Shown here: positions 1 through 64,000 of the stretch, piece after piece | How the letters are laid out: each line of letters opens with the position of its first letter | Position numbering within the stretch: position 1 is the first letter of the stretch | Source: Lachnospiraceae bacterium | GTDB taxonomy: Bacteria > Bacillota > Clostridia > Lachnospirales > Lachnospiraceae | Direction: 5' to 3' | Length of the DNA: 64,000 nt | Assembly: GCA_022768745.1 (NCBI GenBank) | Contig: JALELK010000115.1 | Coordinates: 1-64,000 of the forward strand | Notes under the pieces: model-generated | The model's database searches: none | Told to the model about the DNA's origin: nothing | Seen by the model: the letters and a program-made list of their open reading frames with translations, nothing else | Position numbers and translations under genes: made by a program

Positions 1-231
1 CAGGCTATTGATCAGGTTTCTCAGGTGGTTCAAAACAATTCTGCTACCAGTGAGCAGTGTGCTGCAGCTAGCATAGAATTGTCTAATCAGGCAAATCGTA
101 TGCAGGAACTGTTGTCGACTTATCATTTAGGCGATAACACCAGAACAAACACCTATTATGAGACCGAGGAGCAGAACGAAGAAAGTGGCGAACCGGTTAT
201 TAACTTAGGGGATGGATTCGGAAAATACTAA
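1..231 (+). CDS. Methyl-accepting chemotaxis protein, C-terminal end (5' truncated by window)
   Basis: Frame open from base 1; QAIDQVSQVVQNNSATSEQCAAASIELSNQA is typical of the MCP signalling-domain end. Confidence 0.85.
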   Translation, partial: QAIDQVSQVVQNNSATSEQCAAASIELSNQANRMQELLSTYHLGDNTRTNTYYETEEQNEESGEPVINLGDGFGKY

Positions 232-267
232 TTTTTTAAAATTCTATGATGCATTGGAGGAGACACT

Positions 268-3000
268 GTGAGAGGAAAAGCAAAAATGTCAGCGGAACAA
301 AGGGGAATTGAACGCTGTGTTGCAATGGTGTACACTTTGCTTTACATTGCACTTTTCTTTGGATTTATTATCAAGCAGTGGTCTCCGATGTATCTCATAT
401 TGGATATGTTGGCCATAGGCGGTGGTATAGGTCTGTACTTTTTTAAACCATTTGATTATAAAGTACGGGCTTTTATCACCGTTTTTTTAGCGCATTTTGT
501 TGTCGCTCATGTCTATGTCCACACGAGCCTTACATCCATTGCACTGGTTTTTTTGATTGCTATTACTGTGACAGCCGGACTTTACGGAATTGACAAAATT
601 ATTGTGATACCAATTGTTTTAGAAACCATATGTTTTGCCCATCACGGTGCGGGTGTATTTGTTAACAAGATGATAGATATAGAGTCTTTTTGGGATTTTT
701 TCTTCCCGGTGATTTCTGTATATGTCATTGATTATGTGTTGTATATGTGGCTAAAACAAAGGAATATTGCTCAGAGAAATCTGGTTAAGACTCTGCATAA
801 ATTGGAATATACCCAGAGAAGTAAGCGGGATTTTCTTGTAAAGATGAGTCAGGAAATAAAAAATCCAATTAACGCATCCCGTGAGGTATGTGAGGGATTG
901 AGGCATGAGCAGGATGTTGATTATCTCCACAATAATATTCAATTTATCCAGGCGGCAGAGTCTTGGATGGTGGGAAATGTGGAGGATTTAACGGATTATT
1001 CCTTAATGCAACAGGAAACAATATCCATAGAAAAACAGGATTATGAAACCAGAGATTTTATTCAGCGTCTGGTCAGCATCAGTATGGCCATGAAAGGCTC
1101 GAAAAATATAGATGTAATTTTTGATGTGGATGCCACTTTGCCAAGGGTTTTAAAAGGAGATGAAAGGCGTGTTCTTCGGATTGTTAATAATGTGATGAAC
1201 AATGCCATTAAATATACAAAAAATGGTGGGGTGAGTTGCAGTATTACCAAGAGTTCTGACGAGTCAGGAACGTGTTTGTTGATTACTGTAGCAGATACCG
1301 GCTGTGGAATGTCACCGGAATTCCTTATTCGGATGCAGGAAGCTTTTGTACAGTTTGATGATGATTTCTTTACCAATTATCAGGGAATCGGACTGGGGCT
1401 TCTCATGACCCATACACTCTTAGAGTGGATGAGAGGAACCATTAGTTTCAATAGTGAAGTGGGCAAGGGGACAGTGGTGACAATTATTCTGCCGCAGGAA
1501 GTTGTGGATGAAACACATATCCGGGACTCTTATGGGAAAAAAACGATTTGTTTTTTGGAAGACAATGGGCAAAGAGATGAGAGAATACTCTCATATTACA
1601 GGAACGAATTTGAGCATATGTCGGAACAGTTAAGTACTGAATTTGTTTTCTGTACCACTATGGTAGAGTTTCAGAATCAGCTACATATGCAGGATTATGA
1701 AAATATTTTAATTTCTGTAGAGGAATATGAAGAATATGCCACTTATTTTGAGCGATTGGCAGAGTGGCATAATGTGGTGATGACTACTGCATTTTATACG
1801 AAGAAACCATTAGAAAACAAAAAAATACGCAGAGTGTTGGAACCTTTTTGGTTTGACAGTCTAATCGCAAACATTGAGGACGAAAACCATGAAAATGCAG
1901 AACAGGAGTTGGTGGCAGGAACTTATATTTTACCGGATGTATCGGTTTTGATTGTTGATGATAACCAGATGAATTTGCAAATCCTATCCCGTTTATTAAG
2001 CCGATATCAGATGAAAATCGTCACGGCTGATAATGGCAGGAAGGCGATAGAATACGTAGAAAATCAAGACTTTGATTTGATATTTATGGATTATATGATG
2101 CCTGATATGAATGGGGTTGACACTATGAGGGCTATCCGCAGGCTTGATAAAGAAGGCGCAGATTCAGTGCCTATGATTGCACTGACTTCTGATATTGTGC
2201 CGGGAATACGAGACGAGTTTATGGAACTTGGTTTTAATGATTTGGCGCTGAAACCACTGGATAGTTCTGTGTTAGAGAGGATTATGCACTCTTGTATTCC
2301 GAGAGAAAAATGGATTTCCTGCAACGAAAACAAAAAGCCCAAGGATAAAGAGGCAAGGAATGACAGAGTAGAGGATGACATAAAAGGACTAGATATGGAA
2401 TTAGGCATCACTTATTGCGGAGGTGAAGAATCCTATGAACTTATTTTGCGGGATTATGCCCAAAAAGGAAATAAGAACTGGGAAAATTTACAGAAGCTTT
2501 TTGATGGACAGCAATGGGAGGAATATACTATCGAGGTTCATGGGGTGAAAAGTTCTCTGTTATCTATTGGTGCCAGAGAAGTGTCGGAAAAGGCAAAGCG
2601 GTTAGAACATGCCGGAAAAGATAAGGATATTACCTATATTTTAGAGCACCATCAGGAACTGGTGGATGCCTATACGGTGTTGATAGAGACATTAAAAGCT
2701 TACTATCACATTGAGGAATCAGAAAAAAATGGAGAGAGTGCATCTGCCATTGCAGAGCGAGGTCAATTGTCGGAAGCTATTTCTCAGGAAATGCTTCATG
2801 CAAGTTTGGACGAGATGGAAGATTCGGCTTATCTTTTGGAAAAGGATAAGATGATTCAAATTGTTGAGAATATCAGACAGTATTCTTATCAGGGAGAATC
2901 TGTGGAGGAAGCATGTCAGGAATGTCTCAGAAAGATTGAAAAAGAAGATTACATTTCTGCCTGGGCAGGATTGGAACATTTTTTCTCTGGATTGCAATAG
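268..3000 (+). CDS. Membrane-bound hybrid histidine kinase (TM region, HisKA-like with altered H-box, HATPase_c, REC, HPt)
   Basis: GTG start with GGAGG upstream; hydrophobic N-terminus; N box NNAIKYTKNGG, G boxes DTGCGM and GIGLGL; REC VLIVDDNQMN...DLIFMDYMMP; HPt-like EVHGVKSSLLSIGA. Confidence 0.85.
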   Translation: MRGKAKMSAEQRGIERCVAMVYTLLYIALFFGFIIKQWSPMYLILDMLAIGGGIGLYFFKPFDYKVRAFITVFLAHFVVAHVYVHTSLTSIALVFLIAITVTAGLYGIDKIIVIPIVLETICFAHHGAGVFVNKMIDIESFWDFFFPVISVYVIDYVLYMWLKQRNIAQRNLVKTLHKLEYTQRSKRDFLVKMSQEIKNPINASREVCEGLRHEQDVDYLHNNIQFIQAAESWMVGNVEDLTDYSLMQQETISIEKQDYETRDFIQRLVSISMAMKGSKNIDVIFDVDATLPRVLKGDERRVLRIVNNVMNNAIKYTKNGGVSCSITKSSDESGTCLLITVADTGCGMSPEFLIRMQEAFVQFDDDFFTNYQGIGLGLLMTHTLLEWMRGTISFNSEVGKGTVVTIILPQEVVDETHIRDSYGKKTICFLEDNGQRDERILSYYRNEFEHMSEQLSTEFVFCTTMVEFQNQLHMQDYENILISVEEYEEYATYFERLAEWHNVVMTTAFYTKKPLENKKIRRVLEPFWFDSLIANIEDENHENAEQELVAGTYILPDVSVLIVDDNQMNLQILSRLLSRYQMKIVTADNGRKAIEYVENQDFDLIFMDYMMPDMNGVDTMRAIRRLDKEGADSVPMIALTSDIVPGIRDEFMELGFNDLALKPLDSSVLERIMHSCIPREKWISCNENKKPKDKEARNDRVEDDIKGLDMELGITYCGGEESYELILRDYAQKGNKNWENLQKLFDGQQWEEYTIEVHGVKSSLLSIGAREVSEKAKRLEHAGKDKDITYILEHHQELVDAYTVLIETLKAYYHIEESEKNGESASAIAERGQLSEAISQEMLHASLDEMEDSAYLLEKDKMIQIVENIRQYSYQGESVEEACQECLRKIEKEDYISAWAGLEHFFSGLQ

Positions 3001-3082
3001 TAAAAAGAAGTGATTTGACTAGCACAAATGTTATGTGATACATTTATGCTATGTTTTTAATAAAAAAGAGGGAGTAGAAGAT

Positions 3083-4612
3083 ATGGAAAAAAAGAGAGAT
3101 ATGTGGGCCTCCAGAAGCACCTTTATTTTGGCTTCTATAGGTTCGGCGGTAGGATTGGGCAACGCATGGCGATTTCCGGGATTAGCGGCAAAACACGGCG
3201 GAGGAACCTTCTTGCTTGTGTATTTGGTGGCTTTATTTTTGATAGGCATTCCACTTTTAATGATGGAGATTTCAATTGCCCGAAAATTTCATAAAGGTGC
3301 GGGAGAATCCATGAGAGGTATTAACCGCAAAATGGAGTTTGTGGGATGGGCAGCTACAGCAAATGCATTTGTGATTGTCACCTATTACGCAATCGTGTTT
3401 GCCTGGGTGTTGTTAATGGTGTTTGGTGCACTAAAGTTTGCAGGGATGACTGGTGATGTACAATCCGCTAGTCAGGTATTTGCGAATTTGACTCAGACAA
3501 CCTGGGATGTAAAGGGGTATACCATTCCTCTTCCGGTATTTATTTCAGCGTTGGTTGCCTGGGGAGCCATTTATTATTGCATCCGAAATGGTGCCAACAG
3601 TGTGGGCAAAGTTGTAAAATATACGGTGATTATGCCGGTAGTACTTCTTTTAATTATGGCAGTTAAGGGTTGTACTATGGATGGCGCCATGGAGGGATTG
3701 CAGAGATTCTTTGTCCCGCAGTTGGAGGCTTTTGCAGATCCATCTCTCTTGGTGGATGCTTTCGGTCAGGTTTTTTATAGTTTATCTATTATGATGGCAA
3801 TTATGTTTGCTTATGGTTCTTATTTGAGTGAGGATGCCAATATTGCAGAGGATGCTATTATTATTGCAGCTTCAGATGCGGCAGTAAGCGTGTTGTCCGG
3901 TATCGTTATGTTCTCCACTATGGGAGGTGTGGGAATGCTTGATGATATTTCAGCATCCGGTATTGCAACAGCGTTTATTATTTATCCTCAGACCATTGTA
4001 AATCTCACAAGTGTTGGTTGGGTGAACGCATTGTTTGGCGTGATTTTTTATTTGATGCTGGTTACATTGGCGATTGATTCGGCATTCTCCATTGTGGAGG
4101 GAGTTTCCGCATCCGTGTCAGATAAGTTTAAATTGGACAGCAGAAAGACAACTCGGGTTATCTGTATTATTGCCGGTATTATTTCGTTGATTTATACCAC
4201 AAGAGCCGGTTTGGCATGGCTTGACATTGTAGATAACTGGACCAATCAGATCAATTTGATTGTGATTGGTGTTTTAGAATGTATTACAGTGGGATGGCTT
4301 TTTGATCCGGATAAAGTTCTGAAACAAATTAACAGGAATACCAACAAATTCAAGATGCCAAGATTTTGGTTTAGAGCATCTGTCAGATTTATAGCGCCGA
4401 TTGTACTTTCCATTTTGTTTGTATGGAATCTGTATGATTTGTTTGCAATCAAGGGCGGACATTATGGATATGCCCTTTGGGCAGAACTGATTGGTGGTTG
4501 GCTGGTGTCTGTTCTGGTATTCTGTAGTGGTTTCTTTGTCCGATTGGTTGTTCAACGGAAAAAGAAAAAAGGATTTGTGGAAGAAGAAATCCTTTGGAAA
4601 GAAGAGGATTAG
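3083..4612 (+). CDS. Sodium-dependent transporter, SNF (neurotransmitter:sodium symporter) family
   Basis: RDMWASRSTFILASIGSAVGLGNAWRFPGLAAKHGGGTF is the SNF/LeuT N-terminal motif; start at the internal ATG 3083 preceded by GGAG. Confidence 0.9.
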   Translation: MEKKRDMWASRSTFILASIGSAVGLGNAWRFPGLAAKHGGGTFLLVYLVALFLIGIPLLMMEISIARKFHKGAGESMRGINRKMEFVGWAATANAFVIVTYYAIVFAWVLLMVFGALKFAGMTGDVQSASQVFANLTQTTWDVKGYTIPLPVFISALVAWGAIYYCIRNGANSVGKVVKYTVIMPVVLLLIMAVKGCTMDGAMEGLQRFFVPQLEAFADPSLLVDAFGQVFYSLSIMMAIMFAYGSYLSEDANIAEDAIIIAASDAAVSVLSGIVMFSTMGGVGMLDDISASGIATAFIIYPQTIVNLTSVGWVNALFGVIFYLMLVTLAIDSAFSIVEGVSASVSDKFKLDSRKTTRVICIIAGIISLIYTTRAGLAWLDIVDNWTNQINLIVIGVLECITVGWLFDPDKVLKQINRNTNKFKMPRFWFRASVRFIAPIVLSILFVWNLYDLFAIKGGHYGYALWAELIGGWLVSVLVFCSGFFVRLVVQRKKKKGFVEEEILWKEED

Positions 4613-4632
4613 TTTAACTATCTTTGAATAAT

Positions 4633-4689
4633 AAAAAGTACCAAGTTTCAAAAGACAGAAGAAAAGACTTTTGAAACTTGGTACTTTTT
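4633..4689. terminator. Bidirectional intrinsic terminator between convergent genes
   Basis: Perfect 22-bp stem AAAAAGTACCAAGTTTCAAAAG / CTTTTGAAACTTGGTACTTTTT, 13-nt loop, A/T tracts at both ends. Confidence 0.85.
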
Positions 4690-4702
4690 GATTAGAGAGA
4701 GT

Positions 4703-5596
4703 TTAAATACGTTGCAAAAAATGCTCTACCCATTCTTTGTATAAAGTTGGATTGGCACCATAAGAACCGGCATGTTTTGCACCGGGCATCATATGTATCT
4801 CTTTTATGGTCGTAGACGGACAGGCAGCAAAGAGACGTTCGCTGTGTTCAGGTGGTATAAAATCATCATCTTCTCCGTGGATAAGCAGGAGCGGAACCTG
4901 ATTCTTTCGTACTGCATCCAAGGGCGATATCTGAAAGAAATTTCGTCCCTTAAGAATACGATAACAAATGTTTGCCACATGAACCATAAACTTTGGCATA
5001 TGAAACATCTGTTTTGCCTGATAGTAGAGCAGAGTTCTTAAATCGCAAAACGGACAATCTGCAATACAGAAGGATAAATCCTGATGATTTTTTAAAACTA
5101 AAATGCTGCTGGCAGCTCCAAGGCTTTCTCCATGAATTCCCAGAAAAATATCCTGTCCGAAACGTTCTTTCATGGCGTCAATTACAGCGGACAAATCTTG
5201 ACTCTCGGCGTCGCCCATAGTGCAGTAATTCTTTTGGTGTTCGTTATCTCCGTGGTAGCGCAAGTCATAAAGATAAATATTGAATCCCAGTTCATAAAAA
5301 ATATTTGCATATTTTACAGCTCCGTGTCGATTGTAGCTGTATCCATGGGTAAAAATCACATATTTATCTGAATTGTTCGGAATATAAGTACCATGTAATA
5401 TGGTACCGTCATAGCTTTGAATATCCCAGGTTTCTTTGGGAAAACTGTCGTAATTTCCCCAATAATTTTGTGCAATTTCCAAGCGGCGGGTTTCTTCAAA
5501 ATCCGGTCGATTTGGATGTGTGACAAAACGCATCATCAAATATCCAACCAAAGTAATCAGGGCAAAAAGAACTACCGCTAAAAGAATGAGTGTCAT
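4703..5596 (-). CDS. Alpha/beta hydrolase, membrane-anchored
   Basis: N-terminal TM; FTHGYSYNRHG, GIHGESLGAASS nucleophile elbow, LLIHGEDDDFIPPEHS. Confidence 0.85.
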   Translation of the reverse strand: MTLILLAVVLFALITLVGYLMMRFVTHPNRPDFEETRRLEIAQNYWGNYDSFPKETWDIQSYDGTILHGTYIPNNSDKYVIFTHGYSYNRHGAVKYANIFYELGFNIYLYDLRYHGDNEHQKNYCTMGDAESQDLSAVIDAMKERFGQDIFLGIHGESLGAASSILVLKNHQDLSFCIADCPFCDLRTLLYYQAKQMFHMPKFMVHVANICYRILKGRNFFQISPLDAVRKNQVPLLLIHGEDDDFIPPEHSERLFAACPSTTIKEIHMMPGAKHAGSYGANPTLYKEWVEHFLQRI

Positions 5597-5768
5597 AGTG
5601 ATACCTCCCGTACATTTATTTGTAAACGCCTAACTATTTAATGTAATTTTACAAAGAGTTACAGGAGATTGCAACGACAAATAGGAGAAATCCCCGGAAT
5701 TGTTTGCACAATATTTTTAAATATGATAGTTTTTAATTGGTACATAAGAAAGAATATGAGGAAGTATT

Positions 5769-6308
5769 ATGGCATATAAAGTAGGCGATTTTTCATTTAA
5801 TGACAAAGAGGAAGCTAAGGTTGCACAAAAGGAGTTGCAGGCGGTTACCTATATTCGACAGAATATGGATTTCTCCAGTCCGGAAAAGGTGCTCCAAATT
5901 TACCTTCAGATTCAGGAAAAGGCTCTTTTTCATACAGTTGTGGGAAATTCATTTTTGGAGGAATTGCGAAACTATCTTGCAGACAAGCAATTGCTGGAAG
6001 AAGAACCATCGAGAGAAAATCCCAAAAGAGAAAAAAGACGAAATGCTGTTTTAGAAAAATATAAAAAGAGATGCAGGCTTTTGACTTTTTTGTGCATTAC
6101 TATGTTGGTAATCATTGTTGGAATGTTTGTGGTAGCCGGTACCAGCAATAGTCCAAATATTTTAAATTATGAAGAAAAAATACAGGATAAATATGCAGGA
6201 TGGGAACAGGATTTAACAGAAAGGGAAAAAGAGTTAAAGAAGTCTCAGGAGAAATTAACGGAGCGTGAAAATGCCCTAAAAAAAGCGGAAGAAAACTCTA
6301 CTCCATAA
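5769..6308 (+). CDS. Hypothetical protein with one TM and C-terminal coiled coil
   Basis: Open frame; TM LLTFLCITMLVIIVGMFVVAG followed by a heptad-rich E/K tail. Confidence 0.65.
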   Translation: MAYKVGDFSFNDKEEAKVAQKELQAVTYIRQNMDFSSPEKVLQIYLQIQEKALFHTVVGNSFLEELRNYLADKQLLEEEPSRENPKREKRRNAVLEKYKKRCRLLTFLCITMLVIIVGMFVVAGTSNSPNILNYEEKIQDKYAGWEQDLTEREKELKKSQEKLTERENALKKAEENSTP

Positions 6309-6377
6309 AGTCAAGTTCACATATTGAACATAATAAGTTTGTAAACTATAGGAAAACGACGGAAAGGAATCAGTTTT

Positions 6378-7064
6378 ATGGCAAAAAAGAAAATTTTGGT
6401 GGCAGATGATGAGGCCAGACTTAGAAAATTGGTTTGTGATTATTTGATTAGAGAAGGATACGATGTGGTTGAGGCCGGAGATGGAGAGGCGGCTTTGGAT
6501 GCATTTTACAGTCAAAAGGATATAGATTTATTGATTTTGGATATTATGATGCCAAAGATTAATGGATATGATGTGTGCAAGGAAATTCGGGAAAATTCAA
6601 AAGTTCCCATTATTATGCTCACAGCCAAAAGTGAGGAAAATGATGTGCTCAATGGATTTTCCTATGGGGCGGATGAGTATATTTCCAAGCCATTCAGTCC
6701 AAAGATATTAATGGCTCATGTAAATGCACTGATTCGCCGTGTGGATGGTTTTGCGTCCGGTGAGGCAGAGGTCCTGGAAGCAGGAGGCATTGTGGTGGAC
6801 AAGCAGGCTCATATGGTGACAGTGGATGGTAAGGAAGTTGTTTTAAGTGTGAAAGAATTTGAACTGCTGACCTATTTCCTAGAAAATAAAAACATTGCCT
6901 TATCCAGAGATAAAATTTTAAACGGTGTTTGGAATTATGATTACTTTGGAGACGCCAGAACCATTGATACACATGTGAAGAAATTGCGTGCCAAAATAGG
7001 TGACAAGGGTGCTTATATCAAAACGATTTGGGGCATGGGATACAAATTTGAAATTGAGGAATAA
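6378..7064 (+). CDS. OmpR/PhoB-family response regulator
   Basis: KILVADDEARLRKLV...LLILDIMMPKINGYDVC...SKPFSPKIL plus winged-helix DARTIDTHVKKLRAKIG. Confidence 0.95.
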   Translation: MAKKKILVADDEARLRKLVCDYLIREGYDVVEAGDGEAALDAFYSQKDIDLLILDIMMPKINGYDVCKEIRENSKVPIIMLTAKSEENDVLNGFSYGADEYISKPFSPKILMAHVNALIRRVDGFASGEAEVLEAGGIVVDKQAHMVTVDGKEVVLSVKEFELLTYFLENKNIALSRDKILNGVWNYDYFGDARTIDTHVKKLRAKIGDKGAYIKTIWGMGYKFEIEE

Positions 7065-7069
7065 AGAGC

Positions 7070-8566
7070 GTGAAAAACAGTCTGGATTCAAACAATAAAA
7101 TTCATAGTATAAATCGACAAATTGCAGGTGTGACAGTAGCCATACTGACTTTTACATTAATGGCTTTATGGCTGGTGAACACCTGCTTTCTTAGTACATT
7201 TTATGTAAAAGAAAAACGTCAGGCTATGGTGGAAAATTTTCTTTTGGTAAATAAAGCGGCGAAAGAGGGAAAATTGGAATCCCAAGAATTTCAGTTGGAA
7301 TTGGAAAAAAATCATGCAAATCATAATATTTCCATTGTGGTAATGGATTCCTCAGGAAATGTGATTTTGTCCACTTCTCAGCAGACAAAAGAATTATTTT
7401 CCCAATTGTTGTCGGCAATTTTGGGACAAAAACAACAGACCGGAAGAAACATTTTGGATACCGGGGACAATTACGTGGTTCTCAGACAGAATGATAATCG
7501 CTTGGATGGGGAATATCTGGTTTTGTGCGGAACTTTGGATAACGGCAATCTGGTTATGATGCGTTCAGCCGTGGAGGGAATCAAAGAGAGTACAAATCTA
7601 GCCAATCGTTTTTTGGTCTGTGTAGGTGCAGTGGCCCTTTTTATCAGCATTATTGGTGTCATTGTTGCCACCAGAAGAGTTACAAGACCATTGATGGATT
7701 TGACGGAATTGTCAAAGAAAATGTGTAATCTGGATTTTGAGGCAAAATATCAGTGTCAGCGAAGAAAGAATGAAGTGGATGTTTTAGGGGAACACATGAA
7801 TGAACTTTCGGAGACTCTGGAACAGACCATTCTTGAATTGAAACAGGCCAACCATGAGTTGCAGGCGGATTTAGCTCTCAGGGAGGAGCGACAAAAAAGT
7901 CAGCAGACATTTGTAGCAAACGTATCCCATGAGCTGAAAACCCCTATTGCGGTGATTCAAGGATACGCGGAAGGATTGGCGGAAGGGGTCACAGATGATG
8001 CAGAGAGTAGGGAATACTATTGCAATGTAATTATTGATGAGGCGAAAAAGATGAATCGTATGGTGCTGTCCATGATTTCGTTGAATCAGATTGAATCCGG
8101 CAACAGTGAAGTTACCTATCACAGATTTGACATAGTGGAAATGATTTCGGAAATGCTCTCGACGATGCAGGTGTTATTTGAACAGCAGGAGATTACCGTG
8201 GACTTTGACAGCAGTGAGCCGGTCTATGTTTATGCAGACGATTTTATGGTGGAACAGGTTTTGAACAATTATTTCAGCAATGCCATTCACTATGCAAAAG
8301 ATGAAAAGATCATAAAGATTTCTTTGGAGCGGATGGACAAAAAGGTGCGTGTCTGCGTGTTTAATACAGGGGATGCGATACCGGAGGAGAATATTACCCA
8401 TATCTGGGATAAGTTTTACAAGGTGGATAAGGCCAGAACCAGAGAATATGGAGGCACGGGAATCGGATTGTCCATTGTTAAGGCGGTTATGGACAGTTTC
8501 CATCAAAAATATGGTGTGAACAATCGCGAAAATGGTGTGGAATTCTGGTTTGAATTAGAATGTTAA
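7070..8566 (+). CDS. Sensor histidine kinase with HAMP domain
   Basis: Two TMs, HAMP, H-box FVANVSHELKTPIAVI, N box, GGTGIGLSIVKAV; GTG start directly after the response regulator. Confidence 0.95.
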   Translation: MKNSLDSNNKIHSINRQIAGVTVAILTFTLMALWLVNTCFLSTFYVKEKRQAMVENFLLVNKAAKEGKLESQEFQLELEKNHANHNISIVVMDSSGNVILSTSQQTKELFSQLLSAILGQKQQTGRNILDTGDNYVVLRQNDNRLDGEYLVLCGTLDNGNLVMMRSAVEGIKESTNLANRFLVCVGAVALFISIIGVIVATRRVTRPLMDLTELSKKMCNLDFEAKYQCQRRKNEVDVLGEHMNELSETLEQTILELKQANHELQADLALREERQKSQQTFVANVSHELKTPIAVIQGYAEGLAEGVTDDAESREYYCNVIIDEAKKMNRMVLSMISLNQIESGNSEVTYHRFDIVEMISEMLSTMQVLFEQQEITVDFDSSEPVYVYADDFMVEQVLNNYFSNAIHYAKDEKIIKISLERMDKKVRVCVFNTGDAIPEENITHIWDKFYKVDKARTREYGGTGIGLSIVKAVMDSFHQKYGVNNRENGVEFWFELEC

Positions 8567-8661
8567 ATTCTGAATATTCAGCATTTTTTTGTTGAATCTT
8601 GTAGCCAATAATGATAACATTGTAGGTAGTATAGAACAATTCTATGTTCAAGGAGTTACAT

Positions 8662-9327
8662 ATGAAATTACATAAACAAGTTCTCTGTGTGGGGCTAATC
8701 TGTTTATGCTTTTCATTGACTGGTTGCGGCTTGACCTTGACTCAGATGACAGACCAGGAGGAGGAACAGGTGGTTCTCTATTCTGCCAAGATTGTGTCGA
8801 AGTTTAATCGTTCACAGGACAAGGGTTATGCCTATGTGAGCAAAGCCAAAAAGAAACAGGACAAAAAGGAAAAGACCAAAACAGAGGAGGTAGAACAGAC
8901 CCAGGAGAATGAGCTGACATTGACGGAGGCGATTTCGACTGAAGGTGTGACTTATACTTACCAGGGATATGATGTCTCAGATTCATTTACTACTCCGGAT
9001 GTGGCAGTGCCAAATGCGGATACAGGATATAAATATTTGATTTTAAAGATACAGGCAGCAAATACATCGGACAAGGATTTACATGTGGATTTGCTGACAC
9101 GATCATTAAAATATAAGATTATAATTAATGATGATGTCTCTGTGGATGGGATGTCCACTCTTTCCAGAGAGGATTTGTCCACATATTACAATACGTCTTT
9201 TGCAGCCGGGACTACAGACGATTTGGTGTTACTGTTCTCGGTTAAGGAAGATGCATTGAGTGATATTTCAAATTTGACCTTACAGGTGACCAGGGATGGT
9301 CAGGCGTATGATATAAAATTACAATAG
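8662..9327 (+). CDS. Lipoprotein, DUF4352/DUF5067-like
   Basis: Signal peptide with lipobox LTGC; start at in-frame ATG 8662; immunoglobulin-like C-terminal region. Family name tentative. Confidence 0.6.
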   Translation: MKLHKQVLCVGLICLCFSLTGCGLTLTQMTDQEEEQVVLYSAKIVSKFNRSQDKGYAYVSKAKKKQDKKEKTKTEEVEQTQENELTLTEAISTEGVTYTYQGYDVSDSFTTPDVAVPNADTGYKYLILKIQAANTSDKDLHVDLLTRSLKYKIIINDDVSVDGMSTLSREDLSTYYNTSFAAGTTDDLVLLFSVKEDALSDISNLTLQVTRDGQAYDIKLQ

Positions 9328-9355
9328 CTGGGATGCTTTATTGGGAGGAAAAGGT

Positions 9356-10273
9356 ATGGATACAAATATATTACTTGAATCAGGTACAAATGAACTGGAG
9401 ATTTTGGAATTTAAGGTAGGAGATAATCACTACGGTATCAATGTAGCAAAGATTCGTGAGATTTTACTTTATCAACCGGTAACTCCGCTTCCAAATACAC
9501 ATCCGTGCATTGAAGGAATTTTTATGCCGAGAGATACCATGATATCTGTTATCAATCTTAGAAAGTGCCTCAATATTAAGGAGCAGCCTGAGAATGACGG
9601 ATTGTTTATCATCACAAACTTCAACAAATTAAATACAGCCTTTCATGTAGATGAGGTTCTTGGTATTCATAGAGTTTCATGGGAGGACATTATCAAACCG
9701 GATGCAACAATCAATGCAGATGACACAGCGGTTTCTACAGGTGTCATTAAGTTGGATGACAAATTGGTTGTTATTTTGGATTTTGAGAAAATCGTATCAG
9801 ATATCAATCCGGAGACCGGACTTAAGGTCTCTGATTTGGAGAATATTAGCGAGAGAGATCGAAGCAATTCACCGATTTTGATAGCGGAAGACTCCGCTTT
9901 GTTGAGTAAGTTGATTTGTGAGTGCTTGAGAAAAGCTGGATATACAAATTTAAATGTAAATATGAATGGGCAGGAAGCATGGGATACTCTTTGTAAGATG
10001 AAGGAACAGGGAACTGTTTTGGATGATGTTCATTGTATCATTACAGATATCGAGATGCCTTTGATGGATGGACACAGGTTGACCAAACTGGTGAAAGAGG
10101 ATGAAACAATGAAAAAAATCCCGCTGATTATTTTCTCATCCCTGATTAATGAAGAAATTCGCATAAAGGGAGAAACCCTTGGTGCTGATGCGCAGCTGAC
10201 AAAACCTGAAATTGGCAAGCTGGTTGCAGCCATTGACGAACTGATTGAAAAATATGAAGCAGGTCGTAAATAG
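9356..10273 (+). CDS. cheV: CheV-type chemotaxis protein (CheW domain + REC domain)
   Basis: EILEFKVGDNHYGINVAKIREIL (CheW) followed by ILIAEDSALLSKLI...CIITDIEMPLMDG (REC); GGGAGG before ATG 9356. Confidence 0.85.
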   Translation: MDTNILLESGTNELEILEFKVGDNHYGINVAKIREILLYQPVTPLPNTHPCIEGIFMPRDTMISVINLRKCLNIKEQPENDGLFIITNFNKLNTAFHVDEVLGIHRVSWEDIIKPDATINADDTAVSTGVIKLDDKLVVILDFEKIVSDINPETGLKVSDLENISERDRSNSPILIAEDSALLSKLICECLRKAGYTNLNVNMNGQEAWDTLCKMKEQGTVLDDVHCIITDIEMPLMDGHRLTKLVKEDETMKKIPLIIFSSLINEEIRIKGETLGADAQLTKPEIGKLVAAIDELIEKYEAGRK

Positions 10274-10287
10274 TATAATGCGTGTAC

Positions 10288-10325
10288 AAGGGATGTGGCA
10301 AAACACATCCCTTATCTTGTTTTTG
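10288..10325 (+). terminator. Intrinsic terminator after cheV-like gene
   Basis: AAGGGATGTG-gcaaaa-CACATCCCTT followed by ATCTTGTTTTT. Confidence 0.7.
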
Positions 10326-10364
10326 AGAGGAAATCTAAGGTAGATAGGCGAAGGAGAAAGAGTT

Positions 10365-12095
10365 TTGGTAAATTCAGAGGATTATTTGGACGGACTTTTG
10401 AATTCGGTACAAACGGTTCGAAAAGATGTTGCTCAGGCAGAAAATGCCGCTGAAGAAAATAGAAGAATGCGAGAGGAAGAACGAAATAAGATCAAACCTC
10501 AGGATGATTTTATGGAGGCCAGTGGCTTAAATGAGTATGTCTTTGAACCTACATCCCACGATAATCTGAAAAAAGCTTTTTCAGAAGAAGATTTTTTGCG
10601 GAACTTTGAAGCAGAATTGGAGATGGACGACCAGGAGACCGATGATTTTATAAAAGAATTTGAAAAAGAGATTGAACTGGAGGAGCAGGATTATCAGGAA
10701 GAATCAGATTTGTCTGATTCACAGGATGAGGAACCATCCTTTATGGATAACATCAATGGGATTGTGAATCAGGCAAAAGAACAGATTAACAATGGACAAA
10801 TGCCGGATAACCTGCCGGATTTACCGGCCGAAGAGGAAATGTCTTTAGAAAATGCCTTCGAGGATGCACAGAACCGGGAGGAAAAAGTCTATGCCGAGGA
10901 ACTCCCTGAGGCAAATGATGAACCACAGGATTTTGACATGGAAGAAAGTTCGGAGGAAGCGGATAATAAAGAGGATTCATTAGAGGAGGATACCGTAGAG
11001 GACGATGGTATGGACCTTAGTATATTGGATTCTATGATACCGGAGGAATCGGTGGAGGAGCCTGTTGAGGAATCATTGATTTCAGAGGATGCTGAGGAAG
11101 GTATCGATCTGATGGATTTATTGTCCGGGGATGCGGATTTGGATGATATCAGTGCACTTCTTGATGCGGATGGTAACAATACAGAGTTGGAAGAGGCGCA
11201 GGATGAATATGAAAAGAAGGCAGAGACGGTTTCGGACAATGAATTAGCAGTAGAAAATGAAGGCGCTGATGGGGCAGATAATGATTCATCACCAAAGAAA
11301 AAAATAGGCCTTTTGGAAAAAATCAAATCGTTGTTTTCTAAAAAAGATAAAACGGAAGAAGAAAGTGTGATTGATATCACTGCTCCAGAGGAAGAGAATC
11401 TCACTCAGGAAAATCTTGATATTTTACAAAGTATGGAGCAGGATGACCAAGGTCAGCAGGAGACTTCTGACAAGAAAAAAGCAAAGAAAGAAAAGAAAAA
11501 GAAGGAGCCAAAGGAGAAAAAACCGCCAAAGGAAAAGAAACCGAAAAAAGAGAGAGTCAAGAAGGAAAAACAGCCGGATAATTCACCCAAAATTCCAGGT
11601 AAAATGATTCTTGTATTTGTTATTCTTGGATGTTCTCTGGTGGTACTGGTGACCATTGGACAAAATATTTTAGGATATCGAAATTCTTTATCACAATCCA
11701 GAAGTGCCTATGGCAATGGGGATTATTTTAGTGCCTACGAGGATTTGGTGGGAGTGAATCTGAAAAAAGATGATGAAACACTTTTCAAAAAGGCAAGACT
11801 TTTGGCGGATTTGCAGAAACGTAATCAGGAATACAATGTTTTTATGAACAAAAAAATGTATGCTATGGCATTGGATACCTTACTGATTGGGGCGAACCGT
11901 TATCAGGAAAATCTAGACGAGGCAAAGAAGTTGGATATTGAAAAGGAGTATACCTCTTTAGGAGAACCTTTGATACAGTTGTTGTCAGACCAGTTTGGAG
12001 TTTCCATGGATGAGGCCCTTGAAATTTACCAGTTGAATCGAGAGGATTATTCTATTCGGGTAGATGAGATTATTAAAGAGGCGAAATTAGACTAG
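10365..12095 (+). CDS. Hypothetical charge-segregated membrane protein (acidic N-region, Lys-rich linker, TM, C-terminal domain)
   Basis: TTG start with AAGGAG upstream; long D/E-rich region, KKKAKKEKKKKEPKEKKPPKEKK tract, TM MILVFVILGCSLVVLVTIG. Confidence 0.65.
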   Translation: MVNSEDYLDGLLNSVQTVRKDVAQAENAAEENRRMREEERNKIKPQDDFMEASGLNEYVFEPTSHDNLKKAFSEEDFLRNFEAELEMDDQETDDFIKEFEKEIELEEQDYQEESDLSDSQDEEPSFMDNINGIVNQAKEQINNGQMPDNLPDLPAEEEMSLENAFEDAQNREEKVYAEELPEANDEPQDFDMEESSEEADNKEDSLEEDTVEDDGMDLSILDSMIPEESVEEPVEESLISEDAEEGIDLMDLLSGDADLDDISALLDADGNNTELEEAQDEYEKKAETVSDNELAVENEGADGADNDSSPKKKIGLLEKIKSLFSKKDKTEEESVIDITAPEEENLTQENLDILQSMEQDDQGQQETSDKKKAKKEKKKKEPKEKKPPKEKKPKKERVKKEKQPDNSPKIPGKMILVFVILGCSLVVLVTIGQNILGYRNSLSQSRSAYGNGDYFSAYEDLVGVNLKKDDETLFKKARLLADLQKRNQEYNVFMNKKMYAMALDTLLIGANRYQENLDEAKKLDIEKEYTSLGEPLIQLLSDQFGVSMDEALEIYQLNREDYSIRVDEIIKEAKLD

Positions 12096-12109
12096 ACAGG
12101 AAAGAAATT

Positions 12110-12715
12110 ATGATAGCAATACTTGATTATGATGCCGGTAACATTAAGAGTGTAGAAAAGGCATTTCGCAGAATCGGCGAGGAAACGGTTTTAACCAGAG
12201 ATTTTCATGAAATATTAAAGGCGGATAAGGTGGTTCTTCCGGGAGTTGGTTCCTTTGGAGATGCTATGTCACATCTTAAAAAATATGAATTGGATAAGGC
12301 AATCTATGACGTGGTAAATAATGATAAGCCATTTCTTGGAATTTGTCTTGGATTGCAATTACTCTTTGAAAGTAGTGAGGAGTCGCCGGGAGAGGAAGGC
12401 CTGGGCATATTAAAGGGAAACATTACTAAAATTCCGGATGCACCGGGATTGAAAATCCCCCATATCGGATGGAATTCTTTGGAATTTCCCAGACAGGGAA
12501 GACTGTTTAAAGGATTGGATGAAGGCTGTTTTGTGTATTTTGTGCACTCCTATTATTTACAGGCCAAAGATGAGGAGATTGTTAAGGCCTCTGCCCGGTA
12601 CGGTGTGAATATACATGCATCGGTGGAGAAAAATAATGTTTTTGCCTGCCAGTTTCACCCGGAAAAAAGTAGCGAAGTGGGAAGAACGATTTTACAGAAC
12701 TTTGCCAATATTTAG
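12110..12715 (+). CDS. hisH: Imidazole glycerol phosphate synthase, glutaminase subunit
   Basis: [50 protein letters not shown]. Confidence 0.95.
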
Positions 12716-12726
12716 GAGAAAACAAA

Positions 12727-13488
12727 ATGTTTACCAAAAGAATTATACCTTGTTTGGATGTAAAAGACGGAAGAGTGGTAAAAGGCGTCAACTTTGTGGA
12801 TTTAAAGGATGCAGGCGATCCGGTAGAAATTGCGGCGGCCTATGACAAAGCCGGAGCTGATGAGGTGGTATTTTTAGATATCACGGCTTCCAGCGACAAT
12901 CGTTCCACAGTGGTTGATATGGTACGTCAGGTAGCGTCAAAGGTGTTCATTCCTTTTACCGTAGGTGGCGGCATCCGGACGGTGGAAGATTTCCGTATGT
13001 TGTTGCGGGAGGGAGCAGATAAAATTTCTGTTAATTCTGCAGCGATTTCAAATCCCAGATTAATATCAGACGCGGCAGACAAGTTTGGTAGTCAGTGTGT
13101 GGTGGTGGCTATTGATGCCAAGGAGAGAAGTGATAAATCCGGATGGAATGTTTATAAAAACGGCGGACGTATCGATGTAGGTATGGATGCTGTGGAATGG
13201 GCTATAGAGGCAGAGCGTTTAGGTGCGGGAGAGATTTTGCTTACCAGTATGGATTGTGATGGAACAAAAGCAGGTTATGACATCTCACTGACCAGACAGA
13301 TTGCGGAGAATGTGTCAATTCCGGTGATTGCCTCCGGTGGAGCCGGAACAAAAGAACACTTTTTAGAGGCACTGACAGAGGGAAAAGCAGATGCGGCATT
13401 AGCGGCATCTCTGTTCCATTACAAGGAACTTGAAATTGTAGATTTAAAGAAATACTTAAGAGAACAGGGCGTTCCTGTTCGGTTATAG
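12727..13488 (+). CDS. hisF: Imidazole glycerol phosphate synthase, cyclase subunit
   Basis: [39 protein letters not shown]. Confidence 0.97.
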
Positions 13489-13496
13489 GAAGAAAA

Positions 13497-14171
13497 ATGT
13501 CACAGATATCAAATGATTGGTTAGAACCTTTAAGTGAAGAATTTAAAAAACCATATTATAGAAAACTTTATAATTTTGTCAGGGAAGAATACGCAACCAA
13601 GACGATTTATCCCCCGGCAGACGATATTTTTAACGCTTTTCATATGACTCCCCTTTCAGAGGTGAAGGTGGTGATTATCGGACAGGATCCCTATCATAAT
13701 GTGGGACAGGCTCATGGGCTGTGTTTTTCTGTGCGTCCGGATGTGGAGATACCGCCGTCTCTGGTTAATATTTATAAGGAATTATCCGATGATCTGGGAT
13801 GTAAAATCCCAAACAACGGTTATTTGGAAAAGTGGGCGAGACAGGGAGTTTTGCTTTTGAACACGGTTCTTACTGTGAGGGCTCACCAGGCTTTTTCTCA
13901 CCAGAATATGGGGTGGGAAAATTTTACGGATGCGGTGATACAGATTGTGGATCAGCAGGAGCAACCGGTGGTGTTTATGCTTTGGGGAAAACCGGCTCAG
14001 GCGAAAAAGAAACTGCTGCATAACCCTAATCACCTGATTTTGGAGGCACCTCATCCAAGTCCTCTTTCTGCGTATCGAGGTTTCTTTGGATGCAAACATT
14101 TTTCGAAAGCCAACATATTTTTGCAGGAGCACGGAAGAAAACCTATTGACTGGCAAATTGAGGACGTGTAG
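13497..14171 (+). CDS. ung: Uracil-DNA glycosylase
   Basis: VIIGQDPYHNVGQAHGLCFSV, LLLNTVLTVR, HPSPLSAYRGFFGCKHFS. Confidence 0.97.
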   Translation: MSQISNDWLEPLSEEFKKPYYRKLYNFVREEYATKTIYPPADDIFNAFHMTPLSEVKVVIIGQDPYHNVGQAHGLCFSVRPDVEIPPSLVNIYKELSDDLGCKIPNNGYLEKWARQGVLLLNTVLTVRAHQAFSHQNMGWENFTDAVIQIVDQQEQPVVFMLWGKPAQAKKKLLHNPNHLILEAPHPSPLSAYRGFFGCKHFSKANIFLQEHGRKPIDWQIEDV

Positions 14172-14192
14172 TATAAATAATACAAAGAGACT

Positions 14193-14219
14193 TAATTTTT
14201 TATTGCTTGAACTCGATAT
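14193..14219 (+). promoter_or_regulatory. Possible sigma-D (FliA)-type promoter
   Basis: TAAT-N15-CTCGATAT, compared with the sigma-D consensus TAAA-N15-GCCGATAT. Confidence 0.35.
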
Positions 14220-14265
14220 ATTAGATAACAAGGATGTTTTTATGAGTGCAAAGGAGTGAACGATT

Positions 14266-15027
14266 ATGAGAATTTCAGGTTTGGATTCTGCCGGAATTGG
14301 AACTTTGTTTTCCAGTCTTTCGTCTAAGTCTACAGGAGTTGGAACCTTTGGAAATACAACTTCTATGCTGGGAGATTACTACAGTATCAAAAGCGGATCT
14401 TACCGTAAACTGTTAAAGTCGTATTATCAAATGGATAATGTAAGTGCTTCCGATGGGGATAAGGTTACAAAAGATGATACGAAAGTTAAAAATGAAACAA
14501 AACAGTTGAAGGAAGTCAAACAGGATGCCACGGATTTGACAAGCGCGGCAGGTACATTGTTGGAACGAGGAAGCAAGTCTGTTTTCAAGAAAACCCAGGC
14601 TGGTGAAAAGGAAAGCGGGACTTCCTATGAATATAATACAGATGCAATTTATAAAGCGGTAAAAGAATTTGCGGATTCCTATAATGATATGATTACCAGC
14701 GGACAGAAGTCAAAGGTCAACAGTATTGTCAACAATACATCCTCTATGATGAGTCTGACTGCAACAAATGCCAATCAGTTAAAGCAACTGGGAATTACCA
14801 TTGATGCGGACCACAAATTATCCGTTGATAAGGATGCGTTTACAAAAGGAGATATGACAGTTGCCAAGTCTCTCTTTAATACCCAGGGAGGCTATGGATA
14901 TCAGATTTCTGTAAAGGCATCTATGGTTACCAATGCCGCTGAACTTAGGTTGTCAGATGGCAGCTATAACAAGAATGGAGTACCATCTATGAGTAACTTG
15001 ATGAGTTCCTATGAGTCTTATATTTAA
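14266..15027 (+). CDS. Small FliD (flagellar cap)-like protein
   Basis: AVKEFADSYNDMI...LKQLGITIDADHKLSVDKDAF resembles the FliD C-terminal region; RBS AAAGGAG. Confidence 0.5.
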   Translation: MRISGLDSAGIGTLFSSLSSKSTGVGTFGNTTSMLGDYYSIKSGSYRKLLKSYYQMDNVSASDGDKVTKDDTKVKNETKQLKEVKQDATDLTSAAGTLLERGSKSVFKKTQAGEKESGTSYEYNTDAIYKAVKEFADSYNDMITSGQKSKVNSIVNNTSSMMSLTATNANQLKQLGITIDADHKLSVDKDAFTKGDMTVAKSLFNTQGGYGYQISVKASMVTNAAELRLSDGSYNKNGVPSMSNLMSSYESYI

Positions 15028-15043
15028 AAGGTGATTGCGTACG

Positions 15044-15072
15044 AAACCTCTGTCGTTTGACAGAGGTTTTTC
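15044..15072 (+). terminator. Intrinsic terminator
   Basis: AAACCTCTGTC-gttt-GACAGAGGTTTTTC. Confidence 0.85.
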
Positions 15073-15193
15073 TTATAAATAATCAAATGCTAATAAGCGT
15101 GACTAATAAGTGCCATAAGCAAAACCTCATAGCCATCATAAGAAAAATAGAGTATAATAAGGGTGTTGTAAATAGATTTTAGGAGGTAATGAC

Positions 15194-15907
15194 ATGGAAA
15201 TGTTATCATTGGAAAAAGAATTACAGGCAAATTCTTATCCTGGTCGTGGTATCGTCATTGGTAAAACACCGGATGGAACCAAGGCAGTCACAGCATATTT
15301 TATTATGGGACGCAGCGAAAATAGTAGAAATCGTGTTTTTGTTGAGGATGGAGAGGGCATCCGTACCCAGGCCTTTGATCCTTCAAAGCTGAGTGATCCA
15401 AGCTTGATTATCTATGCACCGGTTCGTGTACTGGGAAATAAGACCATTGTAACAAATGGTGACCAGACAGATACCATTTATGATTTGATGGATTGTCAGA
15501 TGACATTTGAACAGGCACTTAGAACAAGAGAATTCGAGCCTGACGGACCAAATTACACTCCTAGAATTTCCGGAATTATGCACATAGAAGATGGAAACTT
15601 TAATTATGCTATGTCTATTTTGAAGAGTAATAACGGAAATCCGGATGCATGTAACCGCTATACATTTGCATATGAGAATCCGGTGGCCGGAGAGGGACAT
15701 TTTATTCATACATACAAGTGCGATGGAAATCCACTTCCAAGTTTTGAGGGAGAACCGAAACTTGTATCAGTTGTGGATGATATGGATGCTTTCACAGATA
15801 TGTTATGGAACAGTTTAAATGAAGACAACAAAGTATCTCTGTTCGTAAGATATATTGATATTAAAACAGGTAAATATGAAACAAAGATTGTAAATAAGAA
15901 CGTTTAG
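15194..15907 (+). CDS. IMP cyclohydrolase, PurO-like (archaeal-type)
   Basis: ANSYPGRGIVIGKTPDGTKAVTAYFIMGRSENSRNRVF resembles the PurO/IMP_cyclohyd family; followed by AICAR transformylase. Confidence 0.8.
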   Translation: MEMLSLEKELQANSYPGRGIVIGKTPDGTKAVTAYFIMGRSENSRNRVFVEDGEGIRTQAFDPSKLSDPSLIIYAPVRVLGNKTIVTNGDQTDTIYDLMDCQMTFEQALRTREFEPDGPNYTPRISGIMHIEDGNFNYAMSILKSNNGNPDACNRYTFAYENPVAGEGHFIHTYKCDGNPLPSFEGEPKLVSVVDDMDAFTDMLWNSLNEDNKVSLFVRYIDIKTGKYETKIVNKNV

Positions 15908-15925
15908 TGAAAGGAAAGTATTTTT

Positions 15926-17104
15926 ATGCAGGAATTAGAGTTAAAGTACGGATGTAATCCAAATCAGAAGCCTTCACGTATTTATATGGAAGAAGGAGAA
16001 TTGCCTATCAAGGTTTTGTGTGGAAAACCGGGATATATCAATTTTTTGGATGCTTTTAACGGATGGCAGTTGGTAAAAGAATTAAAGAAGGCAACCGGAT
16101 TGCCGGCAGCTACATCATTTAAACATGTTTCTCCGGCAGGAGCTGCAGTTGGTCTTCCGCTTTCTGATGTGGAAAAGAAGATTTACTGGGTAGATGATAT
16201 GGATGTGGAGTTTACTCCTCTTGCGAATGCTTATGCAAGAGCCAGAGGCGCAGACCGTATGTCCTCTTTTGGGGATTTTATTTCTCTTTCTGATGTGTGT
16301 GATAAGGCTACCGCTATGATTATTAAAAGGGAAGTGTCTGATGGCGTAATTGCACCTGGATACACAGAGGAAGCGTTAGAAATCTTAAAGCAGAAAAAGA
16401 ACGGAAATTACAATGTAATTGAAATTGATCCGGATTATGTGCCAAAGCCGATTGAGCGCAAGGAAGTTTATGGTATTACATTTGAGCAGGGAAGAAATGA
16501 ACTGGTGATTGATGATGATTTCTTCTCGAATATTGTGACAGAGTCTAAGGACTTGCCAGAGCAGGCAAAAATAGACCTGGCTATTGCTATGATTACATTA
16601 AAATATACACAGTCAAATTCCGTATGTTATGCCAAGGATGGACAGGCAATTGGTATCGGAGCAGGACAGCAGTCCCGTATTCATTGTACCAGATTAGCCG
16701 GAAGTAAGGCGGATAACTGGTTCTTGCGTCAGTCTCCAAAGGTTATGAATTTACAGTTTGTGGACGGCATTCGCAGAGCAGACAGAGATAATGCCATTGA
16801 TTTGTATATCGGTGAGGATTATATGGATGTTCTTGCAGACGGAGCGTGGGAAAATATTTTCAAGGTGAAGCCTGAGGTATTTACCAGAGAGGAAAAGAGA
16901 GATTGGTTAGATAAGATGACCGGAGTGGCTCTGGGTTCCGATGCATTCTTCCCATTTGGAGATAACATTGAGAGAGCACACAAGAGTGGTGTTACCTATG
17001 TGGCAGAGCCGGGGGGTTCTATTCGTGATGATCATGTCATTGCCACATGTAACAAGTACAATATGACAATGGCATTTACAGGAATCCGTTTGTTCCACCA
17101 TTAG
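15926..17104 (+). CDS. AICAR transformylase (stand-alone PurH C-terminal-type domain)
   Basis: ELKYGCNPNQKPSRIY, TSFKHVSPAGAAVG, IGIGAGQQSRIHCTRLAG. Confidence 0.92.
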   Translation: MQELELKYGCNPNQKPSRIYMEEGELPIKVLCGKPGYINFLDAFNGWQLVKELKKATGLPAATSFKHVSPAGAAVGLPLSDVEKKIYWVDDMDVEFTPLANAYARARGADRMSSFGDFISLSDVCDKATAMIIKREVSDGVIAPGYTEEALEILKQKKNGNYNVIEIDPDYVPKPIERKEVYGITFEQGRNELVIDDDFFSNIVTESKDLPEQAKIDLAIAMITLKYTQSNSVCYAKDGQAIGIGAGQQSRIHCTRLAGSKADNWFLRQSPKVMNLQFVDGIRRADRDNAIDLYIGEDYMDVLADGAWENIFKVKPEVFTREEKRDWLDKMTGVALGSDAFFPFGDNIERAHKSGVTYVAEPGGSIRDDHVIATCNKYNMTMAFTGIRLFHH

Positions 17105-18315
17105 GAGATAAGAGAAAATTTCCTGGTGAATTCATTGGGAAGTTTTTGATGAGTTTTTTGAGAGAGGATGCTGCGGTACAAATCAGCCGAGAACAAATCC
17201 TTCTTAAAAATTTCTAATTCAATACCGTGCAGTTGCTCTAATGCAACTTTAGGGGAGGTTACCATAGGAGCGTAACCTCCCTTTTTAATAGCGGTAAAAA
17301 GTTCTTCGCTCGTTTTTTTTGCACTTAAAATCCGAAGATAGGGGGCAGTTTCTAAAGTGCGACTTTCTTCAGAAAATTCTTTGGTGATTTGAAGCATAAT
17401 ATGGTTTAAAACCCGTGTGATTCTGGTATGAGCAATGTCTTTGGATTTTAAAATACCACAAAAAGAATCAAAACTTTCATATAAATCGACACTGCGAAGG
17501 ATTTTATTCGACAATTCCTTGGAACAGTCGCTGTATTCATCAAAGGAACTGTGGGTAAGTAGTGCATATAAAAGGGGCAATGAAAAATCTTCGGGTGAAA
17601 GGTAACAGTTATTTTGGAAGACTTTCATATAATTATCTTTTAAAGTGTCCGGAATCTGGGATAGAAAATCCGTATTTGATGAAGAAAAGATATGTTCTCT
17701 GATGCCGGAAGCGGATGCGTGAACACCATTTAAATCCAAATCATGATATCCGGCTCCCAAACGCTGCATTCCCACCGGGGTTAAGGTATAGTTATATTTT
17801 TTTATGGCTTTTACATATTCGATTGCCAAAATATTATTAGGGTCTTCGGCAATTCCGGTAATTCCCTGGGAAGCAAGAGCAAGGGCTCTGGCTTTCGGAA
17901 AGGATTCTCCATTGGCAAGGGATTCCTTTAAAACATCCACATAGGAAACCGGCTCAGCCAGTAAAATGTCAGCAGCTTTTTCGATTTTAGACATATCCGG
18001 AGTCTCACAACCAAATAAAACGGTATCCACAATACCGGTAGCCTGTAAGATTTTTACAGCTCCCTCAGCAAAAATTTCAGCGCTGGCTGTTGCGTAAACT
18101 GCGGGAAGTTCCAGTACTAAGTCTGCTCCGCACTTTATGGCGGACTCAGCCCTGGTGTATTTATCAAAAATAGCGGGAAGCCCTCTTTGGGTAAAGGGAC
18201 CGCTCATCACAACAATACAATAATCGGCACCCAGAGTTTTTTTTGCATAGGAAATCTGGTACTCATGACCTGAGTGAAAAGGGTTATATTCTGCTACAAT
18301 TCCGACTGTTTTCAT
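17101..18315 (-). CDS. tmcAL: tRNA(Met) cytidine acetate ligase (TmcAL; nucleotidyltransferase superfamily)
   Basis: MKTVGIVAEYNPFHSGHEYQISYAKK...VVMSGPFTQRG; ATG at 18315 with GGAGG upstream. Confidence 0.9.
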   Translation of the reverse strand: MKTVGIVAEYNPFHSGHEYQISYAKKTLGADYCIVVMSGPFTQRGLPAIFDKYTRAESAIKCGADLVLELPAVYATASAEIFAEGAVKILQATGIVDTVLFGCETPDMSKIEKAADILLAEPVSYVDVLKESLANGESFPKARALALASQGITGIAEDPNNILAIEYVKAIKKYNYTLTPVGMQRLGAGYHDLDLNGVHASASGIREHIFSSSNTDFLSQIPDTLKDNYMKVFQNNCYLSPEDFSLPLLYALLTHSSFDEYSDCSKELSNKILRSVDLYESFDSFCGILKSKDIAHTRITRVLNHIMLQITKEFSEESRTLETAPYLRILSAKKTSEELFTAIKKGGYAPMVTSPKVALEQLHGIELEIFKKDLFSADLYRSILSQKTHQKLPNEFTRKFSLIS

Positions 18316-18380
18316 AATTTTTTCCTCCAAATATAAATTATATAGGGTTACCTATAAAATAGCAAATTTCAGATAGAACC

Positions 18381-18409
18381 TTGTTTCTGGAAAATAATGA
18401 GAGTATAAT
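18381..18409 (+). promoter_or_regulatory. Sigma-A-type promoter for ackA
   Basis: TTGTTT-N17-TATAAT. Confidence 0.65.
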
Positions 18410-18463
18410 AGATGAGGTCGCTAGATTCGACAGATAAATTGAAAGAACAGAAAGGGATATAGT

Positions 18464-19657
18464 ATGAATGTTTTAGTAATTAACTGTGGAAGTTCATCTT
18501 TGAAATACCAGCTGATTAATTCAGACAGCGAAGAGGTATTAGCAAAAGGTTTATGTGAGAGAATTGGAATTGACGGACGTCTTGTTTATCAGAAGACTGG
18601 TTTGGATAAAGAAGTAACAGAGACAGAAATGCCAACCCATAAGCAGGCAATTCAGCTTGTGATTGAAGCTTTGATTAATCCTAAGACAGGGGCAATCAAG
18701 AGCTTGGAGGAAATTGATGCAGTGGGACATCGTGTGGTACATGGTGGTGAAAAGTTTGCATCTTCCGTTGTTTTGACAGATGAGGTATTAAAGGCCATTG
18801 AAGAGTGTAATGACTTGGCACCTCTTCACAATCCTGCAAACCTGATTGGTATCAATGCATGCAAGGAATTGATGCCAAATGTTCCTATGGTGGGGGTATT
18901 TGATACTGCATTCCATCAGACAATGCCAAAGAAGGCGTATATGTATGGACTTCCATATGAGTATTATGAGAAGTACAAGGTTAGAAGATATGGATTCCAC
19001 GGAACCAGCCATAGCTTTGTTTCAAAACGTACAGCAGAGTATTTGGGTATGGATTTAAAGAATTCCAAGATTATTGTAGCTCATCTTGGAAACGGTGCAT
19101 CTATCAGTGCTGTATTAAATGGTGAGTGTGTGGATACTTCTATGGGTCTTACTCCTCTTGAAGGTCTTGTTATGGGTACTCGTTCCGGTGACATTGACCC
19201 GGCAATTATTGAGTTTATTGCAAAGAAGGAAAACCTTGATATTGAAGGTATGATGAATGTATTAAATAAAAAATCCGGTGTTTCAGGAATGACACGAGGC
19301 GGTTCCAGCGATTTCCGCGATTTACAGCAGGAAATCAAGGACGGAAACGAACTGGCTGCAGTAGCAGTAGATGTATTCTGCTATCGTGTGGCTAAGTACA
19401 TTGGTTCCTATGTGGCAGCAATGAACGGTGTGGATGCCATTGCATTTACTGCCGGTATCGGTGAAAATGTTGCCTTGGTTCGTCGTAAGGTGTGCGAGTA
19501 TTTAGGATACCTTGGAATTTCCATTAAAGAAGATGTAAATCTTGCAACTTTTGGTGATGAAGTTACTTTGTCAACAGAGGATTCAAAGGTTAAGGTTTGT
19601 GTTATCCCGACAAATGAGGAATTGGCTATCGCAAGAGAGACGGTTGCACTTGTTTAA
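18464..19657 (+). CDS. ackA: Acetate kinase
   Basis: MNVLVINCGSSSLKYQL, VGHRVVHGGEKF, RRYGFHGTSH, AHLGNGASI. Confidence 0.98.
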   Translation: MNVLVINCGSSSLKYQLINSDSEEVLAKGLCERIGIDGRLVYQKTGLDKEVTETEMPTHKQAIQLVIEALINPKTGAIKSLEEIDAVGHRVVHGGEKFASSVVLTDEVLKAIEECNDLAPLHNPANLIGINACKELMPNVPMVGVFDTAFHQTMPKKAYMYGLPYEYYEKYKVRRYGFHGTSHSFVSKRTAEYLGMDLKNSKIIVAHLGNGASISAVLNGECVDTSMGLTPLEGLVMGTRSGDIDPAIIEFIAKKENLDIEGMMNVLNKKSGVSGMTRGGSSDFRDLQQEIKDGNELAAVAVDVFCYRVAKYIGSYVAAMNGVDAIAFTAGIGENVALVRRKVCEYLGYLGISIKEDVNLATFGDEVTLSTEDSKVKVCVIPTNEELAIARETVALV

Positions 19658-19673
19658 AATAAGAAAAAAGTTG

Positions 19674-19702
19674 TTGACAAGCCATAAACGACTATGTATA
19701 AT
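19674..19702 (+). promoter_or_regulatory. Consensus sigma-A promoter (yceD-rpmF)
   Basis: TTGACA-N17-TATAAT, both hexamers exact. Confidence 0.85.
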
Positions 19703-19727
19703 TGGTAGGGTATGAATAGGAGAGACT

Positions 19728-20252
19728 ATGATTATAAATATATTGGATATTTTATCTACGGCAGATAAGAAAAAGGAAATGACAGTCCAGACGGATATGA
19801 CCTCTTTTGAATCTGCAGGTCAGAAATTTCCTATTACAGGTATTAAGCCATTCAATTTATGTCTGACAAATGACAATAACAAACGATTATTGATTTCAGG
19901 TGATACGACTTTGGATGTGGTGATTCCCTGTGACAGGTGTCTTACTGACACAGTCCAGAACTTTGATATTGTGATTGACCGAGAAGTTTCCATCGAGGAT
20001 GGCAGGGCAGTTGCATCGGAGGATGAGGAAATCACTTTTCTAGAGGATGATAGTCTGGATGTTGACAGACTGATTTATGACGAAATCTTGGTTAACTGGC
20101 CTACAAAAGTCTTGTGCAAGGATGATTGCAAGGGGATTTGCCCTGTGTGTGGTCAGAATTTAAACCAGCAAGACTGTGGATGTGATCGTCAGGTAATTGA
20201 TCCTAGAATGGCAAAGATCCAAGATATCTTTAATGAGTTTAAGGAGGTGTAA
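19728..20252 (+). CDS. YceD/DUF177 family protein
   Basis: DVVIPCDRCLTDT, NWPTKVLCKDDCKGICPVCGQNLN, position directly before rpmF. Confidence 0.88.
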   Translation: MIINILDILSTADKKKEMTVQTDMTSFESAGQKFPITGIKPFNLCLTNDNNKRLLISGDTTLDVVIPCDRCLTDTVQNFDIVIDREVSIEDGRAVASEDEEITFLEDDSLDVDRLIYDEILVNWPTKVLCKDDCKGICPVCGQNLNQQDCGCDRQVIDPRMAKIQDIFNEFKEV

Positions 20253-20258
20253 TTCGAT

Positions 20259-20438
20259 ATGTCAATTTGTCCAAAGAATAAGTCTTCTAAGGGAAGAAGA
20301 GATAAAAGAAGAGCAAACTGGAAGATGACAGCTCCTACATTGGTTAAATGTAGCAAGTGTGGAGAGTTAATGGTTCCACATAGAGTTTGCAAGAACTGTG
20401 GTTCTTACAACAAGAAAGAAATCATCGCTCAGGACTAA
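20259..20438 (+). CDS. rpmF: 50S ribosomal protein L32 (59 aa, absent from the supplied ORF track)
   Basis: MSICPKNKSSKGRRDKRRANWKMTAPTLVKCSKCGELMVPHRVCKNCGSYNKKEIIAQD; AAGGAGG RBS. Confidence 0.97.
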   Translation: MSICPKNKSSKGRRDKRRANWKMTAPTLVKCSKCGELMVPHRVCKNCGSYNKKEIIAQD

Positions 20439-20447
20439 TCAAAAAAC

Positions 20448-20482
20448 AAAGGCTTTCCAAGTTTTCTTGGAAAGCCTTTTTA
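20448..20482 (+). terminator. Intrinsic terminator after rpmF
   Basis: AAAGGCTTTCCAAG-tttt-CTTGGAAAGCCTTTTT. Confidence 0.9.
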
Positions 20483-20555
20483 TTTTGCATACAAAAAATG
20501 GTTGGAATAAGGAAATACTTCCTGTTTGATAGGTATTGGCATATGGAAATATCTG

Positions 20556-20584
20556 TTGATTTATAAGGTTAATTATAGTATATT
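20556..20584 (+). promoter_or_regulatory. Sigma-A-type promoter for plsX
   Basis: TTGATT-N17-TATATT. Confidence 0.5.
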
Positions 20585-20621
20585 CTTGTTGTGATGCGTT
20601 TTTGCAGATAGAGGTGAAAAT

Positions 20622-21641
20622 ATGTCAGATACAAAAATAGTTGCCGTTGATGCTATGGGTGGTGACAATGCTCCGGGAGAGATTGTAAAGGGTGCTGTAG
20701 AAGCAGTGCAGACCAGGGATGACATCAAGGTAATCTTGGTTGGATTACAGGATAAAATAGAGCAGGAATTAGAAAAATATACATATCCAAAGGCGCAGGT
20801 GGAAATTGTTCCGGCTACAGAAGTGATAGAGACAGCCGAGCCACCGGTGCTTGCCATTCGCAAAAAGAAGGATTCTTCCATTGTAGTTGCCTTAAAACTG
20901 GTAAAAGAAGGAAAGGCAGATGCCTTTGTTTCAGCAGGCAGTTCAGGTGCGGTTCTGGTTGGAGGACAGGTGATTGTAGGCAAGATAAAAGGAATTGAGC
21001 GTGCGCCGTTGGCACCATTGATCCCTACAAAAAAGGGTGTATCCCTTCTGATTGACTGCGGTGCCAATGTGGATGCAAGAAGCAGTCATCTGGTACAGTT
21101 TGCTAAGATGGGTTCCATCTATATGGAGCATGTTTTAGGCGTGGAAAAGCCTAAGGTTGCCATCGTCAATATTGGTGCGGAAGAAGAAAAAGGGAATGCA
21201 TTGGTAAAGGAGACATATCCTTTATTAAAAGAATGCAAAGATATTAACTTCGTGGGAAGTATCGAAGCCAGAGATATTCCAAATGGTGATGTAGATGTGA
21301 TTGTCTGCGAAGCATTTGTAGGCAATGTGATTTTAAAATTATATGAAGGTTTGAGTTCCACCTTAATTGGTGTGATAAAAACAGGACTTATGAGTACCCT
21401 AAAAAGTAAAATAGGTGCTGCGTTGGCATTGCCTTCATTGAAAAAGACATTGAAAAGTTTTGACGCCTCTGAGTACGGCGGAGCCCCTCTTTTAGGATTG
21501 AAGGGGCTGGTTGTTAAAACCCATGGCAGTGCGAAGAGCAAAGAAGTAAAAAATTCTATTATTCAGTGTGTTACCTTTACAGAACAAAGGATTAACCATA
21601 AAATTCAACAAAATATTGGCGCAGACCAAGAAGTGGAATAG
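20622..21641 (+). CDS. plsX: Phosphate acyltransferase PlsX
   Basis: IVAVDAMGGDNAPGEIVKGA; gene order rpmF-plsX-acpP. Confidence 0.97.
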   Translation: MSDTKIVAVDAMGGDNAPGEIVKGAVEAVQTRDDIKVILVGLQDKIEQELEKYTYPKAQVEIVPATEVIETAEPPVLAIRKKKDSSIVVALKLVKEGKADAFVSAGSSGAVLVGGQVIVGKIKGIERAPLAPLIPTKKGVSLLIDCGANVDARSSHLVQFAKMGSIYMEHVLGVEKPKVAIVNIGAEEEKGNALVKETYPLLKECKDINFVGSIEARDIPNGDVDVIVCEAFVGNVILKLYEGLSSTLIGVIKTGLMSTLKSKIGAALALPSLKKTLKSFDASEYGGAPLLGLKGLVVKTHGSAKSKEVKNSIIQCVTFTEQRINHKIQQNIGADQEVE

Positions 21642-21654
21642 AGGAGGAATGGAA

Positions 21655-21885
21655 ATGGAATTAGATTTGTTAAAGAAGGTCATTGCAGAAGTTCTCAATG
21701 TAGACGAGGCAGAGGTGACACCAAACACCACATTTGTGGATGATTTGGGTGCAGATTCTTTGGATGTTTTCCAGATTATTATGGGAGTTGAAGAAGAACT
21801 GGATATTGAGGTTGATGTGGAAGAGGCCGAGAAGATTGTCACAGTTGGTGATGCAGTGGAATTAATTAAAAAGACAGTTGGCTAA
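21655..21885 (+). CDS. acpP: Acyl carrier protein
   Basis: TTFVDDLGADSLDVFQIIMGVEEELDIEV; GAGGAGG RBS gives ATG 21655 rather than the longer ORF. Confidence 0.95.
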   Translation: MELDLLKKVIAEVLNVDEAEVTPNTTFVDDLGADSLDVFQIIMGVEEELDIEVDVEEAEKIVTVGDAVELIKKTVG

Positions 21886-21917
21886 TATTTCTAGTCAAGA
21901 TACCATTGTGTTTATGA

Positions 21918-21942
21918 ATCGAGTAGGTTTTTCCTACTCGAT
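21918..21942 (+). terminator. Hairpin between acpP and rnc (terminator/attenuator or processing site)
   Basis: ATCGAGTAGG-ttttt-CCTACTCGAT, followed by TTGTTGTG rather than a clean U-run. Confidence 0.5.
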
Positions 21943-21961
21943 TTGTTGTGGAGGTGATTTT

Positions 21962-22663
21962 TTGAAATCGATAAAAGAGTTTCAGAAAGTAATCGGTTAT
22001 GAGTTTAAAGACGAAAGCTTATTGAAGCAGGCATTGACCCATAGCTCTTATGCCAATGAAAAGCATATGAAACGATTGTCAGATAATGAGCGTTTGGAGT
22101 TTTTGGGAGATGCGGTTTTAGAGACGGTATCCAGTGAGTTTTTGTATTTAAATTACAAGAAGTTTCCGGAAGGAGATTTGACGCGATTACGTGCAAGTAT
22201 GGTGTGTGAGCCTACGTTAGCCTTTTGCACCAGAGAGATTCAGCTGGGAGAATATGTTCTTCTTGGAAAAGGAGAAGAGATGACAGGAGGAAGACAGAGA
22301 AAGTCTGTGCTTTCTGACGCTATGGAGGCTGTCATCGGAGCTATCTTTTTGGACGGTGGATTTGACCGGGCAAAAGAGTTTGTTTTAAAGTATATTATGA
22401 CGGACATAGAGCACAAGAGAATGTTCTATGACAGCAAGACAATTTTGCAGGAAGTTTGTCAGGGACAGTTTAAACAGAATGTGACCTATCGCCTGATTTC
22501 GGAGGATGGACCGGACCATGCAAAAATATTTACAGTGGAAGCATTGGTTGGAGAGGAAGTTTTGGGACAAGGCTCCGGCAATACAAAAAAATCTGCAGAA
22601 CAGGAAGCTGCATATCACGGATTGATTCGTTTGAAGAAAGAAGATGCAGGCAAGATTATTTAG
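21962..22663 (+). CDS. rnc: Ribonuclease III
   Basis: LTHSSYANE, NERLEFLGDAVLE, dsRBD at C-terminus; TTG 21962 with GGAGGTGA upstream is the likely start. Confidence 0.93.
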   Translation: MKSIKEFQKVIGYEFKDESLLKQALTHSSYANEKHMKRLSDNERLEFLGDAVLETVSSEFLYLNYKKFPEGDLTRLRASMVCEPTLAFCTREIQLGEYVLLGKGEEMTGGRQRKSVLSDAMEAVIGAIFLDGGFDRAKEFVLKYIMTDIEHKRMFYDSKTILQEVCQGQFKQNVTYRLISEDGPDHAKIFTVEALVGEEVLGQGSGNTKKSAEQEAAYHGLIRLKKEDAGKII

Positions 22664-22683
22664 TTTGAAATTAGAGGGAAAGT

Positions 22684-25600
22684 ATGTATTTAAAGAGTAT
22701 TGAGATGTATGGATTCAAATCCTTTGCTAATAAAATAGTGTTTGATTTCCATAACGGAATCACAGGGATTGTGGGTCCTAACGGTAGCGGAAAGAGTAAC
22801 GTTTCCGATGCGGTTCGCTGGGTTTTGGGTGAACAGAGCGCAAAACAGTTGCGTGGTGCCAGTATGCAGGATGTTATTTTTGCCGGAACTGAGAATAGAA
22901 AGCCGTTGAGTTATGCTTATGTGGCAATTACAATGGACAATTCCGATCATCTTTTACCAATCGATTATGAAGAAGTGACCATTGCAAGAAGAGTGTATCG
23001 CTCAGGGGAGAGTGAATATCTTCTCAATGGTTCTCCTTGTCGTCTCAAGGATGTCAATGAATTGTTTTATGATACCGGTATTGGTAAAGAGGGATATTCC
23101 ATCATAGGCCAGGGTCAGATTGAGCGAATTTTAAGTGGCAAACCGGAGGAGAGAAGAGAGCTCTTTGATGAGGCAGTTGGCATTGTCAAATTTAAAAAGA
23201 GAAAGGCTGCCACAGTAAAAAAACTTGAGAGTGAGAGGGAGAATCTTGTCCGTGTCAACGATATTCTCGCAGAGTTGGAACGACAGATTGGTCCTTTGGA
23301 GCGTCAGTCTGAAATTGCCAAAAACTACCTGAAAAAGAAGGAAGAATTAAAGACCTTGGAAGTTAATGCGTTTCTTCTTGAAGTCCAGGATATGAATGCC
23401 CGTCTGGATGAAGTCAGAAAAAATTATGACATTTCCCAGACCCAGATGACGGAGAATCAACAGCGTCAGACAAAGGTTCGCGAGCAGTATGCTGTTTTGG
23501 AAGAACAGATTTCCCGGATGGATGAAAATATTGAAGAGATTCGGGAAAAACAGGGCAATACTGCGTTGATGAAGGGTAAATTGGAAAACCAGATTAACCT
23601 TTTGGAAGAACAGATTCGTTTTGCTGAAAGCGAAGATGAAAATTTGGCGGATCGTAAGGCTACATTGGAAAATGAAAAGAAAGAGTACCTTGCCCAGAAA
23701 GAAAATTATGAGTCAGAGAGAAAAGAATTAGAAGAACTCTTGGCAGAGGTAGAGCAAAGGTTAGCTTCTGTTCGGAAATACAATGACGATTTGCAAAGTG
23801 AGATAAAGGAATATAATGATGGCATTGAGCAGAACAATAATGCCATTATGGAACTGCTTAATAATAAGGCGGCGATTCAGTCAAAGGAACAACGCTTTGA
23901 TACCATGTTAGAGCAGACCAATATAAGAAAAGCCCAGTTGAATCAGAGACTTCTTCAGAGAAAGACGGAGGAGGCAGATTTAAATGAGACTCTCACAAAG
24001 TGTAAGGATGATTATACAGCGGCACAGAAAAAACAGGAAGAGTTAAAGGCTCTGGAACAGGAGTTTATGCATAAGGCGGTGGAGTGGAAAAATAAACACA
24101 GAGAAGCCACTGCACAAATGCAACAAAATAAAGAGAAGTATAGCAAGCTTTCCTCAAAGCTGGAGGCTTTAAAGAATATTGCTGAGCGATATGACGGTTA
24201 TGGTAACAGCATCAGAAAAGTGATGGAGCAAAAAGAGAAGGAACCGGGAATCGTAGGTGTAATTTCGGATCTTATTCATGTGGACAAGAAGTACGAGGTT
24301 GCCATTGAGACTGCTTTAAGCGGCAATATTCAAAATATTGTAACCACAGACGAAGCTACAGCAAAGAAGATGATTTCTTATCTGAAGGAAAACCGTCTGG
24401 GACGAGCTACCTTTTTACCTCTTACCAGTGTAAAGGGCAAGGGATTTACAAAAGATAAGTCTATCTTAGAGGCAAACGGAGTACTGGGGCTTGCCAATGA
24501 GTTGGTGGATGCGGATGAAAAATATGCAGATGTGCTTTCCTATTTGTTGGGAAGGGTGATTGTGGTGGACCAGATTGATCACGGAATTGCTCTGGCCAAG
24601 GCAAATCATTACTCCCTACATATTGTCACACTGGAGGGAGAGTATTTTAGTCCGGGAGGTTCCCTTTCCGGTGGTAGATTTAAAAACAACAGCAATCTGT
24701 TAGGTCGTAACCGTGAGATTGATGAGATAGAAAAACAGCTTTTGGAACTATCTAAGTTAATTGAAAACGGAAAGAATCGTCTGGGAGAGATTGAGACAGC
24801 CCAGGCTCTTTTAGATTCGGATCGGGATGAAAACAGAAAAGCTATGGAAGAAAATGCCCTGGTATGTAATTCCGCCCAGATTCATCTTCAGAGAGCAGAG
24901 GAATTAAAATCAGAGAGTGAGAGTGCTTTTGAGAGCTTAAACAATGAGAGCGAAGAGATGGAACGTCAGATTCGCGACATTATGGCGGGGAAAAAGGAAA
25001 TCCAGAATGAGCGACAGGCTGCCCTTGATAGAGAGGCAGAGTTGAAGGCACAGACAGAAGAGTTCCAGAAGCTTTTGGATGAAAAATTATATATGGAGTC
25101 TTCTGCGGCGAGAAATGTTTCCGAGGCACAGATTGAGGAGGCAAATGCCAGACAGAAAGTCAGTTTTGTGTTGGAAAACTGTCAGCGAGTTGCAGGGGAA
25201 ATCGAAAAGAAGGACGCAGATATTTTGCGTCTTGTAGAAGAGGCAAAAAATGGACGTCAGGATGCGGAAAAGAAACGCGGCGATATCCAAAAAATCAAGG
25301 AGACCATTATTGCGTCAGACGATAATTATGCCAAATTAGAAGAAGACTTAAAGAAGGCTCAGCAACAGAAAGATTCTATGAATCAGGAGTACAAGGATTT
25401 TTTCAAACAGAGAGAGGAAATCTCCGAGACAATAGCTACTTTGGACAAGGAAATCTATCGTTTGGATTCCCAGAGAGAAAAGCTGGAGCAGGCCATCAAT
25501 TATCAGACTTCTTATATGTGGGAGGAGTATGAGCTGACTCTCAGAGCCGCAGAAAAAATGAGAGATCCAAACTATGATAGTTTGGAGGAAATGAGAAAAT

Positions 25601-26244
25601 CCACTTCAGCTGTCAAGGATGAAATTCGGCGTATGGGCAATGTAAATGTAAATGCCATTGAAGAATACAAAGAAATTTCAGAGCGTTACGGCTTTTTGAA
25701 GGGACAACACGATGACCTGGTGGAAGCGGAACAGACCCTTATGGGTATTATTGATGATCTGGATGAGGGAATGCGCAAGCAGTTTACAGAAGGTTTCGCG
25801 GACATTCAAAGAGAGTTTGACAAGGCGTTTAAGGAATTGTTTGGAGGCGGAAAGGGCACTCTGGAATTGGTGGAAGGCGAGGACATCTTAGAGACAGGTA
25901 TTCGCATCATAGCTCAGCCACCGGGAAAGAAACTGCAAAATATGATGCAGTTATCCGGTGGAGAGAAGTCCTTGACGGCGATTGCTCTTTTGTTTGCCAT
26001 TCAGAATCTAAAGCCATCTCCGTTCTGTCTGTTGGATGAGATTGAGGCGGCTCTTGATGATTCAAACGTTGTCAGATTTGCAAAATATTTGAATAAATTA
26101 ACTAAGAACACACAGTTTATCATTATAACCCACAGACGTGGAACTATGAATGCGGCAGACCGACTCTATGGTATTACCATGCAGGAAAAGGGTGTTTCTA
26201 CACTGGTATCTGTAAATCTTATAGAAAATGATTTGGATGAATAG
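22684..26244 (+). CDS. smc: Chromosome segregation protein SMC
   Basis: KSFANKIVFDFHNGITGIVGPNGSGKSNVSDAVRWVLGEQSAKQLRG, long coiled coils, C-terminal LSGGEKSLTAIALLFA. Confidence 0.98.
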   Translation: MYLKSIEMYGFKSFANKIVFDFHNGITGIVGPNGSGKSNVSDAVRWVLGEQSAKQLRGASMQDVIFAGTENRKPLSYAYVAITMDNSDHLLPIDYEEVTIARRVYRSGESEYLLNGSPCRLKDVNELFYDTGIGKEGYSIIGQGQIERILSGKPEERRELFDEAVGIVKFKKRKAATVKKLESERENLVRVNDILAELERQIGPLERQSEIAKNYLKKKEELKTLEVNAFLLEVQDMNARLDEVRKNYDISQTQMTENQQRQTKVREQYAVLEEQISRMDENIEEIREKQGNTALMKGKLENQINLLEEQIRFAESEDENLADRKATLENEKKEYLAQKENYESERKELEELLAEVEQRLASVRKYNDDLQSEIKEYNDGIEQNNNAIMELLNNKAAIQSKEQRFDTMLEQTNIRKAQLNQRLLQRKTEEADLNETLTKCKDDYTAAQKKQEELKALEQEFMHKAVEWKNKHREATAQMQQNKEKYSKLSSKLEALKNIAERYDGYGNSIRKVMEQKEKEPGIVGVISDLIHVDKKYEVAIETALSGNIQNIVTTDEATAKKMISYLKENRLGRATFLPLTSVKGKGFTKDKSILEANGVLGLANELVDADEKYADVLSYLLGRVIVVDQIDHGIALAKANHYSLHIVTLEGEYFSPGGSLSGGRFKNNSNLLGRNREIDEIEKQLLELSKLIENGKNRLGEIETAQALLDSDRDENRKAMEENALVCNSAQIHLQRAEELKSESESAFESLNNESEEMERQIRDIMAGKKEIQNERQAALDREAELKAQTEEFQKLLDEKLYMESSAARNVSEAQIEEANARQKVSFVLENCQRVAGEIEKKDADILRLVEEAKNGRQDAEKKRGDIQKIKETIIASDDNYAKLEEDLKKAQQQKDSMNQEYKDFFKQREEISETIATLDKEIYRLDSQREKLEQAINYQTSYMWEEYELTLRAAEKMRDPNYDSLEEMRKSTSAVKDEIRRMGNVNVNAIEEYKEISERYGFLKGQHDDLVEAEQTLMGIIDDLDEGMRKQFTEGFADIQREFDKAFKELFGGGKGTLELVEGEDILETGIRIIAQPPGKKLQNMMQLSGGEKSLTAIALLFAIQNLKPSPFCLLDEIEAALDDSNVVRFAKYLNKLTKNTQFIIITHRRGTMNAADRLYGITMQEKGVSTLVSVNLIENDLDE

Positions 26245-26255
26245 GAAGTGATTTT

Positions 26256-27185
26256 ATGGCAGAGGGTGGATTTTTCAAAAGACTTTTAAGCGGATTAACC
26301 AAGACCAGAGATAATTTTGTAAAGAATATGGATTATATTTTCCGAGGATTTACAAATATTGACGATGAATTCTACGAGGAGCTGGAAGAAATTCTGATTA
26401 TGGGTGACATCGGCGTTGTGACCACAGAACGTATTCTTGACGACTTGAAGGAAAAGGTTAAAAAAGAAAAAATAAAAGAGCCTGCAGACTGTAAACAGCT
26501 TCTGATTGACAGTATCCGTCAGCAGATGGACATAGGGGAGACTGCCTATGAGTTTGAAAATAAAACATCTGTTGTTTTGGTGGTAGGTGTAAATGGAGTG
26601 GGAAAAACCACAACCATTGGAAAATTGGCTTCAAAGCTCAGAGGTCAGGGGAAAAAGGTTTTGCTGGCGGCGGGAGATACCTTCCGTGCGGCGGCAGGTG
26701 AGCAGCTAAAGGAATGGGCAAACCGTTCACAGGTGGATATGATTGGAGGCCAGGAGGGCAGTGACCCGGCATCGGTGGTTTATGATGCCATTGCCGCCGC
26801 AAAGGCGAGAAAGACGGATATACTTTTGATTGATACGGCAGGCAGACTTCACAATAAAAAGAATCTTATGGCAGAGTTGCACAAGATTAACAATATTATT
26901 GACAAAGAATTTCCAGAGGCGTATCGAGAGACTTTGGTGGTTTTGGATGGTACAACCGGACAGAACGCTTTGGCCCAGGCAAAAGAATTTTCGGAAGTGA
27001 CAGATTTGAGTGGTATTGTACTGACAAAATTGGACGGCACGGCAAAGGGTGGTATCGCAGTGGCAATACAGGCTGAACTGGGAATTCCGGTGAAATACAT
27101 CGGAGTTGGTGAAGGCGTGGATGATTTGGAAAAATTTGATGCCCAGGAATTTGTGGATGCACTCTTTTTTACAGAGACTGAATAG
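26256..27185 (+). CDS. ftsY: Signal recognition particle receptor FtsY
   Basis: GVNGVGKTTTIGKLA, DTFRAAAGEQL, DTAGRLHNKKNLMAEL, LTKLDGTAKGG. Confidence 0.98.
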   Translation: MAEGGFFKRLLSGLTKTRDNFVKNMDYIFRGFTNIDDEFYEELEEILIMGDIGVVTTERILDDLKEKVKKEKIKEPADCKQLLIDSIRQQMDIGETAYEFENKTSVVLVVGVNGVGKTTTIGKLASKLRGQGKKVLLAAGDTFRAAAGEQLKEWANRSQVDMIGGQEGSDPASVVYDAIAAAKARKTDILLIDTAGRLHNKKNLMAELHKINNIIDKEFPEAYRETLVVLDGTTGQNALAQAKEFSEVTDLSGIVLTKLDGTAKGGIAVAIQAELGIPVKYIGVGEGVDDLEKFDAQEFVDALFFTETE

Positions 27186-27200
27186 AAGGGATGGTATGAG

Positions 27201-28412
27201 ATGTTAACGTTGGATAAGTTTGAGGAAGCCAGTAAAATTGTGGGAAATGTCACACTTGAAACAAAGTTGATTTACAGTGATTTCCTCAGTGAAAAAACCG
27301 GAAATCAGGTTTATCTGAAACCTGAAAATATGCAGTTTACCGGTGCCTACAAGGTAAGGGGAGCATATTATAAAATCAGTACATTAAGTGTAGAGGAGCG
27401 AAAGAAGGGACTGATTACCGCTTCTGCAGGAAATCATGCCCAGGGTGTTGCCTACGCTGCAAAGAAGTTTGGGGTTAAGGCTACCATTGTTATGCCTACC
27501 ACAACGCCGCTGATTAAAGTAAACCGCACAAAGAGTTATGGAGCAGAGGTGGTTCTATACGGAGACGTATATGATGAAGCCTGTGCTAAGGCATATGAAT
27601 TGGCAGATGAAAAGGGATATACCTTTATCCATCCTTTTGACGATCTGGCGGTAGCCACAGGGCAGGGAACCATTGCAATGGAAATCTTTAAGGAACTTCC
27701 ATTGGTAGAATACATATTGGTTCCAATCGGTGGTGGCGGACTTGCCACAGGTGTTTCCACCTTAGCGAAGCTTCTCAATCCTAAGATTAAGGTGATTGGT
27801 GTGGAACCGGCAGGGGCAAATTGTATGCAGGAATCCTTAAAGAAGGGCGAGGTTATTACGTTGCCGGGAGTCAATACCATAGCAGACGGAACCGCAGTTA
27901 AAACACCGGGAAGTAATATTTTCCCATATATTCAGAAAAATTTGGATGATATCATCACAGTGGAAGATGATGAATTGATTGTTGCCTTTCTGGATATGGT
28001 GGAAAATCATAAGATGGTGGTAGAAAATTCCGGTTTGCTTACAGTGGCAGCACTGAACAAGCTCAATGTAAAAAATAAGCGGGTTGTCTCTATTCTAAGC
28101 GGCGGAAATATGGATGTGATTACCATGTCATCTGTGGTTCAACAGGGATTGATTTTCAGAGATCGAATTTTTACCGTTTCTGTTTTGTTGCCGGATAAGC
28201 CGGGAGAGTTGGCCAGAGTCTCAGAGACCATTGCGAATGTACAGGGAAATGTTATCAAACTGGAACACAATCAGTTTGTTACCACAAACCGAAATGCTGC
28301 TGTGGAGCTTCGCATTACCTTAGAGGCATTTGGAACAGAGCATAAGGAACAGATTATGAAGGCATTGGAAGATGGTGGTTACAAGCCAAGAATTGTTCGT
28401 ACCAGCCTTTAG
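27201..28412 (+). CDS. ilvA: Threonine ammonia-lyase with C-terminal ACT domain
   Basis: NQVYLKPENMQFTGAYKVRGAYYKI (PLP Lys), SAGNHAQGVAYAA, GGGGLATGV. Confidence 0.93.
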   Translation: MLTLDKFEEASKIVGNVTLETKLIYSDFLSEKTGNQVYLKPENMQFTGAYKVRGAYYKISTLSVEERKKGLITASAGNHAQGVAYAAKKFGVKATIVMPTTTPLIKVNRTKSYGAEVVLYGDVYDEACAKAYELADEKGYTFIHPFDDLAVATGQGTIAMEIFKELPLVEYILVPIGGGGLATGVSTLAKLLNPKIKVIGVEPAGANCMQESLKKGEVITLPGVNTIADGTAVKTPGSNIFPYIQKNLDDIITVEDDELIVAFLDMVENHKMVVENSGLLTVAALNKLNVKNKRVVSILSGGNMDVITMSSVVQQGLIFRDRIFTVSVLLPDKPGELARVSETIANVQGNVIKLEHNQFVTTNRNAAVELRITLEAFGTEHKEQIMKALEDGGYKPRIVRTSL

Positions 28413-28444
28413 AATCCACAGATTTATATAAAAAAAGAGTTAGT

Positions 28445-28486
28445 AAGGCAGGTGTCAAGAAAAAATACTTGACACCTGCCTTTTCC
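28445..28486 (+). terminator. Intrinsic terminator after ilvA
   Basis: AAGGCAGGTGTCAAG-aaaaaata-CTTGACACCTGCCTTTTCC. Confidence 0.85.
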
Positions 28487-28512
28487 TATAGTATATTATC
28501 TTAGGTGATGCT

Positions 28513-28857
28513 ATGAATGACAAGATTAAACAGGGATATTTATATGACTTTTATGGTGAGCTTTTGAACGTTCATCAGAGAACAATATATGAAGACTTTG
28601 TCCTAAATGACCTATCTCTCGGAGAGATTGCTACAGAGCAAGGGATTAGCCGACAGGCGGTTCACGATAATATTCGCAGAACAACAAATACCCTGCAGGG
28701 ATATGAGGACAAGTTACACCTGATTGAGAAGTTTGTAAATATCCGCCAAAAGGTGGAACAGATTGATTCCCTTGTTAGACAGGATCCGCTTCAGAATGTG
28801 GAGGATACCTTGTCATCCATTTCCAAGATTTCAGATCAGATTCTAGAGGAATTATAG
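28513..28857 (+). CDS. ylxM: YlxM/UPF0122 family DNA-binding protein
   Basis: YGELLNVHQRTIYEDFVLNDLSLGEIATEQGISRQAVHDNIRR; directly before ffh. Confidence 0.9.
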   Translation: MNDKIKQGYLYDFYGELLNVHQRTIYEDFVLNDLSLGEIATEQGISRQAVHDNIRRTTNTLQGYEDKLHLIEKFVNIRQKVEQIDSLVRQDPLQNVEDTLSSISKISDQILEEL

Positions 28858-28858
28858 T

Positions 28859-30211
28859 ATGGCATTTGATAATTTATCGGATAAATTGCAGAATGTTTTT
28901 AAAAATCTCCGCAGTAAGGGTAGATTGACAGAAGAGGATGTCAAAGCTGCTCTCAAGGAAGTAAAAATGGCTTTACTTGAGGCAGATGTTAACTTCAAGG
29001 TTGTAAAAAACTTTGTGAAAACCGTTCAGGAGAGAGCCATCGGCGCAGATGTAATGAATGGCTTGAACCCGGGACAGATGGTTATCAAAATCGTTAACGA
29101 GGAATTGGTAAATCTGATGGGTTCCGAGACAACGGAGATTGCTTACCGACCGGGACAACAGATAACCATAATAATGATGGTTGGTCTTCAGGGTGCCGGT
29201 AAAACCACAACTACGGCAAAATTAGCCGGGGTTGTAAAGAAACGGGGAAAGAAACCTCTTCTGGTTGCCTGTGACGTTTATCGTCCGGCTGCTATCACCC
29301 AGTTACAGATTAATGGGGAGAAGCAGGGAGTAGAGGTCTTCTCTATGGGAGACAAAAACAAGCCTTCCAACATTGCGAAAGCTGCAATGGAACATGCCAA
29401 GAAAAATGGACACAATGTGGTCATTTTAGATACAGCCGGACGTCTTCATGTAGATGAAGACATGATGAACGAACTGGTGGACATCAAGGAATCTGTAGAT
29501 GTGGCACAGACCTTTTTGGTAGTAGATGCCATGACAGGTCAGGATGCTGTCAATGTGGCAGGGAGCTTTGATGAAAAAATCGGTATTGATGGTGTTATCT
29601 TAACAAAGTTAGACGGTGATACCAGAGGTGGTGCGGCTCTTTCTATTCGCGCCGTTACCGGAAAACCGATTCTGTTCTGCGGTATGGGAGAAAAACTTGA
29701 TGATTTGGAGCAGTTTTATCCGGACCGTATGGCTTCGAGAATCCTTGGTATGGGAGATGTACTCTCATTGATTGAAAAAGCCGAGGCATCCATTGACGAG
29801 GACAAAGCCAAAGATTTGTCCCGTAAGATGCGAAAAGCGGAATTTGATTATAATGATTATCTGGATTCTATGGCCCAGATGAAGAAGATGGGTGGGCTGA
29901 GTAGCGTTTTAGGTATGATGCCCGGGATGATTCCGGGGATGAGCAGTTCTCAGGTATCCCAGTTAGAAGGAGCCATTGATGATAAAAAGATGGCTCATAT
30001 CGAAGCAATTATTCTTTCTATGACACCGGAGGAAAGAGCAAATCCAAAGCTTATGAATCCCAGTCGTAAAAAAAGATTGGCGAGAGGTGCCGGAGTTGAT
30101 ATTGCAGAGGTAAACAGATTTATCAAGCAATTTGACCAGACAAAGAAAATGATGAAGAAAATGCCTGGTATGATGGGTGGTAAAAGAGGAAGAATGAAAT
30201 TTCCTTTTTAG
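28859..30211 (+). CDS. ffh: Signal recognition particle protein Ffh
   Basis: GLQGAGKTTTTAKLA, CDVYRPAAITQL, DTAGRLHVD, Met-rich C-terminus. Confidence 0.98.
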   Translation: MAFDNLSDKLQNVFKNLRSKGRLTEEDVKAALKEVKMALLEADVNFKVVKNFVKTVQERAIGADVMNGLNPGQMVIKIVNEELVNLMGSETTEIAYRPGQQITIIMMVGLQGAGKTTTTAKLAGVVKKRGKKPLLVACDVYRPAAITQLQINGEKQGVEVFSMGDKNKPSNIAKAAMEHAKKNGHNVVILDTAGRLHVDEDMMNELVDIKESVDVAQTFLVVDAMTGQDAVNVAGSFDEKIGIDGVILTKLDGDTRGGAALSIRAVTGKPILFCGMGEKLDDLEQFYPDRMASRILGMGDVLSLIEKAEASIDEDKAKDLSRKMRKAEFDYNDYLDSMAQMKKMGGLSSVLGMMPGMIPGMSSSQVSQLEGAIDDKKMAHIEAIILSMTPEERANPKLMNPSRKKRLARGAGVDIAEVNRFIKQFDQTKKMMKKMPGMMGGKRGRMKFPF

Positions 30212-30249
30212 CATATAATATTTATTTTTAATTTCAGGAGGAAACAAAA

Positions 30250-30495
30250 ATGGCAGTAAAAATCAGATTAAGAAGAATGGGACAGAAGAAGGCTCCTTTC
30301 TACAGAATCGTTGTTGCAGATTCAAGATCACCAAGAGATGGTAAGTGCATCGAGGAAATCGGTACTTATGATCCTACAAAGGATCCTAGTGAGTTTCATG
30401 TAAATGAAGAATTGGCTAAGAAGTGGTTAGCAACAGGTGCTCAGCCAACTGAGACAGTAGCAAGAATTTTCAAGCAGGCTGGAATTGAAAAATAG
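30250..30495 (+). CDS. rpsP: 30S ribosomal protein S16
   Basis: [29 protein letters not shown]. Confidence 0.98.
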
Positions 30496-30520
30496 TCATT
30501 GAAAGACGAGGTATAAGGTG

Positions 30521-30748
30521 ATGAAAGAATTAGTTGAAGTAATTGCAAAGTCACTTGTAGATTACCCGGAAGAAGTTGAGGTCACCGAAAAGGAAGATGA
30601 AAAATCTCTTGTGATAGAACTTCATGTTGCTGCTTCTGATATGGGCAAGGTAATCGGAAAGCAGGGACGTATTGCAAAGGCAATTCGTTCCGTAGTGAAG
30701 GCAGCTGCCTCAAAGATTGACAAAAAAGTAATTGTCGATATCGTATAA
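30521..30748 (+). CDS. khpA: KH-domain RNA-binding protein (KhpA/YlqC)
   Basis: KH motif VIGKQGRIAKAIRSVVKAAA; between rpsP and rimM. Confidence 0.92.
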   Translation: MKELVEVIAKSLVDYPEEVEVTEKEDEKSLVIELHVAASDMGKVIGKQGRIAKAIRSVVKAAASKIDKKVIVDIV

Positions 30749-30751
30749 TAG

Positions 30752-30785
30752 AAAGCCTTAAATCGAAAAGATTTAAGGCTTTTTT
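30752..30785 (+). terminator. Intrinsic terminator after khpA
   Basis: AAAGCCTTAAATC-gaaaa-GATTTAAGGCTTTTTT. Confidence 0.88.
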
Positions 30786-30828
30786 ATCATAGGGATATTT
30801 TTAGTGAGCGGTAAAGGAGTAGTAATAA

Positions 30829-31338
30829 ATGAAAGACTTGTATCAGGTGGGGGCAATTACCCAAACTCATGGAATTAAGGGGGAGGTAAAAGTGTTCCCT
30901 ATGACAGATGATATTTCCCGATTTAAAAATATGAAGGACTTGATTTTGGATACGGGGAAAGAGCAGATAAAGTTAGATGTTGTATCGGCCAGAGCCCAGA
31001 AGAACCTGGTTATCTTAAAGTTCAAAGGATATGATGACATTAACCAGGTGGAGAAATATAAGGGGTGTGGACTTTTTGTCACAAAGGATAATCGGGTTAA
31101 GTGTGATAAAGATGAGTATTTTATTGCAGATTTGATAGATGTGACGGTTGTTGACGAGGAAGAACGACAGCTGGGGAAAATTACAGATGTTATTACTACC
31201 GGTGCAAATGATGTCTATGTGGTAGAGGATGATCATGGTAGAGAAATACTGTTTCCGGCGATAAAAGAATGTATATTAAATGTAGATTTGAAAAACAACA
31301 TTATGAAAGTTCATGTGATGGACGGATTGTTAGATTGA
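30829..31338 (+). CDS. rimM: Ribosome maturation factor RimM
   Basis: YQVGAITQTHGIKGEVKVFPMTDD; PRC-barrel C-terminus. Confidence 0.96.
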   Translation: MKDLYQVGAITQTHGIKGEVKVFPMTDDISRFKNMKDLILDTGKEQIKLDVVSARAQKNLVILKFKGYDDINQVEKYKGCGLFVTKDNRVKCDKDEYFIADLIDVTVVDEEERQLGKITDVITTGANDVYVVEDDHGREILFPAIKECILNVDLKNNIMKVHVMDGLLD

Positions 31339-31347
31339 GAGGTAGAG

Positions 31348-31887
31348 ATGAAGATTTCAGCAGAAAATACCATTGCAGTAGTGATTGATTATCAGGAAAA
31401 ATTAGTTCCTGCTATGTCGGAACAGGAGGCTTTGGTAAAAAAGAGTAAAATATTATTGGGCGGTTTAAAGGCTCTTGGAATCCCAATGATTGTTACAACC
31501 CAATATGCCAAGGGATTAGGAAATACTATTGAAGCACTTACTTCGGAACTGGCAGAGGCACCGGTCATTGATAAAAACACCTTTAGTGTTATGGACAACG
31601 AAGAGGTGAGACAGGCGATACCAAAGAATACAGAAAATATCATTGTCTGTGGTATGGAAGCTCATATTTGTGTTTTACAGTCAATTATTGACTTTCAGGC
31701 TGCCGGATATCAGACAATTATGGTGGCAGATTGTATCTCCAGCAGAAGTCAGGAAGATAAAGCCTACTCACTGATTCGCGGAGAAAAGGAAGGAACCATT
31801 ATAACCACTGCAGAGGCGATCCTTTATGAATTGTTGGGAGGTTCCAAGCATCCGGCATTTAAAACCATATCATCCTTGGTGAAATAG
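31348..31887 (+). CDS. Isochorismatase/cysteine hydrolase family protein
   Basis: VVIDYQEKLVPAM, NIIVCGMEAHICVLQS, VADCISSRS. Confidence 0.9.
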   Translation: MKISAENTIAVVIDYQEKLVPAMSEQEALVKKSKILLGGLKALGIPMIVTTQYAKGLGNTIEALTSELAEAPVIDKNTFSVMDNEEVRQAIPKNTENIIVCGMEAHICVLQSIIDFQAAGYQTIMVADCISSRSQEDKAYSLIRGEKEGTIITTAEAILYELLGGSKHPAFKTISSLVK

Positions 31888-31910
31888 ACAATTTGGAGTG
31901 ACGAAGTACT

Positions 31911-32636
31911 ATGAAGTTTTATATTTTAACCTTGTTTCCGGAAATGGTGATGCAGGGACTGTCTACCAGCATTATTGGGAGAGCGACAGAAAAGGGGATT
32001 TTATCCATAGAAGCCATTAATATCAGAGATTATACTGCTGACAAACATAAAAAGGTGGATGATTATCCTTATGGTGGCGGAGCCGGTATGGTGATGCAGG
32101 CACAACCCATATATGACGCATGGCTTTCTGTGGTAGAAAGGGTAGGGCATCACGTAAGGACAGTATATCTGACACCTCAGGGAAGAACCTTCAGTCAGAG
32201 TGATGCAAAGGATTTTGCAGGAGAAGAAAATTTGATTCTGCTCTGTGGACATTATGAAGGCGTGGATGAACGGGTGTTAGAAGAAATCGTTACAGATTAT
32301 GTCTCTATAGGTGATTACGTATTAACCGGCGGGGAACTGCCTGCAATGGTTATGGTGGACGCAATATCCAGAATGGTACCCGGGGTATTGTCAAATAAAG
32401 TTTCCGGAGAAACCGAATCTTTTGAGGATGGATTGTTGGAATATCCCCAATATTCCAGACCGGAAGAGTGGAAGGGAAAGAAGGTTCCGGCCATTATTTT
32501 ATCCGGTGATCACGGAAAGGTAGATGCGTGGAGACATGAGCAATCCTTGCTTCGCACCAGAGACAGAAGACCGGATTTGTTAGAAAAGGCATCTCTGACA
32601 CAAAAGGACAGAGAATTCCTTGAAAAACACCAATAA
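31911..32636 (+). CDS. trmD: tRNA (guanine-N1)-methyltransferase
   Basis: FYILTLFPEMV, DDYPYGGGAGMVMQ, GHYEGVDERV, SIGDYVLTGGELPAMVMVDA. Confidence 0.98.
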   Translation: MKFYILTLFPEMVMQGLSTSIIGRATEKGILSIEAINIRDYTADKHKKVDDYPYGGGAGMVMQAQPIYDAWLSVVERVGHHVRTVYLTPQGRTFSQSDAKDFAGEENLILLCGHYEGVDERVLEEIVTDYVSIGDYVLTGGELPAMVMVDAISRMVPGVLSNKVSGETESFEDGLLEYPQYSRPEEWKGKKVPAIILSGDHGKVDAWRHEQSLLRTRDRRPDLLEKASLTQKDREFLEKHQ

Positions 32637-32641
32637 AACGC

Positions 32642-32670
32642 TTGATTTTTACTGGTGGATATGATAATAT
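32642..32670 (+). promoter_or_regulatory. Sigma-A-type promoter for rplS
   Basis: TTGATT-N17-TAATAT, leaving a roughly 70-nt leader before ATG 32750. Confidence 0.5.
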
Positions 32671-32749
32671 CTAGAAGTTGTGAAAAGAGATGGTCCTCTG
32701 GTACGCTTATGTATTAAGAACGTCAAGATAATTATTAGGAGGTCACAAA

Positions 32750-33103
32750 ATGAACGCAAATGAAATTATTAAGAACATTGAAGCTGAACAGTTAAAGTCA
32801 GACATTGCTGAATTCAACGTGGGTGATACCATTAGAGTTCACAATAAAATCAAGGAAGGTAACCGCGAAAGAATTCAGATTTTCGAAGGTACCGTATTGA
32901 AGAAGCAGGGCGGAAGCAACCGTGAGACATTTACTGTTAGAAAGTTTTCTAATGGCGTAGGTGTTGAAAAGACTTGGCCACTTCACAGTCCTTTTGTTGA
33001 GAAGATTGAAGTTGTACGTCGTGGTAAGGTTAGACGTGCTAAGTTGAATTACTTGAGAGACCGCGTAGGTAAGAAGGCTAAGGTAAAAGAGTTAGTTAAA
33101 TAG
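32750..33103 (+). CDS. rplS: 50S ribosomal protein L19
   Basis: [42 protein letters not shown]. Confidence 0.98.
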
Positions 33104-33116
33104 TTTCAAGCGAAGG

Positions 33117-33147
33117 AAGGGACGGCCTTTGGGCTGTTCCTTTTTTT
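33117..33147 (+). terminator. Intrinsic terminator after rplS
   Basis: AAGGGACGGCC/GGGCTGTTCCTT stem (with G-U pairs) then TTTTTTT. Confidence 0.75.
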
Positions 33148-33229
33148 AGTTGTTCTTTCACGCTTTTTCGTGTATATTATAATATGGATGTGAATTGACT
33201 ATATAGAATTACAGGTGAGATATCCAGGG

Positions 33230-33859
33230 ATGAATAAAAGACAATTTAGAACAATATTTAATAAAATTAAAAGAAAAATTAATTTCCGTAGTGGGTTAAA
33301 CTTTCGAAGAAAGAGATATCGGGTACGGGGAGAACGGGTGAGATATTATGGTATATGGGCGGTTGAACTGTTTGCCGTTGTACTTCTCGCCTTTTTCATC
33401 ACAAAGGGATTTGGTATGAGAGTTGTCTGTTCCAGTGAAGCGATGGAAGAATCCATACATGAGAACGCAACCACCTGGGTAAATCGGGTGATATATCATA
33501 TCAAGAGTCCGCAAAAGGGTGATGTGATTGCATTTTTGCCTGGGGGAAACGCCAATGCCGGATACAATATCAAGCGTGTGGTTGGTGTTCCTGGAGATAA
33601 AATAAAAATTGAAAATGGAAGACTTTACATCAATGACAAAATGGTTGAAGTAAGGTCCTTAAATGATGAAAGAATACAAGAGGCTGGACGTGCTGCTAAT
33701 GAAATTACATTGGGAAAGGATGAGTATTTTGTCCTGGGAGATAATATAAACAACAGTGAAGACAGCCGTTATGAAACAGTGGGAAATATAAAAAAAAGTG
33801 ACATCTATGGTAAGGTATGGTTTGTGCCAAGTCTTCATGGATTCGGATTTGTAGATTAG
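33230..33859 (+). CDS. Signal peptidase I-like protein, nucleophile Ser apparently replaced by Ala
   Basis: S26-type boxes IKRVVGVPGDKI and GKDEYFVLGDNINNSEDSR; Ser-box position reads CSSEAMEESI. Start (GTG 33215 vs ATG 33230) uncertain. Confidence 0.8.
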   Translation: MNKRQFRTIFNKIKRKINFRSGLNFRRKRYRVRGERVRYYGIWAVELFAVVLLAFFITKGFGMRVVCSSEAMEESIHENATTWVNRVIYHIKSPQKGDVIAFLPGGNANAGYNIKRVVGVPGDKIKIENGRLYINDKMVEVRSLNDERIQEAGRAANEITLGKDEYFVLGDNINNSEDSRYETVGNIKKSDIYGKVWFVPSLHGFGFVD

Positions 33860-33867
33860 GAGTGTAT

Positions 33868-34728
33868 ATGGAATTTCAATGGTATCCTGGTCATATGACC
33901 AAGGCAAAACGTCAAATGCAGGAGGACATAAAGTTAATTGATTTGGTGATTGAGCTGGTTGACGCCCGCATTCCTTTGAGTAGCCGAAATCCTGATATTG
34001 ACGAATTGGGAAAAAATAAATCCAGATTAATTTTATTGAACAAATATGATTTGGCAGACCCGGCAGTTACAACAGCTTGGAAAAAGTATTTCACAGACAA
34101 GGGCTTTTTTGTTGTTGCCTTAGATTCTCGAAATCGGAAGGGAATGAAAGAAGTTACTCAGGTGATTTTGGATGCTTGCGCCAAAAAGATAGAGAGAGAC
34201 CGCGCCAGGGGCATCAAAAACAGACCGGTAAGGGCTATGGTTGTGGGAATACCCAATGTAGGAAAATCCACATTTATTAATTCCTATGCGGGAAAGGCAT
34301 GTGCAAAAACGGGAAACAAACCCGGTGTTACCAAGGGTAAACAATGGATTCGTTTGAACAAAAATGTGGAACTGTTGGATACGCCAGGAATTTTATGGCC
34401 GAAGTTTGAAGACCAGCAGGTGGGATTACACCTTGCCTGTATCGGAGCGATTAAGGACGAACTTTTACAGTCCGAAGAACTGGCTATGGAATTGTGTAAG
34501 ATTATATTGAACCGTTATCCGGGGTGCTTGAACCAGCGGTATCAGATAGATGAGACAGCGGAGTTGCCTGTGATTTTGGAACAGATTGCGGAAAACAGAA
34601 ATTGTCGTTCCAAAGGAAATGTACTTGACTATAATAAGGCGGCGCTGTTGCTTATTGATGATTTCCGCAATGGCGTTTTAGGGGAGATATCTTTGGAGAG
34701 TCCGGATGATTTAAAGGAGATGGCATAA
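33868..34728 (+). CDS. rbgA: Ribosome biogenesis GTPase RbgA/YlqF
   Basis: MEFQWYPGHMTKAKRQMQ; circularly permuted G motifs NKYDLAD ... GIPNVGKSTFIN ... DTPGILWPKF. Confidence 0.96.
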   Translation: MEFQWYPGHMTKAKRQMQEDIKLIDLVIELVDARIPLSSRNPDIDELGKNKSRLILLNKYDLADPAVTTAWKKYFTDKGFFVVALDSRNRKGMKEVTQVILDACAKKIERDRARGIKNRPVRAMVVGIPNVGKSTFINSYAGKACAKTGNKPGVTKGKQWIRLNKNVELLDTPGILWPKFEDQQVGLHLACIGAIKDELLQSEELAMELCKIILNRYPGCLNQRYQIDETAELPVILEQIAENRNCRSKGNVLDYNKAALLLIDDFRNGVLGEISLESPDDLKEMA

Positions 34729-35315
34729 TGGAAGAACTGGAAAAAGCAGATACAGTAAAGAAGGATAAAAAGGAAGAAAAAAATGTCGTAAAAGAAATTG
34801 TGGGAATGATTTTGTATGTGGTAGCTGTTTTTGCAGTTTGTTTTCTTATCATTACATATGTTGGACAAAGAACGAAGGTGGAAGGTTCATCTATGGAGCC
34901 AACCCTTAGCAATGGTGATAATTTGATTGTGGACAAGATTTCCTATCGTTTCCGGAATCCGGAGAGATTTGATATTATTATTTTCCCTTATAAATATGAG
35001 AAGGACACTTTTTTTATCAAACGAATCATCGGAATGCCAGGAGAGACCGTCTGGATTAATAATAGTGGTGAGATTTATATTAACGGCGTGCTTTTATCGG
35101 AGAACTATGGATTGGAGACGATTAAATATGCAGGCCTTGCGTCCACACCTATTACCCTTGGAAAAGATGAGTATTTTGTAATGGGAGATAATCGAAACGA
35201 TAGTACGGACAGCCGATTTGATGTGGTTGGTCCCATAAAACGTAAGGAAATTGTGGGAAGGGCATGGGTTCGTATTTATCCCTTCAACAAATTTGGAGTA
35301 GTAAAACACCAGTAA
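34728..35315 (+). CDS. lepB: Signal peptidase I
   Basis: TKVEGSSMEPTLSNGD, FIKRIIGMPGETV, MGDNRNDSTDSR. Confidence 0.95.
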   Translation: MEELEKADTVKKDKKEEKNVVKEIVGMILYVVAVFAVCFLIITYVGQRTKVEGSSMEPTLSNGDNLIVDKISYRFRNPERFDIIIFPYKYEKDTFFIKRIIGMPGETVWINNSGEIYINGVLLSENYGLETIKYAGLASTPITLGKDEYFVMGDNRNDSTDSRFDVVGPIKRKEIVGRAWVRIYPFNKFGVVKHQ

Positions 35316-35327
35316 GCGGAGGTGTCT

Positions 35328-36095
35328 ATGGATCAGGAGAAGAAGATAAAAAACATCAAGGAAGAATATGAGGCGGCAGACGAGGTTATGCTGCCTTCTT
35401 TTATTGAAGAGTACATCAGAGATGGTAGGCCGGGAGTTTCAAAAATCGTAGGACAGGCGCAAAAGAAGATGGAAAAACTTCGAGTGGAGCGGGAAAGATT
35501 GGAAAAACTCAGATATTATGAACATCAATATGAGGACAGGTATCCTATGATTTGCGGAATCGATGAGGTGGGACGAGGACCTTTGGCAGGACCGGTGTGT
35601 GCTGCAGCGGTGATCTTGCCGAAAGACTGTGAAATCTTGTATATTAATGATTCAAAGAAACTATCAGAGGCGCGTCGAGAAGCTTTGTATGATGAGATTA
35701 TGGAAAAAGCGGTGGCTGTTGGAGTTGGTTTGGTTTCGTCGGCGGTGATTGATGAAGTAAACATTTTGCAGGCGACCTATATTGCTATGAGAGATGCTAT
35801 AAGCCAATTGGAGGTTGCACCCGATATATTATTAAATGATGCGGTGACAATACCTGAGGTCAATATAAAACAGATTCCCATTATTAAGGGAGACGCAAAG
35901 AGTATTTCTATAGGTGCGGCAAGTATTATTGCAAAGGTTACCAGAGACAGACTAATGCAGGAATATGATGAGATAATGCCGGGATATGGATTTGCGCAAA
36001 ATAAGGGATATGGCACCAAGGAACACATTGAGGCGTTAAAGAGTATGGGACCAAGTCCTATTCACCGCAGTACATTTATTAAAAATTTTGTGTAG
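35328..36095 (+). CDS. rnhB: Ribonuclease HII
   Basis: MICGIDEVGRGPLAGPVCAAAVIL, NDSKKLSEARRE. Confidence 0.97.
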   Translation: MDQEKKIKNIKEEYEAADEVMLPSFIEEYIRDGRPGVSKIVGQAQKKMEKLRVERERLEKLRYYEHQYEDRYPMICGIDEVGRGPLAGPVCAAAVILPKDCEILYINDSKKLSEARREALYDEIMEKAVAVGVGLVSSAVIDEVNILQATYIAMRDAISQLEVAPDILLNDAVTIPEVNIKQIPIIKGDAKSISIGAASIIAKVTRDRLMQEYDEIMPGYGFAQNKGYGTKEHIEALKSMGPSPIHRSTFIKNFV

Positions 36096-36103
36096 GTGTA
36101 TGT

Positions 36104-37795
36104 ATGCAGGTTTCAGATTTACTTGTGCAGTATCAAAATAATTTAGCTTCCGGCAGTGAGATTTCCACTGGAACCAAAGGAATAGAACAGTTGGTGGAAA
36201 CTGCCAAGCAGTTAAAGGTGGGAAATATTTTTGAGGGGACTATCAACAGTATAAAGGGTAACCAGATTATTCTGGGGTTGAGTAGTGGACAAAATATTAC
36301 TGCCAGGTTAGATGCCGGAATTAATCTTACCAAGGGACAATCTGTTTTCTTTCAAGTCAAATCCAATGACGGAACTCAGGTTCAAATCAAACCGGTGTCC
36401 ACAGGCGCTGCTTCAGGTAATCCCACATTGATGAGGGCTCTTGATGCGGCAACTCTGCCGTTAAATGAGAGAAACCTCAATATGGTCAATGCCATGATGA
36501 AAGAGCAGATGTCCATCGGTGCAAAAAATCTCCAGGATATGTCTAGGCAGGTATTGCAATTTCCCGGGGCTGACCCGGCTTCTATTGTTGAAATGAAAAA
36601 ACTGGACATACCACTTACCCAGAGCAATGTAACCCAGTATGAGAATTACAAGGCTGATGCGGGAGAAGTATTAAAGCAGGTTCAACAGTTGACGGAAGAA
36701 TTGCCGGCTGCAATCACAAGTCCCGAGATAAAGATTCAGGAAAGTGTGGAGTATAACAGGCAGTTGGTATCTTTTTTCTCAGGTGAAGAGATTGAAGTCC
36801 CATCGGTGCAGGTGATGGTTCCGGAAGTAAATATGACCGATGGTGCAGAAGATATGATTTTACAAGATGGCGCCAATCAGGGAAGCCGACCAGAGTTGCA
36901 GGAGATAAAGCAGGAGATGTCCCAAGCAAAAGATATGGCAGAATATCCGGATGGGACGCTGGGGGGAACCCTCTCAAAAACAGAAATTTCTGATTTTGAG
37001 AAAAATATTATGGAAATTGTGCAGGATTTGCCCGGGGGAGAAGCCAAAAAGGAAGCAATGAAACTTTTACCAGACATGGCAATCAAGGATACTCTGGTTA
37101 AACTGGCGAATTTTCTATCGGAAAATGCAGCGGGAATTTCCAGAGATAAATTGATGGGGGTTCTGGGACATAAGAGTTATAAGCAGATGTTGAATCAGAT
37201 GATTGCCCGGGAGTGGACCATAGCGCCGGAGGAATTAAAGCAGGAGCATACTGTTCGGGACTTATATCGCAAGATGGAAATGCAGTTACAGAGTTTACAG
37301 GATATTGCTTCGAAATTCCCTAAAAGTAGTGAGACTGTGTCTCAGGCAGCAAAAAATCTGTCTCAAAACATTGAATTTATGAACCAGATTAATCAGACAT
37401 ATACTTATGTGCAGATGCCGATACGATTCCATGGAGAAAATGCAAACAGCGAACTTTACGTGTATCGCAACAATCGTGGAGACAAGGGAGCAGAGGACGG
37501 CTCCTATAGCGCTTTCTTGCACTTTGATATGGAATATCTTGGCGGTATGGATATCTCGGTGAAAATGCAAAATAAAAACGTCACCACAAACTGGTATCTG
37601 GATTCAAAAGACACCTTTGATATTTTATCGGAGAATATGCATTTGCTCACAGAAAAACTGGAGGCAAAGGGCTATTCTTGTGATATGAAGTTGGAGAATG
37701 CATCAAAAAAGGTAAATTTTGTTGAGGACTTTTTAAAGGCGGATGAAAAAACCGGAGGTGAAGTCCACAGATACTCTTTTGATGTAAGAGCATAG
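36104..37795 (+). CDS. YlqG-like / flagellar hook-length-control (FliK C-terminal)-like protein
   Basis: C-terminal MDISVKMQNKNVTTNWYLDSKDTFDILSENMHLLTEKLEAKGYSC resembles FliK-C; position between rnhB and an FlhB-C-like gene. Confidence 0.6.
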   Translation: MQVSDLLVQYQNNLASGSEISTGTKGIEQLVETAKQLKVGNIFEGTINSIKGNQIILGLSSGQNITARLDAGINLTKGQSVFFQVKSNDGTQVQIKPVSTGAASGNPTLMRALDAATLPLNERNLNMVNAMMKEQMSIGAKNLQDMSRQVLQFPGADPASIVEMKKLDIPLTQSNVTQYENYKADAGEVLKQVQQLTEELPAAITSPEIKIQESVEYNRQLVSFFSGEEIEVPSVQVMVPEVNMTDGAEDMILQDGANQGSRPELQEIKQEMSQAKDMAEYPDGTLGGTLSKTEISDFEKNIMEIVQDLPGGEAKKEAMKLLPDMAIKDTLVKLANFLSENAAGISRDKLMGVLGHKSYKQMLNQMIAREWTIAPEELKQEHTVRDLYRKMEMQLQSLQDIASKFPKSSETVSQAAKNLSQNIEFMNQINQTYTYVQMPIRFHGENANSELYVYRNNRGDKGAEDGSYSAFLHFDMEYLGGMDISVKMQNKNVTTNWYLDSKDTFDILSENMHLLTEKLEAKGYSCDMKLENASKKVNFVEDFLKADEKTGGEVHRYSFDVRA

Positions 37796-37803
37796 GTGAT
37801 GAC

Positions 37804-38127
37804 ATGGCGGAAAAGAAATGGACGCCTCAAAGGTTTTCGGGGCAGGAGGACAAAATAAAAGATAAAACGGCAGTTGCTCTGTCATATGAACCGGGGGATG
37901 TGGCACCTAAGATTCTTGCCACGGGCAAGGGGCATATGGCTGACAAAATTATTGAGGCTGCAAAAGAAAATGACGTTCCGTTTTATAAAGATAATAAGTT
38001 GGCAGATACCCTGTCAAAATTAGATATCGGTGAGAGTATTCCGCCGGAGTTGTATGAGGTTGTGGCGGAAATCTTGGTGTTTGTGGACGGAATGGAAAAA
38101 ATAAAATCAAAATTGGATGGGAGGTAG
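37804..38127 (+). CDS. FlhB C-terminal-domain-like protein (YlqH-like)
   Basis: KTAVALSYEPGDVAPKILATGKGHMADKIIEAAKENDVPFYKDNKLADTL...IPPELYEVVAEILVFV. Confidence 0.85.
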   Translation: MAEKKWTPQRFSGQEDKIKDKTAVALSYEPGDVAPKILATGKGHMADKIIEAAKENDVPFYKDNKLADTLSKLDIGESIPPELYEVVAEILVFVDGMEKIKSKLDGR

Positions 38128-38153
38128 CAAGGACGAAAGCGGATAACAGAACC

Positions 38154-38495
38154 GTGGGAACCCACTATGAAAAAATTGCTGTAGAATATCTTAAAAAACA
38201 GGGATATCAGATATTAGAGACCAATTTCAGATGTAAAATGGGTGAAGCAGATATTGTTGCAAGAGATGGAGAGTATCTTTGTTTTATAGAGGTGAAGTAT
38301 AGGACAGGTAGCAATGCCGGAGCACCGGAGGATGCAGTGGATTTCAAGAAACAGAAGCGGATTTGCAGAGTATCTGAGTTTTACTTACTCCGTTATGGTA
38401 AGAATATGAGTGAACAAATTCGTTACGATGTGGTGGCGATAACAGATGGGCAGATTCGCCTGTATCAAAACGCTTTTTCCTATATTCCTAGATGA
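38154..38495 (+). CDS. yraN: YraN/UPF0102 family protein (predicted endonuclease fold)
   Basis: GTHYEKIAVEYLKKQGYQILETNFRCKMGEADIVARDGEYLCFIEVKYR; exact start uncertain. Confidence 0.9.
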   Translation: MGTHYEKIAVEYLKKQGYQILETNFRCKMGEADIVARDGEYLCFIEVKYRTGSNAGAPEDAVDFKKQKRICRVSEFYLLRYGKNMSEQIRYDVVAITDGQIRLYQNAFSYIPR

Positions 38496-39361
38496 TAGTA
38501 AAGAAAAACAGTGAAGAAATTTTAAGGGAACATAGATACAACCTGGGGGAATCAAAAGAATTACCGGTTCTTAAATTTGCGGCTTTTGAGAGGATTCCCT
38601 GGGTGAATCATTGCTTTACCACTAGAGATGGCGGCGTCAGCAAAGGAATGTTCCAAAGTCTGAATTTAAGTTATACCAGAGGCGATAATTCAGAAGATGT
38701 AACAGAAAATTACAGGAGGGTTGCTCAGGCTATGGGAACCGGACTGGACAGGATTGTCACCTCGGATCAAACTCATACAACCAATGTGAGAGTGGTGACA
38801 GATGCAGATGCCGGGAAGGGAATTGTCTGTCCAAGAGATTATTCTGATGTGGATGGATTGATTACCAACCAGCCAAATCTTTTGCTGGCCACCTTTTATG
38901 CGGATTGTGTTCCTTTGTACTTTATTGATACTAAAAATCATGCAATTGGTTTATCCCACTCTGGTTGGAGGGGAACGGTGAATCGCATGGGAGAGCAGAC
39001 CCTGAAGAAAATGCAGTACGCATTTGGCACAAAACCGGAAAACGTTCTCTGCGGAATCGGTCCTTCCATCTGTCAGGACTGTTACGAGGTCAGTGAAGAT
39101 GTGGCGGAGCAGTTTGCAGAGGAATTTAGAGAATTTCAGGATGAAATCTTAGAAAAGAAAGAAAATAAAAAATATCAGCTGAACTTGTGGAGAGCAAATC
39201 AACTTGTGTTAATACAGGCGGGTGTACCGGAAGGCAATATCGCTACAACCAACATCTGCACATGCTGTAATCCTAAAAAGTTGTTTTCCCACAGGGCGTC
39301 GGCCGGAAAAAGAGGAAATCTCGGAGCCTTTCTTATGATACGCTCTGAGGAGGAGGAATAG
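38492..39361 (+). CDS. Polyphenol oxidase/YfiH (PgeF)-family protein
   Basis: TRDGGVSKGMFQSLNLS, SDQTHTTNV, ATFYADCVPLYFID, AIGLSHSGWRGTVNRM; ATGA overlap with preceding gene. Confidence 0.9.
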   Translation: MIVKKNSEEILREHRYNLGESKELPVLKFAAFERIPWVNHCFTTRDGGVSKGMFQSLNLSYTRGDNSEDVTENYRRVAQAMGTGLDRIVTSDQTHTTNVRVVTDADAGKGIVCPRDYSDVDGLITNQPNLLLATFYADCVPLYFIDTKNHAIGLSHSGWRGTVNRMGEQTLKKMQYAFGTKPENVLCGIGPSICQDCYEVSEDVAEQFAEEFREFQDEILEKKENKKYQLNLWRANQLVLIQAGVPEGNIATTNICTCCNPKKLFSHRASAGKRGNLGAFLMIRSEEEE

Positions 39362-39364
39362 ATT

Positions 39365-40681
39365 ATGAGCATTGCTCATCAAATAGCTTCAGTTCAAGAA
39401 AATAGTGTGGCCCAAAAGGCCGGTATCGAGCCTATGGATGTGATTAAATCCTTAAATGGAGTGGAACTTAAGGATATTTTTGATTACTACTATTATTCGG
39501 ATGAACCAAGTTTAGATGTGGTGGTGGAAAAACCGGATCACCGATTAGTGAATATTCATATTGAAAAAGAAGAAGGTCAGGATTTAGGAGTTACCTTTGA
39601 AAACGGATTGATGGATGATTATAAGTCCTGTCACAACAAATGTATGTTTTGCTTTATTGATCAGATGCCACCGGGAATGCGGGATACCTTGTATTTTAAG
39701 GATGATGATACCAGATTATCCTTTCTGCAGGGGAATTATGTAACCCTTACAAATATGAAGGAGGATGACATTAACAGAATCATTCATTATCATCTGGCAC
39801 CGATTAATATTTCCGTACATGCCACTAATCCAGAGCTACGATGCAAAATGCTTCACAATCGGTTTGCCGGAGATATATTGGAAAAAATCAGACGTCTGGC
39901 GGATGCCGGGATTGAGATGAATTCCCAGATTGTACTGTGTAAAGGGGAAAACGACGGTGAGGAGCTGGACAGAAGCATCCGGGAACTTTTGGATTTTTAT
40001 CCTTACATGCAGAGCCTTTCTGTAGTACCTGTGGGCTTGACAAAATTCAGGAAAGGTTTGTATCCATTAGAACCTTTTGAAAAAGAGGATGCCAAACAGG
40101 TCCTTGAGACCATTCACAAGTGGCAGGATATCAGTTTTGAAAAATATGGAACCCATTTTGTTCAGGCTTCGGATGAGTGGTATCTGGTGGCAGGGCAGGA
40201 ACTTCCTACAGAGGAACGTTATGACGGCTATATGCAGTTGGAAAACGGAGTGGGAATGATACGTCTTTTGATGGATGAATTTCAAGATGCCCTGAAAAAG
40301 GAACACAGACATCCTTTCATGAAGGCAAAGAAGGTATCCGTGGCAACAGGGAGATTGGCAGCACCTTTTATTGAAACGCTATGCAAGGAATTTATGGGAA
40401 AATTCCCCAAAATAGAGATAGGAGTATATCCCATCCGAAACGATTTCTTTGGAGAACGAATCACGGTATCAGGCTTGATTACCGGTCAGGATTTAATTGC
40501 CCAGTTAAAGGACAAAGATTTGGGAGAATGCCTTTTTATTCCACAAAATATGGTGCGTCAACAGGAGAGAGATTTCCTGGATGACATAACTATTCCACAG
40601 GCAGAATCCGCTTTACAAGTAAAGATAGATATTGTAAAATCAAGCGGACAAGAATTTGTAAAACAGTTATTGACGCAGTGA
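39365..40681 (+). CDS. DUF512 family protein with PDZ-like N-terminus and radical-SAM-like Cys motif
   Basis: VQENSVAQKAGIEPMDVIKSLNG (PDZ-like), KSCHNKCMFCFIDQMPPGMRDTLYFKDDDTRLSFLQGNYVTLTN. Confidence 0.88.
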   Translation: MSIAHQIASVQENSVAQKAGIEPMDVIKSLNGVELKDIFDYYYYSDEPSLDVVVEKPDHRLVNIHIEKEEGQDLGVTFENGLMDDYKSCHNKCMFCFIDQMPPGMRDTLYFKDDDTRLSFLQGNYVTLTNMKEDDINRIIHYHLAPINISVHATNPELRCKMLHNRFAGDILEKIRRLADAGIEMNSQIVLCKGENDGEELDRSIRELLDFYPYMQSLSVVPVGLTKFRKGLYPLEPFEKEDAKQVLETIHKWQDISFEKYGTHFVQASDEWYLVAGQELPTEERYDGYMQLENGVGMIRLLMDEFQDALKKEHRHPFMKAKKVSVATGRLAAPFIETLCKEFMGKFPKIEIGVYPIRNDFFGERITVSGLITGQDLIAQLKDKDLGECLFIPQNMVRQQERDFLDDITIPQAESALQVKIDIVKSSGQEFVKQLLTQ

Positions 40682-40709
40682 TAGATGAGACAGCAGGCAG
40701 GAGGTTAGT

Positions 40710-42032
40710 ATGAGTAAACCGGTTGTAGCGATTGTGGGACGACCTAATGTAGGGAAATCCACATTGTTTAATGCTTTGGCGGGAGAGAGAATTTCCATTG
40801 TAAAAGACACTCCCGGAGTTACAAGAGACAGAATATATGCAGATATTACCTGGTTAAATTATGAGTTCACTATGATTGATACCGGAGGAATTGAGCCGGA
40901 GTCTAAGGATATTATTATCAGCCAGATGAGAGAACAGGCTCAGATTGCCATTGATACGGCAGATGTTATTATTTTTATGACAGATGTGAAGCAGGGATTG
41001 GTGGATTCCGACGCGAAGGTGGCGGATATGTTACGTCGTTCGCACAAGCCGGTGGTTCTGGTGGTTAATAAGGTAGATAACTTTGATAAATATATGGCAG
41101 ATGTCTATGAGTTTTACAATCTGGGTATTGGTGAGCCGATTCCTATTTCTTCTGCATCCATGCTTGGATTGGGAGATATGTTGGATCAGGTGACTTCTCA
41201 TTTTCCACAGAAAACCGAAGAGACAGAGGAGGATGAAATTCCAAAGATTGCCATTGTGGGAAAACCCAATGTAGGAAAATCCTCTATGATTAACCGTCTG
41301 GTGGGAGAAAACCGTGTGATTGTATCTGACATTGCAGGGACAACCAGAGATGCCATAGATACAAAGGTAAAGTATCATAATAAGGAATATATCTTTATTG
41401 ATACTGCAGGACTTCGCAGAAAGAGCAAGATTAAGGAAGAACTGGAGCGGTTTAGTATTATCCGAGCTGTGGCAGCCGTAGAAAAGGCAGATGTGGTTAT
41501 TGTGATGATTGATGCCACAGAAGGGGTTACGGAACAGGACGCCAAAATTGCCGGAATTGCCCATGAGAGAGGGAAAGGAATTATTATTGCTGTGAATAAA
41601 TGGGATGCCATTGAAAAAGATGACAAGACCATTTATAAGCATAAGGAGAAAATCAGACAGACCCTTTCTTTTATGCCCTATGCGGAAATTATGTTCATCT
41701 CTGTTTTGACAGGTCAGAGATTAAATAAGATTTATGATACCATTGACGCGGTGATTGAAAATAACTCTATGCGTGTGGCTACCGGTGTGTTAAATGAAAT
41801 CGTAACAGAAGCGGTTGCTATGCAACAGCCACCATCAGACAAGGGTAAGCGACTGAAGATTTATTATGTGACCCAGGTGGCAGTAAAGCCCCCGACTTTT
41901 GTTATTTTTGTTAATGACAAGGAACTGATGCATTTTTCCTATACCAGATATCTGGAAAATCGAATTCGTGATGCATTTGGATTCGAGGGAACTTCTCTGA
42001 AATTTATTATTCGGGAGAGAAAAGATGACTAA
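40710..42032 (+). CDS. der: Ribosome-associated GTPase Der (EngA)
   Basis: Two tandem G domains: [15 protein letters not shown] and [15 protein letters not shown]. Confidence 0.98.
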
Positions 42033-42684
42033 TATGATTGTTGCAAGATTGGTATCTATTCTGATAGGTTATGTTTTTGGTATGTTTTTATCCGGCTTTT
42101 TTATAGGAAAGGCAAAGGATGTGGACATTCGGAAACAGGGAAGCGGTAATATCGGCACCACAAATACGATGCGCATTTTGGGAATCCGGGTGGGAGCAAT
42201 TACGTTGCTTTTGGATTGTCTTAAGTGTATTGCCGGAATTGCTGTAGTATGGGCCGTATTCCAAGAAAGTCAGCCGGAGCACATCCGACTGTTGATGCTC
42301 TATGGTGCTTTGGGAGCTATCCTGGGACATGATTTTCCCGTGTTTATGAAGTTTAAGGGCGGCAAGGGGATTGCCTGTAGTTTTGGTATGATGATTGCGC
42401 TATATCCTCAGTTTCTGCCGGTTTGTGTGTTGGTATTTGCTATTGCAGTGGGACTGACGAGATTTGTCTCACTGGGCTCTATTTTGGCCGCAGTGGCATT
42501 GGCAGTACAGGTGATTGTAGTTGGAAATATGGGATATTTGTCTTACGGACCGGGTGATTTGTTGGAAGCACAGATTATTACATGTGTGATGGCAGTATTG
42601 GCAATCTATCTACATAAGAGTAACATCAAAAGATTATTGGCCGGCAACGAAAACAAGCTTTCCTTTAAATCAAAAAGAGATTAG
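42025..42684 (+). CDS. plsY: Glycerol-3-phosphate acyltransferase PlsY
   Basis: [41 protein letters not shown]; overlaps der by 8 bp. Confidence 0.95.
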
Positions 42685-42793
42685 GAACAGCTTTATATGT
42701 TTTTTTACTACGTTTAACACGATTAGAAAGGCAGGGAGCAAAATTGAACATTTATTTTGCCCGCTGCTTTCTTGTATTTTTAGGAGGTATGAA

Positions 42794-43096
42794 ATGGTTA
42801 AGCATATTATTTTATGGAAGTTAAAAGAGGAGTACTCAGAGGAACAGAAGGCACAAATTAGAAAAGGCATCAAGGAAGGTCTTGAGGGATTAAAGGGACA
42901 GATACCGGGATTGGTTGACGTATTTGTCCGCACAGAATTTCTGCCAAGTTCAAATGCAGATGTTATGTTAGATACCACCTTTGAAAGTGCGGAAGCTTTA
43001 AAGAATTATGGAACACACCCGAAGCATGTTGCAGTGGCAGACGAAAAGGTCAGACCATATACTGCGATTCGTTCCTGTATGGATTATGAAGTGTAA
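42794..43096 (+). CDS. Dabb (stress-responsive alpha/beta barrel) family protein
   Basis: MVKHIILWKLKEEYSEEQ...VMLDTTFESAEALKNYGTHPKHVAVADEKVRP. Confidence 0.85.
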   Translation: MVKHIILWKLKEEYSEEQKAQIRKGIKEGLEGLKGQIPGLVDVFVRTEFLPSSNADVMLDTTFESAEALKNYGTHPKHVAVADEKVRPYTAIRSCMDYEV

Positions 43097-43105
43097 AAAA
43101 ACGCA

Positions 43106-43134
43106 TTGACTACCACATATTGTGGTGATAGAAT
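43106..43134 (+). promoter_or_regulatory. nrdD promoter, spacer occupied by an NrdR-like box
   Basis: TTGACT-accacatattgtggtga(17)-TAGAAT. Confidence 0.65.
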
Positions 43135-43160
43135 AAGTAACAGTACACAATATATGGTGC
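43113..43160 (+). promoter_or_regulatory. Paired NrdR-type operators
   Basis: Box 2 ACACAATATATGGTGC (43145-43160) matches 14/16 of ACACWATATATWGTGT; weaker box 1 CCACATATTGTGGTGA (43113-43128), 16-bp gap. Confidence 0.7.
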
Positions 43161-43210
43161 ACACTTGATTGGGTTATCAATATATAGACGAAAAGAAAGG
43201 GACGATTGGA

Positions 43211-45331
43211 TTGGTTAAAGTAGTAAAAAAAGACGGAACATTAGAGGATTTTAATGTACAAAAAGTAGTGGATGCTGTGAACAAATCTGCATGTAGGGTG
43301 CTGATTAATTTTACAGAGGAAGAAGAAAAATTTATCTGTCAGTTTGTAGAAGAAAAAGTAGCAGCCCTTGGAATAGACAGAATTCAGATTGCTCAGATGC
43401 ACAACATCGTAGAGGGAGCATTGGAGAGGGTGAATCCTGTAGTTGCCAAGAGTTACAGAGATTACAGAAATTATAAGCAGGATTTTGTACAAATGCTGGA
43501 TGATGTCTACACAAAGAGCCAGTCCATTATGTATATCGGTGATAAGGAAAATGCAAATACAGACAGTGCCCTTGTTTCCACCAAGAGAAGCTTGATTTTT
43601 AATGAGTTTAACAGAGAATTGTACAAGAAATTCTTCTTGACGACAGAGGAAATCCAGGCCATCCGGGATGGTTATATTTATATTCATGATATGTCTGCAA
43701 GACGAGATACTATGAACTGCTGTCTGTTTAATGTACAGGAAGTTTTGCAGGGTGGTTTTGAGATGGGAAATATCTGGTATAACGAGCCAAAGACGTTGGA
43801 TGTAGCTTTTGATGTTATCGGAGATATTGTGCTTTCTGCGGCATCTCAGCAGTACGGCGGATTCACTGTGCCTAGTGCAGATTTGATTTTGGAGTCCTAT
43901 GCAGAAAAATCCTACGCAGCCTACGTGGAAAAATATGTTTCCTATGGCTTGTCCAAGGAAAAGGCAGAGGACATTGCGTATAAGGACGTAAAGCGTGATT
44001 TTGAACAGGGATTCCAGGGTTGGGAATACAAGTTTAATACAGTGGCCAGTAGCCGAGGAGATTATCCGTTTATTACCGTAACTGCCGGTACAGGAACTTC
44101 TCGCTTTGCCAAAATGGCAACCATTACCATGTTGGAAGTCCGAATGAAAGGTCAGGGCAAGAAAGGTCATAAGAAACCGGTATTATTCCCGAAGATTGTA
44201 TTTTTGTATGATGAAAATCTTCATGGCCCGGGAAAAGAGCTTGAAGATGTATTTGAGGCAGGAATTGAGTGTTCCAGAAAAACCATGTATCCGGATTGGC
44301 TGAGCCTTACCGGTAAAGGTTACATCGCAAGTATGTATAAGCAATATGGTCAGATTATCAGTCCTATGGGATGTCGTGCCTTCTTATCTCCATGGTATGA
44401 AAGAGGCGGAATGTATCCGGCAGATGACAAGGATACACCGGTATTTGTCGGACGATTTAACATTGGTGCGGTTAGTTTGCACTTGCCAATGATTCTGGCA
44501 AAGGCCAGACAGGAGAGCAAGGATTTCTACGAGGTGCTGGATTACTATCTTGAGTTAATTCGTAGATTACACATTCGTACCTACGCATATTTGGGAGAGA
44601 TGAGAGCATCCACAAACCCATTGGCATATTGCGAAGGTGGATTTTATGGTGGACATTTAAATTACAATGATAAAATCAAACCTATCTTGAAGTCAGCCAC
44701 CGCATCCTTTGGAATTACAGCTTTTAATGAGTTACAGGAGTTGTACAACGGAAAATCTCTGGTGGAAGACGGACAGTTTGCGGTTGAGGTGTTGGAACAT
44801 ATCAATCAAAAAATTGAAGAGTTTAAAAAAGAGGATGGAAATCTTTATGCCATTTACGGTACGCCGGCAGAAAACCTCTGTGGTCTTCAGGTAAAACAGT
44901 TCCGTAAAAAATATGGAATTATTGAAAATGTTTCTGACAGAGAGTATGTAAGTAATAGTTTTCACTGTCACGTGACAGAGGATATCACACCAATTCAGAA
45001 ACAGGATTTAGAGTATCGTTTCTGGGAACTTTCAAATGGTGGTAAGATTCAGTATGTAAAGTATCCAATCAGCTACAATAAGGAGGCAGTCAAGACTCTG
45101 GTGCGCAGAGCTATGGATATGGGATTTTACGAAGGGGTAAACCTTTCTTTAGCATACTGTGATGATTGCGGACATGAAGAACTGGAAATGGATGTCTGTC
45201 CGGTTTGCGGAAGCAAAAACCTTACGAAAATTGAGAGAATGAATGGGTATCTGTCTTATTCAAGAGTGAAGGGAGATACTCGATTGAATGATGCCAAAAT
45301 GGCAGAAATATCTGAAAGAAAGAGTATGTAG
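43211..45331 (+). CDS. nrdD: Anaerobic ribonucleoside-triphosphate reductase (ORF extends upstream to 43169)
   Basis: ATP-cone VVKKDGTLEDFNVQKVVDAVNKS, CDDCG...CPVCGS zinc site, C-terminal glycyl-radical-type MNGYL; TTG 43211 likely start, upstream TTG is too close to operator. Confidence 0.95.
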   Translation: MVKVVKKDGTLEDFNVQKVVDAVNKSACRVLINFTEEEEKFICQFVEEKVAALGIDRIQIAQMHNIVEGALERVNPVVAKSYRDYRNYKQDFVQMLDDVYTKSQSIMYIGDKENANTDSALVSTKRSLIFNEFNRELYKKFFLTTEEIQAIRDGYIYIHDMSARRDTMNCCLFNVQEVLQGGFEMGNIWYNEPKTLDVAFDVIGDIVLSAASQQYGGFTVPSADLILESYAEKSYAAYVEKYVSYGLSKEKAEDIAYKDVKRDFEQGFQGWEYKFNTVASSRGDYPFITVTAGTGTSRFAKMATITMLEVRMKGQGKKGHKKPVLFPKIVFLYDENLHGPGKELEDVFEAGIECSRKTMYPDWLSLTGKGYIASMYKQYGQIISPMGCRAFLSPWYERGGMYPADDKDTPVFVGRFNIGAVSLHLPMILAKARQESKDFYEVLDYYLELIRRLHIRTYAYLGEMRASTNPLAYCEGGFYGGHLNYNDKIKPILKSATASFGITAFNELQELYNGKSLVEDGQFAVEVLEHINQKIEEFKKEDGNLYAIYGTPAENLCGLQVKQFRKKYGIIENVSDREYVSNSFHCHVTEDITPIQKQDLEYRFWELSNGGKIQYVKYPISYNKEAVKTLVRRAMDMGFYEGVNLSLAYCDDCGHEELEMDVCPVCGSKNLTKIERMNGYLSYSRVKGDTRLNDAKMAEISERKSM

Positions 45332-45345
45332 ATTAGGTGGAGTAA

Positions 45346-45837
45346 ATGCGTTATCATAATATAACAAAGGATGATATGTTAAACGGAGATGGCCTTCGGG
45401 TGGTTTTGTGGGTTGCCGGATGTGATCACTGTTGTAAGGAATGTCAAAATCCCATCACATGGGACCCGAATGGTGGCTTGGAATTTGACCAGGGAGCAAA
45501 GGATGAGCTGTTTGAAGCTCTGGATAAGGATTACATTTCCGGAATTACTTTCAGCGGAGGAGATCCACTTTATTTTGGCAATCGTCCGGATGTGGAGAAA
45601 CTGGCTGAGGAAGTTCACCGGAGATTTCCACAGAAAACCATCTGGATGTACACCGGATTCACCTATGAAGCTATATCAGATTTGAAGGTGTTGGATTACG
45701 TGGATGTTTTGGTGGATGGTGAATTTGTTGTTGAACAAAAGAATACACAACTCTATTGGAGAGGAAGTGCCAATCAAAGGGTGATTGATGTTAAGGCATC
45801 AAAAAAAGCCGGTGAAGTGATTCTACACTGTGAATAG
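45346..45837 (+). CDS. nrdG: Anaerobic ribonucleotide reductase activating protein
   Basis: NGDGLRVVLWVAGCDHCCKECQNPITWD, GITFSGGDPL. Confidence 0.96.
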   Translation: MRYHNITKDDMLNGDGLRVVLWVAGCDHCCKECQNPITWDPNGGLEFDQGAKDELFEALDKDYISGITFSGGDPLYFGNRPDVEKLAEEVHRRFPQKTIWMYTGFTYEAISDLKVLDYVDVLVDGEFVVEQKNTQLYWRGSANQRVIDVKASKKAGEVILHCE

Positions 45838-45846
45838 GAGAGTAAA

Positions 45847-46284
45847 ATGATATTACAGATAAAAAAATTGACCGATACTGCGAAAATCCCGGAGAGAGGC
45901 AGTTCTATGGCTGCGGGTTATGATCTTTTTGCAGACATTAAAGATGAGGTAATCATTAAACCTCACACCACTTTTATGGTGGGAACAGGAGTGGCTGTTG
46001 CAATTCCGGAGGGGTATTTCGGCGGTATTTATGCCAGAAGCGGATTGTCAGCAAAAGAAGGTCTTCGTCCGGCAAATTGTACCGGAGTGGTAGATGCAGA
46101 TTATCGGGGAGAAATAAAGGTTGCATTACACAATGATTCTGAGGAGAAAAGAACCATTGCCCCGGGACAGAAAATCGCCCAGATGGTGGTGAGTCCATTT
46201 TTAAGTGTTGAATTTTCCCAGGTGGAGGAATTGGACGACACAGACAGGGGCGAAGGAGGATTTGGTTCCACAGGTAAAATGTAG
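45847..46284 (+). CDS. dut: dUTP diphosphatase
   Basis: GSSMAAGYDLFAD, ARSGLSAKEGL, GVVDADYRGEIKV, RGEGGFGSTGK. Confidence 0.96.
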   Translation: MILQIKKLTDTAKIPERGSSMAAGYDLFADIKDEVIIKPHTTFMVGTGVAVAIPEGYFGGIYARSGLSAKEGLRPANCTGVVDADYRGEIKVALHNDSEEKRTIAPGQKIAQMVVSPFLSVEFSQVEELDDTDRGEGGFGSTGKM

Positions 46285-46295
46285 GAGGTATTTTT

Positions 46296-46961
46296 ATGGG
46301 AGAGAAATTACAAAGTATCAGAGACAGAATGGTAAAGTTTTACGCAGCAAATGATAACGCTATCGTGTTAAATGCTGTGCCGGGACACTTTGCTACCAGT
46401 TCATCACATATTAATTTTTATATTGATATGACCAGTTTAAAGACCAGAGCCAAGGATGCCAGAGAGGTGGCAAGAGCGATCAAAAACAAAATGCTTCACG
46501 AGGTTTCCTCTGTAGATACCATTGTATGTATGGACGGAACAGAAGTAATTGGCGGATTTTTGGCAGAGGAGTTGGAGAAGAGTCATTTTGCTACTAACAA
46601 CAAACATGAGACAGTATACATTGTTTCACCGGAGGTAAACAGCATCAATCAGCTTCTGTTTCGTGAAAACACCAGACCTGCCATCGAGGGGAAAGATGTG
46701 TTACTACTTTTGGCAACTATGACCACCGGAGATACTGTTCGCAGAAGTCTGGAATGTATTGAGTATTATGGCGGAAATATTGTGGGTGTGTCTCCTATTT
46801 TCGGAACTATGGATAAGGTGGGGGATACAAAAGTATTTCCACTGTTTACAGCCAATGATTTACCGGGATATGCTACTTATACTCCTCATGAATGTCCGTA
46901 TTGTAAGAAGGGCATTCCGATTGAGGCGATGGTAAATGGATTTGGTTATTCAAAATTATAA
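46296..46961 (+). CDS. Phosphoribosyltransferase-like protein (OPRT-like) with altered PRPP loop
   Basis: PRTase-type order ending in CPYCKKGIPIEA; PRPP-loop position reads DVLLLLATMTTGDTVRRS. Confidence 0.75.
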   Translation: MGEKLQSIRDRMVKFYAANDNAIVLNAVPGHFATSSSHINFYIDMTSLKTRAKDAREVARAIKNKMLHEVSSVDTIVCMDGTEVIGGFLAEELEKSHFATNNKHETVYIVSPEVNSINQLLFRENTRPAIEGKDVLLLLATMTTGDTVRRSLECIEYYGGNIVGVSPIFGTMDKVGDTKVFPLFTANDLPGYATYTPHECPYCKKGIPIEAMVNGFGYSKL

Positions 46962-47035
46962 TTAGAAAAAGCAAAAGTTTGCGCCGGACGTAAGTTAGGC
47001 GCATTCTTTTCGGTTAATTGAGAGGTTTATTTTTT

Positions 47036-48958
47036 ATGGCAAAAAACAACGTATATGACGAGAGCAGCATATCAATCTTAGAGGGGCTGGAAGCCGTTCG
47101 TAAAAGACCCGGAATGTACATCGGAAGTGTTTCCAGAAAGGGGTTGAACCATCTGGTATATGAGATTGTAGACAACTCAGTGGACGAACATTTGGCGGGA
47201 GAATGTGATACGATTTATGTCACGTTGGAAGCAGACGGTTCCTGTACGGTAGAAGACAATGGACGAGGTATCCCTGTGGGATTGCACGCAAAAGGCATCT
47301 CGGCAGCCAGAGTTGTATTTACCACATTACACGCCGGAGGAAAATTTGATGACAGTGTGTACAAAACCAGTGGAGGATTGCACGGAGTGGGTTCTTCGGT
47401 GGTGAATGCCTTATCCACTTATATGGATGTGGAAATTTCCAGAGACGGCTATGTTCATCACGACCGTTACGAGAGAGGAAATCCGGTGATTAAACTGGAA
47501 AATGGATTGCTTCCCACCATTGGTAAGACCAAGAAAACCGGGACAAAAATTAATTTTTTGCCGGATCCGGAAATCTTTGAAAAAACAAGATTCAAGGAAG
47601 ACGAGATAAAGAGCAGGATGCATGAGACCGCCTACTTAAATCCTAAGCTGACCATTATTTATGAGGACAGACGCGGGGCAGAAGTGGAGCATATTGAATA
47701 TCATGAGCCGGACGGGATTATTGGATTTGTAAAGGATATTAACAAGAATTCCGAAGCGCTTCATGATGTGGTTTATTTTTCCGGAGAAGCGGATGGCATC
47801 CAGGTTGAGGTGGCATTTCAGTATTGCAACGAATTCCATGAGAATATTTTGGGATTCTGTAACAACATATACAATGCTGAGGGTGGTACCCATATCACAG
47901 GATTTAAGACGGTGTTTACCACTGTCATTAACAACTATGCCAGAGAGCTTGGAATTTTAAAGGACAAGGATGCCAACTTTAATGGTACAGATGTGAGAAA
48001 CGGAATGACAGCAGTGGTTTCTATCAAACACCCGGCACCGCGTTTTGAGGGACAGACAAAGACAAAACTGGATAACCAGGATGCATCAAAGGCGACAGCA
48101 AAGGTGACCAATGATGAAATCCAGTTGTTTTTCGACCGAAATGTGGAGACATTAAAGGCAGTGATTTCCTGTGCAGAAAAAGCAGCAAAGATTCGTAAGA
48201 CAGAAGAGAGAGCAAAGACAAATCTTTTGACGAAACAGAAATTTTCCTTTGACAGCAACGGAAAACTTGCCAATTGTGAGAGCAGAGATGCCAGCCAGTG
48301 TGAAATCTTTATTGTGGAGGGAGACTCTGCCGGCGGTTCTGCCAAGATGGCCAGAAATCGTATGTATCAGGCCATTATGCCGATTCGGGGAAAAATCTTA
48401 AATGTTGAGAAGGCCAGTATCGATAAAGTCCTTGCCAATGCAGAGATTAAGACTATGATTAATGCCTTTGGCTGCGGTTTTTCAGAAGGATATGGTAATG
48501 ATTTTGACATTACAAAACTGCGCTATGACAAGATTATTATTATGGCAGATGCGGATGTGGACGGAGCCCATATCTCTACCTTGCTTTTAACCCTTTTTTA
48601 CCGTTTTATGCCGGAGCTGATTTACCAGGGACATGTTTATATTGCTATGCCGCCTTTGTACAAGGCGATTCCATCCAGAGGAGAAGAGGAGTATCTCTAT
48701 GATGATGCCGCTTTGGACAAGTACCGCAAAACCCACACCGGCAATTTTACCCTGCAACGTTATAAAGGATTAGGGGAAATGGATGCGGAACAGTTGTGGG
48801 AGACCACATTGGACCCTGAGAGACGAATGCTGAAAAAGGTTGAGATTGAAGACGGAAGAATGGCCTCAGACGTGACAGAGATGCTTATGGGAAATGAGGT
48901 TCCGCCTAGAAGAGCATTTATATATGAACATGCCTTAGATGCAGAGTTAGATATATAG
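47036..48958 (+). CDS. Type IIA topoisomerase ATPase subunit (GyrB/ParE)
   Basis: GLEAVRKRPGMYIGS, EIVDNSVDEHLAG, EGDSAGGSAKMARNR, MADADVDGAHI. Confidence 0.95.
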   Translation: MAKNNVYDESSISILEGLEAVRKRPGMYIGSVSRKGLNHLVYEIVDNSVDEHLAGECDTIYVTLEADGSCTVEDNGRGIPVGLHAKGISAARVVFTTLHAGGKFDDSVYKTSGGLHGVGSSVVNALSTYMDVEISRDGYVHHDRYERGNPVIKLENGLLPTIGKTKKTGTKINFLPDPEIFEKTRFKEDEIKSRMHETAYLNPKLTIIYEDRRGAEVEHIEYHEPDGIIGFVKDINKNSEALHDVVYFSGEADGIQVEVAFQYCNEFHENILGFCNNIYNAEGGTHITGFKTVFTTVINNYARELGILKDKDANFNGTDVRNGMTAVVSIKHPAPRFEGQTKTKLDNQDASKATAKVTNDEIQLFFDRNVETLKAVISCAEKAAKIRKTEERAKTNLLTKQKFSFDSNGKLANCESRDASQCEIFIVEGDSAGGSAKMARNRMYQAIMPIRGKILNVEKASIDKVLANAEIKTMINAFGCGFSEGYGNDFDITKLRYDKIIIMADADVDGAHISTLLLTLFYRFMPELIYQGHVYIAMPPLYKAIPSRGEEEYLYDDAALDKYRKTHTGNFTLQRYKGLGEMDAEQLWETTLDPERRMLKKVEIEDGRMASDVTEMLMGNEVPPRRAFIYEHALDAELDI

Positions 48959-48990
48959 TGATGAGTAAGTTCACAAGGAGATTGAAATAA

Positions 48991-51228
48991 ATGGCAGAAA
49001 AAGAAAAACTGATTCGGATGGAATACTCTGAAATTATGGAAAAATCCTATATTGATTATGCTATGAGTGTTATTGTGGCCAGAGCACTTCCGGATGTCAG
49101 GGATGGATTAAAACCGGTCCAGCGTCGAACCTTATATGATATGCATGAATTGGGGATTCGTTACGATAAACCTTTCCGTAAATCCGCCAGAATTGTAGGT
49201 GATACTATGGGTAAGTATCACCCTCACGGTGATAGTTCCATTTACGAGGCGCTTGTGGTAATGTCCCAGGATTTCAAGAAGGGTTTGCCTCTGATAGAGG
49301 GTCATGGTAACTTTGGCTCCATTGAGGGAGATGGGGCTGCGGCGATGCGTTATACTGAGGCCCGACTTCAGAAGGTGACCCAGGAGTGCTATCTGTCTGA
49401 TTTGGACAAGGATGTGGTGGATTTTGTGCCAAACTTTGATGAGACGGAAAAAGAACCTGAGGTTTTGCCGGTTAAGGTGCCGAATCTTTTGATTAACGGA
49501 GCCGATGGAATCGCAGTAGGTATGGCTACCAGCATTCCCCCTCATAATTTTGGTGAAGTGATTGACGGTGTGATTGCATATATGAAAAATCCGGACATTA
49601 ACACAAAACAGATGATGGAATACATTCCGGGACCGGATTTCCCTACAGGGGGAATTGTGATTAACAAGGACGATTTACACGCAATTTATTCCACCGGTGT
49701 AGGAAAGATTAAAGTCCGGGGGAAAGTTGAAATCGAGAAGGCCAAAGGGGGAAAGGAAAGAATTGTTATCACAGAGATCCCTTACCCTATGATTGGTGCT
49801 AATATCGGTAAATTTTTAAACGATGTGTATGGGTTAGTGGAATCAAAGAAAACCAACGATATTGTGGATATTTCAAACCAATCCTCAAAAGAGGGCATTC
49901 GTATTGTAATAGAGTTGCGAAAGGGTGCAGATGCACAAAATCTCTGCAATCTTTTGTATAAAAAAACCCGATTGGAAGATACCTTTGGCGTGAATATGCT
50001 GGCAGTTTGCAACGGAAGACCGGAAACGATGGGAATCGTTCCTATGATTCGTCATCATGTGAATTTCCAGTATGAGCTGGCAACAAGAAAATATACAACT
50101 CTTCTGGCAAAGGAGCGCCAGAAGAAAGAAATTCAGGAAGGTTTGATTAAGGCTTGTGATGTCATCGATTTGATTATCGAGATTCTCCGGGGAAGCAAGG
50201 ACATGAAAATGGCCAAGGCATGTCTGGTAGAAGGAATTACAGAGGGAATCAAGTTTAAGTCTGAACAGTCAAAGAAGGATGCTGCCAGATTGAAGTTTAC
50301 CGAGAGACAGGCCACTGCTATCTTGGAGATGCGTCTGTATAAATTGATTGGTTTGGAAATCAAAGCATTGATGGATGACTATGAGAAAACCATGAGAAAT
50401 ATTCAGGAGTACTCTGAAATCCTGGAAAATCGCGGAACTATGGCAAAGGTGATTATGAAGGAACTGAAGGAGTTCAAAAAGTCATATGCCAGGGAGAGAC
50501 GTACGGTGATTGATAATGTAGCTGAGGCAGTGGTGGAAGAAAAGCCAATCGAGGAAATCGATGTGGCGGTTCTTATTGACCGTTTTTCCTACGGACGAGT
50601 TGTGGATATGCCTACCTATGAGAGAAATAAAGAGGCGGCAGATGCAGAGAGTAAGCAGATTATCTTTTGCAAGAATCTGGACAAACTTGCCCTGTTTACA
50701 AACACAGGACAGATGCATCTGATTAAGGTTTTAGATTTACCTTTCGGAAAATTTAGGGATAAAGGACAGCCTATTGATAATGTAAGCAATTTTGATGCCA
50801 CCAAAGAAGAAAATCTGATGATGGATGCAATTTCCAATCTGAAGGGACAGAAAGTGATTTTTGGCACAAAGCAGAGTATGTTAAAGATTGTAGATGGTGG
50901 AGAATTTGATGTGGCAAAGCGTACCACCGCAGCTACAAAATTAGCAGATGGGGATGAGGTTTTACTGGTACGCGTAATGCAGGGGGATGAAACCCTGGTA
51001 ATGCAGAGCGAAAAAGATTACCTTTTGCGTATTGATATGGAGTCACTTCCGGAGAAGAAGAAGAGTGCTATCGGTGTAAAGGGTATGAAACTTGCAGATG
51101 ATGAAATGTTAAGTCATATTTATGCAATCAGTTCCGGAGAAAATGAAACCATAAAAATTAAAGGGAAGAACATTGCCTTAAATCGGTTGCATATTGGAAC
51201 CCGGGGGACAAAAGGTGTAAAGAAATAA
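48991..51228 (+). CDS. Type IIA topoisomerase cleavage subunit (GyrA/ParC)
   Basis: [47 protein letters not shown] catalytic Tyr. Confidence 0.95.
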
Positions 51229-52520
51229 TGAGTCAGTGGGAAAAAGCGAAGGCATTTTTAAAAAAAGCGGAAGGCTTTGGAAGTGTTTTGGGACTTACCA
51301 CCATTCAAGGGTTATTGGAGCGATTGGGAAATCCCCAGGACAAGTTAAAGATTATTCATGTGGCGGGAACCAATGGTAAAGGTTCCACCTGTGCCTATTT
51401 GCAAAAGGTATTGTCTAAGGCCGGATATCGGGTGGGGATGTATACATCTCCCGCAGTATTCTCCTTTCAGGAACGTTTTTCTGTAAATGGTGAATATATT
51501 TCTATGGAGGAATATTATGTCTATGTAACAGAGATTCAGGAAGTTTGCGAAAATGTGGCTGGGGACGAAGAACTTTTCCCTACCATTTTTGAAATCGAAA
51601 CCGTGGTAGCTTTTCTGTATTTCCTGGACAAAGGCTGTGATCCGGTTATTATGGAAGTGGGTATGGGAGGAGCTACGGATGCCACAAATGTGATTTCCGG
51701 TAGCCTGTGCAGTGTATTTGCCTCTATAGGAAGAGACCATATGCAGTTTTTGGGCGATTCCTTGGCGAACATTGCCAAAGTTAAGGCCGGAATTATAAAA
51801 ACAGATGGTACAGCCATTAGTATATGGCAGGAATCTTCTGTTGCAGGAGCATTGGCGAGTGAGGCAAAGGAGAAGGGGGCAACGATTCACTTTGCTCGGA
51901 AGGAAGCCGTGCTTTTGGAGGGAGAGCATCCCTTTGTCATCTCCTATAAAGAGTTTTCTCATATTGAGATAGGGATGGAGGGAAGATACCAAATAGATAA
52001 CTGTGTACTTGCTTTGGAGACGCTTTTGTATTTAAAACATGCAGGCTATCATATTTCTAAAGAGGCAGTACGTGAGGGTATTAAGAAAACCAAATGGCCG
52101 GGACGAATGGAAAAAATATCTTTGGTTCCAACCATATACATTGATGGAGCCCATAATGTTCCTGCTGCCAAGAGATTAAAGGAAACCCTTGAAAATGATT
52201 TTACAAACAAAACAATAACCTTTATAATAGGTGTACTTGCAGATAAAGAACATAAAGAGATGCTCTCATTGGTTCTTCCCTTTGCCACGGATGTGATAGC
52301 TGTGACCCCGGATAATGCAAGAGCTATGCCGGAAAGGGAGTTGGTAGACGAAATTCGTTCTTTGGGCTATCCGGTGTATGAGAGCAGGTCTTTTTATGAC
52401 GCCGTAGACAACGCGGTAAAAAGAGATAATGATATGATTCTTGCTTTTGGATCTCTTTCTTATCTTGGAGATTTAAAAGAGAGTGTGTTGCAGTGGAAAA
52501 AGGAGCACGAAAATGTTTGA
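51228..52520 (+). CDS. folC: Folylpolyglutamate synthase/dihydrofolate synthase
   Basis: [45 protein letters not shown]. Confidence 0.95.
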
Positions 52521-53067
52521 TCGTGAAAAAATACAGCAGGGTGTCCGCTTGATTTTGGAAGGTGTGGGAGAGAATCCCGAGAGAGAAGGGCTTTTGGAGA
52601 CACCGGAGCGGGTTGCCAGAATGTATGAAGAGATATTTAGCGGATTACAAACGGATGCCAAGGAGCACTTAGCGAAACGTTTCTCAGCAGATAACAATGA
52701 GATGGTTTTGGAAAAGGATATTGTGTTTTACAGTACCTGTGAGCACCATTTGATGCCGTTTTTTGGCAAAGCACATGTGGCATATATTCCCAGTGGTGAG
52801 GTGGTAGGTCTTAGCAAAATTGCCCGCACTGTAGAGGTTTATGCCAGACGACCTCAGATTCAGGAGCAGTTGACTGCCCAGATTGCCGATGCCATCAATG
52901 ATGAACTTCATCCCCTGGGGGTTATGGTTATGATTGAGGCAGAACATACCTGTATGACTATGCGGGGTGTGAAAAAACCGGGAAGCAAAACATTGACCTA
53001 TGTTACCAGAGGCCTGTTTGAAGAAGATGTCCAACTGCAGGACAAATTTTTCCGACTTGTAAAATAA
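52513..53067 (+). CDS. folE: GTP cyclohydrolase I
   Basis: [45 protein letters not shown]. Confidence 0.97.
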
Positions 53068-53068
53068 T

Positions 53069-53602
53069 ATGAAATTAATAGCAGAACGATTGTTAAACAG
53101 TCAGTTATATCAGAGTAAATTACAAAAATTATGTAGCTATGAAGCAGACCGAATATATTGCAGACATGATTTAGCGCATTTTCGTGAGGTGGGACGCATT
53201 GCCGGTGTGGTTGCCCGAGAAAACAAATTAGTATTTTCACAGGATTTGATAGATACATGTGCTTTGTTACACGATATGGGACGAGTTGAGCAATATGAAA
53301 GTGGAATCTCCCATGAAAAAGCATCGGTGGCTTTTGCAAGGGAGATTTTGTTATACTTAGGATGTGAGGAAGACTATATTTGTACTGTTTGTGATGCCAT
53401 TGCCCATCATAGTCGAAGGTATGAGATAAAAAAACGCTATGGCGATGCAAAAAAATTAACAGAACTGGGGGAGATTCTTTCCTACGGAGATCATTTTTCA
53501 AGAAAATGCTATAAATGTCAGGCTGCGAGGAAGTGCAAATGGCCATCCTCCGAAAAAATAGACAGAGAATATTATGGAGGCACCAATGAAAATAGGAAAT
53601 AA
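53069..53602 (+). CDS. HD-domain hydrolase with C-terminal Cys cluster
   Basis: CRHDLAHFREVGRIA...CALLHDMGR; C-terminal SRKCYKCQAARKCKW. Confidence 0.88.
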   Translation: MKLIAERLLNSQLYQSKLQKLCSYEADRIYCRHDLAHFREVGRIAGVVARENKLVFSQDLIDTCALLHDMGRVEQYESGISHEKASVAFAREILLYLGCEEDYICTVCDAIAHHSRRYEIKKRYGDAKKLTELGEILSYGDHFSRKCYKCQAARKCKWPSSEKIDREYYGGTNENRK

Positions 53603-54401
53603 AGAATTTGATACAAAGCACAACACCTACGTTATGGGGATTTTAAACGTAACCCCGGATTCCTTTTCGGATGGAGGAAATTACAACTCTATGGACAAGG
53701 CATTGTATCACACAAGGGACATGATAACTCAAGGAGCGGCGATTATTGATGTAGGTGGCGAGTCCACCAGACTGGGGTATACATTAATCTCTGATGAAGA
53801 AGAGATAGAGAGAGTCTGTCCGGTGATTGAGGCTATTAAACGGGAATTTGATATACCAGTTTCTCTTGATACTTATAAAGGAGGCGTGGCAAAAGCAGGG
53901 ATTGAATCCGGAGCCGACCTCTTAAATGACATCTGGGGCTTACAGTATGATGATGTCTTGGGTAAGGTGGTTGCGGAGACAAAGGTGGCTTATTGTCTGA
54001 TGCACAATCGAAAGGAAAAGAATGAAAGCTGGGGGCTTTCTGATTTTATGAATCAGATGGCAGAAGATATCAATCGGGCATTAAGCTATGGTATTTCCAA
54101 AGAGGCAATTATTTATGATCCTGGAATCGGATTTGCAAAATCCCAGGAACAGAATTTGCTCTTGATAGGAAATCTTGACAAATATACAAAGGAAGAGTAT
54201 CCGGTGTTGTTGGGGACGTCAAGGAAGTCTGTTATCAATTATGTGCTGGATGTTCCTGTGGATGAGCGCTTGGAGGGAACTTTGGCAACTACAGCAGAGG
54301 CAGTGTTTGCCGGCGCTGCTTTTGTCCGGGTGCATGATGTAAAAGAAAATGTCAGATTTATCAATATGTTGGAACGAACAAGAAGTAAATGGGTGAAATA
54401 A
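53586..54401 (+). CDS. folP: Dihydropteroate synthase
   Basis: VMGILNVTPDSFSDGGNY, IIDVGGESTRLG, YDPGIGFAKS, LLGTSRKSVI; ATG 53586 with GGAGG upstream. Confidence 0.96.
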   Translation: MKIGNKEFDTKHNTYVMGILNVTPDSFSDGGNYNSMDKALYHTRDMITQGAAIIDVGGESTRLGYTLISDEEEIERVCPVIEAIKREFDIPVSLDTYKGGVAKAGIESGADLLNDIWGLQYDDVLGKVVAETKVAYCLMHNRKEKNESWGLSDFMNQMAEDINRALSYGISKEAIIYDPGIGFAKSQEQNLLLIGNLDKYTKEEYPVLLGTSRKSVINYVLDVPVDERLEGTLATTAEAVFAGAAFVRVHDVKENVRFINMLERTRSKWVK

Positions 54402-55234
54402 TGGAAGAAATATTTATAAAAGAATTACAGGTGTTTGGACATCACGGTGTATATGAAAACGAAAAAACAAACGGACAGATGTTTTTGATTGACTGCGAGA
54501 TTGAGACGGAATTTTCTCAGGCTGTTGCCTCTGATAATCTGGCTGAAACCGTAGACTATGGAAATGTATGTATGTTTATTAAAGAATATTTTTCCAATCA
54601 TACTTATGATTTGTTGGAAAAGGTGGCAGATGAACTGGCGACAAAACTTATGTATGCTTTTAGTGGTATCTCTAAAATCACATTGGCCATACATAAGCCC
54701 AATGCACCGATTCCTATGGAGTTTCAATCTGTAGGAGTGCGGATTTCCAAAAAGTGGAGAAAGGTTGCCATTTCATTTGGCAGTAATATCGAACCTAAGG
54801 AAGAATACCTCACCAATGCCATGGAAAAACTGATAGCAAATCCGGCCATTCGTAATATGGAGGTATCGGAGTACATTACCACAAAACCATATGGATACAC
54901 CCAGCAGGATGATTTCCTGAATGGAGCAGCGGTGTTTGAAACCATATTATCACCGGAGCAGTTATTGGATTTGCTGCATAAATTGGAAAATGATGCAAAC
55001 AGAGTTCGACAGATTCATTGGGGGCCACGGACTTTGGATTTAGACATTCTTTTATATGATGATTGGTGCGTAAATACCAAAAATCTGATTATACCTCACA
55101 TCGATATGAAAAACAGGGAGTTTGTGTTAAAACCACTGGTTTCTATTGCACCGGGGATGATTCATCCGGTTTATCATATGACAATTCTCGATATGGAGAG
55201 AAAATTGCAGGTGAAAAAGACACTTCAGGAGTAA
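54401..55234 (+). CDS. Bifunctional dihydroneopterin aldolase / HPPK (FolB-FolK fusion)
   Basis: N-terminal KELQVFGHHGVYENEKTNGQMF (FolB), C-terminal ISFGSNIEPKEEYL...NRVRQIHWGPRTLDLDILLYDD (FolK). Confidence 0.95.
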   Translation: MEEIFIKELQVFGHHGVYENEKTNGQMFLIDCEIETEFSQAVASDNLAETVDYGNVCMFIKEYFSNHTYDLLEKVADELATKLMYAFSGISKITLAIHKPNAPIPMEFQSVGVRISKKWRKVAISFGSNIEPKEEYLTNAMEKLIANPAIRNMEVSEYITTKPYGYTQQDDFLNGAAVFETILSPEQLLDLLHKLENDANRVRQIHWGPRTLDLDILLYDDWCVNTKNLIIPHIDMKNREFVLKPLVSIAPGMIHPVYHMTILDMERKLQVKKTLQE

Positions 55235-55237
55235 GAG

Positions 55238-55885
55238 ATGAAACCATCGTTTAGAGTTAACAGGGTGTGGCAGATAGGCTATCCTCTGGCAGTATATTTT
55301 ATTGTTTATAATTTGGCGTACAAGTTGTTTTGTGTGATTTTTTCAAAGATTGGAAGCCCACTGTTTTGGCTGGGAATATCTGCGGCGATTACTATTCCGC
55401 TGATTTATGGAATGTATAAAAAACTTCCTACTATAAAGTGTGAAAAGAGATTTCAAAGAGAGACCATTTTCAAAGAACTGGCGTTGGTAGCACTTATTGT
55501 GGCAATTGGCATCGGGTTGAATGTTTGTATTACACAGCTGTCTTTGGTGGGGGAATCCGCAGGATTTGAAAAGGCAAACCAGACTCTTTATTCCGGTGGA
55601 TTATTTGCCCGTATTTTTTCCACCTGCATCTGTATCCCCATACTAGAGGAATTACTGTATCGGGGTGTTATCTGCGGACAGTTGGGACTATGGTACAACA
55701 ATGTGATAGCGGCGTTGGTATCTGCTTTTTTGTTCGGGATGATGCATTTTAATATGGTTCAATTTATATATGCATTTTGCATGGGGCTGGTACTGGGATA
55801 TATCTTTTTGCGGACAAAAAAATTATGGGTGGTTATGCTGGCCCACGGACTTACGAATTTAGTTGTTGTTTTATATCATATATAA
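55238..55885 (+). CDS. CPBP-family intramembrane glutamic endopeptidase
   Basis: ILEELLYRGVICGQL, SAFLFGMMHFNMVQF, multiple TMs. Confidence 0.88.
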   Translation: MKPSFRVNRVWQIGYPLAVYFIVYNLAYKLFCVIFSKIGSPLFWLGISAAITIPLIYGMYKKLPTIKCEKRFQRETIFKELALVALIVAIGIGLNVCITQLSLVGESAGFEKANQTLYSGGLFARIFSTCICIPILEELLYRGVICGQLGLWYNNVIAALVSAFLFGMMHFNMVQFIYAFCMGLVLGYIFLRTKKLWVVMLAHGLTNLVVVLYHI

Positions 55886-55903
55886 AAATGGAGGAAGACA
55901 CAG

Positions 55904-56629
55904 ATGAAAAATTGGAAGAAAACCGGGGATAATGTGCCTAACGTGGCGGGAAACATTGCGATTGTATTTGCATCATTGCTTTTGATTGCTCTGGGAGGGG
56001 TTATGCTCTTTACAGATCAGGTGAAAACCATTTATTTCTGCTATGGAGCAGGAGGCTGCCTTTTGGTCTGGGGAATCTGGCTGATAAGCAGATACTTCCT
56101 GAGGAAAGAGTTTCAGCAGACCACTAATTATGGATTTTCTGTAGGAACGCTGGTGGTTATCTTAGGGGCAGTTGATTTGATTCGTGCCAAAGATATTGCA
56201 GCATCACTGTCTGTTTACATTGGTTTTGTGATTTTGGTTGAGGGTGTGGTGATGCTTCAAAACACGGTACAACTGAAAAACCTAAGGGGAAAATTATGGG
56301 TTGTAAGTTTAGTATTTTCTCTGGTTTCAGAGGCTGCGGCAGTTGTCATATTGCTGGATGTAAAGCATATAATTTCAAGGTATGTGGATGTGCTGTATGT
56401 GATACAGATTGCTGTTGGATGCTTTGCACTTTTGTGTCTTTGCTTTGTGGGTATTCGCACGAAACGTTTTCACAAGGATGCCAACAGAGATATGGAAAGA
56501 AATTTGGAGGAGTCTGCCCAGTGGTCCCCTGAGAAAAAAGAAGAGGTAAAAGAGAATGGTGCAGAGGAGACGAAGGAAGCAGATTCTGAGGCAGAAGAAA
56601 CAGTACAGGATGATGTGACAAATTCGTAA
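55904..56629 (+). CDS. DUF308/HdeD-like membrane protein
   Basis: Repeated TM pairs, acidic C-terminal tail. Confidence 0.7.
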   Translation: MKNWKKTGDNVPNVAGNIAIVFASLLLIALGGVMLFTDQVKTIYFCYGAGGCLLVWGIWLISRYFLRKEFQQTTNYGFSVGTLVVILGAVDLIRAKDIAASLSVYIGFVILVEGVVMLQNTVQLKNLRGKLWVVSLVFSLVSEAAAVVILLDVKHIISRYVDVLYVIQIAVGCFALLCLCFVGIRTKRFHKDANRDMERNLEESAQWSPEKKEEVKENGAEETKEADSEAEETVQDDVTNS

Positions 56630-56652
56630 GAGAAGGCAAAGAAGGAGGGGTT

Positions 56653-57813
56653 ATGGCAAATATTATTGAATATCTGGAGTGGCGTGGGGATATTCCTTTC
56701 TCCGTGGACGGATTTAATGAAGTGGACAATTTAATCCTGTCGGAATTGTCTTATACAGATTTTGGAGATATCGTGCCGGGACCGGAGGAAAAGAAAAAAA
56801 TTTCGGCGCGAGAGGTCTGTGATCGTTTTTTTGCTATCCATTCGGAAGAGGAAATTATGGCAAAAAAATCCACTACAAAAGTGGCTCCGTTTTTGCTTCC
56901 CTATCTGGCAGAATCCCGGCGATTTGGCAAAATGCAACTGTTGGGATATGTGAACGAAGTGGATAAAGAGACCCAATCCCAGTTTTCCGTTGTGACCTTT
57001 GCCTTGGAGGATGGCACAAATTTTGTGGCCTTTCGAGGAACAGACAGCACTATTGTGGGATGGAAAGAGGATTTTAATATGTCTTTCTTATATCAAACCC
57101 ATGGTCAGATGCAGGCCGCAGCATATTTGGACCGCTGTTTCAAAAGGTCAAGAAAAAAACTGCGGATAGGCGGTCACTCAAAAGGGGGAAACTTTGCTGT
57201 ATATGCTGCATCTTTTTGTCATCCAACCGTACAAAATAAGATCATAGAGGTCTATTCCAATGACGGACCGGGATTTTCAGACAACGTAACGGAGTCAGAG
57301 GGATATAAAAGAATTCTTCCCAAGGTGATAAGCACGATTCCGGAGTATTCTATTGTGGGAATGTTATTGAAAAACGAGTTGAACCATCGTGTGGTGGTGA
57401 GCTCCCAGACCGGGGCAATGCAACATGATTTGATGAGCTGGGAAGTGATGGGAAATCATATGGTTTACGCGACGGGATTGAGCAATTCCAGTATTATGTT
57501 GGACCAGACATTAAAGAGATGGATATATGGACTGGAGCCGGAAAAAAGAGAGGAATTTGTGAATATTCTTTTTGATACGTTACAGTCCACCGGAGCCCAG
57601 ACCATCGATGATTTAAAAAATAATAAACTGGAAGTCATCAATGAAATCACAAAGTCCCTATCTAACCTGCCGGCAGACAGACAACAGGCGGTTAAGGAAG
57701 TTTTGATCCGCTTTGTATTTTCCGGCGGGGAGACATTGGCGGGAAATGCAGGAGATTTGTGGTCCAAGACAGAGCGATTTCTTAAAAGACATAAAATTAA
57801 ACTAAAAGAATGA
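56653..57813 (+). CDS. Mbeg1-like/DUF2974 alpha/beta hydrolase
   Basis: FVAFRGTDSTIVGWKEDFNM, RIGGHSKGGNFAVYAA. Confidence 0.85.
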   Translation: MANIIEYLEWRGDIPFSVDGFNEVDNLILSELSYTDFGDIVPGPEEKKKISAREVCDRFFAIHSEEEIMAKKSTTKVAPFLLPYLAESRRFGKMQLLGYVNEVDKETQSQFSVVTFALEDGTNFVAFRGTDSTIVGWKEDFNMSFLYQTHGQMQAAAYLDRCFKRSRKKLRIGGHSKGGNFAVYAASFCHPTVQNKIIEVYSNDGPGFSDNVTESEGYKRILPKVISTIPEYSIVGMLLKNELNHRVVVSSQTGAMQHDLMSWEVMGNHMVYATGLSNSSIMLDQTLKRWIYGLEPEKREEFVNILFDTLQSTGAQTIDDLKNNKLEVINEITKSLSNLPADRQQAVKEVLIRFVFSGGETLAGNAGDLWSKTERFLKRHKIKLKE

Positions 57814-57884
57814 GAAAAAAAGAGCATATAAGAGATTTGACGAGTTATAATTAGAATTCCTAAGGATTTTGCGAATCATCAAAT

Positions 57885-57913
57885 TTGCAAGATGATACCG
57901 GGAATTCTATTAT
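57885..57913 (+). promoter_or_regulatory. groESL promoter
   Basis: TTGCAA-N17-TATTAT immediately upstream of CIRCE. Confidence 0.6.
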
Positions 57914-57924
57914 ATGACCTAGGG

Positions 57925-57951
57925 TTAGCACTCGGATAGAAAGAGTGCTAA
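57925..57951 (+). promoter_or_regulatory. CIRCE element (HrcA operator)
   Basis: Perfect TTAGCACTC-N9-GAGTGCTAA. Confidence 0.98.
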
Positions 57952-57991
57952 CAAGACTGAAAAAGGAATTATAAGTAAGGAGGAATATACG

Positions 57992-58276
57992 ATGAAATTA
58001 GTACCATTGACAGACAGAGTTGTGTTAAAGCAGTGTGAAGCAGAAGAAACCACAAAGTCTGGTATTATTCTTGCCAGTGCGGCACAGGAAAAACCTATGG
58101 AAGCTGAGGTTATTGCTGTGGGACCAGGCGGAATGGTAGACGGCAAGGAAGTTGTGATGCAGGTGAAGGAAGGCCAGAAGGTTATCTATTCCAAGTATGC
58201 TGGAACAGAAGTGAAGTTAGAGGGTGAAGATTATATTATTGTTCGCCAGAACGACATTTTGGCAGTGGTTGAATAA
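57992..58276 (+). CDS. groES: Co-chaperonin GroES
   Basis: MKLVPLTDRVVLKQCEAEETTKSGIILA. Confidence 0.98.
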   Translation: MKLVPLTDRVVLKQCEAEETTKSGIILASAAQEKPMEAEVIAVGPGGMVDGKEVVMQVKEGQKVIYSKYAGTEVKLEGEDYIIVRQNDILAVVE

Positions 58277-58294
58277 ATAGAAAGAAGGGTATAG

Positions 58295-59917
<1,623 letters not shown>

Positions 59918-59934
59918 TAAAAAATAAACAGTTT

Positions 59935-59968
59935 GATAACGATGTCTTTTAGGCATCGTTATCTTTTT
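59935..59968 (+). terminator. Intrinsic terminator after groEL
   Basis: GATAACGATG-tcttttagg-CATCGTTATC-TTTTT. Confidence 0.9.
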
Positions 59969-60009
59969 GTCTGAATGAAAAAACATAATTTGAAATACCG
60001 GGTATTTAG

Positions 60010-60038
60010 TTGCCACGCAAATCGAAGTATGGTAGAAT
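60010..60038 (+). promoter_or_regulatory. Sigma-A-type promoter for degV-like gene
   Basis: TTGCCA-N17-TAGAAT. Confidence 0.5.
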
Positions 60039-60091
60039 CAATAGCGTGTGTGAACATGTTGTAATTACATTAGTAACGAAGTGAGGATTTT

Positions 60092-60958
60092 ATGAGAAAA
60101 GTTGCGATTTTAACGGATAGTAACAGTGGAATTACCCAGGAAGAAGCGAAGGCAAATGGACTTTACGTGCTTCCTACGCCAGTTTATATTGACGATGAAG
60201 TCTTTTATGAAGGAGTGGATTTGACCACAGAAACTTTCTTTAAAAGACAAGCAGAAGGGGCGGATATAAAGACATCTATGCCGGTGATGGGAGATGTAAT
60301 TGACCGCTGGGAAGAGCTTTTAAAAGAGTATGACGAGGTGGTTTATATACCATTGTCCAGCGGATTGAGTGGCTCTTATAATGCAGCATTGATGCTGGCA
60401 GATGATTATGATGGCAAGGTTCAGGTGGTAAATAACCAGCGTATTTCCGTCACTATGAAAATTTCTGTCTATGAAGCCAAGAAGATGGCAGATGCCGGAA
60501 AGTCTGCGGCTGAAATCAGAGAAATTTTGGAGCGCACCAGATTTGAGTCCACGATTTACATTATGGTGGATACTCTGGAGTACCTGAAAAAGGGTGGCAG
60601 AATTACACCGGCTGTAGCCGCTATCGGTTCTCTGTTAAAAATTAAGCCTGTTTTGCAGATTCGCGGTGAAAAGCTTGACAGTTTTGCTAAGGCGAGAACC
60701 ATTAAACAGGGTAAACAGATTATGTTGGATGCCATTGCAAAGGATATGACGGAAGGATGGAACGATCCGGAGGGAGAACATACCATTATTGCTATGGCTC
60801 ATACCCAGAATCAGGAAGAAATTGAAAAGTTTAAAGAAGAGGCACAACAGCGTTGGCCAAATCATGATATTATGATTGACCCATTGTCGTTGGTTGTTTC
60901 AGGTCATATTGGTCCGGGAGCATTGGCTATTACCTGTACCAAAAAGATTGAATTATAA
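60092..60958 (+). CDS. DegV-family fatty-acid-binding protein
   Basis: VAILTDSNSGITQEEAKANGLYVLPTPVYID, PLSSGLSGSYNAAL, GGRITPAVAAIGSLL. Confidence 0.95.
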   Translation: MRKVAILTDSNSGITQEEAKANGLYVLPTPVYIDDEVFYEGVDLTTETFFKRQAEGADIKTSMPVMGDVIDRWEELLKEYDEVVYIPLSSGLSGSYNAALMLADDYDGKVQVVNNQRISVTMKISVYEAKKMADAGKSAAEIREILERTRFESTIYIMVDTLEYLKKGGRITPAVAAIGSLLKIKPVLQIRGEKLDSFAKARTIKQGKQIMLDAIAKDMTEGWNDPEGEHTIIAMAHTQNQEEIEKFKEEAQQRWPNHDIMIDPLSLVVSGHIGPGALAITCTKKIEL

Positions 60959-60977
60959 ATATTAGGAGGAATGCATC

Positions 60978-62252
60978 ATGGTTAAAGCTGTCGTAGGCGC
61001 CAACTGGGGTGACGAAGGAAAAGGAAAGATTACGGATATGCTGGCAAAGAACGCGGACATTATTGTTCGTTTTCAGGGAGGAGCAAATGCCGGACATACC
61101 ATTGTAAATAATTATGGTAAGTTTGCGTTACATTCACTTCCATCAGGAGTGTTTTATGATCACACTACCAGTATCATCGGTAATGGAGTTGCGTTAAATA
61201 TTCCTATTTTATTTGATGAAATTAAGTCCATTACAGACAAGGGAGTTCCTACACCAAAGATTTTGGTGTCTGATAGAGCTCAGATTGTAATGCCATATCA
61301 TATTTTGTTTGACCAGTATGAGGAAGAGCGTTTGGGAAAGGCATCTTTTGGTTCGACCAAATCAGGAATCGCTCCATTTTATTCAGACAAATATGCAAAA
61401 ATCGGATATCAGGTCAGCGAGCTTTTTGATGATGAGTTGTTGAAGGAAAAGGTAGTTCGTACCTGTGAGACAAAAAATGTCTTATTGGAGCATTTGTATC
61501 ATAAACCACTGCTTGATCCGGACGAGCTTTTAGAGACTTTACATACATACAGAGATATGGTTGCACCATATGTTTGTGATGTATCTGCTTATTTGTGGCA
61601 GGCAATGAAGGATAACAAGACCATTCTCTTGGAAGGACAGCTTGGAACACTTAAAGATCCTGACCATGGAATTTATCCTATGGTTACTTCATCTTCCACA
61701 TTGGCATCTTATGGTGCGATTGGTGCAGGTATTCCGGCGAGAGCCATTGAACAGGTTATCACCGTTGTAAAAGCATATTCTTCTGCTGTAGGTGCAGGTG
61801 CCTTTGTAAGTGAGATATTCGGAGACGAAGCAGATGAGTTACGTCGTCGCGGTGGTGATGGTGGTGAATTTGGAGCCACAACCGGTCGCCCTCGTAGAAT
61901 GGGATGGTTCGACTGTGTTGCCAGCAAGTATGGATGCCGTCTTCAGGGAACCACAGATGTTGCATTTACTGTTTTGGATGTTTTGGGGTATCTGGATGAA
62001 ATTCCTGTTTGCGTTGGTTATGAAATCGATGGTGAAGTTACTACAGATTTCCCTGTTACCAGCAAGTTGGAAAAGGCAAAACCGGTATTCAAGAAACTTC
62101 CGGGATGGAAGTGTGATATCCGCGGAATCAAGAAATACGAAGATCTTCCTGAGAATTGTAGAAATTACATTGAATTTGTGGAAAAAGAGATTGGATTCCC
62201 AATTACAATGGTTTCTAACGGACCGGGTCGTGAAGATATTATTTATCGTTAA
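60978..62252 (+). CDS. purA: Adenylosuccinate synthetase
   Basis: VVGANWGDEGKGKITDMLA, GGANAGHTI, GGEFGATTGRPRRMGWFD. Confidence 0.97.
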   Translation: MVKAVVGANWGDEGKGKITDMLAKNADIIVRFQGGANAGHTIVNNYGKFALHSLPSGVFYDHTTSIIGNGVALNIPILFDEIKSITDKGVPTPKILVSDRAQIVMPYHILFDQYEEERLGKASFGSTKSGIAPFYSDKYAKIGYQVSELFDDELLKEKVVRTCETKNVLLEHLYHKPLLDPDELLETLHTYRDMVAPYVCDVSAYLWQAMKDNKTILLEGQLGTLKDPDHGIYPMVTSSSTLASYGAIGAGIPARAIEQVITVVKAYSSAVGAGAFVSEIFGDEADELRRRGGDGGEFGATTGRPRRMGWFDCVASKYGCRLQGTTDVAFTVLDVLGYLDEIPVCVGYEIDGEVTTDFPVTSKLEKAKPVFKKLPGWKCDIRGIKKYEDLPENCRNYIEFVEKEIGFPITMVSNGPGREDIIYR

Positions 62253-62274
62253 TCAGCAAATGTTAACACTAAAG

Positions 62275-62299
62275 AAGAAGGTCCTGTGGACCTTCTTTT
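62275..62299 (+). terminator. Intrinsic terminator after purA
   Basis: AAGAAGGTCC-tgt-GGACCTTCTTTT. Confidence 0.8.
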
Positions 62300-62406
62300 C
62301 TTGTGTGTAAGTTTTTCACAAAACAGACACAATTTATACATAGAAGAGGCATAGTTTTTTCGTAGACTAAGTTTTGGAAAATTCTGTATGAAACGGGAGG
62401 ACAGAA

Positions 62407-63126
62407 ATGATAGAAATCAAAAACCTCGTAAAACAATATGGGGATATCAGGGCTGTGGATGATTTGACCATGACCATTGAACCAGGCAAAATTTATGGCT
62501 TGCTGGGAAAGAATGGAGCGGGAAAATCCACTACTATGAATATTGTCACCGGTTATATTTCTGCATCAAGCGGAAGTGTTTCGGTGTGTGGTCATGATAT
62601 TTTTAAAGAAGCGAATGCGGCAAAGAAAAACATCGGATATTTACCGGAAATTCCGCCTTTGTATGGTGAGATGACCGTGTATGAATACCTGATGTTTTGC
62701 GCTGAATTAAAGGGTATTAAAAAGGCAGACAGAACCGGTATGGTTGATGAGGTGATGGAAAAGACCAAAATCGACGACGTGGAAGACCGCCTGATACGCA
62801 ACTTGTCAAAGGGATATAAGCAGCGAGTGGGATTGGCCCAGGCAATTATAGGTTATCCACCGATTATTATCTTGGATGAACCAACGGTGGGATTAGATCC
62901 GGTACAGATGATTGAAATCAGAGAGCTGATTAAGGAATTGGGAAAGGAGCACACTGTCATTTTAAGTTCCCACATTTTGTCTGAGATTAGCGCCGTGTGC
63001 GATTATGTATATATTATTTCAAAGGGAAAACTGGTTTACCACGACTCAATGGAGCATATTCAGGAAGAGGAAGAATCTTTAGAGAATTTGTTTGTGAAAT
63101 TAACCAGTGAGGAGGAAGAAGAATAA
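62407..63126 (+). CDS. ABC transporter ATP-binding protein (GldA/CcmA-like)
   Basis: GLLGKNGAGKSTTMNIV, NLSKGYKQRVGLAQAI, IILDEPTVGLDP. Confidence 0.93.
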   Translation: MIEIKNLVKQYGDIRAVDDLTMTIEPGKIYGLLGKNGAGKSTTMNIVTGYISASSGSVSVCGHDIFKEANAAKKNIGYLPEIPPLYGEMTVYEYLMFCAELKGIKKADRTGMVDEVMEKTKIDDVEDRLIRNLSKGYKQRVGLAQAIIGYPPIIILDEPTVGLDPVQMIEIRELIKELGKEHTVILSSHILSEISAVCDYVYIISKGKLVYHDSMEHIQEEEESLENLFVKLTSEEEEE

Positions 63127-64000
63127 TGCTTGCTATATTTAAACGTGAATTTAAATCTCTATTCCAGAATGTAATTGGTTGGCTGTTTTTAGGGGTGACG
63201 CTGGCATTATATGGATTATATTTCTTTGTATATAATCTCTCCTACGGACATCCCTACGTGTCCTATTCCTTATCCGCCATTTCATTTATTTTTATGATTA
63301 CGGTGCCGATACTTACCATGCGTATTTTAGCAGAGGAAAAAAGGGGAAAGACTGACCAGCTTTTGCTCACTTCCCCGGTGTCATTATGGAAGGTGATTTT
63401 AGGTAAATATCTTGCCTTGGCTGCCGCGTATAGTATCTGTATTTTGATTATTTGTATCTCACCTATCGTTCTACGATTTTTTGGAGATGTGCCCCTTCTT
63501 GAGACCTATGTGTCAATTTTGGGGTTCTGGTTATACGGACTTAGCTGTATTGCCATAGGAACTTTTGCATCATCCTTGACAGAGAGTCAGGTGGTGTCAG
63601 CGGTCATCTCTTTTGTGTTTATTTTTGTGGGATATATGATGTCGTCTCTGACAAGTATCGGAAGCTGGTCTGAGACTGTGGTAGCAAAAATTTTGTCCTG
63701 CTACGATTTGTATGGACCTCTTCAGAATTTTATGAGTGGAACATTGCCCTTAGGTGACATCTTATATTACCTTTCTGTTATCTTTTTGGCGTTGTTTTTT
63801 GCCTATGAAGTGATGCAAAAGAGAAGATGGTCGGTAAGTAAAAAAATGATTTCCACCTCTGTGTTTAGTGTGGGAACTATTGTTTTATGTGTGGCAGTGG
63901 TGATTGCAGGAAATTTTGGAGTCAGCAAAATTCCTAAGAAGTATACCGAGTTTGATGTGACGTCCAAGAAGATTTATTCCATTACGAATGATACCAAAAA
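63126..64000 (+). CDS. ABC-2 type permease (GldF-like), truncated by window end
   Basis: ATG overlapping the upstream stop; MLAIFKREFKSLFQNVIGWLFLGVTLALYGLYFF...; multiple TMs, open to end of window. Confidence 0.85.
   Translation, partial: MLAIFKREFKSLFQNVIGWLFLGVTLALYGLYFFVYNLSYGHPYVSYSLSAISFIFMITVPILTMRILAEEKRGKTDQLLLTSPVSLWKVILGKYLALAAAYSICILIICISPIVLRFFGDVPLLETYVSILGFWLYGLSCIAIGTFASSLTESQVVSAVISFVFIFVGYMMSSLTSIGSWSETVVAKILSCYDLYGPLQNFMSGTLPLGDILYYLSVIFLALFFAYEVMQKRRWSVSKKMISTSVFSVGTIVLCVAVVIAGNFGVSKIPKKYTEFDVTSKKIYSITNDTK

Follow-up and report, generated by a model that had tools for sequence, protein, structure and literature searches.

In type I phosphoribosyltransferases (PRTases), the acidic pair of the PRPP loop holds the ribose diol of PRPP and the PPi loop holds the pyrophosphate, while the TTG element holds the 5'-phosphate and the hood holds the base. 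PRTase folds are also used in regulation, as in PyrR, PurR and GfcR. The described system nearest to the protein family characterized here, by profile, tree and structure, is the Thermus-type orotate phosphoribosyltransferase (OPRT; TIGR01367; Helicobacter pylori HP1257, PDB 4PAW). The two have in common the fold, an N-terminal GHF...H hood, the TTG loop and a C-terminal CPxCK. In contrast to the enzyme, the family lacks the acidic pair, the GPAxGG and ERxxGxMxLRRxF loops are replaced, and the KPGSR tail has become NGYGYSKL. TIGR01367 was the closest profile (E 1.8e-14), but the score of 53.8 bits was far below the curated cutoff of 150.25. With the canonical PyrE of the same genome (TIGR00336) the family protein shares the type I PRTase fold; that PyrE keeps the motif IEDVTTSG and scores 153.9 bits, as compared with 17.5 bits for the family protein (P0001). 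Unlike PyrR, PurR and GfcR, the family protein lacks an additional domain for binding DNA or RNA, and its scores against the regulator profiles are near noise (GfcR, 13.7 of 300 bits; PyrR, 11.5 of 138). No described paralog or pseudoenzyme matching the family was found in the open-access literature searched.

The gene was analysed in a window of 64,000 nucleotides from a Lachnospiraceae bacterium. An earlier note had described an open reading frame at 46296-46961 with the PRPP loop DVLLLLATMTTGDTVRRS, an intact TTG, a C-terminal CPYCKKG and the gene order nrdD-nrdG-dut-ORF, all of which was found as described. The parts of the gene are as follows.

46296..46961, + strand: family gene, encoding a 221-aa predicted PRTase-fold pseudoenzyme, apparently derived from Thermus-type PyrE
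46383..46427, + strand: N-terminal hood segment GHFATSSSHINFYID (residues 30-44), nearly invariant
46515..46553, + strand: PPi-loop region DTIVCMDGTEVIG (residues 74-86), canonical GPAxGG replaced
46605..46670, + strand: flexible-loop region (residues 104-125), family signature H..Y..PE.....Q..FR.N
46710..46715, + strand: codons of L139-A140, where the PRPP motif has lost its acidic pair, placed by alignment with canonical EDVVTTG and by counts over 122 members
46722..46736, + strand: 5'-phosphate loop TTGDT (residues 143-147), family-wide by the 122-member counts
46893..46904, + strand: CPYC (residues 200-203), an inheritance from Thermus-type PyrE

The PRTase alignment covers most of the 221 residues, with no other domain and no additional N-terminal DNA-binding domain, and no recognizable output domain was found in the protein. 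The score against the PF00156 profile (16.2 bits) was below the Pfam gathering score of 26.3. The AF2 model had a mean pLDDT of 92.3, and its top Foldseek matches were PRTases or PRTase-fold proteins, indicating a predicted PRTase fold; the best match to a solved structure was HP1257 (E 1.7e-9, TM 0.61).

The register of the PRPP loop was set by aligning the family with ten PyrE-like proteins from other Clostridia, found with the family profile and all intact in the acidic motif. The Thermus-type PyrE motif against the family loop reads KVLIVEDVVTTGGS; KVLIVEDVVTTGGSV aligns with DVLLLLATMTTGDTV, so that the E and D of PyrE correspond to L139 (TTG, 46710-46712) and A140 (GCA, 46713-46715). The loss of the acidic pair claimed in the earlier note is thus upheld, but the positions given there, A140-T141 (46713-46718), lie one residue too far downstream: by the alignment, T141 (ACT, 46716-46718) is a hydrophobic 'hh' position and not an acidic one. 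LA replaces ED in the family protein, and both acids of hhhh(D/E)(D/E)hhTTG were present in none of the 122 members counted. Position 139 was acidic in 0/122 relatives, being L, M, V, A, I, S or C, and position 140 was Ala in 99/122 and Asp in 8/122. An acidic pair at a shifted position, which the earlier note had held would count against its reading, was looked for in residues 128-152 of the 122 members, and no two adjacent Asp or Glu residues were found anywhere in that stretch. The family-wide loss rules out chance, a one-off mutation or an assembly error as its cause. The eight members that keep Asp at position 140 (L131, L134, L135, L018, L074, L054, L063 and L064) could reveal whether the loss was stepwise.

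Other parts of the old active site were rewritten or kept. In the alignment, the flexible loop ERxxGxMxLRRxF has become PEVNSINQLLFREN, and MDGTEVIGG stands in place of the PPi loop GPAxGG/A. The TTGxT element is well retained (T143 in 108/122, T144 in 113/122, G145 in 122/122 and T147 in 120/122), and C200 and C203 are present in all 122 members. The family signature consists of GHFATxxSHINYYID, DTIVCMDGTEVIGA, YVVxPExN...Q..FRxN, CPxCK and NGYGYSKL. The CPYCKKG segment, singled out earlier as a special CxxC feature, is a standard C-terminal part of Thermus-type PyrE: in the alignment it pairs with CPMCKNG...KPGSR of the canonical set, and it also matches HP1257; it is therefore inherited. 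Twenty of the 32 invariant residues fall in the four classical ligand loops, which make up 27% of the length (hypergeometric p 5e-6, only indicative because the loops were defined from the alignment after conservation had been viewed).

The family is widespread. Matches occurred in 140/299 sampled Lachnospiraceae genomes, about half; all five genomes of the genus carry a single copy; and several other families of the class Clostridia have matches, whose scores are clearly separated from those of true PyrE. In named genomes 586 relatives were confirmed, those kept being mostly from Lachnospiraceae. In the tree the family formed a single clade (support 100/100) with Thermus-type PyrE as nearest relatives, and this uncurated family probably arose a single time from a Thermus-type PyrE. 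The stem of the clade measured 3.75 changes per site, as compared with a median end branch of 0.26, a pattern that fits a single episode of rapid change followed by constraint. The dN/dS ratio against genus members was about 0.05 with dS near saturation, indicating purifying selection. Additional copies were observed: a tandem of two family genes, each about 40% identical to the query, lies at G088:C1:1615250-1616534 (in L179), and second copies occur in G084, G085, G037 and G050. Some copies contain an in-frame stop (L098:2381-3028, L034 and G251:C158:1039-1692), possibly through decay or assembly error. Phage-borne copies were not confirmed in viral contigs.

In sequence, the family has lost the acidic pair and changed the PPi loop and flexible loop, but has kept the N-terminal hood and the 5'-phosphate loop. 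Loss of the acidic pair and PPi loop with retention of TTG and the hood suggests that a nucleotide monophosphate, and not PRPP, is bound. The family protein is very probably not a PRPP-dependent OPRT, and the former active site probably serves a conserved ligand function. From the retained motifs, a (deoxy)pyrimidine nucleotide carrying a 5'-phosphate would be the ligand; given the dut and nrd neighbourhood described below, the protein would help to control the deoxynucleotide pool as an accessory or sensor, and in the window's lineage it may partner the dUTPase encoded in the same operon. With moderate confidence, we favour the explanation that the protein is a pseudoenzyme with the PRTase fold, which would bind a (deoxy)pyrimidine nucleotide and act as accessory or sensor in control of the dNTP pool. 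Within this explanation, ligand sensing is plausible, and a role in dUTP/dNTP handling is proposed tentatively.

The gene neighbourhood bears on that last part. The features upstream and downstream of the family gene are as follows.

43106..43134, + strand: promoter-like TTGACT-17-TAGAAT with TG, upstream of nrdD, in the same arrangement in L044, L045 and L047
43145..43160, + strand: NrdR-box-like site ACACAATATATGGTGC, 14/16 to the consensus, conserved in L044, L045 and L047
43175..43190, + strand: second NrdR-like site, spaced 30 bp from its tandem partner, tandem score 24
43169..45331, + strand: nrdD, a mechanically called ORF whose real start is probably near 43213 (PF13597 E 4.5e-112, ATP-cone)
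45346..45837, + strand: nrdG-like activase of anaerobic ribonucleotide reductase (Fer4_12 E 1.5e-46, weak Radical_SAM in Pfam, position after nrdD)
45847..46284, + strand: dut, encoding dUTPase, with a gap of 11 bp before the family gene (PF00692 E 9.3e-32, TIGR00576 161.6 bits)
46980..47003, + strand: hairpin with T-rich tail, a possible terminator before gyrB/parE (fold z -3.0; absent from a simple terminator scan)

In the window, nrdD, nrdG, dut and the family gene are separated by gaps of 14, 9 and 11 bp. A dut gene lies immediately upstream on the same strand in 47/172 loci (30/140 when non-redundant). In all dut-linked loci the family protein shares at least 52% identity with that of the window, and these loci come from a subset of Lachnospiraceae; the other 125 loci have mostly unrelated neighbours. 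Both flanks of the pair vary, with gpsA, nrdG, plsY, parC and others upstream of dut, and an ABC ATPase, gyrB/parE, scpA and others downstream of the family gene (neighbours other than nrdD, nrdG and dut being named from sequence reading and not profile-tested). The linked dUTPase itself belongs to either of two subfamilies that are 29% mutually identical (18 and 29 loci). The divergent subfamily, which takes the slot of the standard dUTPase at L069:9555-9992, L073:9452-9892 and 27 further loci, matched PF00692 at E 1e-12 and scored 76.7 bits with TIGR00576, below cutoff. Retention of the pair while the flanks and the dUTPase subfamily change argues for coupling. The linkage is confined to one subset, so the general function of the family may not concern dUTP. 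The tie to (d)NTP metabolism put forward in the earlier note is thus moderately supported, and in part: dut stands as the stable partner within that subset, but nrdDG is linked only in the genus and a few near relatives, and falls as a stable partner.

That the dut linkage is neutral synteny, the gene having some housekeeping role unrelated to nucleotides, is an alternative that we consider rather unlikely. Outside one clade, the neighbours vary in most loci, and one ancestral linkage is enough to explain every dut-linked locus; neutrality accords poorly with a pair that was kept despite changes on both sides and a differing dUTPase subfamily.

Upstream of nrdD, the NrdR-like boxes stand in tandem in the window, L044, L045 and L047, 30 to 32 bp apart. 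NrdR boxes have a consensus, and tandem boxes of the NrdR regulon lie about 31 bp apart at the promoter. The tandem score was 24 in the window, L044 and L045 and 21 in L047; among the 3000 segments of the null, the 99th percentile was 21 and the highest score 27. The boxes are matches to a consensus pattern, single matches in the window being near chance, and promoter-like sites in the window also occur in number at chance level; it is the tandem spacing and positional conservation that point to putative NrdR control here. Similar boxes lie over the dut promoter in L048 and L015, where nrdDG is not adjacent. General NrdR control of the family was rejected, since the 99% null threshold was reached upstream of dut in 2/47 cases and upstream of the gene in 5/172. 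No defence system was matched by PADLOC, and a search for regulatory RNA near the family gene in 20 loci gave unrelated matches only.

Set against an accessory or sensor for deoxypyrimidine nucleotides, the main rival is a new enzyme activity: the protein would still be a transferase or N-glycosidase, acting on a different sugar phosphate or base through new catalytic residues, for which the invariant or near-invariant D80/E83, H104, P112-E113, Q119 and R123 are candidates. Many invariant polar residues do lie inside the old active-site loops, and Foldseek also matched 7F06, named adenine phosphopsicosyltransferase, which indicates that the fold can change its sugar. On the other hand, the PRPP-handling parts, PPi loop and acidic pair, are gone and no member with a known activity was found in the family, and we regard this as unlikely.

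Involvement in UMP synthesis is less likely still. The genome check proposed in the earlier note revealed a separate canonical pyrE in the window's genome (G000 C79:15064-15621, with the TIGR00336 score and motif given above), and canonical pyrE exceeded the curated cutoff in 76/80 carriers. The four exceptions were G124, in which the match is cut by a contig edge, G462, which has a Thermus-type pyrE, G483 and G490. G483 is 99% complete and has no pyrE or pyrF, no convincing pyrD and no pyrB over cutoff (only a transcarbamoylase homologue at 122 bits), and its family member is intact, which indicates that in this genome the family protein has a role outside UMP synthesis. Together with the separate pyrE and a distinct clade without the acidic pair, this supports well the earlier view of a repurposed protein that is not a working PyrE. 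As to PyrR, a replacement role was rejected, there being no anticorrelation (PyrR over cutoff in 1/40 carriers vs 2/40 non-carriers).

G483, which keeps the gene without PyrE or its pathway, also speaks against the protein being a partner of canonical PyrE that has lost catalysis, or its regulatory subunit, and no recurrent linkage to pyr genes was seen among the loci read; despite the common fold, the co-occurrence with canonical pyrE in most carriers and the precedent of PRPP synthetase pseudo-subunits, which favour it, this idea is very improbable. That the protein is a working, unusual OPRT is barely credible: the f9 genomes (G490 and relatives) do have pyrB, pyrC, pyrD and pyrF and no pyrE by TIGR00336 (G490) or PF00156, but they carry another OPRT-like protein, the family proteins they encode have degenerated further, with SSG in place of TTG, and the window's genome has its own pyrE. 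That other protein, a divergent one of 288 aa with the motif HIADLITSA, to which PF00156 is blind, is encoded directly after pyrK-pyrD or one gene further on (L239:7311-8177, L240:6644-7510 and L241:5990-6859; PRK00455 E 7e-15 for the L240 copy) and is probably the missing PyrE of these Clostridia.

Proteins of this family resemble PyrE and occur in Clostridia, including many gut bacteria, where they are liable to be annotated as orotate phosphoribosyltransferase; pathway reconstructions and pyrE-based genetics could confuse them with PyrE. The most specific form of the pseudoenzyme explanation, a former PyrE that senses a deoxypyrimidine nucleotide (such as dUMP or dUTP) and works with dUTPase, a new type of regulator of the dNTP pool in Clostridia, is offered as a speculation that we think doubtful. 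If the link to dUTPase is functional, a nucleotide-binding pseudoenzyme would join the factors that control dUTP, with consequences for mutation and DNA repair.
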